Shown one piece after another: positions 1 to 64,000 of a DNA stretch of 64,000 nt. The notes under the pieces were generated by a model. That model ran no database searches and was not told the origin of the DNA. It saw nothing but the letters and a program-made list of their open reading frames with translations. The stretch lies in contig NZ_JAAMOZ010000001.1 in the NCBI RefSeq assembly GCF_011758645.1, positions 1,116,001-1,180,000 on the forward strand, read 5' to 3'. Each line of letters begins with the position of its first letter. The first letter of the stretch is position 1. This DNA is from Brooklawnia cerclae (GTDB lineage Bacteria > Actinomycetota > Actinomycetes > Propionibacteriales > Propionibacteriaceae). The translations under genes were made by a program, and so were the position numbers.

Positions 1-1
1 G

Positions 2-2203
2 CCGGTGCTCGCCGGCCTTCCCGTCCTGGTGGATGCACCGCAAGGCGCGACACTCAAGGTCGAGTACCTCACGCAGGACGTGATGACCCGCGTCCCGGCC
101 TGTGACGTCGGCTCGGGCACCAGCCTGCTGACCTGCCCGGAGGACGAGTGGCAGGAGCTGACGGGCACCGAGACCCGCGACGTGCGGGCCGGGATCCGTG
201 CCCTGCGGTTCAGCGTCACGTTCCCCGAGACCGGAGCATGGGCCGGCGGTGGGCAGTTCTCGATCGACCTGACCACCACCACGCCGGCCTACGCGGCCGA
301 TGCGGACGTCGATCAGATCGCCTACAACTCGGTTGCGGCGATCGGTGAGACGGCTGCGGGCGCGTCGACGCTTCCCGCCGAGGGCTTGCGGGTCGGTGTC
401 GCGCTGGCCAGCGGCCCGGTCGAGGTGGTCAAGGAGGTGACCGGCGATCGTTCCGACGTCGCACCCGAGAGCTTCGATCTCACGCTGGAGTGCACTTCGT
501 TGGGAGAAGACGTGCCGTTGGGGGACGCAGCGAACCTGACGGTGACCGCCGGTGTGCCGGCGACGGTGGACGGGATCCCCTACGGCTCCGAGTGCACCGT
601 GACCGAGCCCGGTGGCTCGGGAGCGACCGAGTTCACCGCCACCACCGTGACCGTCGGCGACGCCACGGGCTCACCGGCGAGGATCGTGGCCACCAACCGG
701 TACGACGCCACCAGCCTGCGTCTGCTCAAGACGGTCGACACCAGCGCGGTCGACGCGTCCGGTGAACCGATCGGATTCGGGCTCTTCTCGGCGGAGGCGG
801 TGTGCACCTTCGCGGGTCGGCCCGTGTACGCGGACGGCTACGAGCCGAACGCCCAGGGTGCCATGAGCGTCGACCTGGCCGCGGGCGAGTCCGCCGACCT
901 GACGGGGTTGCCTGTGGGCGCGGTCTGCACGGTGACCGAGACCGACACCGCGGGGGCGAGCAGCACCTCGATCTCCGTCAGTCAGGGCGACGGGGAGCCT
1001 GTGGTCACCGACGGGGCGTCCGCCGGGGTCATCCTGGTGGCCGGTGAGGACCAGCCCGCGTCCACGGCCGAGATCACCAACGTCTTCGCGACCGGAACTC
1101 TCGCCCTGAGCAAGGTGGTCGACGGTGACGGCGCCGCCTTCGGCGTCGGGCCGTTCACCGTGGACGTGCGGTGCACCCTGCCCGACGGTGACGGGACGCG
1201 AACGGTGTGGGACGGCGAGGTGACCCTCGGTGGCACCCAGCCGTGGACGGCGGAGATCACCGACATCCCTGCCGGCGCCAACTGTGAGGCCGACGAGACC
1301 GGCACCGGTGGGGCGACGAGCGTGGCGATCGATCCGGGAACGGTACAGATCGTCGCGGACCAGACGGTGACGGCGACTATCACCAACACCTACGCCGTGG
1401 GTTCCCTCGAGGTGACCAAGCAGGTCACGGGCGCAGGCGCAGGGCTCTACGGCAGCGGCCCGTTCGAGGTGTCGCTGACCTGCACCTTGGCCGACGCGCC
1501 GATCGAGGTGCCGGGCGGTGCGACGCGTGCGTTCTCGGTGGACGACCCGGCACGTTACGACGGCCTGCCTGTCGGGGCGCAGTGCGTCCTGGACGAGACC
1601 GATGACGGCGGGGCCACCACCTCGGTCGTCGAGGTGGACGGCGAGCAGACCGACGAGGTCGGCATCGTGGCGGACGGGCCCGTCCGGGCGAGCGTGACCA
1701 ACACGTTCGACCTCGGGGCGCTGCAGATCACGAAGACCTTCGCGGGCTTCAGCAACGGCCGCACCGATGACGGGTTCGACTTCGCGCTTGCCTGCACCTT
1801 GTCCGACGGCACGGCCGTGACCGTTCCCGGCGGCGCCGGGCGCACGGTGTCGGCCGACGGCGGATGGACGACCTCCTACGCTGATCTGCCCGCGGGGGCC
1901 ACGTGCACACTCACGGAGACGAGGACCGGGGACGCCGATCATGTCGCCATGAGCGCCGACGGGCACAAGGTCGACGTCACCGGAGCCAGCGCCGCCGTGG
2001 TCGTCCCGGCCGGCACCGTCGGCATCGAGGTCGAGAACAGCTGGGGCGTCCCGTTGCCCTTCCTCGGCGGGCTGCCCCGGACGGGATCGTCGCAACAGGC
2101 GGTGCTCGCTCTCGGTGCGGCGCTCGTGGCGCTCGCCGGTGGCGTGTGGCTCGTGGCAGGCGTTCGGCGTCGCCGGGAAACCGCCGGACAGGCCCGCGGC
2201 TGA
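2..2203 (+). CDS. LPXTG-anchored surface protein with DUF5979 repeats (5' truncated)
   Basis: Only the C-terminal part of a large cell-wall protein is present; the reading frame is open to the left edge of the window, so the true start is missing. The visible part carries about five repeats of roughly 110 residues of the DUF5979 / prealbumin-like type. Each begins with a strand such as SLEVTKQV or ALQITKTF, contains a conserved Cys pair (for example LTCTL and AQCVL), and ends in a VTNTF-like strand. The last repeat is followed by the sortase signal LPRTG (about residue 690 of the visible part), a hydrophobic segment (ALGAALVALAGGVWLVAGV) and an Arg-rich tail. This is the classic sequence for covalent anchoring to peptidoglycan. 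Such repeat stalks usually lift an adhesive N-terminal domain off the cell. The ligand cannot be deduced. A LuxR-type regulator follows on the same strand. Confidence 0.85.
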   Translation, partial: PVLAGLPVLVDAPQGATLKVEYLTQDVMTRVPACDVGSGTSLLTCPEDEWQELTGTETRDVRAGIRALRFSVTFPETGAWAGGGQFSIDLTTTTPAYAADADVDQIAYNSVAAIGETAAGASTLPAEGLRVGVALASGPVEVVKEVTGDRSDVAPESFDLTLECTSLGEDVPLGDAANLTVTAGVPATVDGIPYGSECTVTEPGGSGATEFTATTVTVGDATGSPARIVATNRYDATSLRLLKTVDTSAVDASGEPIGFGLFSAEAVCTFAGRPVYADGYEPNAQGAMSVDLAAGESADLTGLPVGAVCTVTETDTAGASSTSISVSQGDGEPVVTDGASAGVILVAGEDQPASTAEITNVFATGTLALSKVVDGDGAAFGVGPFTVDVRCTLPDGDGTRTVWDGEVTLGGTQPWTAEITDIPAGANCEADETGTGGATSVAIDPGTVQIVADQTVTATITNTYAVGSLEVTKQVTGAGAGLYGSGPFEVSLTCTLADAPIEVPGGATRAFSVDDPARYDGLPVGAQCVLDETDDGGATTSVVEVDGEQTDEVGIVADGPVRASVTNTFDLGALQITKTFAGFSNGRTDDGFDFALACTLSDGTAVTVPGGAGRTVSADGGWTTSYADLPAGATCTLTETRTGDADHVAMSADGHKVDVTGASAAVVVPAGTVGIEVENSWGVPLPFLGGLPRTGSSQQAVLALGAALVALAGGVWLVAGVRRRRETAGQARG

Positions 2204-2288
2204 TGGCGGGTCTGCCCGCGGTTGCCATGACGCGAGCGTGGCCGATCAAGGTCCGACGGCCTGCGACGAGGCTGGGGGAGCACTCGTC

Positions 2289-2294
2289 TAGCCT
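2289..2294 (+). promoter_or_regulatory. -10 hexamer TAGCCT of a leaderless promoter
   Basis: TAGCCT matches the actinobacterial -10 consensus TANNNT and lies 6 bases before the GTG start of the LuxR-family gene at 2301. No Shine-Dalgarno sequence is visible before that GTG. The spacing implies a transcript that starts at or next to the start codon. Confidence 0.5.
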
Positions 2295-2300
2295 GAAGGC

Positions 2301-4904
2301 GTGCAGGACGAGATGGCCGGTGCTGGTGGCTCCCCAACGGATGTGACCGGCCTGCCGCGGAGCACCCCGTCGCATCTGGACCGGCCCCGGCTGCTGTCGC
2401 TGCTGGGCGGAGCCGAGTCGGAGCCGCTGGTGGTGCTCCAGGCGGGGTCGGGATACGGAAAGAGTGCACTGCTCAGTTCCTGGGCACACCACCAGGCGGC
2501 CTCCACCAGCCTGGTGTGGGTCACCGCGGGCGCCGTCGTCGATCCGGCCGACTTCTGGGGGATGCTGGCGGGCCGCCTGACAGAGGCGATCGGGCCCGTG
2601 GGAGGCATCGAGCCGCTGGCTCAGCACCGTGAGGTGGGCCCGGGCTTCGTCGCGGCCCTGGGCCGGGCGGCCGGTGAGGTCCCCGGTGGGCTGAGCGTGG
2701 TGATCGACGAGTTCGAGCGGCTCGCCGGCAGCCCGGTGGAGCGCGACCTGATCACCATGGTGTCGCGGGCTCCCGGTCTGCGGTTGCTGGTCGGTACCCG
2801 CGTCACCTCGTTGGTCGGCGATGTCTCCACCGCCGCACGCCTGGACACGATCCTGGTCGGCCCCGAGGCCTTGCGATTCACGGTGGACGAAGCCTCCGCC
2901 TTGGCGGCCCGGCTCGATCTGAAGCTGTCACCGCTCGACGTGCGCACGGTGTGGGACGCGACGGACGGCTGGCCGTTCGGGGTCCGTGCGGTGCTGGAGC
3001 GCCGTCGGAGGGCGCCCTCCGTGCCATCCTCGTTCGAGGCGCCCGGTGGCCGTGGAGCCACGGCGGATGCCGACGTCGTGCACGGTCTGCTCCGGGACGC
3101 TGTGGCCGACCTGCCGGGATTCGACCGGTTGCGGGCGGTGAGCGTCGTGGACACGTTCTCCATGTCTCTGGCCGAGGCCCTCGGCGTGGAGCCCCGTTCC
3201 CGCGAACTGTTCACGGGGCTCGCTGGTCGGGGACTCGGCACGTGGGAGAAAGCCGGTGGCGTCCGGGAGTTCCGTTTTCACCTGCTGGTACGCAGGATGC
3301 TCCGCGAGGAACTCGCGGCGGATCCGGACGCCGAGCGCGCCGCCTACCGTGCACTCGCCGTGTGGCATGCCGCCCACGGCGACCATGCGCGGGCGCTGGC
3401 CGCCGCTGTCGAGGCCCGCGACTGGGCGGCTGCCGGCCGAGCGCTGCGCCACTGCATCGGAGGGATAACCGAGATCCTTGGCCCGCAGGGGCCCGATCTT
3501 GCCGTCGTCCCGGCAGCCGCCCGCGCCCGCGACCCCCTGCTGGGCTACGCCGTGGCCGTGTCGCACAGCACTCGTGGCCGCTGGCCGCAGGCCGCCGCCG
3601 CGTACCGCCGGACGGTGGAGGCCTGCGAGGAACGAACCTCCGGGCACGGCGGGCCTCCCGTCGAGGCCGCGTGGTGCCGCGGCCTCGCGGCGCTCGCCCT
3701 GCGCCAACTCGGTCGCTGGGACGAGGTGCCGCAGGCTTTCGCCGACGCTTCCGGCGCCCTGGAGGCGATGGACGACACCGATCCCGATCTGGATCAGCTA
3801 CGCAGCTTCTTCCATATCCAGCGCTCCTCGACCCTCATCAACCTCGACCAGTTGGAGGATGCCTCCCGGGAACTCGCCCAGCGCCCGGCGCTGTTCGATT
3901 CCCCCGACTTCTGGATCCCGCAACTCCACGTGGTCTCCCTGCGCGCCCTCGCCGCGGCCCGACTCGGGGAAACCCACCGGGCGGCCCGCGCGATCGACGA
4001 GGTGCGGGCGATGACCGGAGCGGCCCAGTTCGTCGGGACGGTCTATGCCAATCCGCTGCACCTCGCCGCCGCCGAGGTGGCGTTGGAGAGACTGGACCTG
4101 GACGTGGCCTCCCACGAACTCGAGATCCTCAGCCCCCGCTGGGCGACGATCGAGCGGTGGCCGATGCTGCTGGAAGTGGGCACGCGGCTGCTGTGGTTCA
4201 CCGAAGGCGCCGAGGAGGCGCTCCGGCATCTGTCCGCGGGCATGGGGGAAAAACGTGGCGTGCCACCGATCACCCCGGGGCTGGCTGACGTGTTGCGTGC
4301 GCTGAGAGCCGACCTGCTGCTCGCCCAGGGCCGGACCGCCGAAGCGGCGCGCGTCATCGGCAGCGGGTCGGTCGCCGCCCGGCCCAGGCTGGTGCTGTCC
4401 CAGGCCCTGCTGCTCTTCCAGCGTGGCCGATGGACCTCGCTCGCCGCCTTCGGTGCCGCGCATCGTTCCGATTCCCGGCTGACGGCGGCCCCCCGTCTGT
4501 CACTGCTGCTCCTGGAGGCATCGGCTGCTTTGCGGCTCGGTTCCTCGCCCGCGGACGCGTTCTCCCGGGCGTTGGGGATCGCCGAGCGTCACGGGCTGCG
4601 GGCCGCCTTCGGCGTGATACCGCTGGAGGATCGCGAGGAACTCGCCGCCCTGGACCCGCGTGGACGGGACTTCTTGGACGTGCCGTTCCGGTTCGTCCCG
4701 GCCGCTCGTCAGGCAGACCTGACTGAGCGGGAGCGGATCGTGCTGGCCGAACTCGTCCGTTCGCCGGGGGCGGGCGAGATCGCCATCGCGCTGCAGGTCT
4801 CGCGCAACACCGTCAAGACCCAGCTGCGGTCGATCTATCGCAAGCTCGGGGTGTCCACCCGGTCCGACGCCATCGCCCGCGGGCTGCGTGACGGCCTGGT
4901 GTGA
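2301..4904 (+). CDS. MalT/LAL-type LuxR family ATP-binding regulator
   Basis: An 867-residue protein with the three-part LAL layout. An N-terminal STAND/AAA-type NTPase has a P-loop GSGYGKSALL at about residues 49-58 and a Walker B-like VVIDEF segment. A long helical, TPR-like middle region follows. The C-terminal LuxR/GerE helix-turn-helix is at residues 807-867 (LTERERIVLAEL, VSRNTVKTQLRSIYRKLGV). The domain order and length match MalT-like activators, where inducer and ATP drive oligomerisation and DNA binding. The GTG start is supported by a leaderless -10 box 6 bases upstream rather than by a ribosome binding site. It lies 97 bases after the sortase-anchored surface protein and converges with the P-type ATPase gene. 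The inducer and targets are unknown; control of the neighbouring surface protein is only a guess. Confidence 0.88.
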   Translation: MQDEMAGAGGSPTDVTGLPRSTPSHLDRPRLLSLLGGAESEPLVVLQAGSGYGKSALLSSWAHHQAASTSLVWVTAGAVVDPADFWGMLAGRLTEAIGPVGGIEPLAQHREVGPGFVAALGRAAGEVPGGLSVVIDEFERLAGSPVERDLITMVSRAPGLRLLVGTRVTSLVGDVSTAARLDTILVGPEALRFTVDEASALAARLDLKLSPLDVRTVWDATDGWPFGVRAVLERRRRAPSVPSSFEAPGGRGATADADVVHGLLRDAVADLPGFDRLRAVSVVDTFSMSLAEALGVEPRSRELFTGLAGRGLGTWEKAGGVREFRFHLLVRRMLREELAADPDAERAAYRALAVWHAAHGDHARALAAAVEARDWAAAGRALRHCIGGITEILGPQGPDLAVVPAAARARDPLLGYAVAVSHSTRGRWPQAAAAYRRTVEACEERTSGHGGPPVEAAWCRGLAALALRQLGRWDEVPQAFADASGALEAMDDTDPDLDQLRSFFHIQRSSTLINLDQLEDASRELAQRPALFDSPDFWIPQLHVVSLRALAAARLGETHRAARAIDEVRAMTGAAQFVGTVYANPLHLAAAEVALERLDLDVASHELEILSPRWATIERWPMLLEVGTRLLWFTEGAEEALRHLSAGMGEKRGVPPITPGLADVLRALRADLLLAQGRTAEAARVIGSGSVAARPRLVLSQALLLFQRGRWTSLAAFGAAHRSDSRLTAAPRLSLLLLEASAALRLGSSPADAFSRALGIAERHGLRAAFGVIPLEDREELAALDPRGRDFLDVPFRFVPAARQADLTERERIVLAELVRSPGAGEIAIALQVSRNTVKTQLRSIYRKLGVSTRSDAIARGLRDGLV

Positions 4905-4916
4905 CCCTTCGGCCGC

Positions 4917-7733
<2,817 letters not shown>

Positions 7734-7764
7734 GGATCAACTCTGTGCGCCCCCGGGGCACGGA

Positions 7765-8532
7765 TCAAGCGTCCCCGCGTGTTGCGTCCGGGTATCGCCG
7801 CGCCAGCACCACCCCGTCGCTCAGGGTCGCCGGTTCGCCGTCCGGGCCCGTGGCGAGGCGCTGCCTGACCTCGCAGACGAGCACCTGCCATTCGCGCTCG
7901 TCGAGAGCCAGAGCCTCGGCCTCCTCCCGTGGAGTGGGAAATCGGTGCTCTTTTTCGTGGAGGGCACTCGCCCAGGGCGGGGCAGCGGCGTGCGAGGTGA
8001 CGAGCAGGTGCCCGCCGGGAGCCACATGACCGGCCGCACGGCGCAGGATCTCGGTGCGGGGCAGACCCACCGGGGAGTGAAGGAAACTCGCCGTCACCAG
8101 GTCGTAGTCCCCGAGGCCGCCCGGTTCGGACAGATCGGTGGCCAGGAATTGCGCCCGGTTGCCGGGGATGCCCGCTTCCCGGGCGGCCTCCGCCGCCCGG
8201 GCGATCGCGGTCGGTGAGATGTCGAGGCCGGTCGCGGTCCAGCCGTGCTGGGCGAGCCAGATGACGTCGCCTCCCTCGCCACAGCCCAGATCGAGGGCGC
8301 GTCCCGGTGGAAGGGCCCCGGCGATGTCGGCCAGCACCCGGTTGACCCGCCCGGACCACACCGGTCCCGAACCCGAGTAGCGATCCTCCCAGTAGTCGAC
8401 GGGCGCGATCTCCGGCCATCCGGCCTGGTTCCCGTCCGCGTGGCCGTGGTCGTCGTTCCCGGCCTGGCCCGCGTCGTTCGGCGGAGTGTCCTCGGGCCCG
8501 CCCGTTGCCGTGTCGTTCGCTCGTTCCTGCAT
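7765..8532 (-). CDS. Class I SAM-dependent methyltransferase
   Basis: A 255-residue Rossmann-fold methyltransferase. Motif I is ALDLGCGEGGDVIWLA, followed by the acidic residue in TGLDIS that binds the ribose of S-adenosylmethionine, and a post-I region typical of methyltransferase family 11/25. The preceding VDYWEDRYSGSGPVWSGRVN segment is often seen in TehB/thiopurine-type enzymes acting on small molecules. The first 45 residues are Gly/Asp/Asn rich and probably disordered. The ATG at 8532 has a GGAG sequence 7 bases upstream. The gene lies upstream of the P-type ATPase on the same strand. The substrate cannot be read from the sequence. Confidence 0.85.
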   Translation of the reverse strand: MQERANDTATGGPEDTPPNDAGQAGNDDHGHADGNQAGWPEIAPVDYWEDRYSGSGPVWSGRVNRVLADIAGALPPGRALDLGCGEGGDVIWLAQHGWTATGLDISPTAIARAAEAAREAGIPGNRAQFLATDLSEPGGLGDYDLVTASFLHSPVGLPRTEILRRAAGHVAPGGHLLVTSHAAAPPWASALHEKEHRFPTPREEAEALALDEREWQVLVCEVRQRLATGPDGEPATLSDGVVLARRYPDATRGDA

Positions 8533-8613
8533 GTCTCAACTCCATCGGGGAACGGACGGAATCGCAAGCATCCGGCGTCGTGGCTCGGCCTGTGGCGCCG
8601 CGCCCGGCGCTGC

Positions 8614-8619
8614 TAGCAT
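8614..8619 (+). promoter_or_regulatory. -10 hexamer TAGCAT for a leaderless transcript
   Basis: TAGCAT fits TANNNT and ends exactly 7 bases before the ATG at 8627. A transcript starting here would begin at or next to that ATG. This arrangement is the usual one for leaderless actinobacterial genes. The -35 region is not obvious. The promoter would drive the cysteine-tract short ORF and, by read-through, the DUF1847 gene. Confidence 0.55.
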
Positions 8620-8626
8620 GACGCGC

Positions 8627-8695
8627 ATGCAACCCAGTACCCATGCCGCCGCGTCGCTGGCATGGGTGCGCCTGTGTTGCTGTCGTCGCGCCTGA
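8627..8695 (+). CDS. Leaderless poly-cysteine leader peptide (putative attenuator uORF)
   Basis: A 22-codon ORF whose product ends in VRLCCCRRA. Three consecutive Cys codons (TGT TGC TGT) are followed by two Arg codons and a stop. An in-frame ATG at 8618 would add three residues, but it lies inside the -10 hexamer. Mycobacteria are known to carry leaderless short ORFs with Cys tracts before sulfur-assimilation genes. Ribosome stalling on the Cys codons at low Cys-tRNA changes the downstream RNA structure. This ORF has the same position, length, leaderless start and -CCC-RR- ending. It lies 191 bases before the DUF1847 gene. The peptide itself probably has no function; its translation is the sensor. 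The role is inferred from analogy. Confidence 0.7.
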   Translation: MQPSTHAAASLAWVRLCCCRRA

Positions 8696-8817
8696 CGCGC
8701 GGCTCGCTCGCCTTCGCGATACGCCGTTCGGCCTCGTGGGGACGCGCATGTGCTCCCGCCCGGGCCGCCGGCCGGTTCACGCCGTCGGACCACGGCCCTC
8801 GCAAAGCCCCTCATCCC

Positions 8818-8859
8818 GTGACAGCGCCGGTTCGCCCACCCGGCTCGCGGCACCGTCAC
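8818..8859 (+). promoter_or_regulatory. Stem-loop in the leader between the Cys ORF and DUF1847
   Basis: GTGAC (8818-8822) can pair with GTCAC (8855-8859), and GCCGG (8826-8830) with CCGGC (8840-8844). The structure ends about 15 bases before the purine-rich ribosome binding site at 8874-8880. It could take part in attenuation by alternative pairing with the region just after the Cys codons (8696-8760), which is also GC-rich and self-complementary. RNA folding has not been computed; this is a visual reading. Confidence 0.3.
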
Positions 8860-8886
8860 CGAGCACGCGATCTGAAAAGGAACACC

Positions 8887-9627
8887 ATGACTGCCAAGAA
8901 GACGACCACGAGGACGCGGCAGACAGCGCGCGTCAAGGCCACGGACCTCACGTGCACCGACTGTGCCGTGACGGCCTGCCGGGTCGGCACCGGGCTGGGC
9001 AACGGCACACGCTTCCCCGACTTCTGCCTGAGCACCTCGCTCGATCCCTCGACCCTCACCGAGGTCCTCGGCCGCTACGACGAGCAGGATGCGCACCGCG
9101 TCATGGTCGCCGCCGCCGAGACCGAGCACGAGGGATACGGCCGTTGGCCGCGGGTGGAGGAGACGATCCAGTTCGCCCGCAAGATCGGTGCGCACAAGCT
9201 CGGGATCGCCACGTGCGTGGGGCTGATCCAGGAGTCCCGCACCCTGGCTCGCATCCTGCGCGATCGGGGCTTCGAGGTGTTCGGTGTGGGGTGCAAGGTG
9301 GGGACGACGGCCAAGCACGAGGTCGGCATCGACGCGGCCTGCGAGCAGACCGGGGTGAACATGTGCAACCCGATCCTCCAGGCCGAACTGCTCAACGAGG
9401 AGGGCACCGACCTCAACATCGTGGTGGGCCTGTGCGTGGGCCACGACGCGCTGTTCGTCCGGCACTCGAAGGCCTACGCCACCACCCTGGTCGCCAAGGA
9501 CAGGGTCACGGGGCACAACCCGATCGCGGCGCTCTACCTGAACGGCTCGTACTATCGCAAGCTCAACGACGAGTGGGACCGGCCGGCCGAACTCACGGAA
9601 CCGGGGGACAGCCGGTCCGCGTCCTGA
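8887..9627 (+). CDS. DUF1847 family metal-binding protein
   Basis: A 246-residue protein of the DUF1847 family, with a Cys-rich N-terminal motif (C23, C26, C31, C47: CTDCAVTACR and FCLS). Conserved blocks later in the protein contain further Cys and His residues (GVGCKVG, NMCNP, GLCVGHD). This suggests a bound metal or Fe-S centre. Family members are known mainly from anaerobes and have no established function. The ATG at 8887 is preceded by AAAAGGA with good spacing. An upstream extension of the frame lacks a ribosome binding site and is compositionally unlike the protein. The gene follows the leaderless poly-cysteine ORF, so expression is probably tuned to cysteine or Cys-tRNA supply, which hints at a role in sulfur or thiol metabolism. 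Confidence 0.82.
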   Translation: MTAKKTTTRTRQTARVKATDLTCTDCAVTACRVGTGLGNGTRFPDFCLSTSLDPSTLTEVLGRYDEQDAHRVMVAAAETEHEGYGRWPRVEETIQFARKIGAHKLGIATCVGLIQESRTLARILRDRGFEVFGVGCKVGTTAKHEVGIDAACEQTGVNMCNPILQAELLNEEGTDLNIVVGLCVGHDALFVRHSKAYATTLVAKDRVTGHNPIAALYLNGSYYRKLNDEWDRPAELTEPGDSRSAS

Positions 9628-9696
9628 CGAGAACCGGGCGGTCGCCGGTGTCTGCCGGGCTGACCACGTGGAATAGGACGAGCGGCCCCCGCGTTG

Positions 9697-9702
9697 TAGG
9701 CT
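9697..9702 (+). promoter_or_regulatory. Probable -10 hexamer TAGGCT for rpmE
   Basis: TAGGCT fits TANNNT and would give an rpmE leader of about 85 bases. The leader contains a GC-rich palindrome (CCGCCC-CC-GGGCGG at 9745-9758) and then a clear AAGGAGAAG ribosome binding site before 9796. Confidence 0.35.
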
Positions 9703-9795
9703 TGTTCCTCGGCGCCGGTTCACGCCATGCCTCCGAGAGGAGGACCGCCCCCGGGCGGCAGGCGACCCGGCACGACATACAAGGAGAAGAAACCC

Positions 9796-10011
9796 ATGAA
9801 GCAGGGCATTCATCCCGAGTACCACGACGTCAAGGTCGTGTGCACTTGTGGCAACCAGTTCACCACACGCAGCACCTTCACCGGCGACGTGATGGCCGCC
9901 GACGTGTGCTCCGCGTGCCACCCGTTCTACACCGGCAAGCAGAAGATCCTCGACACCGGTGGCCGCGTGGCACGGTTCGAGCGCCGCTACGGCAAGGGGA
10001 ACAAGAAGTAG
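9796..10011 (+). CDS. rpmE: 50S ribosomal protein L31, zinc-binding (C+) form
   Basis: A 71-residue L31 protein of standard length, part of the large ribosomal subunit and of a bridge to the small subunit. The four Cys residues that bind zinc are all present (C16, C18, C38, C41 in VVCTCGN and [11 protein letters not shown]). This is therefore the C+ form, which in other actinobacteria is replaced under zinc starvation by a Cys-less paralogue; none is visible here. The ATG at 9796 has an AAGGAGAAG sequence at ideal spacing; the longer upstream reading frame has no support. The prfA gene follows after 87 bases, as in other actinobacteria. Confidence 0.96.
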
Positions 10012-10098
10012 GCATCGCGTGCAGGCGCTGGTCGGCGGCAGGTCCGTCGTCCGGCGCCTGCTGCATTGTCCGAACCTGTTCGCACCCGGGAGGAAAGT

Positions 10099-11175
10099 TT
10101 GTTCGAGGCAGCCGAGGGCATGCGTCACGAGTACGCCGAGCTCGAGACCCAGATGGCCGATCCCGCGGTGCTGGCCGACGTCAGCCGGTCGCGCACCATC
10201 GGCCGCCGTTACGCGGAGCTGGGCCAGATAGTCAAGGCGCTCGACGAGTACGACCAGCTCGCCGCCGATGAACAGGCTGCCGACGAGCTCGCCGCGGAGG
10301 ATCCGGCGTTTGCGCCGGAGGGCGACGCCATTCGTGAGCGCCTGGCCGTCGTCCAGGACAAGCTGACCGCCCTGCTGGCACCGCGTGACCCCAACGACGC
10401 CAACGACGCGATCATGGAGATCAAGTCGGGGGAGGGCGGCGAGGAATCCGCGCTGTTCGCCGGCGACCTGCTCTCGATGTACACGAGGTTCAGCGAGCAG
10501 CACGGGTGGAAGCTCGACATGCTGGACGCCGAGCCCACCGACCTCGGCGGCTACAAGTCGGCGACGATCGCCATCCGGGCGCCCGGACAGCCCGGGCCGG
10601 ACGAGGCACCCTACGGCGTCCTGAAGTTCGAGGGCGGTGTGCACCGTGTGCAGCGCGTGCCCGTCACAGAGTCCCAGGGACGCATCCACACCTCGGCCGC
10701 CGGTGTGCTCGTGATGCCCGACGTCGAGCCGGACGAGGTGCAGATCGCCGACGACGACCTGCGTATCGACGTCTACCGTAGCCATGGCAAGGGCGGTCAA
10801 GGCGTGAACACCACCGATTCCGCGGTGCGGATCACCCATCTGCCGACGGGCATCGTCGTGACGTGCCAGGACGAGCGCTCGCAGCTCCAGAACAAGGAGC
10901 AGGCCATGCGCATCCTGCGTGCCCGACTGGTGGCCCAGGCCGAGGAGGAGTCCGCACAGGCCGCCGCGGCACAGCGCAAGTCGCAGGTGCGCACCGTCGA
11001 CCGTTCGGAGCGCATCCGCACGTACAACTTCCCGGAGAACCGCATCACCGACCACCGCATCGGGTACAAGGCGCACAACCTCGACCAGGTGCTGGCCGGC
11101 GACCTCGGCCCACTCATCGAGGCGCTCCAGGCTGCCGACCTCGCCGAACGCCTGGACCGCGTCGCGGAGCGCTGA
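10099..11175 (+). CDS. prfA: Peptide chain release factor 1
   Basis: A 358-residue RF1 that terminates translation at UAA and UAG. The codon-recognition tripeptide is P188-V189-T190 (Ala in E. coli PAT), followed by [10 protein letters not shown]. The catalytic GGQ motif is residues 232-234 ([13 protein letters not shown]), the site methylated by PrmC. The chosen start is TTG at 10099, because GGGAGGAAAG lies immediately upstream and the protein then begins FEAAEG, as actinobacterial RF1 proteins usually do. An in-frame TTG at 10066 would add 11 residues without support. The modifying enzyme prmC follows after a single base. Confidence 0.96.
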
Positions 11176-11176
11176 C

Positions 11177-12094
11177 ATGAGGGCCGACGTCCTCGTCCGC
11201 GAACTGGCCGATCGCCTGGAATCCGCCGGCATCGACCAGGCCGCAGCCGTCGCCCGCGAACTCGTCGCCTGGGTGGCCGGGGTGACTCCGGGCCGCCTGT
11301 ACGCGGTCACGGGTCTGGACGCCGCCGCGGTGAGCAGGGCGCGCGAGGGTGCCGATCGCGTCGCGGCGCACACGCCGGTGCAGCACGTGACCGGGATCGC
11401 GGGGTTCTGGGGCCGCGACCTGGCCGTCGGACCGGGTGTGTTCATCCCCCGTCCTGAGACCGAGATGCTGGCCGATTGGGCCGGACGACGGCTTCGTTCC
11501 CGGGGGGTGGTCACGTCTCCGGGCACGAGCGGGCAGTCGCCCCTCGTCGTCGACCTGTGTTCGGGCTCCGGTGCGCTGGCGCTGGCGATGCACGATGTGC
11601 TGCCGGGTGCCCGCGTGCTGGCCGTGGAACGTTCGCCGCAGGCACTGGTGTGGCTGCGGCGCAACGTCGAGGGCACACCGGTCGAGATCGTGGCGGGCGA
11701 CATGGCCGAGGTGCCGCACGAGTTCGACGGTCGTGTCGACCTCGTTGTGGCCAACCCACCCTATGTGCCCTCGGGAACGCATCTGCCGCCCGATGTGGCG
11801 GGTCATGATCCGGACGAGGCGCTCTTCGCGGGCACCGACGGGCTCGATGCCGTCCGTGTGCTCGTGGGCGTCGCCGGGCGGCTGCTGCGTCCCGGGGGAG
11901 TGCTGGCCTTCGAGCACGACGACTCCCAGGGTGCCTCCGCGCCAGCGGTGGCCGTCGCCGACGGTAGGTTCGTCGACGTCGAGGACCACGACGACCTGGC
12001 CGGACGCCCTCGCTTCACCACCGCGCGGCGCGCGGACGACGACCGGGGTTCCCACGGCGATCGGGGCCTTCACGGATCCGGCGTGGGAGGATGA
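11177..12094 (+). CDS. prmC: Release factor glutamine methyltransferase
   Basis: A 305-residue PrmC/HemK that methylates the Gln of the GGQ loop in RF1 and RF2 using S-adenosylmethionine. The N-terminal helical substrate domain (about residues 1-75) ends with the conserved PVQHVTG segment and is followed by GVFIPRPETE. Motif I is VVDLCSGSGALALAM, and the catalytic NPPY is residues 193-196. The C-terminus carries a Asp/Arg/Gly-rich tail (ADDDRGSHGDRGLHG) that is longer than usual and probably disordered. The ATG begins one base after the prfA stop, and the end overlaps the start of the tsaC gene by four bases, so the genes are translationally coupled. Confidence 0.95.
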   Translation: MRADVLVRELADRLESAGIDQAAAVARELVAWVAGVTPGRLYAVTGLDAAAVSRAREGADRVAAHTPVQHVTGIAGFWGRDLAVGPGVFIPRPETEMLADWAGRRLRSRGVVTSPGTSGQSPLVVDLCSGSGALALAMHDVLPGARVLAVERSPQALVWLRRNVEGTPVEIVAGDMAEVPHEFDGRVDLVVANPPYVPSGTHLPPDVAGHDPDEALFAGTDGLDAVRVLVGVAGRLLRPGGVLAFEHDDSQGASAPAVAVADGRFVDVEDHDDLAGRPRFTTARRADDDRGSHGDRGLHGSGVGG

Positions 12095-12801
12095 GCACCG
12101 TGACGAACGAGTCCGTTCCCGAACCCACTTCCTCGCGCTTCGACCTCTCGCAGGATCGCGAGGCCGCCTTCGACGCCGCCGCACGTGCGATCGGCCAGGG
12201 GCGTTGCATCGTCCTGCCGACCGACACGGTGTACGGCATCGGTGCCGATCCGTTCGATCCCGACGCCGTGCAGGGTCTTCTGAACGCCAAGCAGCGCGGT
12301 CGTGACATGCCTCCGCCGGTGCTGATCGCCGAGCCCGCGATGCTGCGCGCTCTCGTGGACAGCGTCCCGGACAGCGCGGAACGGCTGGTGTCGGCGTTCT
12401 GGCCGGGTGCCCTCACCCTCATCTGCAAGGCCCAGTCCGAACTGCGGATGGATCTGGGGACGACCCACGGGACGATCGCGGTGCGCGTCCCCGACGATCG
12501 CAACGCGCGCGACCTCCTGCGCCACACGGGCCCCCTCGCCGTGAGCTCGGCGAACATCTCCGGCCGCCCTCCGGCCACGACCGTGGACGACGCCTCGGCC
12601 ATGTTGGGTGAGGCCGTCGCGGTGTATCTCGACGGCGGGCCGACACCGGGAGCCGTGGCGTCCACGATCATCGACTTCACCGGCACCGCGACCGGCAGGA
12701 TCGTGCGCGCGGGTGTCATCCCGTTCGAGGAACTAGCCGAGGTCGCCCCCGGCCTGGTCGACCTGGCACCTCCGGCCGGCGAGGAAGAACCGGATGCGTG
12801 A
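12091..12801 (+). CDS. L-threonylcarbamoyladenylate synthase (TsaC/Sua5 family)
   Basis: A 236-residue YrdC-domain protein that makes threonylcarbamoyl-AMP from Thr, bicarbonate and ATP, the first step of the tRNA t6A37 modification. Typical elements are VLPTDTVYGIGADP for nucleotide binding, a KQRGRDMPPPVLI segment (normally KxR), WPGALTLI, and PLAVSSANISGRPP near the C-terminus. It has the short bacterial length without the full Sua5 C-terminal domain, although about 45 extra residues follow the core. The start ATG overlaps the prmC stop (ATGA), and the end overlaps the WecA-type gene by eight bases. The first 16 residues are variable, so a slightly later start is possible. Confidence 0.93.
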   Translation: MSTVTNESVPEPTSSRFDLSQDREAAFDAAARAIGQGRCIVLPTDTVYGIGADPFDPDAVQGLLNAKQRGRDMPPPVLIAEPAMLRALVDSVPDSAERLVSAFWPGALTLICKAQSELRMDLGTTHGTIAVRVPDDRNARDLLRHTGPLAVSSANISGRPPATTVDDASAMLGEAVAVYLDGGPTPGAVASTIIDFTGTATGRIVRAGVIPFEELAEVAPGLVDLAPPAGEEEPDA

Positions 12802-13930
12802 GTACATCCTGGTGATGCTGGCCGGCGCCGCCACGACCTATCTGTTGTCAGGGCTGGCCAGGGCCGTCGCGATCAAGCTGGGCATCGAGGCCCAGGTGCG
12901 CGAGCGGGACGTGCACAGCAGGCCGACGCCCTACCTCGGCGGGGTGGCGATGCTGGCCGGTGTCGCCGTGGCGTTCCTGCTGGCCTCGATCATGCCGTTC
13001 CTGGGACGTCACGAGGTGGTCACACGTGATTCCTTGGGCATCTTCGCGGCCGCGGCGCTGGTCTGCGCCGTCGGTGTCGTCGACGATGCGATCGAACTCC
13101 CCGCCGTCGCCAAGGCCGCCGGCCAGGTGCTCGCTGCGGGCATCGCCGTGCTCAACGGCGTCCGCATGTACTGGATCTCGTTGCCCGACCGGATCATCGC
13201 GCTCGACCAGCCCACGTCGATCATCATCACGGTGGTCTTCATCTTCATCTGCGTGAACGCGATCAATTTCGTCGACGGCCTGGACGGATTGGCCGCCGGG
13301 GTGGTCGCGATCGGATCCGCGGCGATGTTCACCTACACATATGTGCTCGCCCGTGAGCAGAATTTCGTGGTGGCGACCACGGCCAGCCTCGTCACCTCGA
13401 CCACCACGGGCGTATGCCTCGGGTTCCTGCCCCACAACTTCCACCGGGCCAGGATGTTCATGGGCGACTCCGGTTCCATGCTCCTGGGCCTGCTGCTGGC
13501 CTGCTCCTCGCTCTCGTTCACCGGCCAGATCGACTCCCGCGCGCTCAGCGAGAGCGGAACGGGCGTGCTGCCCAGCTGGCTGCCGCTCGTCCTTCCGTTC
13601 GCGATCATGGCGCTTCCGCTGTTCGACCTCGTGGCGGCCTACGTCCGCCGCACGTGGAACGGGAAATGGTGGTTCGTCGCCGACAAGCAGCACCTGCATC
13701 ACCGTCTGCTCCAGCGCGGCCACTCGGTGGTGGGAGCCGTGCTCGTCATGTACCTGTGGACCGCGGTGATCGGGTTCGGGGTCGTCCTGATCGGTCTGCT
13801 GCGTTCCTGGTGGGTGGTGGTCGCGTTCGTGGCCGCCGTGGTGACGCTGATCGTGACGACCGCCCGCGTGGCGCCTGCGCCGCGGGAGCCCGCGACACCC
13901 CGGGTACCCGCCGACGTGGCAGACAAGTGA
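12794..13930 (+). CDS. MraY/WecA-type undecaprenyl-phosphate sugar-1-phosphate transferase
   Basis: A 378-residue polytopic membrane enzyme of the glycosyltransferase-4 family that transfers a sugar-1-phosphate (in mycobacteria GlcNAc-1-P) from a UDP-sugar to a polyprenyl phosphate. This begins the assembly of cell-wall linkers, teichoic-acid-like polymers or polysaccharides. Diagnostic motifs are the first cytoplasmic loop DVHSRPTPYLGGVAM, NAINFVDGLDGLAAG with the catalytic Asp pair, FMGDSGSMLLG, and the HLHHRLLQRGHS His-rich loop that separates WecA-type from MraY enzymes. The start overlaps tsaC by eight bases. The position just before the atp operon matches that of wecA/rfe in mycobacteria. 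The exact sugar and final polymer are not known here. Confidence 0.9.
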   Translation: MREYILVMLAGAATTYLLSGLARAVAIKLGIEAQVRERDVHSRPTPYLGGVAMLAGVAVAFLLASIMPFLGRHEVVTRDSLGIFAAAALVCAVGVVDDAIELPAVAKAAGQVLAAGIAVLNGVRMYWISLPDRIIALDQPTSIIITVVFIFICVNAINFVDGLDGLAAGVVAIGSAAMFTYTYVLAREQNFVVATTASLVTSTTTGVCLGFLPHNFHRARMFMGDSGSMLLGLLLACSSLSFTGQIDSRALSESGTGVLPSWLPLVLPFAIMALPLFDLVAAYVRRTWNGKWWFVADKQHLHHRLLQRGHSVVGAVLVMYLWTAVIGFGVVLIGLLRSWWVVVAFVAAVVTLIVTTARVAPAPREPATPRVPADVADK

Positions 13931-13997
13931 CCCTGGACGTCCGAAAAGTGACTCGGCTTGCACGAAGGGTGACTCGTCGCGTCGGCCACCGGTGGCC

Positions 13998-14003
13998 TAC
14001 AGT
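13998..14003 (+). promoter_or_regulatory. Probable -10 hexamer TACAGT before the ATP synthase operon
   Basis: TACAGT lies about 43 bases before the first atp-operon start in a 115-base gap after the wecA-like gene. Just upstream, the octamer GTGACTCG occurs twice 22 bases apart (about 13948 and 13970) and could be a regulator site. The GAGGAGGT ribosome binding site at 14033-14040 follows. Confidence 0.35.
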
Positions 14004-14045
14004 GGGACTATTCCACGACGATCAGGGACGATGAGGAGGTGCCGG

Positions 14046-14498
14046 GTGGGGTCGCAGCCTGGAGCCCTCTCCGTCCGGTCACGCCCGATCACGGGCGCCC
14101 TGGTCGGCTGCGTGGGCGCGTCGGCGCTGGCAGCGGTGGTCGCGGGGTTCGTCGGCGGGTTCCGCGGCACCGGCAGCGTGGCGATCGTGTCGGTCGTGGT
14201 GCTGGCCTACTTCGTCTCGGGGCAGATCGTCGAGAGCCTCGCCCTCGGGTTCGCCGACGTCACCGGCCTGGCCATCGTCCTCGCCTCGTACGCGGTGCGG
14301 GTGGGGCTGCTGGGCATCGTCCTGTGGTGGGCTGTGTCCCATCCCGGTCTGACCGGCTGGACGCGCCCCGTGTGGGTGGTCGTGGGCGCCCTGGCGTCGG
14401 TCATCGGTTGGCTGGCCGGCCTCGTGACCGGTCACGCCCGCTCGCGTGTCGCGATCTACGATCAGCCCTATCGTGCCCCGGCGGGGTGGGACGAATGA
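14046..14498 (+). CDS. AtpI-like membrane protein at the head of the ATP synthase operon
   Basis: A 150-residue protein with four predicted membrane segments: GALVGCVGASALAAVVAGF, VAIVSVVVLAYFVS, a segment around LAIVLASYAVRVGLLGIVLWW, and WVVVGALASVIGWLAG. Its position immediately before the Fo genes is that of atpI-type genes in actinobacteria (Rv1303 in M. tuberculosis). Such proteins are thought to help assemble the c-ring or support the enzyme, but they are poorly conserved in sequence. The GTG at 14046 is chosen because GAGGAGGT lies five bases upstream. The stop overlaps the next ORF (ATGA). The role comes from context, not from a strong motif. Confidence 0.7.
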   Translation: MGSQPGALSVRSRPITGALVGCVGASALAAVVAGFVGGFRGTGSVAIVSVVVLAYFVSGQIVESLALGFADVTGLAIVLASYAVRVGLLGIVLWWAVSHPGLTGWTRPVWVVVGALASVIGWLAGLVTGHARSRVAIYDQPYRAPAGWDE

Positions 14499-14730
14499 GC
14501 GTGCGTGAGCCGCAGCATCGGGCCGCCGACGCCGCGTCCGGTGCGCGCCCGGGGGGCAGGGATCAAGGCATGGTGATCCTCAGTTACCTGCTCGCGGGCA
14601 TCGGGCTCTATGGTGGGTTGGGCTGGTTGGCCGATCATTTCTGGCACATCTCGTGGGGGCTGCCCGTCGGGATCATAGTGGGTCTCGCGGCAAGCCTGTA
14701 CATCATCATCAAGAGGTTCGGGAGCGGCGA

Positions 14731-14734
<4 letters not shown>
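14495..14734 (+). CDS. AtpZ/AtpI-family small membrane protein
   Basis: A 79-residue protein with two hydrophobic hairpin segments (MVILSYLLAGIGLYGGLGWLADH and WGLPVGIIVGLAASLYIII). This is the PF09527-like pattern of AtpZ, a small Fo accessory subunit implicated in assembly or Mg2+/Ca2+ handling in some bacteria. The N-terminal 25 residues are hydrophilic and probably face the cytoplasm. It overlaps the previous gene and atpB by four bases each (ATGA), so it belongs to the operon. It is smaller than the preceding AtpI-like protein and clearly a separate protein. Confidence 0.68.
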
Positions 14735-16356
<1,622 letters not shown>

Positions 16357-16357
<1 letters not shown>

Positions 16358-17118
16358 TGAGCGACCGGCTCGACCGCGAGATCGACGCCCTCGGCCTGAC
16401 CGCCGCGGACGTCCAGGGTCTGTTCGACGCCTCCGACGCGCTGGCAGCGCAGTTCCGGCTGCGGGCGACGTTGAGCGATCCCGCGATCCCGGCCGGGTCG
16501 CGCCGGTTGATCGCCCACAGGCTTTTCGACGGCAGGATCCCGGCCGGGGCGGCCGATGCCCTGGCGGCGGCCTCAGCGGCGTCGACGAGCGCGGGAGAGC
16601 TGGAACGGGCCGTGGAACGCCAGGCCGTGCGGGTCACCCTGATGCGGGCCGCGTCGGTGGATGCCGTGCGCGACGAACTGTTCCACGTGGCGCGGCTCGT
16701 GGAGGCCGACCCCGATCTGCAGCGCACCCTGACCGATCCGCTGGTCGAGGTGCCCGCGCGCCAGGCCCTGGTCGCCCAGATCCTGGCGGGCAGGAGCCAG
16801 CCGGAGACCCTCACCCTGGCCGATCGTGCGGTGCTGGACCGGGGGCGGACGATCGTGCGTACGCTTGACGAGTACGTCGAGGAGGCGGCGGCGCTGCGGC
16901 GCCATCAGGTGGCGAGGGTGACGGTGGCCACACCGCTGACCGGCGAGCAGCTGTCGCGGCTGCGCACCCAGCTGACCCGGATCTACGGGCAGGGGATCGA
17001 CGCCGAGGTCTTCGTCGACCCCGAGGTGGTGGGCGGCGTCCGCGTGGAGGTGGGCGACGACCTCATCGACGGCACGGTCCGCAACACGTTGGACGATGCG
17101 CGCCGCCTGATCAGCTGA
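16357..17118 (+). CDS. atpH: F1Fo ATP synthase subunit delta
   Basis: A 253-residue subunit delta that joins the b stalk to the top of the alpha3beta3 head. An N-terminal helical bundle with repeated Asp/Leu helices is followed by the conserved C-terminal OSCP segment VTVATPLTGEQLSRLRTQLT and the ending VGDDLIDGTVRNTLDDARR. It has the longer actinobacterial form without the mycobacterial b-delta fusion, since atpF is separate and complete. The start overlaps the atpF stop (TGATGA). Confidence 0.94.
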
Positions 17119-17194
17119 CATGTACAGCTGCCCGCGGCAGGGCAACAAGGGACGACCCCGGTTGGCGGGGAGGTAAGGAAGTGGAGACGACGCC

Positions 17195-18826
17195 ATGGCG
17201 GAACTGACGATTCGCCCGGACGAGATCCGTGATGCGCTGACCTCGTTCGTCGAGAGCTACAACCCCGCGCAGAGCGCGCGCGAAGAAGTCGGGACCGTCA
17301 TCACCTCGGGCGACGGTATCGCCCGGGTCGAGGGACTTCCCTCGGCGATGGCCAACGAACTGCTGGAGTTCGAGGACGGCACACTCGGCATCGCGCTCAA
17401 CCTCGAACCACGTGAGATCGGCGTGGTGGTGCTCGGCGACAGCGAGGGCATCGCGGAGGGATCGACCGTGCGCGGCACCGGTGACATCCTGTCGGTGCCG
17501 GTCGGCGACGGCTACCTGGGCCGTGTGGTGGATGCGATGGGCAACCCGATCGACGGCAAGGGGCCGATCACCGGGTCGCTGGAGCGGCGCCCGCTGGAAC
17601 TCCAGGCCGCGGGTGTGATGAGCCGTCAGGAGGTCAACGAGCCGCTGGCGACGGGTCTGAAGGCCGTCGATGCGATGACCCCGATCGGGCGCGGCCAGCG
17701 CCAGCTCATCATCGGCGACCGCAAGACGGGCAAGACCGCGATCGCGATCGACACGATCCTCAACCAGAAGGCCAACTGGGCCTCGGGTGACCCGAAGAAG
17801 CAGGTGCTGTGCATCTACGTGGCGGTGGGCCAGAAGAACACCACCGTCGCCGAGGTGCACGATGTGCTGACCAAGGGCGGCGCCATGGACTACACGGTGA
17901 TCGTCAACGCGCCGGCGTCCGACCCCGCGGGCTTCAAGTACATCGCCCCCTATGCCGGCTCGGCCATCGGCCAGAACTGGATGTACCAGGGTCGGCACGT
18001 GCTGATCGTCTTCGACGACCTCACCAAGCAGGCCGAGGCCTACCGCGCCATGTCGCTCCTGCTCCGTCGTCCGCCGGGCCGCGAGGCCTACCCGGGCGAT
18101 GTCTTCTACCTCCACAGCCGCCTCCTGGAGCGCTGCGCGAAGCTGTCGGACGACCTGGGCGGCGGATCCATGACGGGGCTGCCGATCGTCGAGACCAAGG
18201 CCAACGATGTGTCGGCCTATATTCCGACGAACGTGATCTCGATCACCGACGGGCAGATCTTCCTGCAGTCCGACCTGTTCAACGCCAACCAGCGTCCGGC
18301 CGTCGACGTCGGCATCTCGGTCTCCCGGGTCGGCGGCGCCGCGCAGACCAAGGCCATGAAGAAGGTCGCCGGCACTCTGAAGATCTCACTGGCCCAGTAC
18401 CGCGACATGCAGGCATTCGCGATGTTCGCGTCCGACCTGGACGAGGCCTCGAAGCGCCAGCTCGACCGCGGCGCTCGCCTCATGGAACTCCTGCGCCAGC
18501 CCCAGTACCATCCGATGCCCGCCGAGGAGCAGGTGGCGGTGATCTGGGCCGGGACGACCGGGCAACTGGACGACGTCCCGGTCGCCGATGTGCAAAGGTT
18601 CGAGCGCGAGTTCCTCGACCACCTGCGCCACGGCTCGACCCTGCTGACCGAGGTGGCGTCCACCGGGCAGTTGAGCGACGAGAACCTGGCGACGCTGGCG
18701 GAGCTCATGACCGTGTTCAAGGCGACCTTCCGCACGGCCGACGGGCACCTGCTCGGCGATTCGGACGCCGACGAGGTCACCGAGGACGACATCCACCAGC
18801 AGCAGATCGTCAAGCAGGCGCGCTGA
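17195..18826 (+). CDS. atpA: F1Fo ATP synthase subunit alpha
   Basis: A 543-residue alpha subunit, a non-catalytic nucleotide-binding part of the F1 head. The P-loop is GDRKTGKT at residues 174-181, preceded by [14 protein letters not shown]. The family signature [14 protein letters not shown] follows near residue 370. The C-terminus has a short acidic extension ([14 protein letters not shown]). A 76-base gap separates it from atpH and holds a good GGGGAGGTAAGG ribosome binding site, which may raise expression of F1 subunits. atpG follows after two bases. Confidence 0.98.
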
Positions 18827-18828
18827 CC

Positions 18829-21234
<2,406 letters not shown>

Positions 21235-21235
<1 letters not shown>

Positions 21236-21669
21236 TGGCAGCCCCGTTGCTGTCGGTGAAGGTGGTCGCCACCGACGGCCTCGTGTGGAAGGGCGACGCC
21301 GTGAGCGTGCTCGTCCGCACCACCGAGGGCGACATCGGCATCCTGGCGAATCACGAGCCCGTGATGGCCGCGCTGGTGCCCCACGGCGCCGAGATCGTGA
21401 CCCCCGACGGCGTACGGCACGTCATCGCGATCGACAGCGGTTTCATCTCGGTGTTCGAGAACAACGTGTCGGTGCTGTCGGCGTTCGGCGAGCTCGCCCA
21501 GGAGATCTCGCTCGAACAGGCCCGCGTGGGGCTCGCGCGGCTGCACGACAAGGTGGACGCGGCCGAGGCCGATGATCGCGAGTTGCGTCAGTACCGCAGG
21601 CTTGAGGCCCAGGTGAAAGCAGCCGAGAAGTACGAGCTGCTCACCAACGGGCGTGGGGTCTTGGCCTGA
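21235..21669 (+). CDS. atpC: F1Fo ATP synthase subunit epsilon
   Basis: A 144-residue subunit epsilon that couples the shaft to the c-ring and inhibits ATP hydrolysis. The N-terminal beta sandwich has the conserved TTEGDIGILANHEPVMAAL segment, followed by the two-helix C-terminal domain (EQARVGLARLHDKVDAAEAD and onward). It is slightly longer than the mycobacterial protein, with both C-terminal helices present. The ATG overlaps the atpD stop. It is the last gene of the atp operon; a separate leaderless promoter precedes the next gene. Confidence 0.95.
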
Positions 21670-21717
21670 TACGCCTCACGAATGGCGGACCGCGGCGCCG
21701 CATGCCGCTCGTTGCGG

Positions 21718-21723
21718 TAGCGT
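21718..21723 (+). promoter_or_regulatory. -10 hexamer TAGCGT, leaderless start of the DUF2550 gene
   Basis: TAGCGT lies 6 bases before the ATG at 21730, with no ribosome binding site between. It indicates a leaderless transcript separate from the atp operon. Confidence 0.5.
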
Positions 21724-21729
21724 CTACCC

Positions 21730-22182
21730 ATGACGCCGGAGGATTGGCTGGGTGTTGCGATCACCACGGCGGTGGTCGGGGCCCTGCTCTACGTCGTCGC
21801 GCTGCTGGCGCGGCGGTGGTGGCTCAATGCCTCCGGTGGGCTGTTCGACTGTGCTCTGCGTGAGGTCGGGGGGTCCTGGCACCCGGGATTGGCGCGGTAT
21901 GCCGAGGACACGTTGCAGTGGTTTCGTGTCTGGCACCCGCTCCCGCGTCCCACACTTGTCTTCCGGCGGTCGGCGGTCATTTTTCGTGGTCAGCGCGAGC
22001 CCACCAGGGACGAGGCGATGCTCACCTACGGCACGGCAAGGGTCGTCCGCGTCCAGTCGAAGGCCGATCCTGATGTGCAGTGGGAGTTGGCGCTGAACGA
22101 GGGATCGGCGACGGGCCTGCTCAGCTGGCTGGAGGCGGCGCCGCCCGGCCAAGTGGGCTATCGTCGTCGCCTGGACGGTTGA
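21730..22182 (+). CDS. DUF2550 family membrane-anchored protein
   Basis: A 150-residue protein with one N-terminal membrane anchor (VAITTAVVGALLYVVALLARR). A domain with GGLFDCALRE, GSWHPGLARYAEDTLQWFRVW and FRRSAVIFRGQREPT follows; this is the DUF2550 pattern of actinobacteria. The same gene lies immediately after atpC in M. tuberculosis (Rv1312, from memory). It is likely a small envelope protein of unknown function. Its fixed place beside the ATP synthase suggests an old association, but no functional link is known. Confidence 0.85.
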   Translation: MTPEDWLGVAITTAVVGALLYVVALLARRWWLNASGGLFDCALREVGGSWHPGLARYAEDTLQWFRVWHPLPRPTLVFRRSAVIFRGQREPTRDEAMLTYGTARVVRVQSKADPDVQWELALNEGSATGLLSWLEAAPPGQVGYRRRLDG

Positions 22183-22208
22183 GCCCCCGGGAACAGGAGA
22201 GTTGCACA

Positions 22209-23258
22209 GTGCGCGGCGAATACAAGGTGCGTGGCGGCAAGCTGGTCGCAGTCGATGTCGACGTGATCGACGGCAGGCTCGCGAATGCCCACATCTCGGG
22301 GGATTTCTTCCTCGAACCCGACCGGGCGCTCGAGGACATCGACGCGTCGCTCAACGGGATGCCCGTCGGTTCGTCCGTGCGTGAACTGGCGAGTGCCATC
22401 AACAACGCGCTCGACGACGGTGTCGCGATGATCGGTTTCAGCCCCGAGGCGGTCGGCATCGCCGTGCGCCGCGCGCTGGGCCACGCCCTTCGCTGGGAGG
22501 ATCTCACCTTCGACGTGATCGGGCCCCGGACGCTGCCGCCGGCCATGCATGTGGCTCTCGATCAGGTGATCTCGGAAGAGGTGGGGGCGGGGCGGCGCCA
22601 CCCCACGTTCCGGCTGTGGGACTGGGATTCCCCGCTGGTCGTCATCGGATCGTTCCAGTCGTATCGCAACGAGATAGACCAGGCCGGTGCCGACAGGCAC
22701 GGCATTCAGGTGGTGCGGCGGATCTCGGGCGGCGGAGCCATGTTCATGGAGCCGGGCAACTGCATCACCTATTCGCTGGTGGTGCCGGGGGCCCTCGTCG
22801 AGGGGTTGAGCTTCGAGCAGTCGTACGTGTTCCTCGACGACTGGGTGCTCGGGGCGCTGGCCAGGGTCGGCGTGGACGCGAAGTACCTGCCGCTCAACGA
22901 CATCGCCTCCGACAAGGGCAAGATCGGTGGTGCGGCCCAGCGGCGGTTCACCGACGGCACGGTGCTGCATCACGTGACCAGCGCCTACGACATCGATGCA
23001 GACAAGATGCTGGAAGTGCTGCGGATCGGCCGTGAGAAGCTGTCGGACAAGGGGACGAAGAGCGCCAACAAGCGGGTCGACCCGATGCGGTCGCAGACGG
23101 GGATGACCCGCGAGGCGATCATGGCGAGCTTCCTCGACTACTTCAGGGGACGCTATGCCTGCGTCGACTCCGACTACACCGACGACGAGTTGGCTCGTGC
23201 CGAGGAATTGGTGCGCACGAAGTTCGCTACTCCGGAGTGGACGTATCGCGTCCCCTGA
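22209..23258 (+). CDS. Lipoate-protein ligase family protein with N-terminal accessory domain
   Basis: A 349-residue biotin/lipoate A/B ligase-fold protein. The catalytic half (about residues 105-345) has RLWDWDSPLVVIGSFQSY, the lipoyl-AMP loop VRRISGGGAMFMEPGNCITYS, and DIASDKGKIGGAAQRRF with the catalytic-type Lys. The first 90 residues (YKVRGGKLVAVDVDV, ISGDFFLEP) resemble the lipoate-ligase accessory domain that is C-terminal in E. coli LplA and a separate protein in Thermoplasma. The two parts are therefore joined in the reverse order. The GTG at 22209 is chosen because GGAACAGGAGAG precedes it. The protein should attach lipoate or octanoate to E2/GcvH proteins. It converges with and overlaps the cobalamin adenosyltransferase gene by 32 bases. 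Confidence 0.83.
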   Translation: MRGEYKVRGGKLVAVDVDVIDGRLANAHISGDFFLEPDRALEDIDASLNGMPVGSSVRELASAINNALDDGVAMIGFSPEAVGIAVRRALGHALRWEDLTFDVIGPRTLPPAMHVALDQVISEEVGAGRRHPTFRLWDWDSPLVVIGSFQSYRNEIDQAGADRHGIQVVRRISGGGAMFMEPGNCITYSLVVPGALVEGLSFEQSYVFLDDWVLGALARVGVDAKYLPLNDIASDKGKIGGAAQRRFTDGTVLHHVTSAYDIDADKMLEVLRIGREKLSDKGTKSANKRVDPMRSQTGMTREAIMASFLDYFRGRYACVDSDYTDDELARAEELVRTKFATPEWTYRVP

Positions 23259-23871
23259 TCGACGGATTCCGCTCGCCCCCGGGAAGCCAGAGCACCTCGG
23301 AGGTGCCCGCCTCATGGTTGGCGCGGCGCCCGAGGATGAACAGCAGGTCGCTCAGGCGGTTGAGATAGCGGATGGCCAGGGGATTCATTCCGCCTTCGGG
23401 CTCGCCGTCGACGGTCAGACCGTAGGTGTCGGCCGCCATCCAGGCAGATCGCTCGGCGCGCCTGGCGATCGTCCGGCAGACGTTGAGTTGGGCCGCGGCG
23501 GGGGAGCCGCCCGGGAGGATGAACGACCTGAGATCGGGCAGCCCCTCCAAGAACTGGTCACACCAGTGCTCGAGTCGCTCGATGCTCCCGGCGGTGATGC
23601 GCAACGGCTCCATCGGCGGGTCGGCGACCACGGGATTCGACAGATCGGCGCCGACGTCGAACAACTCGTTCTGGACCAGCGACAGCGCGGCGCGGATCTC
23701 GTCGCTCAGCGGGTGCGTCGCGAGCAGCAGGCCGATGGCCGAGTTCAGTTCGTCGACGTCGCCGTAGGCGCATACGCGCGGGTCGGTCTTGTTCGCGACG
23801 GAGTTGTCGGAGAGTCTGGTCTGGCCCTGGTCGCCGGTTCGGGTATAGATGCGTGTGAGGTGCACGGGCAT
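23227..23871 (-). CDS. Cob(I)alamin adenosyltransferase, PduO type
   Basis: A 214-residue ATP:cob(I)alamin adenosyltransferase that makes coenzyme B12, needed by methylmalonyl-CoA mutase. It has the PduO signatures: the N-terminal ATP loop TRTGDQGQTRL, then DVDELNSAIG, and CRTIARRAERSAW with the catalytic Arg pair, plus NRLSDLLFILGRRAN at the end. The last 20 residues are variable. The ATG at 23871 has a leaderless -10 (TAGGCT) 6 bases upstream. The 3' end overlaps the lipoate ligase gene by 32 bases tail-to-tail. The methylmalonyl-CoA epimerase at 34.3 kb fits the same propionate pathway. Confidence 0.93.
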   Translation of the reverse strand: MPVHLTRIYTRTGDQGQTRLSDNSVANKTDPRVCAYGDVDELNSAIGLLLATHPLSDEIRAALSLVQNELFDVGADLSNPVVADPPMEPLRITAGSIERLEHWCDQFLEGLPDLRSFILPGGSPAAAQLNVCRTIARRAERSAWMAADTYGLTVDGEPEGGMNPLAIRYLNRLSDLLFILGRRANHEAGTSEVLWLPGGERNPSIRGRDTSTPE

Positions 23872-23877
23872 GGGGGC

Positions 23878-23883
23878 AGCCTA
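23878..23883 (-). promoter_or_regulatory. -10 hexamer TAGGCT, leaderless start of the adenosyltransferase gene
   Basis: On the minus strand TAGGCT ends 6 bases before the ATG at 23871. No ribosome binding site is present, as expected for a leaderless transcript. Confidence 0.5.
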
Positions 23884-23913
23884 GCGCTGTCGGCGGACGG
23901 GAAGGACGATCGG

Positions 23914-24687
23914 ATGGCAGGACGCTGGAGGGCGCCGCGGCCGGTGGCCACGGCGATCGTGATGGTGATCGGATGCGGGCTGCTGGCGACCGGATGCGCC
24001 GCGCCGCCGGGCGGAAGCGGCGAGAGCGGACAGTCGTCATCGGCGTCCTCCGCAGCGGCCACGGCACTCGACGCACCCTCCACCGCGGTCACGACGAGCG
24101 CGGTGACGTCGTCCGCCACAGCTGCCGAGGGCACCGCGCTGTGCGTCTACGAGGCGAACGGCAATCCGGCGAGGCCGGTGGATCCGCCGCCGTCGAAGGA
24201 TGTGCCGGCGACAGGCACCGTCGTCTACACGCTCGCTCTGAGCGCCGGGGACGTCGCCGTCACCATGGACCGCGCGAAGACCCCGTGCACCGTGAACTCG
24301 TTCGCGGCGCTGGCCAAGCAGGGGTTCTACGACGACACGGCGTGCCACCGGCTCATCGACCAGACCATCTTCATCCTCCAGTGCGGTGATCCCACCGGCA
24401 CAGGCACCGGCGGGCCGGGATACGTCTATGCCGACGAGCTGACCGGCTCCGAGACCTATCCGGCGGGGACGGTGGCCATGGCCAACGCCGAGCAGGCGAA
24501 CACCAATGGGTCGCAGTTCTTCATCGTGTGGGCCGACAGCCCGCTGCCACCCACCTATACGGTCTTCGGGACGATCGACGAGCCCTCCCTGGCGGTGGTG
24601 CAGACCATCGCGTCCCGGGGCGTCTCGCGGGACGAATCACCGAAGCCGATCGCACCGGCGGTCATCGAGCGCGTGAGCGTCGGGTAG
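23914..24687 (+). CDS. Cyclophilin-type peptidyl-prolyl isomerase lipoprotein
   Basis: A 257-residue exported protein. The signal peptide is followed by the lipobox LATGC (Cys at about residue 28), so it should be a lipid-anchored surface protein. A Ser/Ala/Thr-rich linker runs to about residue 75. The cyclophilin domain then covers about residues 95-255, with FYDDTACHRLIDQTIFILQCGD, VAMANAEQANTNGSQFFI and YTVFGTI. The usual catalytic Arg of FHR is present as CHR, and the core motif GSQFF is intact, so activity is likely. It would assist folding of secreted proteins. The gene diverges from the adenosyltransferase gene, 42 bases away. Confidence 0.9.
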   Translation: MAGRWRAPRPVATAIVMVIGCGLLATGCAAPPGGSGESGQSSSASSAAATALDAPSTAVTTSAVTSSATAAEGTALCVYEANGNPARPVDPPPSKDVPATGTVVYTLALSAGDVAVTMDRAKTPCTVNSFAALAKQGFYDDTACHRLIDQTIFILQCGDPTGTGTGGPGYVYADELTGSETYPAGTVAMANAEQANTNGSQFFIVWADSPLPPTYTVFGTIDEPSLAVVQTIASRGVSRDESPKPIAPAVIERVSVG

Positions 24688-24759
24688 GGGAAGCCGATAC
24701 CTGGCCCGATCCGGGGACGGGTTCGACTGCAGACCGAAGCGCAGATCCGAGGAGTCACC

Positions 24760-25548
24760 ATGGCCGATGCGTTGATGCTGATCGATCCCCAGTTCGGTGT
24801 GCACGGGCTCGGGCTGTTGGAGAGCGCGCTGCCGGATGCTCGCACGTGGCCGGCAGCCACCATCAGTTCGATGCGGGCGCTTCCGCAGGCCTACGACGCC
24901 CTGGCCGGGATCCGTGCTGAGGGCGTTCCACCGCGAGTCGTTGTCGCCCGTGCGGCGGGCTGCAACACAGGGTCGCGGCTGCTGGCCGACGGTATCGTCA
25001 CCCGTGTCCTGCTGATCGACCCGGTCGCGACGTCCACCGCCGACGGCGGTTTCAGCGAGGCCGATCGGACCGATAGCCAACTGCTCGCGCGGCTCGAGCA
25101 GTTGGCTAATGGAGCCCCGATCGAGCCGGACCCCGAGGCTCTTGCCATCTGGACCGACCCCCTGATCAAGCGGGGGTTTCTACCTGAGACGGCCTACGGG
25201 GTGCTCGTCCGCGGCATGAGCCGTCGTCCCGAGGCACACGCAAAGCTGGAGGCAGCCCTTCGGGCTGTCGAGAAGCCCCGGCAGCCCTATGACGAGCAGC
25301 GTTGGCCGCCCATGCAGCCCGAGCCCGGCTTCGACTGGCTCGCCGACCTCCGCGACGCCCCGCCCGGCGCGGCGACCATCTGGCTGTCCCATGACAACGT
25401 GGGCCGGCCGCCGACCGCACGGCAGGCCTACTTGACCGCGAGCTTGCCCAACGTCGAGACGGTCATCCAGCCTTGGGATGAGCTCGATTTCTTCGTCGAC
25501 CCGGCGCCGCTGGCCGCCGCGATCCGGGAATGGCTAGGGTCTCGCTGA
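24760..25548 (+). CDS. Unknown protein, possibly a degenerate alpha/beta-hydrolase fold
   Basis: A 262-residue protein without a recognisable family motif. A GAGGAG ribosome binding site precedes the ATG. Alternating hydrophobic strands (MLIDPQFG, RVVVARAAG, TRVLLIDPV, AATIWLSHD) followed by helices suggest a Rossmann-like or alpha/beta-hydrolase fold. No GxSxG nucleophile elbow is visible, and the expected position reads ARAAGCNTG. A late HD pair in WLSHDN and a conserved-looking final segment (NVETVIQPWDELDFF) resemble the end of a hydrolase. There is no signal peptide. It converges with the ECF sigma gene, overlapping by 15 bases. Function unknown. Confidence 0.65.
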   Translation: MADALMLIDPQFGVHGLGLLESALPDARTWPAATISSMRALPQAYDALAGIRAEGVPPRVVVARAAGCNTGSRLLADGIVTRVLLIDPVATSTADGGFSEADRTDSQLLARLEQLANGAPIEPDPEALAIWTDPLIKRGFLPETAYGVLVRGMSRRPEAHAKLEAALRAVEKPRQPYDEQRWPPMQPEPGFDWLADLRDAPPGAATIWLSHDNVGRPPTARQAYLTASLPNVETVIQPWDELDFFVDPAPLAAAIREWLGSR

Positions 25549-26436
25549 CGCGTCGGGACCCCATGCACCGAGTTTGTGGGGATTTCGGACGACCCAGAGT
25601 CGCGCGATGCGTCCGTCGGTGATCTTCGTGGCGATGACGGCGAGCACGTTTCCGTCGGCGATGGCCAGGATTCCGGGTTCCCCGTTGACGGAGACGGGGG
25701 CCGTCCGCAGCCGAGCCTCGTGGACGAGGACATCGCGGAGGAACGCGGCGGCGTCGTCGGGGCCGGCCAGGGGGTCGAGAGCGGCGTGGACGCGACCTCC
25801 GCCGTCGGTGACCATGACGACGTCCGGGTCGAGCACAGCGACCAGCGCCGCGATGTCGCCGCTCGCCCATGCTGCGCGGAATGCCTCGTTGACGCGGCGA
25901 TGCTCAGCCACGGAGACCGCCTGGGAGCGTTCGCGATCGATCCTGCCCCGCGCCGACGACGCCAGCTGACGACAGGCCGCCTGTGTTCGATCGAGAATCT
26001 CGGCGATCTCGGCGAACGAGTAGCCGAACACATCATGGAGGAGCAGGCTGACCCTCTCGGCCGGAGTCATCCGCTCGAGCACGATCATCAGCGCCATCGA
26101 CACCGCCTCAGCCGTCTCGGCGCTCTCGGCCGGGCTCCGGCCTGTCCGGGGAGCGAACACGACGTCCGGAACGGGCTCGGGCAGCCATTGCCCGACGTAG
26201 GTCTCGCGGCGTGCCCGGGCCGAGCGCAACTGGTCGATGCATACTCGCCCCAGGACGCGCCTGCGCCACGCCTGCGGCGCGACGATCTCGGCGCGCTGCC
26301 CCTCGGTGAGCCTCGCCCACCGCGCGAACGTCTCCTGGACGGCGTCCTCGGCATCACTCAGTGTTGCGAGCAGGCGGTACGCGGCCGACCGTAGCCGTAC
26401 CCATTCGTCCTTCTCGGCATCCCCCAGGCTTTCCAT
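25534..26436 (-). CDS. ECF41-type RNA polymerase sigma factor with SnoaL-like C-terminal domain
   Basis: A 300-residue ECF sigma factor. Region 2 is at about residues 10-75 (DAEDAVQETFARW), and region 4 at about 112-170 (MTPAERVSLLLHDVFGYSFAEIAEIL). Between them lies WLPEP (84-88), the linker motif typical of ECF41. The C-terminal 120 residues form a SnoaL/NTF2-like domain with DGGGR (211-215) and NPHKL (285-289; NPDKL in most members). In this group the C-terminal domain replaces an anti-sigma factor and controls activity. The ATG at 26436 is chosen because the core begins there and upstream sequence holds a promoter. The divergent monooxygenase-fold gene shares a matching promoter, so it is the probable target. 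Confidence 0.9.
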   Translation of the reverse strand: MESLGDAEKDEWVRLRSAAYRLLATLSDAEDAVQETFARWARLTEGQRAEIVAPQAWRRRVLGRVCIDQLRSARARRETYVGQWLPEPVPDVVFAPRTGRSPAESAETAEAVSMALMIVLERMTPAERVSLLLHDVFGYSFAEIAEILDRTQAACRQLASSARGRIDRERSQAVSVAEHRRVNEAFRAAWASGDIAALVAVLDPDVVMVTDGGGRVHAALDPLAGPDDAAAFLRDVLVHEARLRTAPVSVNGEPGILAIADGNVLAVIATKITDGRIARLWVVRNPHKLGAWGPDASARP

Positions 26437-26497
26437 CGCGGCTTCGACCCCTTCTTCCGGCGAGTGGACCGCGGGCGTGTTGCGTACCCATCGAAAT

Positions 26498-26522
26498 GAC
26501 GAGGCAGCCCGGCGAAACGTCA
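26498..26522 (-). promoter_or_regulatory. Putative ECF promoter of the sigma gene (TGACGTT-N14-CGTC)
   Basis: On the minus strand TGACGTT (26522-26516) is followed after 14 bases by CGTC (26501-26498) within TGCCTCGTCA. The same elements with the same spacing occur on the plus strand at 26550-26574. A CGTC -10 is characteristic of ECF41 promoters; the known -35 consensus is TGTCACA-like. The arrangement suggests autoregulation of the sigma gene. Confidence 0.5.
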
Positions 26523-26549
26523 GGTGGGGCTGTGGTCGACCTGGCTGTC

Positions 26550-26574
26550 TGACGTTCCCGCCCCGTGCGTCGTC
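26550..26574 (+). promoter_or_regulatory. Putative ECF promoter of the monooxygenase-fold gene (TGACGTT-N14-CGTC)
   Basis: TGACGTT (26550-26556) and CGTC (26571-26574) within TGCGTCGTCA match the divergent sigma-gene promoter in both elements and spacing. Transcription would begin near 26582, giving a leader of about 45 bases with a GGAAGG ribosome binding site before 26627. Confidence 0.5.
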
Positions 26575-26626
26575 AACATTACGGGCGCGATCGGCGTCCG
26601 GAACCGAACAGGAAGGACCATGCGCA

Positions 26627-26944
26627 ATGAGTAGTAGTAGTACACCCGAGGTCGGCGCGACGTTCGTCAACATCATCGAGACCGCCCCCGAGACCCAGCA
26701 GCAGGTGATCGACATCCTCAAGGAGGGCACCGAACGGGTCATCAGCCGTATGCCCGGCTTCATCTCCGTCACGTTGTACGCCGCCCGGGACGGCCGGCAC
26801 GTCATCAACCTTGCCACCTGGGAGCACCCGGAGGACGTGCGCAACGTGCAGACCGATCCCGAGTCCGCAGCGTTCGCGAAACGCACTGCCCAGATCGCCG
26901 AGGCGACGCCAGGCCTCTACACGGTGGTCGGCCGGTACCGCTGA
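26627..26944 (+). CDS. Antibiotic biosynthesis monooxygenase (ABM) domain protein
   Basis: A 105-residue single-domain protein of the ABM/dimeric alpha-beta barrel fold. FVNIIETAPETQQQVIDILKEG begins the first strand and helix, and MPGFISVTLYAARDGRHVINLATWEHPEDV is the core of the domain. Related small proteins act as cofactor-less monooxygenases on quinols, as heme-degrading enzymes, or only as dimeric binding proteins. The first codons are a run of Ser codons (AGTAGTAGTAGT). It diverges from the ECF41 sigma gene and has a matching promoter, so it is likely the sigma factor's target. Its end is 11 bases from the convergent hydrolase gene. The substrate is unknown. Confidence 0.83.
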   Translation: MSSSSTPEVGATFVNIIETAPETQQQVIDILKEGTERVISRMPGFISVTLYAARDGRHVINLATWEHPEDVRNVQTDPESAAFAKRTAQIAEATPGLYTVVGRYR

Positions 26945-26955
26945 TCCTCAGGCGC

Positions 26956-27774
26956 TCACTCGTCGATGAAAGCCGCGAGGGCGTCCGCGAACGCCCGGGG
27001 CTGATCGGCGTGCACCCAGTGCCCGGCGCCAGGGATCACCTGGAGGCGCGTGTTCGGGAAATAGCCGCGCATGGCCTGTTCGTGGCGGTGGGGGAGCAGT
27101 GAGGAAAGCTCGCCGACGAGCCACAGCACCGGGCCGTCCCAGTGGGCGCCCGGCAGGTCGGGCCAGCCCGACATGAGTGGCATCGATCGTCGCAGCAGGT
27201 CGAGGTTCGGCAGCCAGTGCCAGCCCTGCCCGTTCTCGCCGCGGTGGAGACTCTGGAGCAGGAACGACCGTGTGATGTCGTTCGGCACCGCGGGACGCAT
27301 CGCGGCATCGGCGTCGGCCCGCGAGGTGAGGGACGCCAGGTCGAGCGCTGCCATCGCATCGGCGTAGTGCTGGAACTCCTCGGGGTTCCCGGTGTTCGCC
27401 GGTGCGATGTCGACGACCACGAGCTTGCGGATCAGGTCGGGGCGATCGAGCGCCAGGCGCATCACGACCTTGCCGCCCATGGAATGCCCGAGGAGGACGA
27501 CCGGCTGCTCGCGGGCACCGCGTGCCTCGAGGTCGGCGGCCAGCATGCCGGCGAAAAGGCCGTAGTCGAACTCCTGCGTCCAGGGCGAGCGGCCGTGGTT
27601 GGGTAGGTCGACGAGCAGGCTGGTCGCCTGGTCTGCGAGCGTCTTGGCGATCGTGCCGAAGTTGCGTCCCTGGCCGAACAGGCCGTGGACGAACACCAGC
27701 CGGGCCGGTCCGGTTCCGATGGTCAGGGTGTTGAGGACGGGCGCTGGGCCCAGGGGCTCGTGGGGTGTCGTCAT
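26956..27774 (-). CDS. Alpha/beta hydrolase, YbfF/esterase-like
   Basis: A 272-residue alpha/beta hydrolase. [13 protein letters not shown] is the oxyanion-hole segment, the nucleophile elbow is [10 protein letters not shown] with Ser, an Asp/Glu lies in LWLVGELSS, and the catalytic His is in [13 protein letters not shown]. The pattern ([19 protein letters not shown]) fits YbfF-like acyl-ester or acyl-CoA hydrolases. The ATG at 27774 overlaps the end of the small zinc-binding protein gene (ATGA), so both are made from the same transcript. The substrate is not known. Confidence 0.88.
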
Positions 27775-28043
27775 GGCCTGGCGTTCCAGCAGGCCGTGTG
27801 GAAGTGGCGGCGGAACTCCACCCCCGAGGTCGACCCGATGGGCGGGGTGTGGGGCCAGGCGACCACATGGGCGACGCCGGGCGGGATCGTCCGCAGGCAT
27901 CCGGGGCAGGTGTACGACTTCACCGCGTTCTCCGGCCGGACGTGGCGCACGACCCACAGGCCGTCGGCCTTGTGGGCGGACGACTGGTCGGCGATGCGCA
28001 GCGGACGGGCAGGCCGCAGGTGCTTGCTGGGACGACGGGCCAC
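27771..28043 (-). CDS. Small zinc-ribbon-like actinobacterial protein beside nucS
   Basis: A 90-residue protein with CPGC (in [21 protein letters not shown]) and a His/Cys pair (RRHFHTACW), a probable zinc site. The Arg/Lys-rich start ([16 protein letters not shown]) suggests nucleic-acid contact. Similar proteins are common in actinobacteria, often mislabelled ATP/GTP-binding, and frequently lie next to nucS. The GTG at 28043 has a TAGGCT -10 six bases upstream and no ribosome binding site, so it should be leaderless. It is divergent from nucS by 42 bases and overlaps the hydrolase gene downstream. Function unknown. Confidence 0.78.
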
Positions 28044-28049
28044 GCCACA

Positions 28050-28078
28050 AGCCTAGCCCGCGGCTCGTCGGGTAGGTT
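28050..28078. promoter_or_regulatory. Divergent leaderless promoters of nucS and the zinc-ribbon gene
   Basis: TAGGCT on the minus strand (28055-28050) lies 6 bases before the GTG at 28043. TAGGTT on the plus strand (28073-28078) lies 7 bases before the GTG at 28086. The two -10 boxes are 17 bases apart, so each promoter's -35 region falls on or next to the other's -10. Transcription in the two directions is probably mutually exclusive. Confidence 0.5.
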
Positions 28079-28085
28079 GGGGCGC

Positions 28086-28799
28086 GTGCGTGTGGTGATC
28101 GCGGAATGCCAGGTGGATTACGGCGGAAGACTGACGGCGCATCTGCCGATGGCCCGGCGGCTCATCATGGTGAAGGCCGACGGGTCGGTGTCCGTGCATG
28201 CCGACGACCGTGCCTACAAGCCGCTCAACTGGATGAGCGCACCCTGCACGCTCACCGTCCTCGCGGCCTCGGAGGCAGACCTGGACGCCACGACGTCGGA
28301 TGTCGACGAGCGTGTCACCGAGGTGTGGGCGGTGCGAGGACGCAACGGCGACACCCTGCAGATCAGCGTCGGACGGGTGGAACTCGACCAGACCTTCGAC
28401 CTGGGCGTCGATCCCGGGTTGCAGAAGGACGGTGTGGAGGCACACCTGCAGGCGCTGCTCGCCGACAACCCCGCTACGTTCGGTGACGGTTGGACTCTGG
28501 TGCAACGCGAGTACATGACAGCGATCGGCCCTGTCGACCTGCTGTGCCGGGACGACACCGGCGCCTACGTGGCGATCGAGGTCAAGCGGCGCGGCGAGAT
28601 CGACGGGGTGGAGCAACTCACCCGCTATCTCGACCTGATGAACCGCGACCCGCTGCTCGGATCGGTGCGTGGCGTGTTCGCGGCCCAGCAGATCAAACCC
28701 CAGGCGAGGACGCTGGCCACCGACCGCGGGATCGCCTGCGTCGTGGTCGACTACGACGCCCTGCGCGGCATCGACAACGCCGACGACCGGCTCTTCTAG
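28086..28799 (+). CDS. nucS: Mismatch-specific endonuclease NucS/EndoMS
   Basis: A 237-residue NucS, the nuclease that starts the MutS/MutL-independent mismatch repair of actinobacteria by cutting both strands at mismatches. The N-terminal DNA-binding/dimer domain ([34 protein letters not shown]) and the C-terminal restriction-fold domain are complete. The catalytic residues are D151 (GPVDLLC), E165 and K167 (AIEVKRR). The extreme C-terminus DDRLF ends in LF, the type of tail that binds the replication sliding clamp in homologues. The GTG start is leaderless. The TAG stop lies at the very edge of a palindromic 115-bp repeat, which apparently inserted at CTAG without damaging the protein. Confidence 0.95.
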
Positions 28800-28911
28800 G
28801 GAAACGCTGATCAACGATCCCTGAGCCTGTCGAAGGGTCGTGGAACTGCCGTCCGGAAACGGGCTTCGACAGGCTCAGCCAGCGTTGCCCGCATTGATCA
28901 GTGATTCCCTA
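28797..28911. repeat. MITE-like 115-bp palindromic element at the nucS stop codon
   Basis: The two ends are inverted copies: CTAGGGAAACGCTGATCAA on the left, and the same pattern with few changes on the right when reversed (TAGGGAATCACTGATCAA). Inner arms contain CCTGAGCCTGTCGAAGG and its complement CTTCGACAGGCTCAG. There is no coding capacity. The outermost CTAG is present on both sides, which fits a 4-bp target duplication, as produced by IS5-like elements. It reads like a non-autonomous mobile element; the parent transposase is not in the window. Confidence 0.65.
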
Positions 28912-28913
28912 GC
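28908..28913. repeat. Target-site copy CCTAGC flanking the IS481 element (left)
   Basis: CCTAGC borders the left end of the insertion sequence, and CCTAGG (30008-30013) borders the right end. IS481 elements are known to insert at NCTAGN and duplicate six bases. The last base differs between the two copies, so one has mutated or the duplication is five bases. Confidence 0.6.
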
Positions 28914-29910
28914 TGTACTTCCCTGTGAGGTTGTGAACGCGGGTTGAGGGGGTCTGGCCGCCGATCCCGGTGTGGGGTCGGTGGTGATTGTAGTAGTGGA
29001 GCCAGTCGGTGTAGGCCTGTTCGCGTTCGGTCTCGCTGGTGTAGGGCATGGCGTAGGCCCACTCGGCTGCCAGGGTGCGGTTGAACCGTTCGACCTTGCC
29101 GTTGGTCTGTGGCCGGTATGGGCGGGTTCGCTTGTGTTTGATGTCTTGGCTGAGGGCTTCAGCGAAGGCGTGAGAGCGGTAGCAGGCACCGTTGTCGGTC
29201 ATCACTGCGCTCACCCGGATTCCGAGGCTGGTGAAGAACGCGTTCGCGCGGATCCAGAACCCGGCAGCGGTTTCTTTACGCTCGTCATCAAGGATTTCTG
29301 AGTACGCGATCCGAGAGTGGTCATCGACAGCGTGGTGGAGGTATCGGTAGCCGCGTGAGGGGGTTGCTTTCGTTCGAGCAGCGCGTACTCGGGATACCGC
29401 CACGGCCCTGGCCTGGTCGGAATCGCGTCCGTGGACCCGCCAGCCTCCGCCGTCGGGGAGCCGGCCGAGTTTCTTGATGTCGACGTGGACCAACTCTCCG
29501 GGGGTGTTCTTCTCGTAGCGGCGTGGCTGGGGTCGACGCACCGGCAGACCCGTGGCCTGATCCAGATGGGCTAACAGCGGCATCTGGTAACGGGCCAGGA
29601 CCCGCCCGACAGTGGAACGAGGTATCCCCAGGTGATAGCCGATGCGGTGGGGACCCCACCGATGGGTGAACCGTAACCCGATGATCCGACGTTCCGTCCG
29701 TGTCGGCAGGCGGGCTGGGCTGTGGTGAGGACGCGAGCTACGGTCGGTCAACGGCAACCCAGCCCGGTACCGGTCAGCCCACCGCTTCGCGGTCACTGGA
29801 GCGACCTGGAACCGCTCCGCCGCACGGCGCAGGCTCCACCCGTCCTCCACAATGCAGCGGGCAAGCCGGACACGGCCAGCAGGGGTCAGTGGTGCGTTAG
29901 CGTGGGTCAC
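28909..29910 (-). CDS. IS481 family transposase
   Basis: A 333-residue transposase. The N-terminal helix-turn-helix is at about residues 10-60 (GWSLRRAAERFQVAPVTAKRWADRY). The DDE catalytic core has Asp in VHVDIKKLGRL, Asp in AVMTDNGACY, and Glu in NGKVERFNRTL. The start is taken as the GTG at 29910 (THANAPLTPAGR), the usual IS481 beginning, rather than the ORF's upstream extension. The stop codon TAG is not inside the element; it is formed by the CTAG of the target site. The reading frame is intact, so the element may be active. Codon usage and GC are slightly different from the neighbours. Confidence 0.93.
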   Translation of the reverse strand: MTHANAPLTPAGRVRLARCIVEDGWSLRRAAERFQVAPVTAKRWADRYRAGLPLTDRSSRPHHSPARLPTRTERRIIGLRFTHRWGPHRIGYHLGIPRSTVGRVLARYQMPLLAHLDQATGLPVRRPQPRRYEKNTPGELVHVDIKKLGRLPDGGGWRVHGRDSDQARAVAVSRVRAARTKATPSRGYRYLHHAVDDHSRIAYSEILDDERKETAAGFWIRANAFFTSLGIRVSAVMTDNGACYRSHAFAEALSQDIKHKRTRPYRPQTNGKVERFNRTLAAEWAYAMPYTSETEREQAYTDWLHYYNHHRPHTGIGGQTPSTRVHNLTGKYS

Positions 29911-30007
29911 GGAGGCCTCCGGTTTCAGCGATGCGAGTGTGGTAACCCACATCCTGCCGGAGGCCTCCCCCTCAACTCAGCCATTCACAACGTTCCGAGG
30001 AAGTACA
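28914..30007 (-). mobile_element. IS481 family insertion sequence (1094 bp, intact)
   Basis: Imperfect 26-bp terminal inverted repeats begin TGTACTTCC at 28914 and end with the complement GGAAGTACA at 30007. They share about 20 of 26 positions, including an inner GTTGTGAA block. One transposase gene fills the element on the minus strand. It is bordered by CCTAG on both sides and lies directly against the MITE-like palindrome, whose right end supplied the CTAG target. The insertion separates nucS from the DivIVA-like gene and disrupts neither. Confidence 0.9.
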
Positions 30008-30013
30008 CCTAGG
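30008..30013. repeat. Target-site copy CCTAGG flanking the IS481 element (right)
   Basis: Right-hand partner of the CCTAGC at 28908-28913; five of six bases agree. Confidence 0.6.
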
Positions 30014-30033
30014 CTTCCCGCGGTGCTGACGGG

Positions 30034-31404
30034 TCAGACCTCGGGACGACGGCTCGCCGGGCGCGCGGAGCTCGCCGGGTCCGGCTTCCCGATGACCATC
30101 GTCTGCTCGACGTCGGCGGTCTCCTCGGCTTCGGGTTCCACGCGTTCGATGACCGCCGTCCGATCGGTGTCCGGCGGGGCGAGAACCGTGGTGGGCTCGT
30201 TGGCCTGCGCGACCTTCGTGGCAGAGCCGGACGCCAGCCATTGCGCATCCGACTCGGGCTCGACCGGCTCCTGATCGTCCGCCTCGGCCGTGAACGGATC
30301 GGCATCGGGGTAGTCCTTGGTGGCGGTCTCGGCCAGCTGACGGAGGTTGCCCATCTGCGCGACGATCGCATCCTTGCGCTGGAGCAGCGCGCTGACCTCG
30401 CGCTCGATCTGCTCCTTGCGCCAGGCGAACTGCTCCTCCAGCCGGTCCTTCATCATCGCGGCCTGCCGGTGGGCAGCGGCGATCTGGGTTTCCGACTCGC
30501 GTGCGGCCTGGGCGCGCACCTGCTCGGCGGCGGCCATCGACTCCGACCGGATGCGCGCGGCCTGCTCGGTCGCCTCGGCGACGCGCTTGGCGGCCTCGTC
30601 CGCCTGCTGCCGGGAGTTGGCCATGAGGTTCTCGACCTCGCTGGAGAACCGCTGCGACTCGGCCTTGGCCGCGTCCAGCAGCTTCTGTGCCTCCTCCTGC
30701 GCCTGCTGGCGAATCTGCTCGGCCTGGGTGCGCGCCTCGCTCAGCAGTTGCTCGGCCTCGGCACGCGCCTTCACCCTGGTCTGCTCGGCCTCGCCCGCCG
30801 ACTGGTCCGTCAGCTGACGGGCGGCCGCCTGCGCCTGGGCGGAGCTGACGGCACTGTTGTGCTTGGTCTCCTCGAGCAGAGCCTGCGCCTGGGCCCGGGC
30901 GGCGTCGAGGGTGGCCTGGGCGTCCCGCTTGGTCGCCTCCCGGGCTTCTTCGCACTCGCGATCGAGCTGCTCACGCATCGTCCGCAGGCTGGCCAGCGTG
31001 GCGACGCGGATGTCGTCCGCCTCGGTCTGGGCGCTGGCGCGCAGGTCGGCGGCGACCCGCCGCCCCTCCTCCTTGATGCGTTCGGCCTCGACACCGGACT
31101 TGCTCACGAGGTCCTGCGCCTGTGCCTCGGCGGCCCGCAGCATGGCGGCCGCATGCGCGCCCAGCCGGGTGTAGTCGGTGGTGCCGCTCGTCTGCTGGAT
31201 CGTCGCCATCTCACGCCGCAGGTGCCGGGCGAGTTGGCGCAGGGTCGAGACCTGCTGCTCGATGTCGCGAACGTAGCTGTCGACCGTGGCCCGATCGTAG
31301 CCGAGCATGGCGTGCGGAAAGCTCCCGGCGGCGCTCGCCCGGTCGTCGAACAGATTGAGGCCGGTCTCCTCCGTGAACTCCTCTTCCGGGTTGGTCTGGG
31401 TCAT
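30034..31404 (-). CDS. DivIVA-like coiled-coil protein
   Basis: A 456-residue protein. Residues about 30-65 (AMLGYDRATVDSYVRDIEQQVSTL) resemble the DivIVA lipid-binding domain, which places such proteins at curved membrane or poles. A very long coiled coil follows from about residue 60 to 385, rich in Ala, Glu, Gln and Arg (EQTRVKARAEAEQLLSEART, AARIRSESMAAAEQVRAQ), like Wag31, Scy or FilP of actinobacteria. The last 75 residues are acidic and Pro/Thr rich. It is likely a cytoskeletal scaffold in polar growth or division. The ATG at 31404 begins the protein MTQTNPEEEF; longer forms have no support. The IS481 element starts 27 bases after its stop. Confidence 0.78.
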   Translation of the reverse strand: MTQTNPEEEFTEETGLNLFDDRASAAGSFPHAMLGYDRATVDSYVRDIEQQVSTLRQLARHLRREMATIQQTSGTTDYTRLGAHAAAMLRAAEAQAQDLVSKSGVEAERIKEEGRRVAADLRASAQTEADDIRVATLASLRTMREQLDRECEEAREATKRDAQATLDAARAQAQALLEETKHNSAVSSAQAQAAARQLTDQSAGEAEQTRVKARAEAEQLLSEARTQAEQIRQQAQEEAQKLLDAAKAESQRFSSEVENLMANSRQQADEAAKRVAEATEQAARIRSESMAAAEQVRAQAARESETQIAAAHRQAAMMKDRLEEQFAWRKEQIEREVSALLQRKDAIVAQMGNLRQLAETATKDYPDADPFTAEADDQEPVEPESDAQWLASGSATKVAQANEPTTVLAPPDTDRTAVIERVEPEAEETADVEQTMVIGKPDPASSARPASRRPEV

Positions 31405-31480
31405 CGCATGCTCCCTCGTCTCATCTCGTGCGCTTCCCAGTCTGCCGCACGAACCTGTCGGCTCCGGCAGGCTCCCCGGG

Positions 31481-34171
31481 TTATTCGGCCCAGTCTGTGA
31501 TGACGCGCCGTTTGAGAAGCTCGTTCGCGGCGACGTAGGCCACGGTGATCGCGGCCAGCGTGGCGAGGACGGGCCCGGCGACGGCCTCCAACCCGAGGAC
31601 CGGCGCGAGCGGGGAGTAAGGAAGGACGAACACGACCGCGGCCACGGCCAGGCCGATGAGCGCGAGCGGAGCGGCCGGCCTCGACCGGAACATCGGCAGG
31701 GCCGTGCGCATGGAGAAGAGCACAGCGAGTTCGGTGAGCGTCGACTCGACGAACCAGGCACTGCGGAACGCCGTCGCGCCGGTGTGGAAGCCGAGCACGA
31801 GCACCAGGAACGTGACGACGTCGAACAGCGCGGACAGCAGCCCGAACACGATCATGAACCCGCGGATCGAACTGATACGCCACCTCCCGGGCCGTCGCAC
31901 GAGTTCGTCGTCCACGCGGTCGGACGCGATGGCCATCGAGGGAAGATCCGTGAGGAAGTTCAGCACCAGCACCTGGCGCGGCAGGAGCGGCAGGAAGGGC
32001 AGGAAGAGGCTCGCGACCGCCATCGAGGCCATGTTGCCGAAGTTCGCGCTGGTCGTCACGCGCACGTATTTCAGGGTGTTCGCGAACGTCTCACGGCCCA
32101 GGCGGATCCCGTCGATGACCACGCCGAGGCTCTTGTCCAGCAGGACGACCGCCGCGGCGTCCCGTGCCACCTCGTGCGCGGTGTCGACGGAGATCCCGAC
32201 GTCGGCGGCATGCAGCGCCGGGGCGTCGTTGATGCCGTCCCCCAGGAAGGCGACGCTGCATCGTGGCGGGACGCGCACCCGTCCGCCTCGCCCCCGGTCG
32301 GGTCGCGAGGCCTCCGCCCGCCGACGGTGCTCGGCCTCCTGCACGTGCCGCAGCGCCCGGACGATGCGCGCCTTCTGCGCCGGTTCGACCTCGGCGAACA
32401 CCGAGACGGCGCCCACCGCGTCCTCCAAGGCGTCATCGCCGGCGGCGTCGATCTGACGCCCGGTCATCACACGGGACGCGTCGAGCCCCAGATCGCGCGT
32501 CACCTTGGCGGCCGCGAACCGGTTGTCGCCGGTGACGACCTTGACGTCCACCCCGAGCCGGGCGAGCCGGTCGATCTGTGCGGGCACGTCCGGTTTGACG
32601 GGGTCGTGGAAACACAGCAGGCCCCTCAGTTCGAGATCCGACTCGTCCGCCGGTGTCAATGCCTGACCCGGCGCGAGCCGGATCGTGCGGGTCGCGATCG
32701 CCAGCACCCGAAAACCGTTCGCGCTGAGCTTTTCGAAGCGGCTCTCGACGATGTCCTTCACATCGTCGATCGGCAGCGACAGACCGTCCACGCGTGCCGA
32801 GGCACAACAACCGAGCACGGAGTCGAACGCACCCTTGCAGACCAGTTCCAGCGGTACTGCGGGCTCCAGCCCGGCGACGGCGACGCTGAGACGTTTGCGG
32901 GTGAAGTCGTAGGGCAGTTCCTCGACGGCGCGGGCCGTGGCGGGCGCCTGCCCGCGCTCCAGGATCGCCTCGTCGAGGGGATTGCGGAACCCGCTCTGTA
33001 GGCCCGCGTTGGCCAGCGCGAGCCGCAGGACGTCCTCGTCGAGTCCGGGGGCGTCGTCGCTGCCGTCATCCGCCTCGCGGAGTCGGAGCGGTTCGGCGCG
33101 GTCGAGCCCGGCCACACCCCGGGTGATCGTGCCGGTCTTGTCCGTGCAGAGGATCGACACCGAGCCGAGATCCTCGATCGCCTCCAGGCGTTTCACGATG
33201 ACTTTGCGGGCGGCCATCTTTCGTGCCCCGGTGGACAGGCTCACCGCGGTGATCGCCGGCAGCATCTGTGGGGTCAGGCCGATGGCGAGCGCGAGTGCGA
33301 ACATGAGCGCCTCGATGACGGGCCGCCCGAGCGTCCAGTTGACCACGAAGATGAACGCGGTCAGCACGAGCATGATCCGCAGCAACAGGTCGCCGAAATC
33401 GCCCATTCCCCGTTCGAATTCCGTGGGGGCGGCCCGGCGGGCCAGGTCTTGCGAGACGCGGCCGAACTCCGTGCCCCGGCCGGTCGCCACGACCGCGATG
33501 TGCGCGGTGCCACTCACGACATGGCTCGCCTGGAAGACGCAGTTGGTGCGCTCGGCCAGGGCGGCACCGGCCGCCACGGTGTCGCTCGGACGCTTCTCGA
33601 TCGGGAAGGACTCGCCGGTGAGGGCGGACTCATCGACGAGCAGACTGTCGGAATCGAGGATGCGGCCGTCGGCCGGGACGATGGATCCCGCGGTCAACTC
33701 GACCAGGTCTCCGGGGACCACCAGGGACAAGGCCAGATCGGTGCGTACGCCGTCGCGTAGGACCGTCGTGGTGACTCTCACCCGTTCGAGCAACGCCCGC
33801 ACCGCGGTGCCCGCCCGGTACTCCTGCCAGAAACCGAGGAGCCCACTCGCGACGACGATGACGATCACGATCACCCCGTCGGGCGCATCGTCCACCAGGA
33901 ACGAGATCACCGCGGCGACGAGGAGGATCAGGATGATGGGGGAGGTGAACTGCCGGAGCAGCACGTTCAGCGCCGTGTTCGACCCTTGCCGCGTCCCCTC
34001 GGCGTGGTGGGTCTCGTCCAACCTGCGCTGGGCCTCGTCCGATCCCAGTCCGCGGACGGGATCGGTGCCGAGCGTTTCGAGCAACTCGGTGCGGGTACCC
34101 GCCCAGAACTGCGATCCGGCATGCGGCGGACCAGCGGATTCGCCCCGGTCAGGACACGACGATGTGGCCAC
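31481..34171 (-). CDS. Mg2+-transporting P-type ATPase (MgtA type)
   Basis: An 896-residue type IIIB P-ATPase that imports Mg2+. It has TGESFPIEK, the phosphorylation site TDKTGTIT with Asp344, TGDNRFAAAKVTRDLGL, and GDGINDAPALHAADVGISVD, and ends with several membrane helices. A stretch of about 25 residues rich in Arg and Glu (HVQEAEHRRRAEASRPDRGR) sits between the IVRALR helix and the VAFLGDG strand, where E. coli MgtA has only a short turn. The start is taken as GTG 34171 (VATSSCPDRG); the frame is open further upstream but without support. The ribosome binding site is weak, so the start is uncertain. A 14-bp hairpin precedes it. Confidence 0.9.
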   Translation of the reverse strand: MATSSCPDRGESAGPPHAGSQFWAGTRTELLETLGTDPVRGLGSDEAQRRLDETHHAEGTRQGSNTALNVLLRQFTSPIILILLVAAVISFLVDDAPDGVIVIVIVVASGLLGFWQEYRAGTAVRALLERVRVTTTVLRDGVRTDLALSLVVPGDLVELTAGSIVPADGRILDSDSLLVDESALTGESFPIEKRPSDTVAAGAALAERTNCVFQASHVVSGTAHIAVVATGRGTEFGRVSQDLARRAAPTEFERGMGDFGDLLLRIMLVLTAFIFVVNWTLGRPVIEALMFALALAIGLTPQMLPAITAVSLSTGARKMAARKVIVKRLEAIEDLGSVSILCTDKTGTITRGVAGLDRAEPLRLREADDGSDDAPGLDEDVLRLALANAGLQSGFRNPLDEAILERGQAPATARAVEELPYDFTRKRLSVAVAGLEPAVPLELVCKGAFDSVLGCCASARVDGLSLPIDDVKDIVESRFEKLSANGFRVLAIATRTIRLAPGQALTPADESDLELRGLLCFHDPVKPDVPAQIDRLARLGVDVKVVTGDNRFAAAKVTRDLGLDASRVMTGRQIDAAGDDALEDAVGAVSVFAEVEPAQKARIVRALRHVQEAEHRRRAEASRPDRGRGGRVRVPPRCSVAFLGDGINDAPALHAADVGISVDTAHEVARDAAAVVLLDKSLGVVIDGIRLGRETFANTLKYVRVTTSANFGNMASMAVASLFLPFLPLLPRQVLVLNFLTDLPSMAIASDRVDDELVRRPGRWRISSIRGFMIVFGLLSALFDVVTFLVLVLGFHTGATAFRSAWFVESTLTELAVLFSMRTALPMFRSRPAAPLALIGLAVAAVVFVLPYSPLAPVLGLEAVAGPVLATLAAITVAYVAANELLKRRVITDWAE

Positions 34172-34230
34172 ACCCTCAGTGTGGACCTCCGCGAGCCGGT
34201 TCGTGTGCTCACCGGGCGGGTGATCCCACG

Positions 34231-34272
34231 GACGCAGGACGGGGCACCCGTCCGGGCACCCCGTCCTGCGTC
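34231..34272 (-). terminator. Strong hairpin between methylmalonyl-CoA epimerase and mgtA
   Basis: GACGCAGGACGGGG (34231-34244) is perfectly complementary to CCCCGTCCTGCGTC (34259-34272), giving a 14-bp stem with a 14-base loop. It lies about 70 bases after the epimerase stop and 60 bases before the mgtA start, both on the minus strand. No U-tract is seen, which is usual for high-GC actinobacteria. It probably ends epimerase transcription; a leader-RNA role for mgtA is possible. Confidence 0.6.
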
Positions 34273-34340
34273 GCGAAGTGGACCGACCTACCGTAGGTGC
34301 CTGCTCGGCGGCGAGGCACACACCGGGTGAGCCTGGCGCC

Positions 34341-34781
34341 TCAGTGCTTGGCGGGCTCCACGATCTCGATCAGGACGCCCTTGCCGGACTTGGGGTGAAT
34401 GAAGTTGATGCGGGAGTTGTGGGTGCCGTGCTTGGGCTCGTCGTAGAGCAGCCGGACGCCACGGGAGCGCAGGGTCGCGGACACCGTGTCGATGTCGTCG
34501 GTACGCCACGCCATGTGATGCAGGCCGGGGCGGTTGTTCTCCAGCCACTTGCCGACGGTGGAATCGGGGCGCAGCGGGGCGAGGATCTGGATCTGGGTCA
34601 TGTGCTCCGTCAGTTCCCCGGCCGGGGCCACCATGACCTCCAGGACGCCCTGCTCGTCGTTGCTCTCGCGGTGCAGCTCGTGCCAGCCGAAAGTCTCCTG
34701 GTAGTACGCGACGGCCTCATCGGCGTCCGGGCAGGCATAGGCCACATGGTCGATGCAGGTGAACAGGTCTGAGTTATCCAT
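34341..34781 (-). CDS. mce: Methylmalonyl-CoA epimerase
   Basis: A 146-residue vicinal-oxygen-chelate enzyme that interconverts (2S)- and (2R)-methylmalonyl-CoA, the step that feeds the B12-dependent mutase in propionate formation or use. The metal ligands expected in the family are visible (His12 in CIDHVAYACPDADEA, Gln in HMTQIQILAPL, His in GLHHMAWR, Glu in VLIEIVE). The sequence is close to the Propionibacterium shermanii enzyme, from memory (YYQETFGWHELHRE, NFIHPKSGKGVLIE). The start is ATG 34781 (MDNSDLF). It lies directly after the pgm gene on the minus strand, 53 bases away. Confidence 0.96.
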   Translation of the reverse strand: MDNSDLFTCIDHVAYACPDADEAVAYYQETFGWHELHRESNDEQGVLEVMVAPAGELTEHMTQIQILAPLRPDSTVGKWLENNRPGLHHMAWRTDDIDTVSATLRSRGVRLLYDEPKHGTHNSRINFIHPKSGKGVLIEIVEPAKH

Positions 34782-34834
34782 GCCCAGATTGTCCCACACG
34801 CCCTCGGGCGAAGGGCGTGTGGGTGCCTCCTCCG

Positions 34835-36469
34835 TCAGCTCCCCAGAGCGTCGGCCACCACCTGTTTCGCGGCCACCTGGATCTCCGCCAGGTGCTCGGC
34901 GCTGCGATAGCTCTCGGCGTAGATCTTGTACTTGTCCTCGGTGCCCGAAGGCCTTGCCGCGAACCAGCCGGCTGCCGTGGTGACCTTGATGCCGCCGATC
35001 GAGGCGCCGTTGCCGGGCGCACTCGTGTACACGTGGGTGATGGGGTCACCGGCCAGTTGGGTGGCCGCCACGTCGTCCGCGGCAAGTGCCTTGAGGCGGG
35101 CCTTCTGCTCGCGGCTCGCCTCCGAGTCGATGCGCGCATAGTGGTAGGTGCCGAACTGATCGACGAGGCGCTGGTAGTGCTGACTGGGCGTGCTGCCCGT
35201 GACGGCGGTGATCTCGCTCGCGAGCAGGTCGCAGATGAGACCGTCCTTGTCGGTCGTCCACGTCGCACCGTTCGTCTCGAGGAAGGACGCCCCCGCCGAT
35301 TCCTCGCCACCGAACCCCATGTCTCCGGAGATGAGGCCCGGGACGAACCACTTGAAGCCCACAGGCACCTCGACCAGCGTCCGGCGGAGCAGGCCCGCCA
35401 CGTTGTCGATCATCGAACTGGAGACCAGGGTCTTGCCGATGGCGGTTCCTTGTGCCCAGCCGGGGCGGTGACCGAACAGGTACTGGATCGCGACGGCCAG
35501 GTAGTGATTGGGATTCATCAGGCCGGCATCGGGGGTCACGATGCCGTGGCGGTCGGAGTCGGCGTCGTTGCCGGTGGCGATGTCGTAGTGGCTCCTGTTC
35601 GCCACCAGTGAGGCCATCGCGTCCGGCGAACTGCAGTCCATGCGGATCTTGCCGTCGGTGTCGAGCGTCATGAAGTACCACGTGGGATCGACGACCTCGT
35701 TCACGACCGTGAGGTTCGGCAGCTGGGTGCCGGCCAGATGCTGCCAGTACTGCACGGAGGCGCCGCCCATCGGGTCGGCGCCGATGCGCAGGCCGGACGC
35801 CCTGATCGCGTCCATGTCGACCACCAGGGACAACTCCTGGCAGTACGGGGTGCGGTAGTCGTACCGGACGACCTGCGGAGCAGCCCGGTCGTAGGGCACC
35901 CGGCTGATCGTGCGGAAGTCGGCCATGAGCTCGTTCGCGCGCCGTGCGATCCAGCTGGTCGCATCCGTGTCGGCCGGGCCACCGTTCGGCGGGTTGTACT
36001 TGAAGCCGCCGTCGCGCGGCGGATTGTGCGAGGGGGTGACGACGATGCCGTCGGCTGCGGGCCCGTCCGCATGCTCCCGGTTGTAGCGGATGATCGCGCG
36101 CGAGACCGCCGGGGTGGGCGTGTACTCGTCCTCGCGCTCGGCCAGCACCTCCACGCCGGCGGCGACGAGCACCTCGATCGCCGTCTTCCACGCGGGTAGC
36201 GACAGGCCGTGGGTGTCCTTGCCGATGAACAGGGGACCGGTGGTGCCCTGACCGGCACGGTATTCGACGATCGCCTGGGTGATGGACGCGATGTGTGCCT
36301 CGTTGAAGGCCGTGTCGAGGCTGGAGCCCCGGTGGCCCGAGGTGCCGAAGACGACCATCTGGTCGGGGTCGGACGGGTCGGGGATCCGGTCGTAGTAGGC
36401 CGCGATGACTTCGTCGACGTCGATGAGATCCGAGGGATCGGCCGGCTGCCCGGCGCGTGGATGAGCCAT
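34835..36469 (-). CDS. pgm: Phosphoglucomutase (alpha-D-glucose type)
   Basis: A 544-residue alpha-D-phosphohexomutase that interconverts glucose-1-phosphate and glucose-6-phosphate. It has the four family domains. FGTSGHRG lies near the N-terminus, the catalytic phosphoserine loop is VVTPSHNPPRDGG, the metal-binding loop is GNDADSDRHGIV, the sugar-binding loop is GGEESAGAS, and the phosphate-binding loop is ARPSGTEDKYKIYAES. Length and start (MAHPRAGQ) match E. coli Pgm. The position next to the glucan genes glgB, glgE and glgP connects hexose phosphates to storage glucan. Confidence 0.96.
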   Translation of the reverse strand: MAHPRAGQPADPSDLIDVDEVIAAYYDRIPDPSDPDQMVVFGTSGHRGSSLDTAFNEAHIASITQAIVEYRAGQGTTGPLFIGKDTHGLSLPAWKTAIEVLVAAGVEVLAEREDEYTPTPAVSRAIIRYNREHADGPAADGIVVTPSHNPPRDGGFKYNPPNGGPADTDATSWIARRANELMADFRTISRVPYDRAAPQVVRYDYRTPYCQELSLVVDMDAIRASGLRIGADPMGGASVQYWQHLAGTQLPNLTVVNEVVDPTWYFMTLDTDGKIRMDCSSPDAMASLVANRSHYDIATGNDADSDRHGIVTPDAGLMNPNHYLAVAIQYLFGHRPGWAQGTAIGKTLVSSSMIDNVAGLLRRTLVEVPVGFKWFVPGLISGDMGFGGEESAGASFLETNGATWTTDKDGLICDLLASEITAVTGSTPSQHYQRLVDQFGTYHYARIDSEASREQKARLKALAADDVAATQLAGDPITHVYTSAPGNGASIGGIKVTTAAGWFAARPSGTEDKYKIYAESYRSAEHLAEIQVAAKQVVADALGS

Positions 36470-36560
36470 GCCCTTATCTTGCCCCTTCGGCGGGCGCCGC
36501 GCCCAGCCTGGCTGCGCCCGATCGCACCAGCTTCTGGCCGCAGGTGGAACAATGTGAGCC

Positions 36561-37484
36561 ATGACCACTGCTGACCAGAACTTCTCGCGCCCCGGCGCCG
36601 TCGACCTGTCGGGGCTGACCGCCCAGGCCAGTGCCCAGGCCCCCTCCCGGAGCGGAGGCGGCTACGTTGTGGAGGTCACCGAAGCGGGATTCGAACAGCT
36701 CGCCCAGCAGTCGATGCTCTATCCCGTGGTCCTGCTGCTCGTCTCCGGGCGCGACGCGTCCGGCCAACAGCTGACGACCGATCTGTCCGAGCTCGTCAAC
36801 GCCCAGCAGGGGCGGCTCCAGCTGGGCATCGTCGACGTCGACACCCAGCCCCGGATCGCCCAGGCCCTCCGGGTGAGCGCGGTGCCCACCGCCCTGGCGC
36901 TCATCGCAGGCCAGTTGGTGCCCCTGTTCCAGGGCACACGCGACAAGGCCGACGTCTCGGCGGTGGTCGATCAGATCGTCGAGATCGCGGTGGCGAACGG
37001 GCTGACGGGACGAGCCCAGCCGCAGCCCGCTCCCGCGCGGGCCGCATCCGCGGACGCCGACGCCGCCGAAGCCCCGGATCCCCGGTTCGCCGCAGCCGAC
37101 GACGCGCTCGGGCGAGGCGACTACCAGGCGGCCGTGGCCGAGTTCGACAAACTGCTCGCCTCCAATCCGCGCGACGCCGAGGCCCTGGCAGGTCGGGCGC
37201 AGGCCGCTCTGCTGGCTCGCACCGCCGACGCGGACGAGAGCGTTCTGCGCACGGCACAGGCCAGCCCGGACGACATCGACGCCCAGTTGGCCGCGGCCGA
37301 CTTCGAGTTGCTCATGGGGCGCGCGGACGACGCGTTCGACAGGCTGGTCGGTGTCGTCCGGCGCACGACCGACGACGACCGGGAGCGCGTCCGTGTGCGC
37401 CTGGTCGAGTTGTTCGAGACCCTGGCGCCGACCGATCCGGCCGTCAAGAAGGGCCGCAGGGCCCTGTCGATGGCGCTGTTCTAG
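36561..37484 (+). CDS. Thioredoxin-fold/TPR protein, CnoX (YbbN)-like
   Basis: A 307-residue protein with a thioredoxin-like fold at about residues 35-150 (PVVLLLVSGRDASGQQ, GIVDVDTQPRIAQALRVSAVPTALALI) but no CxxC, so it is not a disulfide reductase. A Pro/Ala linker and a TPR-like helical region follow (RGDYQAAVAEFDKLLASNPRDAEALAGRAQAAL). This layout is that of YbbN/CnoX, a chaperone-assisting holdase. The M. tuberculosis gene at the same place is Rv1324, from memory. An AACAAT sequence 7 bases before the ATG resembles a leaderless -10 with one mismatch. Its TAG stop is shared head-on with the stop of the Nudix gene (a CTAG). Confidence 0.85.
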   Translation: MTTADQNFSRPGAVDLSGLTAQASAQAPSRSGGGYVVEVTEAGFEQLAQQSMLYPVVLLLVSGRDASGQQLTTDLSELVNAQQGRLQLGIVDVDTQPRIAQALRVSAVPTALALIAGQLVPLFQGTRDKADVSAVVDQIVEIAVANGLTGRAQPQPAPARAASADADAAEAPDPRFAAADDALGRGDYQAAVAEFDKLLASNPRDAEALAGRAQAALLARTADADESVLRTAQASPDDIDAQLAAADFELLMGRADDAFDRLVGVVRRTTDDDRERVRVRLVELFETLAPTDPAVKKGRRALSMALF

Positions 37485-38299
37485 GAACCGGACGGATCGG
37501 AGGCCTCGACCTCGCGCCCGTCCTCGGTGTAGAAGGCCCTCGCCCCGTCGGCATCGGACCAGGTGAGGAGGCGGGCCAGCCTGCGCGCCGACAACGAGTA
37601 CACGTGCGGGGCGACGTCATCCGGCTCCACCCAGTGAAAAGCGCGGATCTCGGTCTCCGGCAGACGCATGCGGGCGCGTGTCGCCTCGTCCAGCACGCCG
37701 CCGTCGAAGATGAACTCGACCGCGTCGCCCCATCCGAGGTAGGGGGGCATCCAGTCGACGACAAGCGGCTGCGACAGCTGCACGTGGATGCCGAGCTCTT
37801 CGACGATTTCCCGCTCGGCGCCGACCCTCGGTGGTTCGTCGGGCTCGACGACCCCTCCGGGTAGCTCCCAGTCGGTCTTGTAGGTCGTCTCCGCGAGCAG
37901 GACGCGTCCCTGTTCGTCCCGGAACAGGACGTGCCCTATCACACGGTGCTTGGGCAGAACCGAGTCCATGACGCCCGTGAAACCGGCCGGCCCGTAGACC
38001 TGGTCGACGGCCAGGCGGGCGTAGCAGAGCACATCGGCGAGTTCACCGCTGTCGTCGCGGATCGCCCGGCGCCGGACGCCCTCGCGGCGGAACCGGGCAT
38101 TGTGCAGCGCGCGGACGGCCATCCGGTCCCAGGCGGGCACCTGGACTTCCAGCCGGTGGGCTCCCTGCGCGATCAGGGCGTCGTCCGCGGCGAGACTCAG
38201 CGCCTCGTCCAGGGTCTTCTGATCGGTGTGCCCGGACCATTCGACGATGCCGATTCCCTCGTCGTCGAGGGTGACATTGATCGAGAACTGTTCCGGCAC
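37481..38299 (-). CDS. Nudix hydrolase with N-terminal uncharacterised domain
   Basis: A 272-residue protein. The C-terminal part is a Nudix hydrolase with the catalytic box GGVVEPDEPPRVGAEREIVE and ELGI, and the strands RVIGHVLFRDEQGRVLLAETTYKTDWELPGG in front of it. The first 105 residues (GIGIVEWSGHTDQKTLDEAL, WDRMAVRALHNARFRREGVRRRAI) resemble the C-terminal half of a GNAT acetyltransferase, but no acyl-CoA loop is evident. It likely cleaves a nucleoside diphosphate linked to another group. The GTG start has a TACCGT -10 six bases upstream, so it is leaderless. It ends in the same CTAG as the CnoX-like gene. Confidence 0.86.
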   Translation of the reverse strand: MPEQFSINVTLDDEGIGIVEWSGHTDQKTLDEALSLAADDALIAQGAHRLEVQVPAWDRMAVRALHNARFRREGVRRRAIRDDSGELADVLCYARLAVDQVYGPAGFTGVMDSVLPKHRVIGHVLFRDEQGRVLLAETTYKTDWELPGGVVEPDEPPRVGAEREIVEELGIHVQLSQPLVVDWMPPYLGWGDAVEFIFDGGVLDEATRARMRLPETEIRAFHWVEPDDVAPHVYSLSARRLARLLTWSDADGARAFYTEDGREVEASDPSGS

Positions 38300-38305
38300 G
38301 CCCCC

Positions 38306-38311
38306 ACGGTA
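38306..38311 (-). promoter_or_regulatory. -10 hexamer TACCGT, leaderless start of the Nudix gene
   Basis: On the minus strand TACCGT ends 6 bases before the GTG start at 38299, in the 43-base gap after glgB. This gives the Nudix gene its own promoter although glgB lies upstream on the same strand. Confidence 0.45.
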
Positions 38312-38342
38312 GCGCGGGCCACAGGCGCCGGGGGCGCGACGC

Positions 38343-40250
38343 TCAATCCTCCCCGGGGACGTATTGCAGCCAGACGGCCGCCAGCGGCGGGACGCACACC
38401 GACGCCCACGCCCACGAGTGCTCGTCGGTGCTGTGCGGGGTCGCCACGATGTCGTCCGGGTTGTCGAACTCGCCGCTGCCGTCGAAGTCCGTCAGGTCGG
38501 TGTTGAGCACCTGGCGCCACCGGCCGGCACGCGGCAGGTTGACGGGGTAGCGGGGATAGGGCTCGGCGGAGAAGTTCGTGATGCAGGCGATCAACTCGCC
38601 CTCGCGACTGAGCCGCACGTAGCTGTAGGTGTTGTGAGCGGCGTCGTCCGCGTTGATCCACTGGAAGCCCGCGGGATCGGAGTCGAGCTGGTACAGGGCC
38701 GGGTGGGCGGCCTGGAGGCTGTTGAGGCGGCGGATCAACTGGCGCACCCCGTTGTGCCCCCACAAGCCGTCGACCCACCACTCGAGTCCCTGCGACTCGT
38801 TCCACTCGGGACGCTGGGCGAACTCCTGTCCCATGAACAGCAGTTGCTTGCCCGGGAAGCTCCACATGAAGGAGTAAAAGGCCCGCAGCGTCGCGAACTT
38901 GCGCCAGTCGTCCTGCGGAACCTTGTTGATCATCGACCCCTTGCCGTGGACGACCTCGTCGTGGCTGATCGGCAGGATGAACCGCTCGGAGTAGGCGTAC
39001 ATCATCGCGAACGTCAGGTCGTTGTGGTGGTACTGGCGATAGACCGGGTCGAGGTTGAGATAGCGCAGAGAGTCGTTCATCCAGCCCATGTTCCACTTGA
39101 AGCCGAACCCCAGCCCTCCGCTCGTGGTGGGCGATGTGACTCCCGCGAAGCTCGTCGACTCCTCCGCGATCATGACGACCCCCGGAGCGCGCTCGTACAG
39201 GTGCCGGTTGACGTAGCGCAAAAGGTCGATCGCCTCGAGATTCTCGCGACCGCCGTACTTGTTCGGCACCCAGCCGCCCTCGGGGCGTGAGTAGTCGAGG
39301 TAGAGCATCGAGGCCACCGCGTCGACGCGCAACGCGTCGATGTGGAACTGCTGCACCCAGTAGAGGGCGTTGGAGACCAGGAAGCTCTTCACCTCGTTGC
39401 GACCGTAGTTGAACACATAGGTGCCCCAGTCGAGTTGCTCGCCCTGGCGGGGATCGGCGTGCTCGTACAGTGCGGTGCCGTCGAACCGGCCCAGCGCCCA
39501 GTCGTCCTTGGGGAAATGGCCGGGCACCCAGTCGAGGATGACCCCGATGCCGGCGGCGTGCAGCGCCTCCACGAGACGGCGGAAGTCGTCCGGGGTGCCC
39601 AGGCGGGCGTCCGGTGCGAAATAGCCGGTGACCTGGTAACCCCAGCTGCCGACGAACGGATGCGACATGACGGGCATGAACTCCACGTGGGTATAGCCGA
39701 GCCACGTCAGGTACGGCGGCAGTTGCTCGGCCAGCTCCAGGTAGGTCAGCCCCGTGCGCCAACTGCCGAGATGGATCTCGTAGATGCTCATGCGGCTTTC
39801 GTAGACGTCGGTCCGCGCGCGACGGTCGAGCCAGTCGTCCTCCGCCTCGCCCCATGCCCGGGAGGATTCCCAGACGATGGACGCGTTGCCCGGGGGAGTC
39901 TCGGCGAAGCGGGCGTAGGGGTCCGCCTTCTCCTGCCAGGTGCCGTCGGTGTGCTGGATCTTGTACTTGTACCGCGCTCCTTCGGACACGTCCTGCTTCC
40001 ACAGGGCCCACACGCCGGTGCCCTCGACGGGCGCCAGGTCGTCGCCCTGCCACCAGTTGAAGTCGCCGATCACCTGCACGCGCTGGGCGTTCGGTGCCCA
40101 GACCGCGAAACGTGTGCCGCGCAGGTCACCCGACTCGTCGTCGTGAACGGTGATCACGTGGCTGCCGAGCCGGCGCCACGCCTCGGTGTCGCCACCCGAC
40201 TGGAACCCCTCGAGATCCCATCCTGCGAGGTTCCCGAACTTGTCGTGCAT
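38343..40250 (-). CDS. glgB: 1,4-alpha-glucan branching enzyme
   Basis: A 635-residue GH13 branching enzyme that forms alpha-1,6 links in glycogen. It has one N-terminal CBM48 domain (FAVWAPNAQRVQVIGDFNWW), making it the short form compared with the roughly 730-residue mycobacterial and E. coli enzymes. The catalytic nucleophile is Asp310 (DALRVDAVASMLY), the acid/base Glu lies in MIAEEST, and the transition-state Asp in LPISHDEVVHGKGSM. The start is ATG 40250, because AGGAAGG lies 7 bases upstream; an ATG two codons earlier sits too close to it. It is part of the glucan cluster with pgm, glgE, glgP and glgX. Confidence 0.96.
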   Translation of the reverse strand: MHDKFGNLAGWDLEGFQSGGDTEAWRRLGSHVITVHDDESGDLRGTRFAVWAPNAQRVQVIGDFNWWQGDDLAPVEGTGVWALWKQDVSEGARYKYKIQHTDGTWQEKADPYARFAETPPGNASIVWESSRAWGEAEDDWLDRRARTDVYESRMSIYEIHLGSWRTGLTYLELAEQLPPYLTWLGYTHVEFMPVMSHPFVGSWGYQVTGYFAPDARLGTPDDFRRLVEALHAAGIGVILDWVPGHFPKDDWALGRFDGTALYEHADPRQGEQLDWGTYVFNYGRNEVKSFLVSNALYWVQQFHIDALRVDAVASMLYLDYSRPEGGWVPNKYGGRENLEAIDLLRYVNRHLYERAPGVVMIAEESTSFAGVTSPTTSGGLGFGFKWNMGWMNDSLRYLNLDPVYRQYHHNDLTFAMMYAYSERFILPISHDEVVHGKGSMINKVPQDDWRKFATLRAFYSFMWSFPGKQLLFMGQEFAQRPEWNESQGLEWWVDGLWGHNGVRQLIRRLNSLQAAHPALYQLDSDPAGFQWINADDAAHNTYSYVRLSREGELIACITNFSAEPYPRYPVNLPRAGRWRQVLNTDLTDFDGSGEFDNPDDIVATPHSTDEHSWAWASVCVPPLAAVWLQYVPGED

Positions 40251-40399
40251 CGGCATGCCTTCCTGGTGACGAGCCTGACCCTTCCGATGATGGCCCATCA
40301 TGGCCTGCGACCGTCCGTGGGATGCAAATCCGGTACGACGCCCGTAGCCAACCCTCAAGGTGCCGTCGAGGGACGCGGGCATGACGCAGATGTGCGCCC

Positions 40400-40405
40400 T
40401 ACACT
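40400..40405 (+). promoter_or_regulatory. -10 hexamer TACACT, leaderless start of the lipoprotein gene
   Basis: TACACT lies exactly 7 bases before the GTG at 40413, with no ribosome binding site in between. It would drive the lipoprotein and LGFP-protein pair. Confidence 0.55.
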
Positions 40406-40412
40406 GCTTGGC

Positions 40413-40964
40413 GTGCATCTTCCACGAGTCATCCCAGCTGCAGCAGTCGTAGTGGCGTCAGCAATCGTGGTGTCAGGTTGCGCCCAGGACCCGACCGCGA
40501 ACTCCTCGGCGTCCTCGGTCAGCGCCTCGTCGTCGGGCGTCCAGACGTCGTCCTACACGCCCGAGCCCAGCGGCGGGGAGACGACGCAGGACGCATCGTC
40601 CACCTCGACCCCCGAGCCGTCCGTGGAGAACCAGTCCGCGGCACCGAGCGCGACCGGAACTGTCGGGTCGGACGGGCGACAGGCGGTCGCAGTGGTCCTC
40701 GTGAACTACGGCTCCGACGACGGCGGCGCACACGGGGCGGGCATCGTGACCGGCGTCTCCGAGGACTCGGGGACATGCACACTGACCGCCAGCAGCGGCT
40801 CGAACACGATCACCGGGACGACCCAGGGGCATTCCGCCAACGGGTCCACGAACTGCGGTCTGGTCAGTCTGGAACTGCCGTCGGGTAACTGGTCCCTGGT
40901 GTTGTCCTACTCGTCGAACTCGTCCGTCGGGCAATCCGACCCCGTGGAGGTGAATGTGCAGTGA
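40413..40964 (+). CDS. Secreted Ser/Thr-rich lipoprotein of unknown function
   Basis: A 183-residue exported protein. The signal peptide (AAAVVVASAIVVSGC) ends in a lipobox with the Cys at about residue 22. A low-complexity Ser/Thr/Pro/Glu-rich linker follows to about residue 90. The remaining 90 residues form a compact beta-rich domain (VAVVLVNYGSDDGGAHGAGIV, TNCGLVSLELPSGNWSLVLSY) with two Cys that could pair. No family is recognised. The GTG start is leaderless. The stop overlaps the GTG start of the LGFP-repeat protein (GTGA), so the two are translated together and probably act together at the cell surface. Confidence 0.72.
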   Translation: MHLPRVIPAAAVVVASAIVVSGCAQDPTANSSASSVSASSSGVQTSSYTPEPSGGETTQDASSTSTPEPSVENQSAAPSATGTVGSDGRQAVAVVLVNYGSDDGGAHGAGIVTGVSEDSGTCTLTASSGSNTITGTTQGHSANGSTNCGLVSLELPSGNWSLVLSYSSNSSVGQSDPVEVNVQ

Positions 40965-43270
40965 CACGAACGGTTCGATTCGGATCAGGAGCACGGAGGT
41001 TCGCCGCGGTCATCACCGTGCTCGCGGCGCTGATCGCGCTCATGCAGGTCACGACGTCCTCACAACAGGCGCAGGCGCTCAGTGGCTCCGACTTCCAGGA
41101 CGGCTACATCATCTCCGATGCGAACTTCTTCGACTCGGACTCCATGACCGCCGATCAGGTGCAGTCGTTCCTGAACTCGAAGGTGTCGTACTGCTCGGCG
41201 GCCAACGGCATGCCGTGCCTGAAGAACTACTCCCAGTGGTCGGCCGGGCTCTCCGGCGACTCGTACTGCAGCGGTATGCCGAGCGGCACCATGAGCGCCG
41301 CCCAGATCATCGCCCAGGTGGGCCTGTCGTGCGGGATCAGCCCGAAGGTGCTGCTGGTGATGCTCCAGAAGGAGCAGGCCCTCGTCACGAGCACGGCACC
41401 GTACAAGTACTCCTACACCTCCGCGATGGGCATGGGCTGCCCCGACACCGCACCCTGCGACTCGCAGTACGAGGGGTTCCTGTATCAGGTGTACTACGGG
41501 GCCCGTCAGCTGAAGCTGTACCTGAAGAACCCCTCGTGGTACGCCTACCAGCTCGGCTGGAACAGCATCTTGTACAACCCCAGCTCGAGCTGCGGGACCA
41601 AGCGCGTCTACATCCGCAACGACGCCACACGCCTGCTGTACATCTACACGCCCTATACGCCGAACCAGGCCGCGCTGAACGACCTCTACGGCTCGGGCGA
41701 CTCCTGCTCTGCCTACGGCAACCGCAACTTCTGGGTCTTCTACAACAACTGGTTCGGCAACCCGACCGGGTTCACGGTACTGGGCGACATGGGCGCCCGG
41801 TACCAAGCGATCGGCGGGGAATCGGGGACCATCGGATCCCCGATCGCCGAGGAAGTGTGCGACTGGACCGCGGGGAACGTGAACTGCTACCAGAACTTCC
41901 AACTCGGCGCGATCAGTTGGACGCCGTCGACCGGAGCGTGGGAGACGTACGGCATGATCCGTGGCCGGTGGCAGGCGCTCAACTTCGAACACGGCGTGCT
42001 CGGGTACCCGATCGGCGCACCGACATGTGGGACGAAGAACAGTGGCTGCTACCAGAATTTCCAGAACGGTGCGATCAGCTGGACGCCGTCGACCGGCGCA
42101 TGGGAGACCTACGGGTCGATTCGCTCCTACTGGGCGGCACAGCTGTATGAGGAGGGCGGACTCGGGTATCCGGTCGGCGCTGTGACGACCTCCTCGGCGG
42201 GTTCCAGCCAGCAGTTCCAGGGCGGCACGGTAGGAACGTCATCCGCGGGCACGTTCGAGGTGCTGGGCGACATGGGTGCTCGCTACCAGGCGATCGGGGG
42301 CGCATCCAGTTCCCTGGGCGCACCGATAGCCGAGGAGGTCTGCAGCTGGACCGCGGGGAACGTGAACTGCTTCCAGAACTTCCAGAACGGTGCGATCAGT
42401 TGGACGCCGTCGACCGGCGCCTGGGAGACCTACGGAGGCATTCGTTATCGCTGGGAGGATCTAGGATTCGAGTCCGGAGCACTGGGCTACCCGATCGGGC
42501 CCCAGATCTGTGGGACGAAGGACGGCGGGTGCTACCAGAACTTCCAGAACGGTGCGATCAGCTGGACCTCGTCGACCGGCGCCTGGGAGACCTACGGATC
42601 GATTCGCTCCTACTGGGCGGCTCAGCGGTATGAGGAGGGGACCCTGGGGTATCCGACCGGTGGGGTCACGACAGCATCGTCGTCCACCGCGAAGAACGCG
42701 TCGTCGTCCCTCTCGAACTCAAGTCAGGAGTTCCAAGGCGGCACCGTGGTGACGTCATCGGCAGGTACATTCAGGGTGCTGGGCGACATGAACGAGAGAT
42801 GGCTTGCCATCGGAGGACAGAGCGGTACGCTCGGCTCCCCGATCGCCGAGGAGGTCTGCAACTGGACCGCGGGGAACGTGAACTGCTACCAGAACTTCCA
42901 GAACGGTGCGATCAGCTGGACGCCGTCGACCGGCGCATGGGAGACCTACGGCGCTATCCGGACCCGGTGGCAGGCGACCGACTTCGAGCGGGGCGTCCTC
43001 GGATATCCGACAGGTGCGCCGGTCTGCGGGACGAAGAACGGCGGTTGCTACCAGAACTTCCAGAACGGTGCGATCAGCTGGACGTCGTCGACCGGCGCCT
43101 GGGAGACCTACGGCGCCATCCGGTCGTACTGGCTGGCACACGGCTACGAGGCGGGCTCCCTGGGCTACCCGACCGGTCCGGTGACCACGACCAGCACGGG
43201 CGCCACACAGAAGTTCCAGGGCGGCACGCTCACCTGGACGAAGTCGACCAACTCGGTGAAGGTGGGCTGA
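40961..43270 (+). CDS. Secreted LGFP-repeat surface protein
   Basis: A 769-residue exported protein. A signal peptide ends near residue 40 (AVITVLAALIALMQVTTSS, AQA). Residues about 42-265 form a Cys-containing domain seen in several actinobacterial wall proteins (GYIISDANFFDSDSMTADQV, VLLVMLQKEQALVTS). The remaining 500 residues are nine LGFP repeats of about 54 residues, in three sets of three: GxPIAEEVC, GYPxGxxxC and GYPxGxVTT. LGFP repeats are thought to bind cell wall or arabinogalactan-like polymers non-covalently. There is no sortase motif. The GTG start overlaps the lipoprotein stop and has a GTGGAGG ribosome binding site. A 14-bp terminator hairpin follows. Confidence 0.88.
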   Translation: MTRTVRFGSGARRFAAVITVLAALIALMQVTTSSQQAQALSGSDFQDGYIISDANFFDSDSMTADQVQSFLNSKVSYCSAANGMPCLKNYSQWSAGLSGDSYCSGMPSGTMSAAQIIAQVGLSCGISPKVLLVMLQKEQALVTSTAPYKYSYTSAMGMGCPDTAPCDSQYEGFLYQVYYGARQLKLYLKNPSWYAYQLGWNSILYNPSSSCGTKRVYIRNDATRLLYIYTPYTPNQAALNDLYGSGDSCSAYGNRNFWVFYNNWFGNPTGFTVLGDMGARYQAIGGESGTIGSPIAEEVCDWTAGNVNCYQNFQLGAISWTPSTGAWETYGMIRGRWQALNFEHGVLGYPIGAPTCGTKNSGCYQNFQNGAISWTPSTGAWETYGSIRSYWAAQLYEEGGLGYPVGAVTTSSAGSSQQFQGGTVGTSSAGTFEVLGDMGARYQAIGGASSSLGAPIAEEVCSWTAGNVNCFQNFQNGAISWTPSTGAWETYGGIRYRWEDLGFESGALGYPIGPQICGTKDGGCYQNFQNGAISWTSSTGAWETYGSIRSYWAAQRYEEGTLGYPTGGVTTASSSTAKNASSSLSNSSQEFQGGTVVTSSAGTFRVLGDMNERWLAIGGQSGTLGSPIAEEVCNWTAGNVNCYQNFQNGAISWTPSTGAWETYGAIRTRWQATDFERGVLGYPTGAPVCGTKNGGCYQNFQNGAISWTSSTGAWETYGAIRSYWLAHGYEAGSLGYPTGPVTTTSTGATQKFQGGTLTWTKSTNSVKVG
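41887..43113 (+). repeat. Six near-identical 66-bp copies inside the LGFP gene
   Basis: A 66-bp unit encoding YQNFQNGAISWTPSTGAWET and a following Tyr-Gly occurs at 41887, 42049, 42370, 42532, 42886 and 43048. It has only a few substitutions, mostly synonymous. Within pairs the period is 162 bp (54 codons). The low divergence suggests recent duplication or continuing gene conversion, and the array could change length by recombination. Confidence 0.85.
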
Positions 43271-43278
43271 GGCACATC

Positions 43279-43317
43279 TTCCTGCGGCCCGCGTGAGCGA
43301 CATGCGGGCCGCAGGAA
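43279..43317. terminator. Hairpin between the LGFP gene and glgE (bidirectional)
   Basis: TTCCTGCGGCCCGC (43279-43292) and GCGGGCCGCAGGAA (43304-43317) form a perfect 14-bp stem with an 11-base loop. It lies between the convergent stops at 43270 and 43329, so it can end transcription from both sides. Confidence 0.75.
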
Positions 43318-43328
43318 CAGCCGCGGTT

Positions 43329-45356
43329 CTACCTGCGGGCGTTGGCCGTGAAGATATGGGCCGGGGACGCCGGGTCGAGGCGCACGTAGTTGCGCGCTCC
43401 CCACACATGGTTTCCCCCGTTCAGTTCGTCGTGGACGCCGAGCATGTCGTCCGCGGCAAGGCCGAGATCCTCCAGGTCGACGAGAACCTCGCCGCAGACC
43501 TGTTCCTCCGGATCGAGGCTGCACACGACGAGCACGAAATCGTCGCGGTCGTGTTTGACGAACGCGAACAGTTGGTCGTTGGTCGTCTCCAGGACCGTGG
43601 TCCCGCGCAGCTGCTGAAGAGCGGGATGGACGCGGCGGATCTCGTTCAGCCTCGCCATCAACGTGTTGAGGTTGGGTTCAGCGTCGAGATCACGGGGGCG
43701 ATACTCGTATTTCTCCGAGTGGAGGTACTCCTCGCCGCCAGCCTTCAGCGGCTCGAACTCGAAGAACTCGTAGCCGGAGTAGATGCCCCAGTTGGGCGAC
43801 ATCGTCGCGGCGAGGATCATCCGGATCGCGAAAGCCGCGGGAATCCCGGAGCGCACCGACAGCGGGTTGATGTCGGGGGTGTTGACGAAGAAGTTGGGAC
43901 GCAGGAAGTCGGCGGTCTCCTGTGAGAGCTCCGTCAGGTACTCCGACAGTTCCTCCTTGGTGTTGCGCCAGATGAAGTACGTGTAGTTCATGTGGAAACC
44001 GACCTTGGCGAGCGTCTGCATCACCTCGGGGCGGCTGAATGCCTCCGCGAAGAACAGCACCTCGGGGTGGGTTCGGCGCACCTGTGTGGTCAGCCAGTCC
44101 CAGAAGGCGACCGGCTTGGTGTGGGGGTTGTCGACGCGGAAGATGGTCACCCCGTGGTTCACCCAGAACAGCACCAGCCGCAGCACCTCGTCGTAGATGC
44201 CCTCGGGATCGTTGTCGAAGTTGATGGGGAAGATGTCCTGATACTTCTTCGGGGGGTTCTCGGCATAGGCGATGGTGCCGTCGAGTCGTCTGGTGAACCA
44301 CTCCGGGTGCTCGGCGACCCAGGGGTGATCGGGAGACGCCTGCAACGCGAAGTCGAGGGCGACCTCGAGACCCAGTGAACGGGCTTTGGCGACGAAGGCG
44401 TCGAAGTCGTCCATGGTTCCCAGATCGGGGTGGATGGCGTCGTGCCCGCCTTCGGGGCCACCGATCGCCCAGGGTGAGCCGGGATCGTCCGGTCCTGCGA
44501 CCAGGGTGTTGTCGGCGCCCTTGCGGAACGCCCTCCCGATGGGATGAACCGGTGTGATGTAGGCCACGTCGAACCCGAGGGAGGCGATGTGCTCCAGGGT
44601 GGCATGGCTGCTGGCCAGGGTGCCCGAGTGCCACTGCCCGGTGGTCGGGTCGCGGTGCGCCCCCTGCGAGCGCGGGAAGAACTCATACCAACTTCCGTAC
44701 AGGGCGCGGCGTCTGTCGACCTGGATCGGGAAGTCCACCGTCGGGGTGGTCAGCGGTCGGCGCGCGTGGCGGATCATCGCCGCATCGAGATCGGGATCGT
44801 TGGCCAGTCTGCGCAACTCACCGGGTTCGGCTCGGGCGTCCATGCGCTCGTGGGCCCGGTGCAGGATCTCGGCGTCCTTCCGCGCGCCCCGGGAGGCGGC
44901 GCGGATGGACGCGTCCTCGAACAACTCCCTGCCCTCGGCGCAGACCAGGGCGATGTCCATGAACGCGGCCAGCTTGATGTCGGCGTTGTGGTGCCAGGTG
45001 TGCCAGTCGTCCGCCCACGCCTCGATGCGATAGGTCCAGTCCCCGGCGCGTTCCATGCGGACGATCGCACGCCAGATGTCGAGGCCGGCCGGCCAGATCT
45101 GCTCCATGTCGACACGGCGTTCGGCGCCGTCGGGGTCGGTCAGGACGACGGTTGCGCCGACCGCGTCGTGGCCCTCGCGGAAGATGCGCGCGGTGATGGG
45201 CACGGCCTCGTCCTCGACCGCCTTTGCGGGATAGGCGCCGTGCTCGACGACGGGTGCGGTCTTGCCGATCGGCAGCCGGCCGAACCTGAAGGCGGCGAAA
45301 GGATTGGCCGACGAGGCGTCGCTGGGTGTTGCTGCGGTGCTTCCGGAGTCAGTCAC
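43329..45356 (-). CDS. glgE: Alpha-1,4-glucan:maltose-1-phosphate maltosyltransferase
   Basis: A 675-residue GH13 subfamily 3 enzyme that extends alpha-1,4-glucan with maltosyl units from alpha-maltose-1-phosphate. It has the N-terminal beta-sandwich, the ELRRLANDPDLDAAMIRH helix, GSWYEFFPRSQGA, FPINFDNDPEGIYDEV, the nucleophile Asp409 in VTIFRVDNPHTKP, and the acid/base Glu in VLFFAEAFSRPEVM. The start is the GTG at 45356, which lies 7 bases after a TAGCGT -10 on the minus strand; the first 18 residues are Ser/Ala-rich. The frame is open far upstream, antisense to glgP, which is spurious. It diverges from glgP over a 138-base promoter region. The donor-making enzymes (GlgM, or TreS with Pep2) are not in this window. 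Confidence 0.95.
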   Translation of the reverse strand: MTDSGSTAATPSDASSANPFAAFRFGRLPIGKTAPVVEHGAYPAKAVEDEAVPITARIFREGHDAVGATVVLTDPDGAERRVDMEQIWPAGLDIWRAIVRMERAGDWTYRIEAWADDWHTWHHNADIKLAAFMDIALVCAEGRELFEDASIRAASRGARKDAEILHRAHERMDARAEPGELRRLANDPDLDAAMIRHARRPLTTPTVDFPIQVDRRRALYGSWYEFFPRSQGAHRDPTTGQWHSGTLASSHATLEHIASLGFDVAYITPVHPIGRAFRKGADNTLVAGPDDPGSPWAIGGPEGGHDAIHPDLGTMDDFDAFVAKARSLGLEVALDFALQASPDHPWVAEHPEWFTRRLDGTIAYAENPPKKYQDIFPINFDNDPEGIYDEVLRLVLFWVNHGVTIFRVDNPHTKPVAFWDWLTTQVRRTHPEVLFFAEAFSRPEVMQTLAKVGFHMNYTYFIWRNTKEELSEYLTELSQETADFLRPNFFVNTPDINPLSVRSGIPAAFAIRMILAATMSPNWGIYSGYEFFEFEPLKAGGEEYLHSEKYEYRPRDLDAEPNLNTLMARLNEIRRVHPALQQLRGTTVLETTNDQLFAFVKHDRDDFVLVVCSLDPEEQVCGEVLVDLEDLGLAADDMLGVHDELNGGNHVWGARNYVRLDPASPAHIFTANARR

Positions 45357-45363
45357 GCGACCC

Positions 45364-45369
45364 ACGCTA
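45364..45369 (-). promoter_or_regulatory. -10 hexamer TAGCGT, leaderless start of glgE
   Basis: On the minus strand TAGCGT ends 7 bases before the GTG of glgE at 45356. No ribosome binding site is present. Confidence 0.5.
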
Positions 45370-45481
45370 GCGGGACGAGAGGCAGCCTTCGCGTGGATGC
45401 CCCCGAATCCATCGGGGGAACGGCTGATGACGATTGCGGAAAACCTGGCCGCGTGGCCGGCTGCCCCCGCGCTGGTTCGGT

Positions 45482-45487
45482 TAGGGT
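45482..45487 (+). promoter_or_regulatory. -10 hexamer TAGGGT, leaderless start of glgP
   Basis: TAGGGT ends 7 bases before the GTG of glgP at 45495. It is the plus-strand partner of the glgE promoter in the same 138-base divergent region. Confidence 0.5.
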
Positions 45488-45494
45488 TTGGACC

Positions 45495-48047
45495 GTGCGC
45501 GCAATCAGACGCTTCATCGTTCAGCCGGTGCTTCCCGAGCCGCTGCGGCCGCTCGCCGAACTGGCCCGCAATCTCCGTTGGAGTTGGCATGAGCCAACGC
45601 GCGAGGTCTTTCGCGCGGTGGATCCCGACCTGTGGGCCGCAGTCGGGTCCGATCCGCTGAAACTGCTGTCGCAGGTGTCGCCCGAACGCCTCGACACCCT
45701 CGCCGGTGACCGGCGGTTCGTCCGCAACCTGGAGATCGTGCGTGAGGATCTGCACGACTACCTGACCGGCGATCGCTGGTATCAGGCGTTCGCGGCCGGT
45801 CATGCCGAGGCCCCTGCGGCCATCGGTTATTTCTCGGCCGAGTTCGGCATCAGCAAGGTGCTGCCCCAGTATTCCGGAGGCCTGGGGATCCTGGCCGGCG
45901 ACCACCTCAAGGCGGCGTCCGATGTCGGTGCACCGATCGTCGGTGTGGGTCTGCTGTACCACCACGGCTATTTCATCCAGTCCCTGAACGCGTCCGGTTG
46001 GCAGCAGGAGCGCTACCCGCTGCTCGATCCCAACGAACTGCCGGTCTCGCTGCTCCACGACGATGCCGGGGCCGTGGTCATCGAGGTGGAGATCCGCGGG
46101 GTGCTCACCAAGGCGCAGGTGTGGGTGGCGCAGGTGGGACGCGTCCCGCTGCTGCTGCTGGACACGAACCTCGAGGACAACCCCGAGCGGGAGCGTCTGA
46201 TCACCGACAAGCTCTACGGTGGTGGCTCGAGCCATCGTCTCGCGCAGGAGGTGTTGCTGGGCGTCGGCGGCGTGCGCGCCATCCGCGCGTACTGCCGTAT
46301 CACCGGCCATGCCGCCCCCGAGGTGTTCCACGCCAACGAGGGCCACGCGGTCTTCCTGGGCCTGGAGCGGATCCGGGAGTTCATGACGACCGGGGACGAT
46401 TTCGATGCCGCCGTCGAGAAGTCCCGCGCGGGGATGCTGTTCACCACGCACACGCCCGTGCCCGCGGGGATCGATCGGTTCAGCAAGGACCAGGTGCGCG
46501 AGCAGTTCCAGAGCTTCGCGCCGCTGCCGATCGACCGCATCATCGAGTTGGGCGCCGAGACCTATCCCGGCGGCGACCCGAACGTCTACAACATGGCGGT
46601 CGTCGGGCTGCGGCTCGGCCAGCGTGCCAACGGGGTGTCGAAGCTCCATGGCGAGGTCAGCCGGCAGATGTTCCAGGGGCTGTGGCCGGGCTTCGACTCG
46701 AGCGAGGTACCGATCACCTCGGTGACCAACGGCGTGCACGCTCGCACCTGGGTGCACCCGGAACTGCGGGAGGTGCTGGAATCTCCGCTGGAGACCGACG
46801 AGAACGTCGTCGACGGCTGGGACTGGAAGGCGCTCGACCGCATCGACGACACGACCGTGTGGACGCTGAAGCGCCAGATGCGCGGTCAGATGATCATCAT
46901 GGCCCGTGAGCGGCTGGCCAAGAGCGCCGCGGCGCGTGGGATGAACGCCGACTGGGTGGCCACGGCGCTCAACCCGCACACGCTGACGATCGGTTTTGCG
47001 CGCCGGGGCGCGTCCTACAAACGCCTGACGCTCATGCTCAGCCAGCCCGACCGGCTGAAGGCCCTGCTCAACCACCCGACTACACCGATCCAGATCGTCA
47101 TCGCGGGCAAGGCACACCCTGCCGACGACATCGGCAAGGGCCTGATCCAGCAGATGGTGCAGTTCTCCGACTCCGAGGACGTACGGGGCAAGCTGGTCTT
47201 CCTGCCCGACTACGACATGTCGCTGGCCCGCCCGCTCTACCCGGGGTGCGACGTCTGGCTGAACAACCCGTTGCGTCCCATGGAGGCCTGCGGCACGTCG
47301 GGGATGAAGGCCGCGATCAACGGTGCCTTCAACCTGTCGATCCGCGACGGCTGGTGGGACGAGTGGTACGACTCCGCCTTCGGCTGGGCCATTCCCTCCG
47401 CCGAGACGATCGGCAACCAGGCCGAGCGGGACGCGGCCGAGGCCGAGTCGCTCTACGAGATCATCGAGCGCGAGATCATCCCGATGTTCTACACGCGGGA
47501 CGCGAACGGTGTGCCTGCCGAGTGGGTCAAGATGATGCGCGCGACGATCGCGGGACTCGGGCCGAAGGTGATGGCCACCCGCATGGTGCGCGACTACGTG
47601 GAACAGCTGTACGCTCCCGCGGCGGCCGCCGCCGTGAAGGTTCTGGCCGACGACACGGCGGCCCAGCTCGCGCAATGGAAGACCAAGGTGCGGGCAGCTT
47701 GGCCGGGCGTGGTTGTGACGCGCATCGAGTCGCACCTGCCCGACATCGTCGAGGTCGGCTCCACCAACGAGTTCGATGCCTGGGTGCGGCTGAACGGGCT
47801 GGACGCCTGCGACGTCGCCGTCGAACTGGTCTCGGGAGAGGTGGACGCGTCCGACGAACTGCGCAACGTGCGCATCACGCGTTTCGAGCGTCCCGGTGAG
47901 ACCGGCGAGGACGGGGCGGTGCTGTTCCGGGTGCGTGCGACCAGCCAGACACCAGGGCTCGTCGGCTACACGGTGCGCGTCGTGCCGAGCCACCCGTTGC
48001 TCGCCTCCCGCTCCGAGATGGGGTTGGCGGCGGTCGCGGCGCTGTAG
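45495..48047 (+). CDS. glgP: Alpha-glucan phosphorylase (actinobacterial long form)
   Basis: An 850-residue GT35 phosphorylase that releases glucose-1-phosphate from alpha-1,4-glucan ends. IGYFSAEFGISKVLPQYSGG and LGILAGDHLKAASD begin the catalytic core, and EVFHANEGHAVFLGLERI and TSVTNGVHARTW follow. The pyridoxal-phosphate Lys is K605 in ACGTSGMKAAINGAFN. It has the TIGR02094-type layout with an N-terminal DUF3417 segment (LRPLAELARNLRWSWHEPT) and a C-terminal domain of about 115 residues. In M. tuberculosis the gene at this place is Rv1328. The GTG start is leaderless. It is divergent from glgE, so synthesis and breakdown genes share the promoter region. Confidence 0.95.
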   Translation: MRAIRRFIVQPVLPEPLRPLAELARNLRWSWHEPTREVFRAVDPDLWAAVGSDPLKLLSQVSPERLDTLAGDRRFVRNLEIVREDLHDYLTGDRWYQAFAAGHAEAPAAIGYFSAEFGISKVLPQYSGGLGILAGDHLKAASDVGAPIVGVGLLYHHGYFIQSLNASGWQQERYPLLDPNELPVSLLHDDAGAVVIEVEIRGVLTKAQVWVAQVGRVPLLLLDTNLEDNPERERLITDKLYGGGSSHRLAQEVLLGVGGVRAIRAYCRITGHAAPEVFHANEGHAVFLGLERIREFMTTGDDFDAAVEKSRAGMLFTTHTPVPAGIDRFSKDQVREQFQSFAPLPIDRIIELGAETYPGGDPNVYNMAVVGLRLGQRANGVSKLHGEVSRQMFQGLWPGFDSSEVPITSVTNGVHARTWVHPELREVLESPLETDENVVDGWDWKALDRIDDTTVWTLKRQMRGQMIIMARERLAKSAAARGMNADWVATALNPHTLTIGFARRGASYKRLTLMLSQPDRLKALLNHPTTPIQIVIAGKAHPADDIGKGLIQQMVQFSDSEDVRGKLVFLPDYDMSLARPLYPGCDVWLNNPLRPMEACGTSGMKAAINGAFNLSIRDGWWDEWYDSAFGWAIPSAETIGNQAERDAAEAESLYEIIEREIIPMFYTRDANGVPAEWVKMMRATIAGLGPKVMATRMVRDYVEQLYAPAAAAAVKVLADDTAAQLAQWKTKVRAAWPGVVVTRIESHLPDIVEVGSTNEFDAWVRLNGLDACDVAVELVSGEVDASDELRNVRITRFERPGETGEDGAVLFRVRATSQTPGLVGYTVRVVPSHPLLASRSEMGLAAVAAL

Positions 48048-48086
48048 CCTGAAGCCTGACCAGGCCGCCGGCAGGAGGGCATTGCT

Positions 48087-49136
48087 GTGGATGAGAGCCA
48101 GGACGCGCCCGCTCGGGCGTCCGACGACGACGATCTTGCCGGTCGCCTCGGTCTGACCGAATCGCTCCGGCCGAAGAAGACACGCGGACGCCGCGCCCTG
48201 GTCATCACTCTCGTGCTGCTGCTCGCCCTCCTGCTGGCCGCCGGAGGTGTGGTGGCGTACTTCTTCTTCCGCATCAACTCCGCGATCGACAGCCTCGATC
48301 GTGATCCGTCGCTGCTGCCGTCCAGCACCGCGTCGGCCCCCACATCGGAAGCGGACAACAGCCCCGTGACGTTCGTGCTCATGGGGTCCGACTCGCGCTC
48401 CACGGAGGCTTCCGAGGGACGAAGCGACGTCCTCATGGTGGCCTACCTGTCGGGTGATCGCTCGCACGTGTATCTCACGAGTTTCCCGCGTGACATGTGG
48501 GTGGCGGTCCCCGGGTACGGTCAGGCCAAGATCAACGCCGCCTACGCCTGGGGTGGGCCGGCGCTGACGGTCCAGACGCTGGAGTCGCTCACCGATGTGC
48601 GGATGGATCATGCGGTCGTCATCGACTTCGAGGGATTCATCAACCTCACCACGACCCTGGGCGGGGTGACCGTCGACAACAAGTACGCGAGCTCGTCGAA
48701 CGGATACACCTTCCCGCAGGGGCAGATCACGCTCCAGGGGGAGGAGGCGCTCGCGTACGTGCGCGAGCGCTACGACCTGCCCAACGGAGACCTCGACCGG
48801 GCCGAGCGGCAGCGCGCGGTGGTCTCGGCCATCATCGACAAGGTGGTCAGTCCCCAGGTGCTCACCGACCCCGGCACGTTCGGTGACGTGGTCGATCAGG
48901 TCGCCTCGTGTGTGACGGTCGACAGCGGGCTGACGACCGACAGTGTCTGGTCGCTTGCTCGCAGCCTGAAGTTCACCGGCAGCGAGGGGGTCCGTTCGCT
49001 GCAGGCTCCGATCTCAGGGTTCGGGACCAGCGCGGACGGTCAGGCGATCGACATCGTCGACGAGGCCGGTCTGGCCGAGCTCGGTCAGGCCATGGCCGGC
49101 GACACGATGGACGAGTACTGGCAGACGCACAAGTGA
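48087..49136 (+). CDS. LytR-CpsA-Psr family cell-wall ligase
   Basis: A 349-residue LCP protein. A cytoplasmic N-terminus of about 35 residues precedes one membrane anchor (ALVITLVLLLALLLAAGGVVAYFFF). The extracytoplasmic domain has the typical FVLMGSDSRS, GRSDVLMVAYLSGDRSHVYLTSFPRDMWV, ALTVQTLESLTDVRMDHAVVIDFEGF and YVRERYDLPNGDLDRAERQ segments, including the Asp and Arg residues that bind the polyprenyl-pyrophosphate-linked substrate. It should transfer a wall polymer from its lipid carrier to peptidoglycan. The GTG has an AGGAGGG ribosome binding site at good spacing. It follows glgP by 39 bases. The WecA-type enzyme at 12.8 kb could supply its lipid-linked substrate. Confidence 0.93.
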   Translation: MDESQDAPARASDDDDLAGRLGLTESLRPKKTRGRRALVITLVLLLALLLAAGGVVAYFFFRINSAIDSLDRDPSLLPSSTASAPTSEADNSPVTFVLMGSDSRSTEASEGRSDVLMVAYLSGDRSHVYLTSFPRDMWVAVPGYGQAKINAAYAWGGPALTVQTLESLTDVRMDHAVVIDFEGFINLTTTLGGVTVDNKYASSSNGYTFPQGQITLQGEEALAYVRERYDLPNGDLDRAERQRAVVSAIIDKVVSPQVLTDPGTFGDVVDQVASCVTVDSGLTTDSVWSLARSLKFTGSEGVRSLQAPISGFGTSADGQAIDIVDEAGLAELGQAMAGDTMDEYWQTHK

Positions 49137-49200
49137 ACGGGCACCGTTAGGTAGCTTGAGCCCCGTGTCTCGGCCTCACAGGTCGGACGCGGGCAGGTGC

Positions 49201-51423
<2,223 letters not shown>

Positions 51424-51464
51424 GTCGCCTCCGTTGATCTTGGTACCGGCGCCGGACGGGTGGC

Positions 51465-51470
51465 TACCCT
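51465..51470 (+). promoter_or_regulatory. -10 hexamer TACCCT, leaderless start of the cysteine desulfurase gene
   Basis: TACCCT ends 7 bases before the GTG at 51478, with no ribosome binding site in between. Confidence 0.5.
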
Positions 51471-51477
51471 GACAGGT

Positions 51478-52671
51478 GTGAGTTCTGCTGAGGCCCGCCG
51501 GCGAAAAGTGAGCGCCAATCACCATACCGCGCCGAGTGGCTGCTACCTCGACCACGCGGCCGGTTCGCCCCTTCGTCCGCAGGCCCGTGCCGCGATGGCC
51601 GACAATGCCGACATGGTCGGCAACCCGGCCGCGCTTCACGGCGCCGGGCGTGCTGCCCGCGCTCTGCTGGAGGACAGCCGCGAGCAGTTGGCCGCTCTGG
51701 TGGGTGCTCAGCCGGACGAGGTCGTGTTCACCTCCGGCGGTAGCGAGGCCGACACCATCGCCGTGCTCCAGGGAGCCGCGTCGCGGGGGGAGGACCGCCC
51801 GGGCGTCCTGGTCGGTGCGATCGAACACCCCGCCGTCGGGGCGTCCGCGGGGCTGCTCGGTGCGCGCGTCGGCCTGATTCCCGTGGACGCGGGCGGGCAG
51901 ACCGATCTGGGCGAGCTGGAACGGCTCCTGACGGCCGATGCGCCGGCGGTGGGGCTCGTCAGCCTCATGTGGGTGAACAACGAGCTCGGCACCGTGCAGC
52001 CCGTGGGCCGTGCCGCCGGGCTCGCCGGGCGCGCGGGTGCGTTGTTCCACACCGATGCGGTGCAGGCGCTGGGGCAGGTGCGGGTGCGCTTCGGCGAATG
52101 CGGGGCCGACCTCATGAGCCTGTCTGCGCACAAGGTCGGCGGGCCCGTGGGCATCGGGGCGCTGATCGTGCGCCGCGGGGTCTCCCTGCCGGCGTGGGGG
52201 CTGGGCGGACGCCAGGAGGGCGGTCTGCGATCGGGCACCCAGGCCGCCGTGCTCGCGGCCGGGTTCGCCGCGGCGGCGGCACGCGCGGTGGACGACCTCA
52301 CGGACGACCCCGACCGCTATCTGCGGCTGCGGGAGCGCCTCGTGGCCGGGCTGGGCAGTGTTCGCGGGACGACCGTCAACGGGGACGATCCGGTCGGCGG
52401 CGCGATCGTCAACGTCACGTTCGACGCCACGAGTGCCGAGGACGTCACGTTCCTGCTCGACCAGCAGGGGATCTGGGCGTCCACCGGCTCGGCCTGCAGG
52501 GCCGGGGTCCATGGGCCGAGCGAGGTCCTGCTGGCGATGGGCCGTGACGACGCGGCCGCGCGGGCGAGCGTCAGGTTCTCGATGGGATGGACGACGACAC
52601 CCGACGACATCGACCACCTGCTGGGTGTGCTGCCGGGCGTCGTGGAACGGGCTCGCCGCGTGCCGCACTGA
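51478..52671 (+). CDS. Cysteine desulfurase, IscS/NifS family
   Basis: A 397-residue pyridoxal-phosphate enzyme that removes sulfur from cysteine for Fe-S clusters and tRNA thiolation. YLDHAAGSPLRPQA opens the core, FTSGGSEADTIAV follows, and the cofactor Lys is K219 (SLSAHKVGGPVG). The active-site Cys is C340 in STGSACRAGVHGPSEV, with the loop of class I enzymes. The first 20 residues (EARRRKVSANHH) are an extension. In actinobacteria this gene is usually close to mnmA, as here (4 kb away), so sulfur transfer to MnmA for 2-thiouridine in tRNA is likely. The GTG start is leaderless. The 3' end is followed by tandem 19-bp repeats. Confidence 0.92.
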   Translation: MSSAEARRRKVSANHHTAPSGCYLDHAAGSPLRPQARAAMADNADMVGNPAALHGAGRAARALLEDSREQLAALVGAQPDEVVFTSGGSEADTIAVLQGAASRGEDRPGVLVGAIEHPAVGASAGLLGARVGLIPVDAGGQTDLGELERLLTADAPAVGLVSLMWVNNELGTVQPVGRAAGLAGRAGALFHTDAVQALGQVRVRFGECGADLMSLSAHKVGGPVGIGALIVRRGVSLPAWGLGGRQEGGLRSGTQAAVLAAGFAAAAARAVDDLTDDPDRYLRLRERLVAGLGSVRGTTVNGDDPVGGAIVNVTFDATSAEDVTFLLDQQGIWASTGSACRAGVHGPSEVLLAMGRDDAAARASVRFSMGWTTTPDDIDHLLGVLPGVVERARRVPH

Positions 52672-52686
52672 GCGACACGCGGCGTC

Positions 52687-52742
52687 CCTTCGACAGGCTC
52701 AGGGGCCTTCGACAGGCTCAGGGGCCTTCGACAGGCTGGGGG
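52687..52742. repeat. Three tandem 19-bp units CCTTCGACAGGCTCAGGGG
   Basis: Two exact 19-bp copies (52687-52705, 52706-52724) and a third truncated one (from 52725) fill the gap between the convergent cysteine desulfurase and sugar-binding protein genes. The core CTTCGACAGGCTCAG is also in both arms of the palindromic element at 28.8 kb, so it belongs to a dispersed repeat family in this genome. Its function is unknown. Confidence 0.85.
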
Positions 52743-52746
52743 AGTG

Positions 52747-54108
52747 TTACTTGAGCTTGGGTTCGACGTCGCGCTTGTAGATGGTCTCGAGGGTGTCCTT
52801 CAGCGCCTGCATGGTGGTGGCCACGTCTGCGCCCTCGTTCATGAGTTGAGCGCACGACTTGGCCATCTCCTGGTCGGCGCCGGGCAGGAACACACGGCCG
52901 TAGTCCTGGCTCTTGGTGACCTTGAGCTGGTTGATCGCGACCTCGATCTGGGGCGTCGAGCTGAGCACGTCGGACATGTCCGCGGTCGTGCGCACGGGCA
53001 TGTAGCCGGTCGCCTTGGAGAACAGAGCGGCGTTGTCGGCATTGGTGGCGAAGCTCACGAACTTGGCCGCGGCGAGCTGGCGCTCCGGCGAGGTCTTCTT
53101 CGCGATGACCAGGCCGGCACCACCGGTGGGGCAGACCCCTGTGGTGGCCTTGGGGCCACCGGGCAGGAAGCCGACCCCGAGCTCGATCCCGTTCTCCTTG
53201 GCGGAGCTGAGGGCGCCGACGAGATCGCCGGTGGAGCTGACCGTGGCGCTGACCGCACCGGCCACGAGGTCGGCGATCGCGTTCTTGGACGAGACGCCCG
53301 CCGCGCCGTCCTTGGCGATGGAGTCCTGAACCTGCTGCATCGCGGCGATCGCGGCGTCGTCGGCGCACGTGATGGTCCAGCCGTCCGACCAGCCGGTGCC
53401 GCGTCCCCACAGGAGGTTCTGGAACGTCCACCCGGCGTAGCCGTCGAGGGCCGGGTACTGGTACGGCTGGAGGTAACCGCTGGTCGACGCGTTGGCCGAC
53501 TTCAGCGGGGCGACCCATTCCTCGAAGAACTCCTCCCAGGTCTCGGGCGCACGATCCGGCAGGCCCGCAGCCGCGAGGTGCGCCTTGTTGTAGTAGAAGA
53601 GCGGGGTCGACCGGGCGAACGGCACGGCCCAGTGATCGTCCCCGTAGAGGTAGTCGTCGAACAGGGTGGTGTGGTACTCGCTGGTGTCGTTCCCGGCCGC
53701 GGAGAGCAGATCGGGGGTCAGCGGGATGACCTGGTCGTTGATCGCGAAGCGGAACCACCACACGTCCGAGGCGACGACGATGTCGGAGATCTCCGTGCCG
53801 GCCTGCTGCGTCTGGAACTTGGCGGCGACCTCCTCGTAGTTCGCGCCGCCGGTGATGAGCTCGACCTTGATACCGGTCTCGGCCTCGAAGGCCTCGATGA
53901 TCTGCTTCTCGGCCTCCTCGGACTTGCCGGGGTGGCTGGACAGCCACGAGATGGAGTCGGCGGGGGTGACCGAGGTCCAGTCGGTGGCGGCCGACGACGA
54001 GCTGGAGCCCGAGCCGGTGGACGGGCCGGCGCAACTGGCGAGCGCGGCGGTGGCGAGGCTCGCCCCACCGAGCGCGAGGAAGCTGCGTCGATTCATGAAT
54101 GCGGGCAT
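52747..54108 (-). CDS. ABC transporter sugar-binding lipoprotein (family 1)
   Basis: A 453-residue extracellular solute-binding protein. The N-terminus has a twin-arginine motif (NRRSFLALGG) followed by the lipobox LASC (Cys at about residue 26), so it is probably exported folded by Tat and lipid-anchored. The mature part follows the maltose-binding-protein type 1 fold (AFEAETGIKVELITGGANYEE, PETWEEFFEEWVAPLK, FLPGADQEMAKSCAQLMNEG). It delivers an oligosaccharide or similar sugar to the two permeases next to it. ATG 54108 is preferred because an AGAGAGAG sequence lies 11 bases upstream; GTG 54120 and ATG 54096 are alternatives. The substrate is not readable from the sequence. Confidence 0.9.
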   Translation of the reverse strand: MPAFMNRRSFLALGGASLATAALASCAGPSTGSGSSSSSAATDWTSVTPADSISWLSSHPGKSEEAEKQIIEAFEAETGIKVELITGGANYEEVAAKFQTQQAGTEISDIVVASDVWWFRFAINDQVIPLTPDLLSAAGNDTSEYHTTLFDDYLYGDDHWAVPFARSTPLFYYNKAHLAAAGLPDRAPETWEEFFEEWVAPLKSANASTSGYLQPYQYPALDGYAGWTFQNLLWGRGTGWSDGWTITCADDAAIAAMQQVQDSIAKDGAAGVSSKNAIADLVAGAVSATVSSTGDLVGALSSAKENGIELGVGFLPGGPKATTGVCPTGGAGLVIAKKTSPERQLAAAKFVSFATNADNAALFSKATGYMPVRTTADMSDVLSSTPQIEVAINQLKVTKSQDYGRVFLPGADQEMAKSCAQLMNEGADVATTMQALKDTLETIYKRDVEPKLK

Positions 54109-54151
54109 GGTTGTATGCACTCTCTCTTTCTGGATGAAGGTTTCCTCGCGC

Positions 54152-55102
54152 TCAGCCGGTGACTGAGCCCTGTGTGAGCCCTGCGACGACGTATCGCTGC
54201 AGGAACGTGAAGACGATGAGGATGGGCAGGATCACGATCACCGACCCGGCCATGAGGACGCCCCAGTTCTGGGAGCCGGAATCGGTGTTGGTGAGCAGGG
54301 TCAGGCCGACCGGAAGGGTCATCATGGAGGGCTTGTCGGTGATGATCAGGGGCCACAGGTAGTCGTTCCACTCGTTGACGATCGTGACGAGGGCGACGGT
54401 TGCGATGCTGGGTGTCGAGATCGGCACGGCCATCCGCCACAGGCGTTGCCAGTGGCCGGCGCCGTCGATCTCGGCCGCCTCGAACATCGACTTCGGCAGG
54501 GTGCTGAAGTGCTGGCGCAGCAGGAAGGTGCCGAACGCCGTGCCCAGCCCCGGCACGATGATCCCCCAGTAGGTGTTCAGGCCGCCCAGGGACGCGATGA
54601 GTGCGTAGTTGGGCAGCACCGCGACCTGCGGCGGCACCATGAGCGCCACCAGGATGAGGATGAAGATCACGTTCTTGAAGGGAAACCGGATGAAGACCAG
54701 GGCATAGGCCGTCAGGATCGACAGCAGCGTCTTGATGGTGGCGCCCACCACCGTGACGAGTACCGAGTTCGCGAAGAACCTGGCGAAGGGCACCGAACGG
54801 GCCGCCTCCGCGTAGTTCTCCCACGACGGGTCGCGGGGCCACACGCTCAGCGTGGTGGTGATGATCTCGGACGGTGATTTGAAGGACGACAGCACCATCC
54901 ACAGCAGCGGCAGGCTGACGATGAGCATCGCCAGCAGCAGGGGAAGGTATCCGCCGAGGATGCGAGTGGCCAGCCGATGACCCCGATGGCCGCTCTGGGC
55001 GCGGTGCTCGGGCTCGCGGTGATCCGGCCGTGCCGGACGCCGGGATGTCTCCGCCGGGCTGTTGCCGCGGCGGGCGATGGTGGAGGTCGGTGACGCGCTC
55101 AT
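54152..55102 (-). CDS. ABC sugar transporter permease (MalG/UgpE type)
   Basis: A 316-residue inner-membrane permease with six predicted helices. The EAA loop is EAAEIDGAGHWQRLWRMAVP, the contact site for the ATPase subunit. The first 45 residues are Arg/His/Pro-rich and cytoplasmic, longer than usual. The ATG at 55102 overlaps the end of the partner permease by four bases. It belongs with the binding protein downstream (43 bases) in a CUT1-type importer. Confidence 0.92.
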   Translation of the reverse strand: MSASPTSTIARRGNSPAETSRRPARPDHREPEHRAQSGHRGHRLATRILGGYLPLLLAMLIVSLPLLWMVLSSFKSPSEIITTTLSVWPRDPSWENYAEAARSVPFARFFANSVLVTVVGATIKTLLSILTAYALVFIRFPFKNVIFILILVALMVPPQVAVLPNYALIASLGGLNTYWGIIVPGLGTAFGTFLLRQHFSTLPKSMFEAAEIDGAGHWQRLWRMAVPISTPSIATVALVTIVNEWNDYLWPLIITDKPSMMTLPVGLTLLTNTDSGSQNWGVLMAGSVIVILPILIVFTFLQRYVVAGLTQGSVTG

Positions 55103-56013
55103 GCGTAGTGCACCTTTCGTTCCACGAAGCGGATCTGGACGATCGTCGCCAGCAGCAGGAAGACGAACAGGACGACAGAGATCGCCGCCGAGTAGCCGGC
55201 CCGGTTGTAGGTGCTGAACGCCTGTAGGTAGGCCTCGTAGATCAGGGTCCCGACGCCGCGTCCGCTCGGGACCATGATCCGGAGGATGTCGAACGCCTGG
55301 AGGGAGCTCAGCAGCGTCGTGATGAGCAGGAAGAAGGACGACGGCGACAACAGCGGGAGGGTGATCGACCAGAAGCGGCGCATCGGGCCCGCCCCGTCGA
55401 CGGCCGCGGCCTCCATGAGGTCCTTCGGCACGGCCTGCATGCCCGCGAGGTACACCACGGCGCAGTAGCCGAGGTTCTTCCAGACGTAGACGATGATGAC
55501 CATCAGCAACGCCAGGTCGGGATTGTTGATCCATTGAGGGCTGGCCAGGCCGATCGCTCGCAGGAGGGCAGCGAGCGCCCCGTACACGGGGTCGAAGATG
55601 AACAGCCACACCAGGCCGACGCCCACGCCCGAGAGCACGTAGGGGGCGAAGACCGCGGCGCGGGCAACCGGTGCGCCGCGGACCTTGAGGTTCAACGCGA
55701 CGGCCACGAGGAGCCCGAGGAGCATGGAGCCCCCCACGGTGGCGAGGGTGAAGACCGCGGTCGTCCGGAGCACCACCGGGGCGTCGCCGGAGGTGAAGAA
55801 CTCGGCGTAGTTCCTGAACCCGACCCGTGTGGCTTCCTCCGCGCCGAGCGTCCAGTCGAGGGTGGAGTAGTTGAGGTTGGCCAGCAGCGGCCTGTACGTG
55901 AAGATCGCGATCAAGAGGATGTTCGGCGCGGCGAAGGCGAGGAACAACAAGGCCTCCCGCCGCTTTCGCGCCGTCCAGTAACCCTGTGCTGCGACCGGTG
56001 GTGTATTGCTCAT
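55099..56013 (-). CDS. ABC sugar transporter permease (MalF/UgpA type)
   Basis: A 304-residue permease with six membrane helices and the EAA motif EAAAVDGAGPMRRFWSITLP. It is the first gene of the transporter operon and pairs with the MalG-type permease, which it overlaps by four bases. The start ATG 56013 (MSNTPPVAAQ) has a GGGAAAGG ribosome binding site; the ORF extends upstream without support. No ATPase (MsmK/UgpC type) is adjacent, so the importer probably uses a shared ATPase encoded elsewhere. A 250-base gap to mnmA holds the operon promoter. Confidence 0.92.
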   Translation of the reverse strand: MSNTPPVAAQGYWTARKRREALLFLAFAAPNILLIAIFTYRPLLANLNYSTLDWTLGAEEATRVGFRNYAEFFTSGDAPVVLRTTAVFTLATVGGSMLLGLLVAVALNLKVRGAPVARAAVFAPYVLSGVGVGLVWLFIFDPVYGALAALLRAIGLASPQWINNPDLALLMVIIVYVWKNLGYCAVVYLAGMQAVPKDLMEAAAVDGAGPMRRFWSITLPLLSPSSFFLLITTLLSSLQAFDILRIMVPSGRGVGTLIYEAYLQAFSTYNRAGYSAAISVVLFVFLLLATIVQIRFVERKVHYA

Positions 56014-56227
56014 TCGGCCTTTCCCTGTGACCAACTCGTGTGAACCCGAACAGATGCAACCACCGTCCTGGCAGGGTGCGCCATTGGTTTGGGGGATTGT
56101 TGTACGAGGGTTCACGACTCCGTCACCATCGTGTCGACAAGGGTTTTCCTTCTAGCCCGCCGGTGCCCGACGGCCGGGTCTGCGGCGACGACCGGCCGGG
56201 GACGAGCCGTCGGGTGGTCGGGCTTCC

Positions 56228-56233
56228 TACAAT
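56228..56233 (+). promoter_or_regulatory. -10 hexamer TACAAT before mnmA
   Basis: TACAAT lies about 30 bases before the mnmA ATG, leaving a leader of roughly 24 bases that holds a GGAAGGGGG ribosome binding site. It is in the 250-base divergent region between mnmA and the sugar permease operon, which also carries the block TGAACCC twice: on the plus strand near 56041 and in inverted orientation (GGGTTCA) at 56110-56116. Confidence 0.4.
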
Positions 56234-56263
56234 CGATGAGGAGTCATCGGTGGAAGGGGGAGC

Positions 56264-57361
56264 ATGAGAGTCTTGTCGGCCATGTCGGGTGGCGTCGACT
56301 CGTCGGTCGCGACGGCCAGGTTGATCGCGGCGGGTCACGAGGTGACGGGCGTCCACCTGGCGCTGTCGCGCACCCCGCTCGCCCAGCGTGCGGGCTCACG
56401 GGGCTGTTGTTCGCTCGCCGACGTCCACGATGCGCGCCGGGTGGCGGACCGGCTGGGCATCGACTTCTACGTCTGGGATTTCTCCGAGCGTTTCGCCACT
56501 GACGTGATCGACGACTTCCTGGACGAGTACGCGTCCGGGCGTACTCCCAACCCCTGCCTGCGCTGCAACGAGCGCATCAAGTTCGCCGCCCTGCTCGAGC
56601 GCGGCTTGGCTCTGGGCTTCGACGCGGTGGCGACGGGCCACTACGCCCGGCTGGTGCGCGGTGCCGACGGTGTGGAGCTGTGGAGGGCTGCCGATGCTGC
56701 CAAGGATCAGTCGTATGTGCTGGGAGTCCTCGACCAGCAGCAACTGGCGCACAGCCTGTTCCCCCTGGGCGACTCGGTGAAGGCCGACGTGCGCGCGGAG
56801 GCCGCTGCACTGGGTCTGGCCGTGGCCGACAAGCCCGACTCCACGGACATCTGCTTCATCCCCGACGGCGACACCGCGGGCTTCCTCACCGAGAAGCTGG
56901 GGACGCGGCCAGGGCGGATCGTCGACGAGAACGGCACCGACCTCGGCGTCCACCAGGGGACCTTCCGGTACACGATCGGCCAGCGCAGGGGGCTGAACCT
57001 GGGGATCCCGGCGGTCGACGGACGTCCCCGCTATGTCGTCGACCTCGATCCCGACTCGGGGAAGGTCGTCGTCGGCGGGGCGGAGGCACTCGAGGTGGGC
57101 CGCCTGCGCGGCATCCGTCCCACATGGACCGGCGGGCGTCCCGACGGGGTCTGGCGCGGTCTGGTGCAGGTACGAGCACACGGCCGGGCCATGCCCGCCA
57201 GCATCGAGGCCGTCGCCGACGGGGTCTCGATCGAGCTGGACGAGCCCTGCCGTGGCGTCGCACCCGGTCAGTACGTGATCTGCTACGAGGCGGACCGAGT
57301 GGTGGGGAGCGCCGTCATCTCCGCCACCGATCGCGCGCTGAACGCTGGGGCCCGCGCGTGA
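56264..57361 (+). CDS. mnmA: tRNA-specific 2-thiouridylase MnmA
   Basis: A 365-residue enzyme that thiolates U34 of Lys, Glu and Gln tRNAs. The ATP pyrophosphatase P-loop is [11 protein letters not shown] near the N-terminus. The two catalytic Cys are C98 (in NPCLRC, with C101) and C197 ([11 protein letters not shown]). [14 protein letters not shown] and [14 protein letters not shown] are tRNA- and substrate-binding segments. It has a good ribosome binding site. The sulfur comes from a cysteine desulfurase, most likely the one encoded 4 kb upstream. The stop overlaps the GTG start of the MetE-like gene by four bases. Confidence 0.96.
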
Positions 57362-58353
57362 GGGTCACGGGTCTGGGGTCGATGCCCGGTGATGACATGC
57401 GCGAGACGGTGCGCGTCGTGCGCGACCTGTTGCCCGACATCTTCGCCTGGCCCGAGCTGCCGGGGCGCGGCCCTGCGTCCGGCATGATCGGGCGGACGCT
57501 CGGCCTGCTCGGCCAGCCGTGCGTCCTCGACGCCGACGGGTGGCGCCTCGCGAGTGCCGTCAGTGCTCCCCAGGTCCGGTCCGAACGATGGTGGCACAGC
57601 GACCTGGACGACATCGAGGAGCTGACCCTCGACGCCTCAGCGCCGGTCAAGGTGGCTTTCGCGGGGCCGTGGACGCTGGCCGCCTCCGTGAGGCTGGCCC
57701 ATCCGACCATGGACCACGTGATCGCCGACGAGGGCGCGTGCCGTGACGTGGCGCAGGCCCTCGCCGAGGGCGTCGCGGACCGGGTCGCGACGATCTCGTC
57801 CCGGCTCGGCCGTCCTGTGCTCGTCCAACTGGACGAGCCTGCCGCCCCGGCCGTGCTGGGCGGCACCCTGCCGACGTTCTCGGGGCTCCACCGGTACCGA
57901 ACTCCGGGGCGGGACGAGGTGGAGGGGGCCTGGCGCCTGGTGGTCGAGGCCGTGGGCGGAATGCCCGCGGTGGAGGGCGTCTGGATGCACTGTTGCGCCC
58001 CCGGTCTCGATCTCGGGGCCATCGAGCGGACCGGGTTCACCGGAGCGGCCCTCGACGCCCGCCACCTGACCGATCGCAGCCTGGACGACGTGGGCGGCTG
58101 GCTGGAGTCGGGGCGCACGCTCGCGCTCGGCGTCGCGCGCACCGACCAGGTGATCGTCCCGCCGGTGGACGGACTGGTCGATGCCGCTGCGGGCCTGCTG
58201 CGCCCGCTCGGGCTCGATCCTGATCTGTTGGACGCGGGAGTCGTCCTCACACCCGCGTGCGGCCTGGGCACCTGGCCGGCGGACGCGGCCCGCGCGGTGC
58301 TGGAACGGCTGGGGTCGGCCGCACCACTGGTCGCCGAGCGACTGCACCGGTGA
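57358..58353 (+). CDS. MetE C-terminal-domain-like protein (cobalamin-independent methionine synthase family)
   Basis: A 331-residue protein of the UROD/MetE-like barrel family. [19 protein letters not shown] opens it, [18 protein letters not shown] and [16 protein letters not shown] contain residues of the zinc-thiol site type, and [11 protein letters not shown] and [10 protein letters not shown] end it. It corresponds in place and size to M. tuberculosis Rv3015c, from memory. It is only half as long as real MetE, so it is not a complete methionine synthase; it may handle a C1 or methyl donor. The GTG start overlaps mnmA (GTGA), so the two are probably co-expressed. Confidence 0.8.
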
Positions 58354-58382
58354 GGGCCGGGGCGCGTCTACAGTTGGGTGTC

Positions 58383-58592
58383 ATGCGGCAGCTCTTCAGC
58401 AACCTGAACCTCAACGGCGACACGCCGGTCCGCGTCCAGCCGCGGCTCGGGGAGTGGGGCCCGAGGCGCGTGCCCAGCACCACCCAGAAGAAGCGGGCGC
58501 GCCTGTGGGTCGCCGGTGCGTTCTGCGGCGCCGTGACAGCGCTCTTCCTGCTGGGGAACTTCTTCTACAAGCTGCTGATGGGTATCTCCTGA
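58383..58592 (+). CDS. Small single-span membrane protein of unknown function
   Basis: A 69-residue protein with a hydrophilic, Arg-rich N-terminus (RLGEWGPRRVPSTTQKKRAR) and one membrane segment near the end (LWVAGAFCGAVTALFLLGNFFY). TACAGT (58369-58374) lies 8 bases before the ATG and may be a near-leaderless -10. No family is recognised. It lies between the MetE-like gene and the convergent DedA-like gene, at the place where ligA is found in mycobacteria. Confidence 0.6.
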   Translation: MRQLFSNLNLNGDTPVRVQPRLGEWGPRRVPSTTQKKRARLWVAGAFCGAVTALFLLGNFFYKLLMGIS

Positions 58593-58604
58593 GGCGGCCG
58601 CGGC

Positions 58605-59114
58605 TCAGAACCAGTGATCGAAGACGCCCGCCAGCGCGAGTGAGATGACCAGTGAGCGGGCGATCAGGCCGAGCGACATGCTCGCGGCGAACACCGGGAA
58701 CCGGATGCGTGTCGTGGCGGCGAGCAGGGTGGTGGCGTAGTTCGGGGGCAGGCTGACCGACCCCGACATGAACAGTCCCAGCGGTCCCCAGCGGGGATGC
58801 TCGACCACTGCGTCCAACCGCCGGACCAGCGCGCGCCAGCGGGCTCGCAGCGTCCCGGGCTCAGGGGTGGGCCGCGCGATCCCCGCGGACGATCGCAGCC
58901 ACGGCAGCCTGCGTCCCTGGCGCACGGCCAGGAAGAGGATCATCTTGCCCGCTCCCTGGCCGACCCCGAGGCCCAGGCCGAGGGACCATGGGTCGATGAG
59001 GCCGGTGGCGAGGCTCGCCACGATGAACGCCTCGCTGTTGAGCACCGGGATGACCGAACCGAGTGTCGCGTAGGCGAGGGCGACGAGCAGTTGCCACCAG
59101 AACCCGTCGGTCAC
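58605..59114 (-). CDS. DedA/VTT-domain-like small membrane protein
   Basis: A protein of about 169 residues with four or more hydrophobic segments (LVALAYATLGSVIPVLNSEAFIVASLA, GLIARSLVISLALAGVF). The LGVGQGAGKMILFLAVRQG and GSVSLPPNYATTLLAA segments resemble the two half-helix motifs of VTT/DedA proteins, which scramble lipid carriers across the membrane. The GTG at 59114 is preferred because CACACT, near the TANNNT pattern, lies 7 bases upstream. GTG 59144 would add ten hydrophilic residues. It is convergent with the small membrane protein gene. Function unproven. Confidence 0.68.
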   Translation of the reverse strand: MTDGFWWQLLVALAYATLGSVIPVLNSEAFIVASLATGLIDPWSLGLGLGVGQGAGKMILFLAVRQGRRLPWLRSSAGIARPTPEPGTLRARWRALVRRLDAVVEHPRWGPLGLFMSGSVSLPPNYATTLLAATTRIRFPVFAASMSLGLIARSLVISLALAGVFDHWF

Positions 59115-59168
59115 GAGACCAAGTGTGTCAGACGCCCCTATCACGTCCGGTGCCGCGGCGGGGCGGCC

Positions 59169-59786
59169 TCAGTGGGCGAGACGGACGAGCCTGTGCAGGC
59201 GGTGGAGCTCGGAATCGAGGAACTGCGGGCCACCCTGGCGTCCCACGAGGACGATCAGGCCCGTGCCGGTGGGCGCGAGCGCGACTGAGACGTCCCCCCA
59301 TCCCTGAAGCCAGTCGGGCATGTCGAGGGCGTGGGCCTCGTCGAGCGGCGCGAGGGCGGCGATCTGCCCCTCGGTGAGATCGGGGGCGTCCTCGGTGCGG
59401 GCGAGGACGCGGCGTTCCTCCAGGCCGACCACCAGGGCCCAGCGCGAGTGGAACAGGCGCGGCGCGTGCTCGACGAGCAGTTCCAGGGCGCGGGCCCGGT
59501 GAAGGTCCATCTCCTGGGCGATCTCGAGGTCGCTCTCGATGGCCCACTGGTCGGGGTGCCGCGACAACCACAGCACGCGGGTGCCCTCGATCTCGGTGCA
59601 CGCCGAGACCAGCGTGTCGGGCAGCGAGCCCCTCGGCAGGTCGACCATGAAGTCGTCGACGGCGTGGCCGTCACCGCGTTCCACGATCTCGATCGTGTAG
59701 ATGTCGGCCCCTACCGCGCCGATGGCCGATGCCACTTGTCCGAGTGCTCCCGGACGGTCGGGCAGTTCCACGCGCAACATGAGCAT
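59169..59786 (-). CDS. ACT-domain protein
   Basis: A 205-residue protein with an ACT domain at the N-terminus (LMLRVELPDRPGALGQVASAIG, ADIYTIEIVERGDGHAVDDFMVDLP), the usual amino-acid-binding regulatory fold. A C-terminal region without recognised domain follows (LVVGLEERRVLARTEDAPDL, LIVLVGRQGGPQFLDSELHRL). No enzymatic domain is attached, so it is probably a stand-alone sensor. The same gene precedes gatC in the opposite orientation in mycobacteria (Rv3013, from memory), which suggests a link to Gln/Asn-tRNA or amino-acid status. It is divergent from gatC over 344 bases. Confidence 0.82.
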   Translation of the reverse strand: MLMLRVELPDRPGALGQVASAIGAVGADIYTIEIVERGDGHAVDDFMVDLPRGSLPDTLVSACTEIEGTRVLWLSRHPDQWAIESDLEIAQEMDLHRARALELLVEHAPRLFHSRWALVVGLEERRVLARTEDAPDLTEGQIAALAPLDEAHALDMPDWLQGWGDVSVALAPTGTGLIVLVGRQGGPQFLDSELHRLHRLVRLAH

Positions 59787-60130
59787 GGTCGAATAGTGAC
59801 AGCACGTGCTTCCCGGTGCATAACGTTGCGGTTACGGTCAGGTTGCAATGCGCTGTCGGGGGCAGATCGGGACTCTCACGATGCTCGGTGCGGCGGTGAT
59901 GCTGAGCGCTCGGCCTCGCGGGGACGATGAGTTTTCCGGCGGGCCGTATGTGGCACACCGGAATCTCCGGCACCCGTGAGGATCGCACGCGGGTCGCCCC
60001 ACCGCAGCGCGACAGCCGGGCGGGGTGCGTCGTGCGCGGATCGGCGCCTACCGGCGCACGGTCTAGGATGGGCTGTTGTCATGGCGTGAACCATGGCCGG
60101 CATCGTGATTCATTACCCAGGAGTTTCGCA
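59787..60130. other. Divergent promoter region between the ACT gene and gatC
   Basis: This 344-base gap contains a TAGGAT -10 hexamer at 60064-60069 facing gatC. It would give a leader of about 54 bases with the AGGAG ribosome binding site before the GTG at 60131. The leader includes a two-codon ORF (ATG GCG stop at 60081). On the ACT side, CACTAT six bases before the ATG resembles a leaderless -10 with one mismatch. No coding or structured RNA is evident. Confidence 0.45.
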
Positions 60131-60430
60131 GTGGCTCTTACTGCCCAGGACGTGGCGCGGCTGGCCGACCTCGCCCGGATCGAGCTGTCCGACGACGAGC
60201 TCGTCCGGCTGGCACCCCAGTTGGACGTCATCCTCGACGCGGTCGCGAGTGTCGGCCGGGTGGCCGACCTCGACGTGCCGCCCACCTCGCACGCCATCGA
60301 GTTGAGCAACGTCTTCCGCGACGACGAGGTGCGCCCGAGCTGGCCGGCCACCGCCGTGCTGGCCGGCGCACCCGCGGTGGAGGACGAGCGCTTCCGGGTG
60401 CCTCGCGTACTGGACGAGGAGGCCTCGTGA
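60131..60430 (+). CDS. gatC: Asp/Glu-tRNA amidotransferase subunit C
   Basis: A 99-residue subunit of the GatCAB complex that converts misacylated Glu-tRNA(Gln) and Asp-tRNA(Asn) to the correct amides. It has the usual start ([23 protein letters not shown]), an extended belt segment that wraps GatA and GatB, and the end VPRVLDEE. The GTG at 60131 is supported by CCCAGGAG upstream. Its stop overlaps the gatA GTG (GTGA), so the genes are coupled. Confidence 0.95.
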
Positions 60431-61944
60431 CCGACGACACGCTGAGCGCGCCGGCCAGTGAGCTCGCGCGTCGGATCGCGGCGGGGGAGCAGAGCGCCGA
60501 GGAGATCACACGCATGCACCTCGACCGCATCTCGGCGGTTGACGGGCTCGTCCATGCCTTCCTCGCGGTGGACGCCGATCGGGCGCTCGGCCAGGCGCGC
60601 GCCGTGGACGCGAAGGTCGTCGCCGGGGAGCGCGTCGGCCCGTTGGCCGGCGTCCCGGTCGCGGTGAAAGACCTCTTCTGCTACCAGTGCCTTCCCACCA
60701 CGGCGGGTTCACGCATCCTGGAGGGGTGGAAGCCCCCCTACGATGCGACCGTCGTCGAGCGGCTGGTGGCCTCGGGTCTGGTCGTCCTCGGCAAGACGAA
60801 CCTGGACGAGTTCGCGATGGGTTCGTCCACCGAGACCTCGGCGTTCGGGCCGACCCACAACCCGTGGGACCTCGACCGGATCCCCGGTGGCTCGGGTGGT
60901 GGCTCGGCCGCGGCCCTCGCGGCCTTCGAGACGCCGCTGGCCATCGGCACCGACACGGGCGGTTCGATCCGCCAGCCGGCCGCCGTGACCGGCACCGTGG
61001 GCACGAAGCCCACCTATGGCAGCGTCTCGCGCTACGGCGTCATCGCGATGGCTTCCTCGCTCGACGTGCCGGGGCCGTGCGCTCGCACCGTGCTGGACGC
61101 GGCCCTGCTGCATCGCACGATGGGCGGTCACGATCCGCGCGACTCGACGTCGATCCCGGCGCCGTTGCCCGACGTGGTGGCCGCGGCCCGGAAGGCCGAT
61201 GTCACGGGCCTGCGGATCGGTGTGGTCACCGAGCTCGGGGGCGAGGGATATGCGTCGGGAGTCGAGCGGCGTTTCACCGAGACCGTCGACCTGTTGGCGT
61301 CGCTGGGTGCCGAGATCGTCGAGGTGAGCTGTCCGCACTTCGACGACGCGCTGGCCGCGTACTACCTGATCATGCCTGCCGAGGTGTCCAGCAACCTGGC
61401 TCGCTACGACGGCATGCGTTACGGTCTGCGCGTCGGTGACGACGGGACGGCCAGCACCGAACAGGTCATGCGCGCCTCGCGTGCCGCGGGCTTCGGGGAC
61501 GAGGCCAAGCGCCGGATCATCATCGGCACCTACGCGTTGTCGGCGGGCTACTACGACGCCTACTACGGATCGGCCCAGAAGGTGCGGACGCTGATCGCTC
61601 GTGACTTCCGGGCGGCCTTCGCCCAGTGCGACGTGCTCGTCTCGCCGTCCAGCCCCACCACGGCGTTCCGCCTGGGCGAGCGTACGGCCGACCCGCTGGC
61701 GATGTACAAGTCCGACCTGTGCACGATCCCCGCCAACCTGGCCGGCATCGCGGCGGCGTCGTTCCCGAACGGGGTCGCCGACGAGGACGGCCTGCCGACC
61801 GGCTTCCAGGTCATGGCTCCCGCGCTGGCCGACGATCGCTGCTATCTGGTGGGCGCGGCACTGGAGCGCGCGCTCGCCGACCGGTGGGGCGGGCCGCTGT
61901 TGGATCGTGTTCCCGACCTGGCGGCGATGGAGGTGTCCCGATGA
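60427..61944 (+). CDS. gatA: Asp/Glu-tRNA amidotransferase subunit A
   Basis: A 505-residue amidase-signature enzyme that hydrolyses glutamine and passes ammonia to GatB. The Ser-cisSer-Lys triad is visible: K81 in VAVKDLFC, S156 in PGGSGGGS, and S180 in [11 protein letters not shown]. The later [20 protein letters not shown] and [12 protein letters not shown] segments are typical. GTG 60427 overlaps gatC and the stop overlaps gatB, both by four bases. Confidence 0.97.
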
Positions 61945-63443
61945 GCGTGTTCGCAGCCGACGAGCTGATGGACTACGACGAGGTGCTGGAGCGCTTCGAC
62001 GTCGTCATGGGCCTGGAGGTGCACGTCGAGCTGAACACCGCGTCCAAGATGTGGTGCGGTTGCGCCACCACCTACGGCGGGGCGCCCAACACCCACACCT
62101 GCCCCGTCTGCCTGGGCCTGCCCGGTTCGCTGCCGGTCGTCAACGGCAAGGCCGTGGAGTCGGCGATCCGCATCGGGCTGGCGCTCGACTGCGGGATCGC
62201 GGAGTGGTGCAGGTTCGCGCGCAAGAACTACTTCTATCCCGACATGCCCAAGGACTATCAGGTCAGCCAGTACGACGAGCCGCTGTGCTTCGACGGGGGC
62301 GTCGACATCGAGTTCGACGGGGAGTCGTACCGGATCCCGATCGAGCGCGTGCACATGGAGGAGGACGCGGGCAAGCTCGTCCACGTGGGTGGCGCGGGCC
62401 GCATCCAGGGCGCGGACTACTCGCTGGTCGACTACAACCGGGCGGGCGTCCCGTTGATGGAGATCGTCACCCGGCCGATCTTCGGCACGGGGACCAGGGG
62501 GCCCGAGGTGGCGCGCGAGTACATGGCGTTCCTGCGCGATCTCATGCGGGCGCTCGGGGTGTCGGAGGCACGCATGGAACGCGGGAACATGCGATGCGAC
62601 GCCAACGTGTCGCTCATGCCCAAGGGCGCCACGGAGCTGGGCATCCGCACCGAGACGAAGAACGTGAACTCCCTGAGATCGGTCGAGGCCGCTCTGCGCT
62701 ACGAGATCTGCCGTCAGGGCGCGGTGCTGTCGTCGGGCGCCAGGGTGCGTCAGGAGACGCGGATGTGGCACGAGGAGGGTTTCACCACCGCCGGCCGGTC
62801 CAAGGAGACCGCGGAGGACTACCGTTACTTCCCGGAGCCCGACCTCGTGCCGGTCGCGCCGAGCCGCGAGTGGGTCGAGGAACTGCGCGCCACGCTTCCC
62901 GAGCCACCGGCCGCGCGCCGCGCCCGGCTGCAGGCGGAGTGGGGGTTCACCGATCTCGAGATGCGTGACGTGCTCGGAAACGAGGGCGCGCTCGATCTCG
63001 TCGAGCAGACGGTCGCCGCGGGCGCCGGCCCCGCTGCCGCGCGCAAGTGGTGGCTGACCGAGCTCGCCAGGCACGCGAACGAGGCCGGCATCGCGCTGGA
63101 CGAGGTGCCCATGACCCCGGCCCAGGTGACTGCGCTGCAGGCACTCGTGGACGACGGCACGCTCACCGACAAGCTCGCGCGCGTGGTGATCGAGGGTGTG
63201 CTCGCCGGTGAGGGCGACCCGGCCGAGGTGGTCGCGGCTCGCGGGCTGGCGGTCGTCTCCGACGAGGGGGCGCTGTCGAAGGCCGTGGACGAGGCGATCG
63301 CGGCTCATCCCGATGTCGCGCAGAAGATCCGCGACGGCAAGGTGCAGGCCGCCGGCGCCCTGATCGGTGCCGTCATGAAGGCCATGAGGGGGAAGGCCGA
63401 CGCGGCCCGGGTGCGAGAGCTCGTCCTCGAGAAGCTGGCCTGA
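61941..63443 (+). CDS. gatB: Asp/Glu-tRNA amidotransferase subunit B
   Basis: A 500-residue subunit that binds the misacylated tRNA and phosphorylates and amidates its Asp or Glu. [20 protein letters not shown] and [15 protein letters not shown] open it (with zinc-ligand Cys residues). [29 protein letters not shown] and DANVSLMP follow, and the tail has the helical and YqeY-like domains ([20 protein letters not shown]). It overlaps gatA by four bases (ATGA). The next gene, hisI, lies 92 bases downstream with its own ribosome binding site. Confidence 0.97.
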
Positions 63444-63535
63444 CCAGGAGTGCCGCAGATGTTTCCGGGCCTGAGGGCGGCGTCCGCGAACCGATCGCCG
63501 TCGGAGGGGTCCTTGATCATGCAGGAGAATTGACC

Positions 63536-63922
63536 ATGCCTTTGGCCCAGCCGCTGCCCGCCGACATCGCCGGGCGGCTCAAGCGCACAGCCGACGGGCT
63601 CGTCCCGGCCGTGGTGCAGGACGCCACCAGCGGGCGCGTCCTCATGATGGCCTGGATGTCGGACGAGTCGCTCGCCGTCACCCTCGCGACGCGCCAGGCC
63701 ACCTACTGGTCGCGCAGCCGGCAGGAGTTGTGGCGCAAGGGCGCCACCAGCGGGCACACCCAGCACGTCCGCGAGGTCAGCATCGACTGCGACGGCGACA
63801 CGCTGCTGCTGCGTGTCGACCAGATCGGCCCGGCGTGCCACACGGGCACGACGAGTTGCTTCGATGCCGGCGGGGTGCTGCTGGCTGATGAACCATCTGC
63901 CCCTGACGAGGGGGAGCGGTGA
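63536..63922 (+). CDS. hisI: Phosphoribosyl-AMP cyclohydrolase
   Basis: A 128-residue enzyme of histidine biosynthesis that opens the purine ring of phosphoribosyl-AMP. [38 protein letters not shown] is the family core (read as successive pieces), [15 protein letters not shown] and [14 protein letters not shown] carry the zinc-binding Cys residues. No other his gene is present in the window. The ATG has an AGGAG site. The stop overlaps the GTG start of the trpE gene (GTGA), an order also found in other actinobacteria. Confidence 0.95.
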
Positions 63923-64000
63923 TCGATTCTCTCCGGATCAGCCCGACCCTGGACGAGTTCCGCGAGCAGGCCGCGCACCGGCGGGTGATCAGCGTCCACG
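63919..64000 (+). CDS. trpE: Anthranilate synthase component I, N-terminal fragment (cut by window end)
   Basis: Only the first 27 codons are in the window. [20 protein letters not shown] matches the typical beginning of actinobacterial TrpE proteins, and the gene directly follows hisI with a four-base overlap, as known in related genomes. The assignment rests on this short stretch and on context. Confidence 0.65.

Follow-up and report, generated by a model that had tools for sequence, protein, structure and literature searches.

A leaderless short ORF with three consecutive cysteine codons as a probable cysteine-sensing leader of a DUF1847 gene

The window analysed here, a 64,000-nucleotide stretch of the Brooklawnia cerclae genome, contains a short ORF of leaderless type between a methyltransferase gene on the opposite strand and a DUF1847 protein gene, with rpmE farther downstream (Table 1). 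In the preliminary description of this DNA, a TAGCAT hexamer had been placed exactly 7 bases before the ATG of a 22-codon Cys-tract ORF, with DUF1847 as the downstream gene; direct reading of the sequence confirms the former, and the latter is borne out by the match of the gene product to profile PF08901 (206.4 bits against a cut-off of 25, E 2.2e-61). The short ORF runs from ATG at 8627–8629 to TGA at 8693–8695, and its peptide ends in …RLCCCRRA. This ORF makes up the end of a longer open frame that starts at GTG 8486, and there is an additional in-frame ATG at 8618; the promoter spacing is absent for both of these starts. Among the 13 leader rows compared, the distance from the –10 hexamer to the ATG is 7 in 11 and 6 in two. 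A TANNNT scan of 8696–8886 revealed no second candidate –10 ahead of DUF1847. A sigma-70-type hexamer pair was also sought at the short-ORF locus and none was found, which counts against the reading of this ORF as a cysteine-sensing leader.

Table 1. Features of the DUF1847 locus, with positions in the window.
Feature	Position	Strand	Remarks
Methyltransferase gene	7765-8532	-	Flanking gene, other side of short ORF
–10 promoter hexamer TAGCAT	8614-8619	+	Read from sequence; 7 nt ahead of ATG
Spacer between –10 hexamer and ATG	8620-8626	+	7 nt
Leaderless short ORF (candidate cysteine leader)	8627-8695	+	22 codons; encodes MQPSTHAAASLAWVRLCCCRRA
Three consecutive Cys codons TGT TGC TGT	8675-8683	+	Codons 17-19 of 22
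Leader from short ORF to DUF1847	8696-8886	+	191 nt
C-rich, G-poor stretch	8789-8848	+	C minus G = 16 in 60 nt
Shine-Dalgarno-like AAAAGGAA of DUF1847	8875-8882	+	Read from sequence
DUF1847 protein gene	8887-9627	+	ATG start; 246 aa; PF08901 match
rpmE (L31)	9796-10011		Downstream of DUF1847

The region ahead of rpmE (4917–9627) comprises a P-type-ATPase-like ORF, read from its translation, followed by the methyltransferase and DUF1847 genes. Farther upstream, translations indicate a large surface-type ORF (2–2203), repetitive and carrying an LPRTG sorting-like motif close to its end, and, after it, a regulator-like ORF (2301–4904). The segment 9715–9771, upstream of rpmE, gave a sub-threshold match to the Rfam L31-Actinobacteria leader (28.3 bits, cut-off 35).

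Six cysteines are invariant across eight aligned DUF1847 homologues. A search of the literature available for the word DUF1847 found no paper, and comparison with solved structures gave weak partial matches only, the best being a designed repeat protein (E 1.7e-7 over 43 residues) and the next having E 0.003. No other carrier was found among 37 relatives, and of 391 genomes of the order this genome alone has DUF1847 (1/391). The family occurs in 14 of 396 phylum-sample genomes, this one included, and all other matches in that sample are labelled as the same phylum, not the same class. The nearest relatives seen were in Lachnoclostridium (57%, in a search that reaches close relatives only) and in a Phocaeicola plasmid record (56% over 83%). 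In seven other members of the genus the DNA ahead of rpmE differs, a local rearrangement or insertion, and the 1.5 kb before rpmE contained neither DUF1847 nor the methyltransferase; the frame upstream of rpmE in five of these seven looks like rho. With one such rho-like protein as query, matches in the window were weak (22–26% identity) and none lay before rpmE. GC content at third positions is 0.93 for DUF1847 and 0.83–0.90 for three neighbours. From its distribution, the rpmE-flank comparison and third-position GC, DUF1847 therefore looks acquired and adapted.

Around DUF1847 genes elsewhere, 20 neighbouring proteins of 10 loci and two annotated plasmid regions were compared. They revealed no steady partner, and include cobalamin adenosyltransferase, DUF362, LeuRS, an FtsH-like protease, amidases, Mrp and nitroreductase. 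In Niameybacter (L054), a TauE/SafE-type transporter gene lies directly upstream of DUF1847. A search for sulfur riboswitches or T-boxes before DUF1847 in 20 sources (L055 set aside) gave one T-box only, ahead of a leucyl-tRNA synthetase gene (L049). The preliminary description had proposed looking for a Cys-tract ORF before DUF1847 homologues. That comparison gives no support: a leaderless Cys-Cys ORF was found upstream of none of 21 other DUF1847 genes (22 locus rows, up to 700 nt, four plasmid matches excluded), and DUF1847 was found in no close relative.

Leaderless-type short ORFs were defined as TANNNT, a gap of 6–7 nt, ATG and 8–60 codons in total. Three other such ORFs with CCC (6 or 7 nt spacing) were found in this genome, encoding MIVSEIAHPATIGGAYAHVPVCSSPGCCCR, MSSADVPTRDLTCRVAPGTRCCCRSAMLRV and MGSRIGAHLRIDGQHEPRRESGCSACCCRPCPTIG, and the genes 3′ of them are those for SBP_bac_5, PF03601 (YeiH-like) and P5CR-like proteins. 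In the PF03601 case the small ORF comes first, then the transporter gene; divergent from the latter is a gene of sirA type, itself preceded by a leaderless short ORF with four Cys, MAAQGCDILFCSRAACPRACRAS. This sirA-type gene, read as far as the edge of the locus, matches NIR_SIR_ferr at 79.5 bits. The P5CR-like (P5CR_dimer) target is followed by a Glyoxalase_3 protein gene; at this locus (L110, G000:C4:95500-102300, minus), where both stand behind the leaderless CCC ORF, they are possibly a sulfur-linked pair of a new sort. The SBP_bac_5 and P5CR-like targets are at most putative sulfur genes, and their relatives in the genus, among the matches listed, show only about 35% identity or less. 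By eye, L111 and L112 (G000:C4 and C6) are apparently one SBP-like plus ABC-like block on two contigs, either a repeat or an assembly overlap. For the PF03601 target, the available text of PMC12880088 attributes sulfite resistance of Salmonella to YeiH and sets this route apart from the assimilation of sulfur for cysteine, a role that offers a hint for the gene here at family level alone.

The layout was also sought in relatives. Two other species of the genus (G006 and G007) carry MSIPAPISVAFLMLRGCCCRRGTRACLR and MSVPAPISMASLVLRGCCCRRGVLACL before a PF03601 gene (70–71% identical), and between these two peptides the flanks differ at several positions and CCCRR is constant. In 60 loci (218,170 bases) drawn from searches with PF01507 and PF03601 proteins, leaderless short ORFs with Cys-Cys numbered three, one each in this genome, G006 and G007, and each of them precedes the PF03601 gene. 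None was found in the 900 nt upstream of the close PF03601 relatives in G002, G004 and G031, or upstream of the second PF03601 copies in G006 and G007 over the same length; of the four further members of the genus that have a close PF03601 gene, two thus keep the leader. Twelve longer stretches beside relatives' PF01507 genes were also scanned, 11 of them upstream and one (G001) downstream. Leaderless Cys-Cys ORFs were present in four of them, with two in G006, the same pair in G007, and further cases in G004 and G018; the other eight had none. Where downstream genes were scanned (G006, G004 and G018, with G007 left out), the next gene after a leaderless Cys ORF was sulfite reductase in each genome, so that outside this genome sulfite-reductase leaders are found in two members of the genus and one member of the family. 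The second such ORF in G006 lies ahead of genes for SBP_bac_11, permease and ABC proteins, and in G003 one leaderless ORF encodes an HHVDL motif and just one Cys. Taking the PF01507 loci and the 12 stretches together, five of seven unique ATG-started leaderless short ORFs contain Cys, four of them Cys-Cys. The layout therefore recurs before sulfur genes in the genus and extends to one or more other genera of the family.

Canestrari et al. 2020 (Mol Microbiol) reportedly deals with the leaderless polycysteine short ORFs found in mycobacteria. The available portions of PMC9031893, PMC9094748 and PMC13236596 describe such ORFs, with attenuation governed by ribosome speed on Cys codons (PMC9031893) and set beside translation attenuation by Shine-Dalgarno masking (PMC13236596). 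The DUF1847 leader resembles them in being a leaderless-type short ORF, placed first in the transcript by its promoter, and in its contiguous Cys codons near the ORF end, and sister leaders here likewise have sulfur genes downstream; unlike them, it has DUF1847 as target and a 191-nt leader in which Shine-Dalgarno masking was not seen. A 2005 survey (PMC1262725), in the text available, reports peptides with runs of Cys ahead of the cys operons of Mycobacterium and Propionibacterium acnes and ahead of cbs in Bifidobacterium longum, finds no terminators at the actinobacterial cys operons and suggests Rho, a prediction that its authors call weak. The run of Cys codons near the stop and the lack of an obvious terminator are common to those leaders and the present one; DUF1847 as target sets ours apart, as does the leaderless start, which the available part of that survey does not mention. 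For cysA2 and other mycobacterial genes, the accessible text of PMC4633059 describes a conserved Cys-rich leaderless uORF with measured ribosome occupancy. As read from sequence, the DUF1847 leader shares its leaderless form and C-terminal Cys cluster. The proposed switch is of a known kind, and DUF1847 is its unusual target.

Leaderless Cys ORFs before sulfur genes in this genome and genus make cysteine-responsive control the best reading of the DUF1847 leader. The 22-codon ORF is probably the gene of a cysteine-sensing leader peptide, in which a stall on the Cys codons raises DUF1847 expression. Specifically, from the promoter we infer that transcription starts at or beside ATG 8627, such that ribosomes would begin on the ORF at the very 5′ end of the transcript; under a shortage of charged Cys-tRNA they would halt at the three Cys codons, and this would raise the output of the DUF1847 gene, which begins after a further 191 nt. 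The ORF would be one unit of a leader set in this bacterium, the others standing before sulfite-reductase-type, PF03601, SBP_bac_5 and P5CR-like genes. A native cysteine-leader system thus appears to be present, with DUF1847 wired into it. Of the attenuator claimed in the preliminary description, the leaderless Cys-tract ORF of the mycobacterial kind stands, together with the same layout before sulfur genes; the comparison with other DUF1847 genes gave it no support, and folding showed no Shine-Dalgarno masking.

Partition-function folding was applied to six leaders as single sequences in three states: without a ribosome, with one modelled as stalled, and with one at the stop. The mean unpaired probability of the DUF1847 Shine-Dalgarno was 0.64 free, 0.67 stalled and 0.64 at the stop, and in none of the six leaders did the stalled ribosome shift accessibility by more than 0.03; masking by the Cys region, as in polycysteine attenuators, was therefore rejected for this leader. 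The wider start region was 0.70 open in all three states for DUF1847, and was slightly more accessible in the stalled than in the stop state for SBP_bac_5 (0.53 vs 0.45) and P5CR (0.66 vs 0.55). Folding at the Cys codons of the DUF1847 leader equalled the median of 55 control sites, with no sign of a special hairpin, and a stem across the stop codon was not unusual (z –0.19), the strongest among 13 rows being that of G018 (z –2.20). A classical attenuator with an intrinsic terminator was also rejected, as no GC-rich hairpin with a T run occurs on the + strand of 8480–9000, and no known RNA element was found over the DUF1847 leader.

As an alternative to Shine-Dalgarno masking, the stall could act by relieving Rho-dependent termination in the long leader. 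With ample cysteine, the ribosome would leave at the stop and Rho, loading on the long C-rich leader, would end transcription ahead of DUF1847, whereas a stalled ribosome would shield the RNA. This is a variant of the cysteine-leader explanation and the two overlap; we regard it as tentative. It is consistent with a + strand free of intrinsic terminators, with the unmasked Shine-Dalgarno and with the suggestion of Rho, in the text available, by the survey that found no terminators (PMC1262725). The C-rich stretch within the leader is a possible, weak candidate for a Rho loading region, its C bias being reached by 6% of 4,000 random 190-nt genome stretches. Against it, this bias is modest, and although the PF03601 leader of this genome likewise stands at 6%, the other four of the six leaders are weaker (12 to 37%). 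On this basis cysteine sensing is kept as likely, whatever the output step.

It is also conceivable, if unlikely, that the leaderless ORF arose by chance with a fortuitous Cys run, and that the 8614 promoter drives constitutive expression of DUF1847 on a long-leader transcript. No conservation can be shown at the DUF1847 locus, the folding of the leader is unremarkable, and the Cys-tract pattern itself (TGYTGYTGYCG) is not enriched, with 58 genome sites against 97 for the mirror control. In addition, two of six leaderless short ORFs in this genome's Cys-site loci are Cys-free, and hence a leaderless short ORF is not always a Cys leader. The combination of start and Cys tract argues the other way. 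Inspection of all 58 sites placed four in frame, 16–26 codons behind a leaderless-type start, compared to an expectation of 0.095 (about 0.1) from 168,660 positions in 30 same-genome loci; these loci had been picked because they hold Cys sites, and two of the four cases lie among them. By our own arithmetic the Poisson probability is ~3e-6 for four cases and ~1e-4 for the three that are left once the prompting ORF at 8627 is omitted. The set of Cys leaders is incomplete, since the scan took only three Cys codons followed by CG. Moreover, the 8627 ORF is the sole ATG-started leaderless-type short ORF in the window (both strands, 128,000 strand-bases), and the same layout recurs before sulfur genes in this genome and genus.

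The promoter pattern was also considered on its own. TAGNAT-N7-ATG occurs at 18 genome sites versus four in the mirror control, and 11 of 13 other sites fetched open frames of at least 92 codons (the remaining two opened 3 codons and a 22-codon ORF without Cys); the pattern therefore tends to mark genuine leaderless genes. A search for CTSTGYTGYTGYCGNCG in 147 family genomes gave matches in 12, none of them behind a leaderless start except the window's own.

That the ORF does not act in cis but encodes a small protein with a function of its own, such as a redox or metal peptide rich in Cys, is very improbable: translation of the ORF is expected either way, but by eye the peptides of different genes have little in common apart from Cys with Arg close by, and the G006 and G007 peptides vary in their flanking residues around a constant CCCRR.

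The cysteine-leader reading of the 22-codon ORF may be placed in the sulfur metabolism of this strain. The genome has four matches to PF01507 (the CysH/CysD domain), all at or below 38 bits (cut-off 22.5), compared to matches of 119–165 bits in five of seven other genus members. This is suggestive only, but ordinary CysH and CysD may be missing from the strain, and it may depend on sulfite, thiosulfate or organic sulfur. A fuller proposal, which we consider doubtful, is that DUF1847 is a cysteine- or sulfur-supply protein from anaerobes, brought under the bacterium's own cysteine leaders. With a sirA-type gene present but the PF01507 matches weak, it would on this proposal serve an alternative reduced-sulfur route, and the leader would have Rho as its output in place of Shine-Dalgarno masking.

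Overall, this lineage probably acquired DUF1847, which would now stand under native cysteine-leader control, and the gene looks tied to a type of switch that is also found ahead of sulfur genes, both here and in related bacteria. If true, this would make cysteine-reading leaderless ORFs a recurring layout in another actinobacterial genus, and one able to take in a newly acquired gene. Regulation of DUF1847 in one strain is a clue to function, not proof; it would nevertheless be the first functional clue, that of cysteine limitation, for a protein family without a known role.
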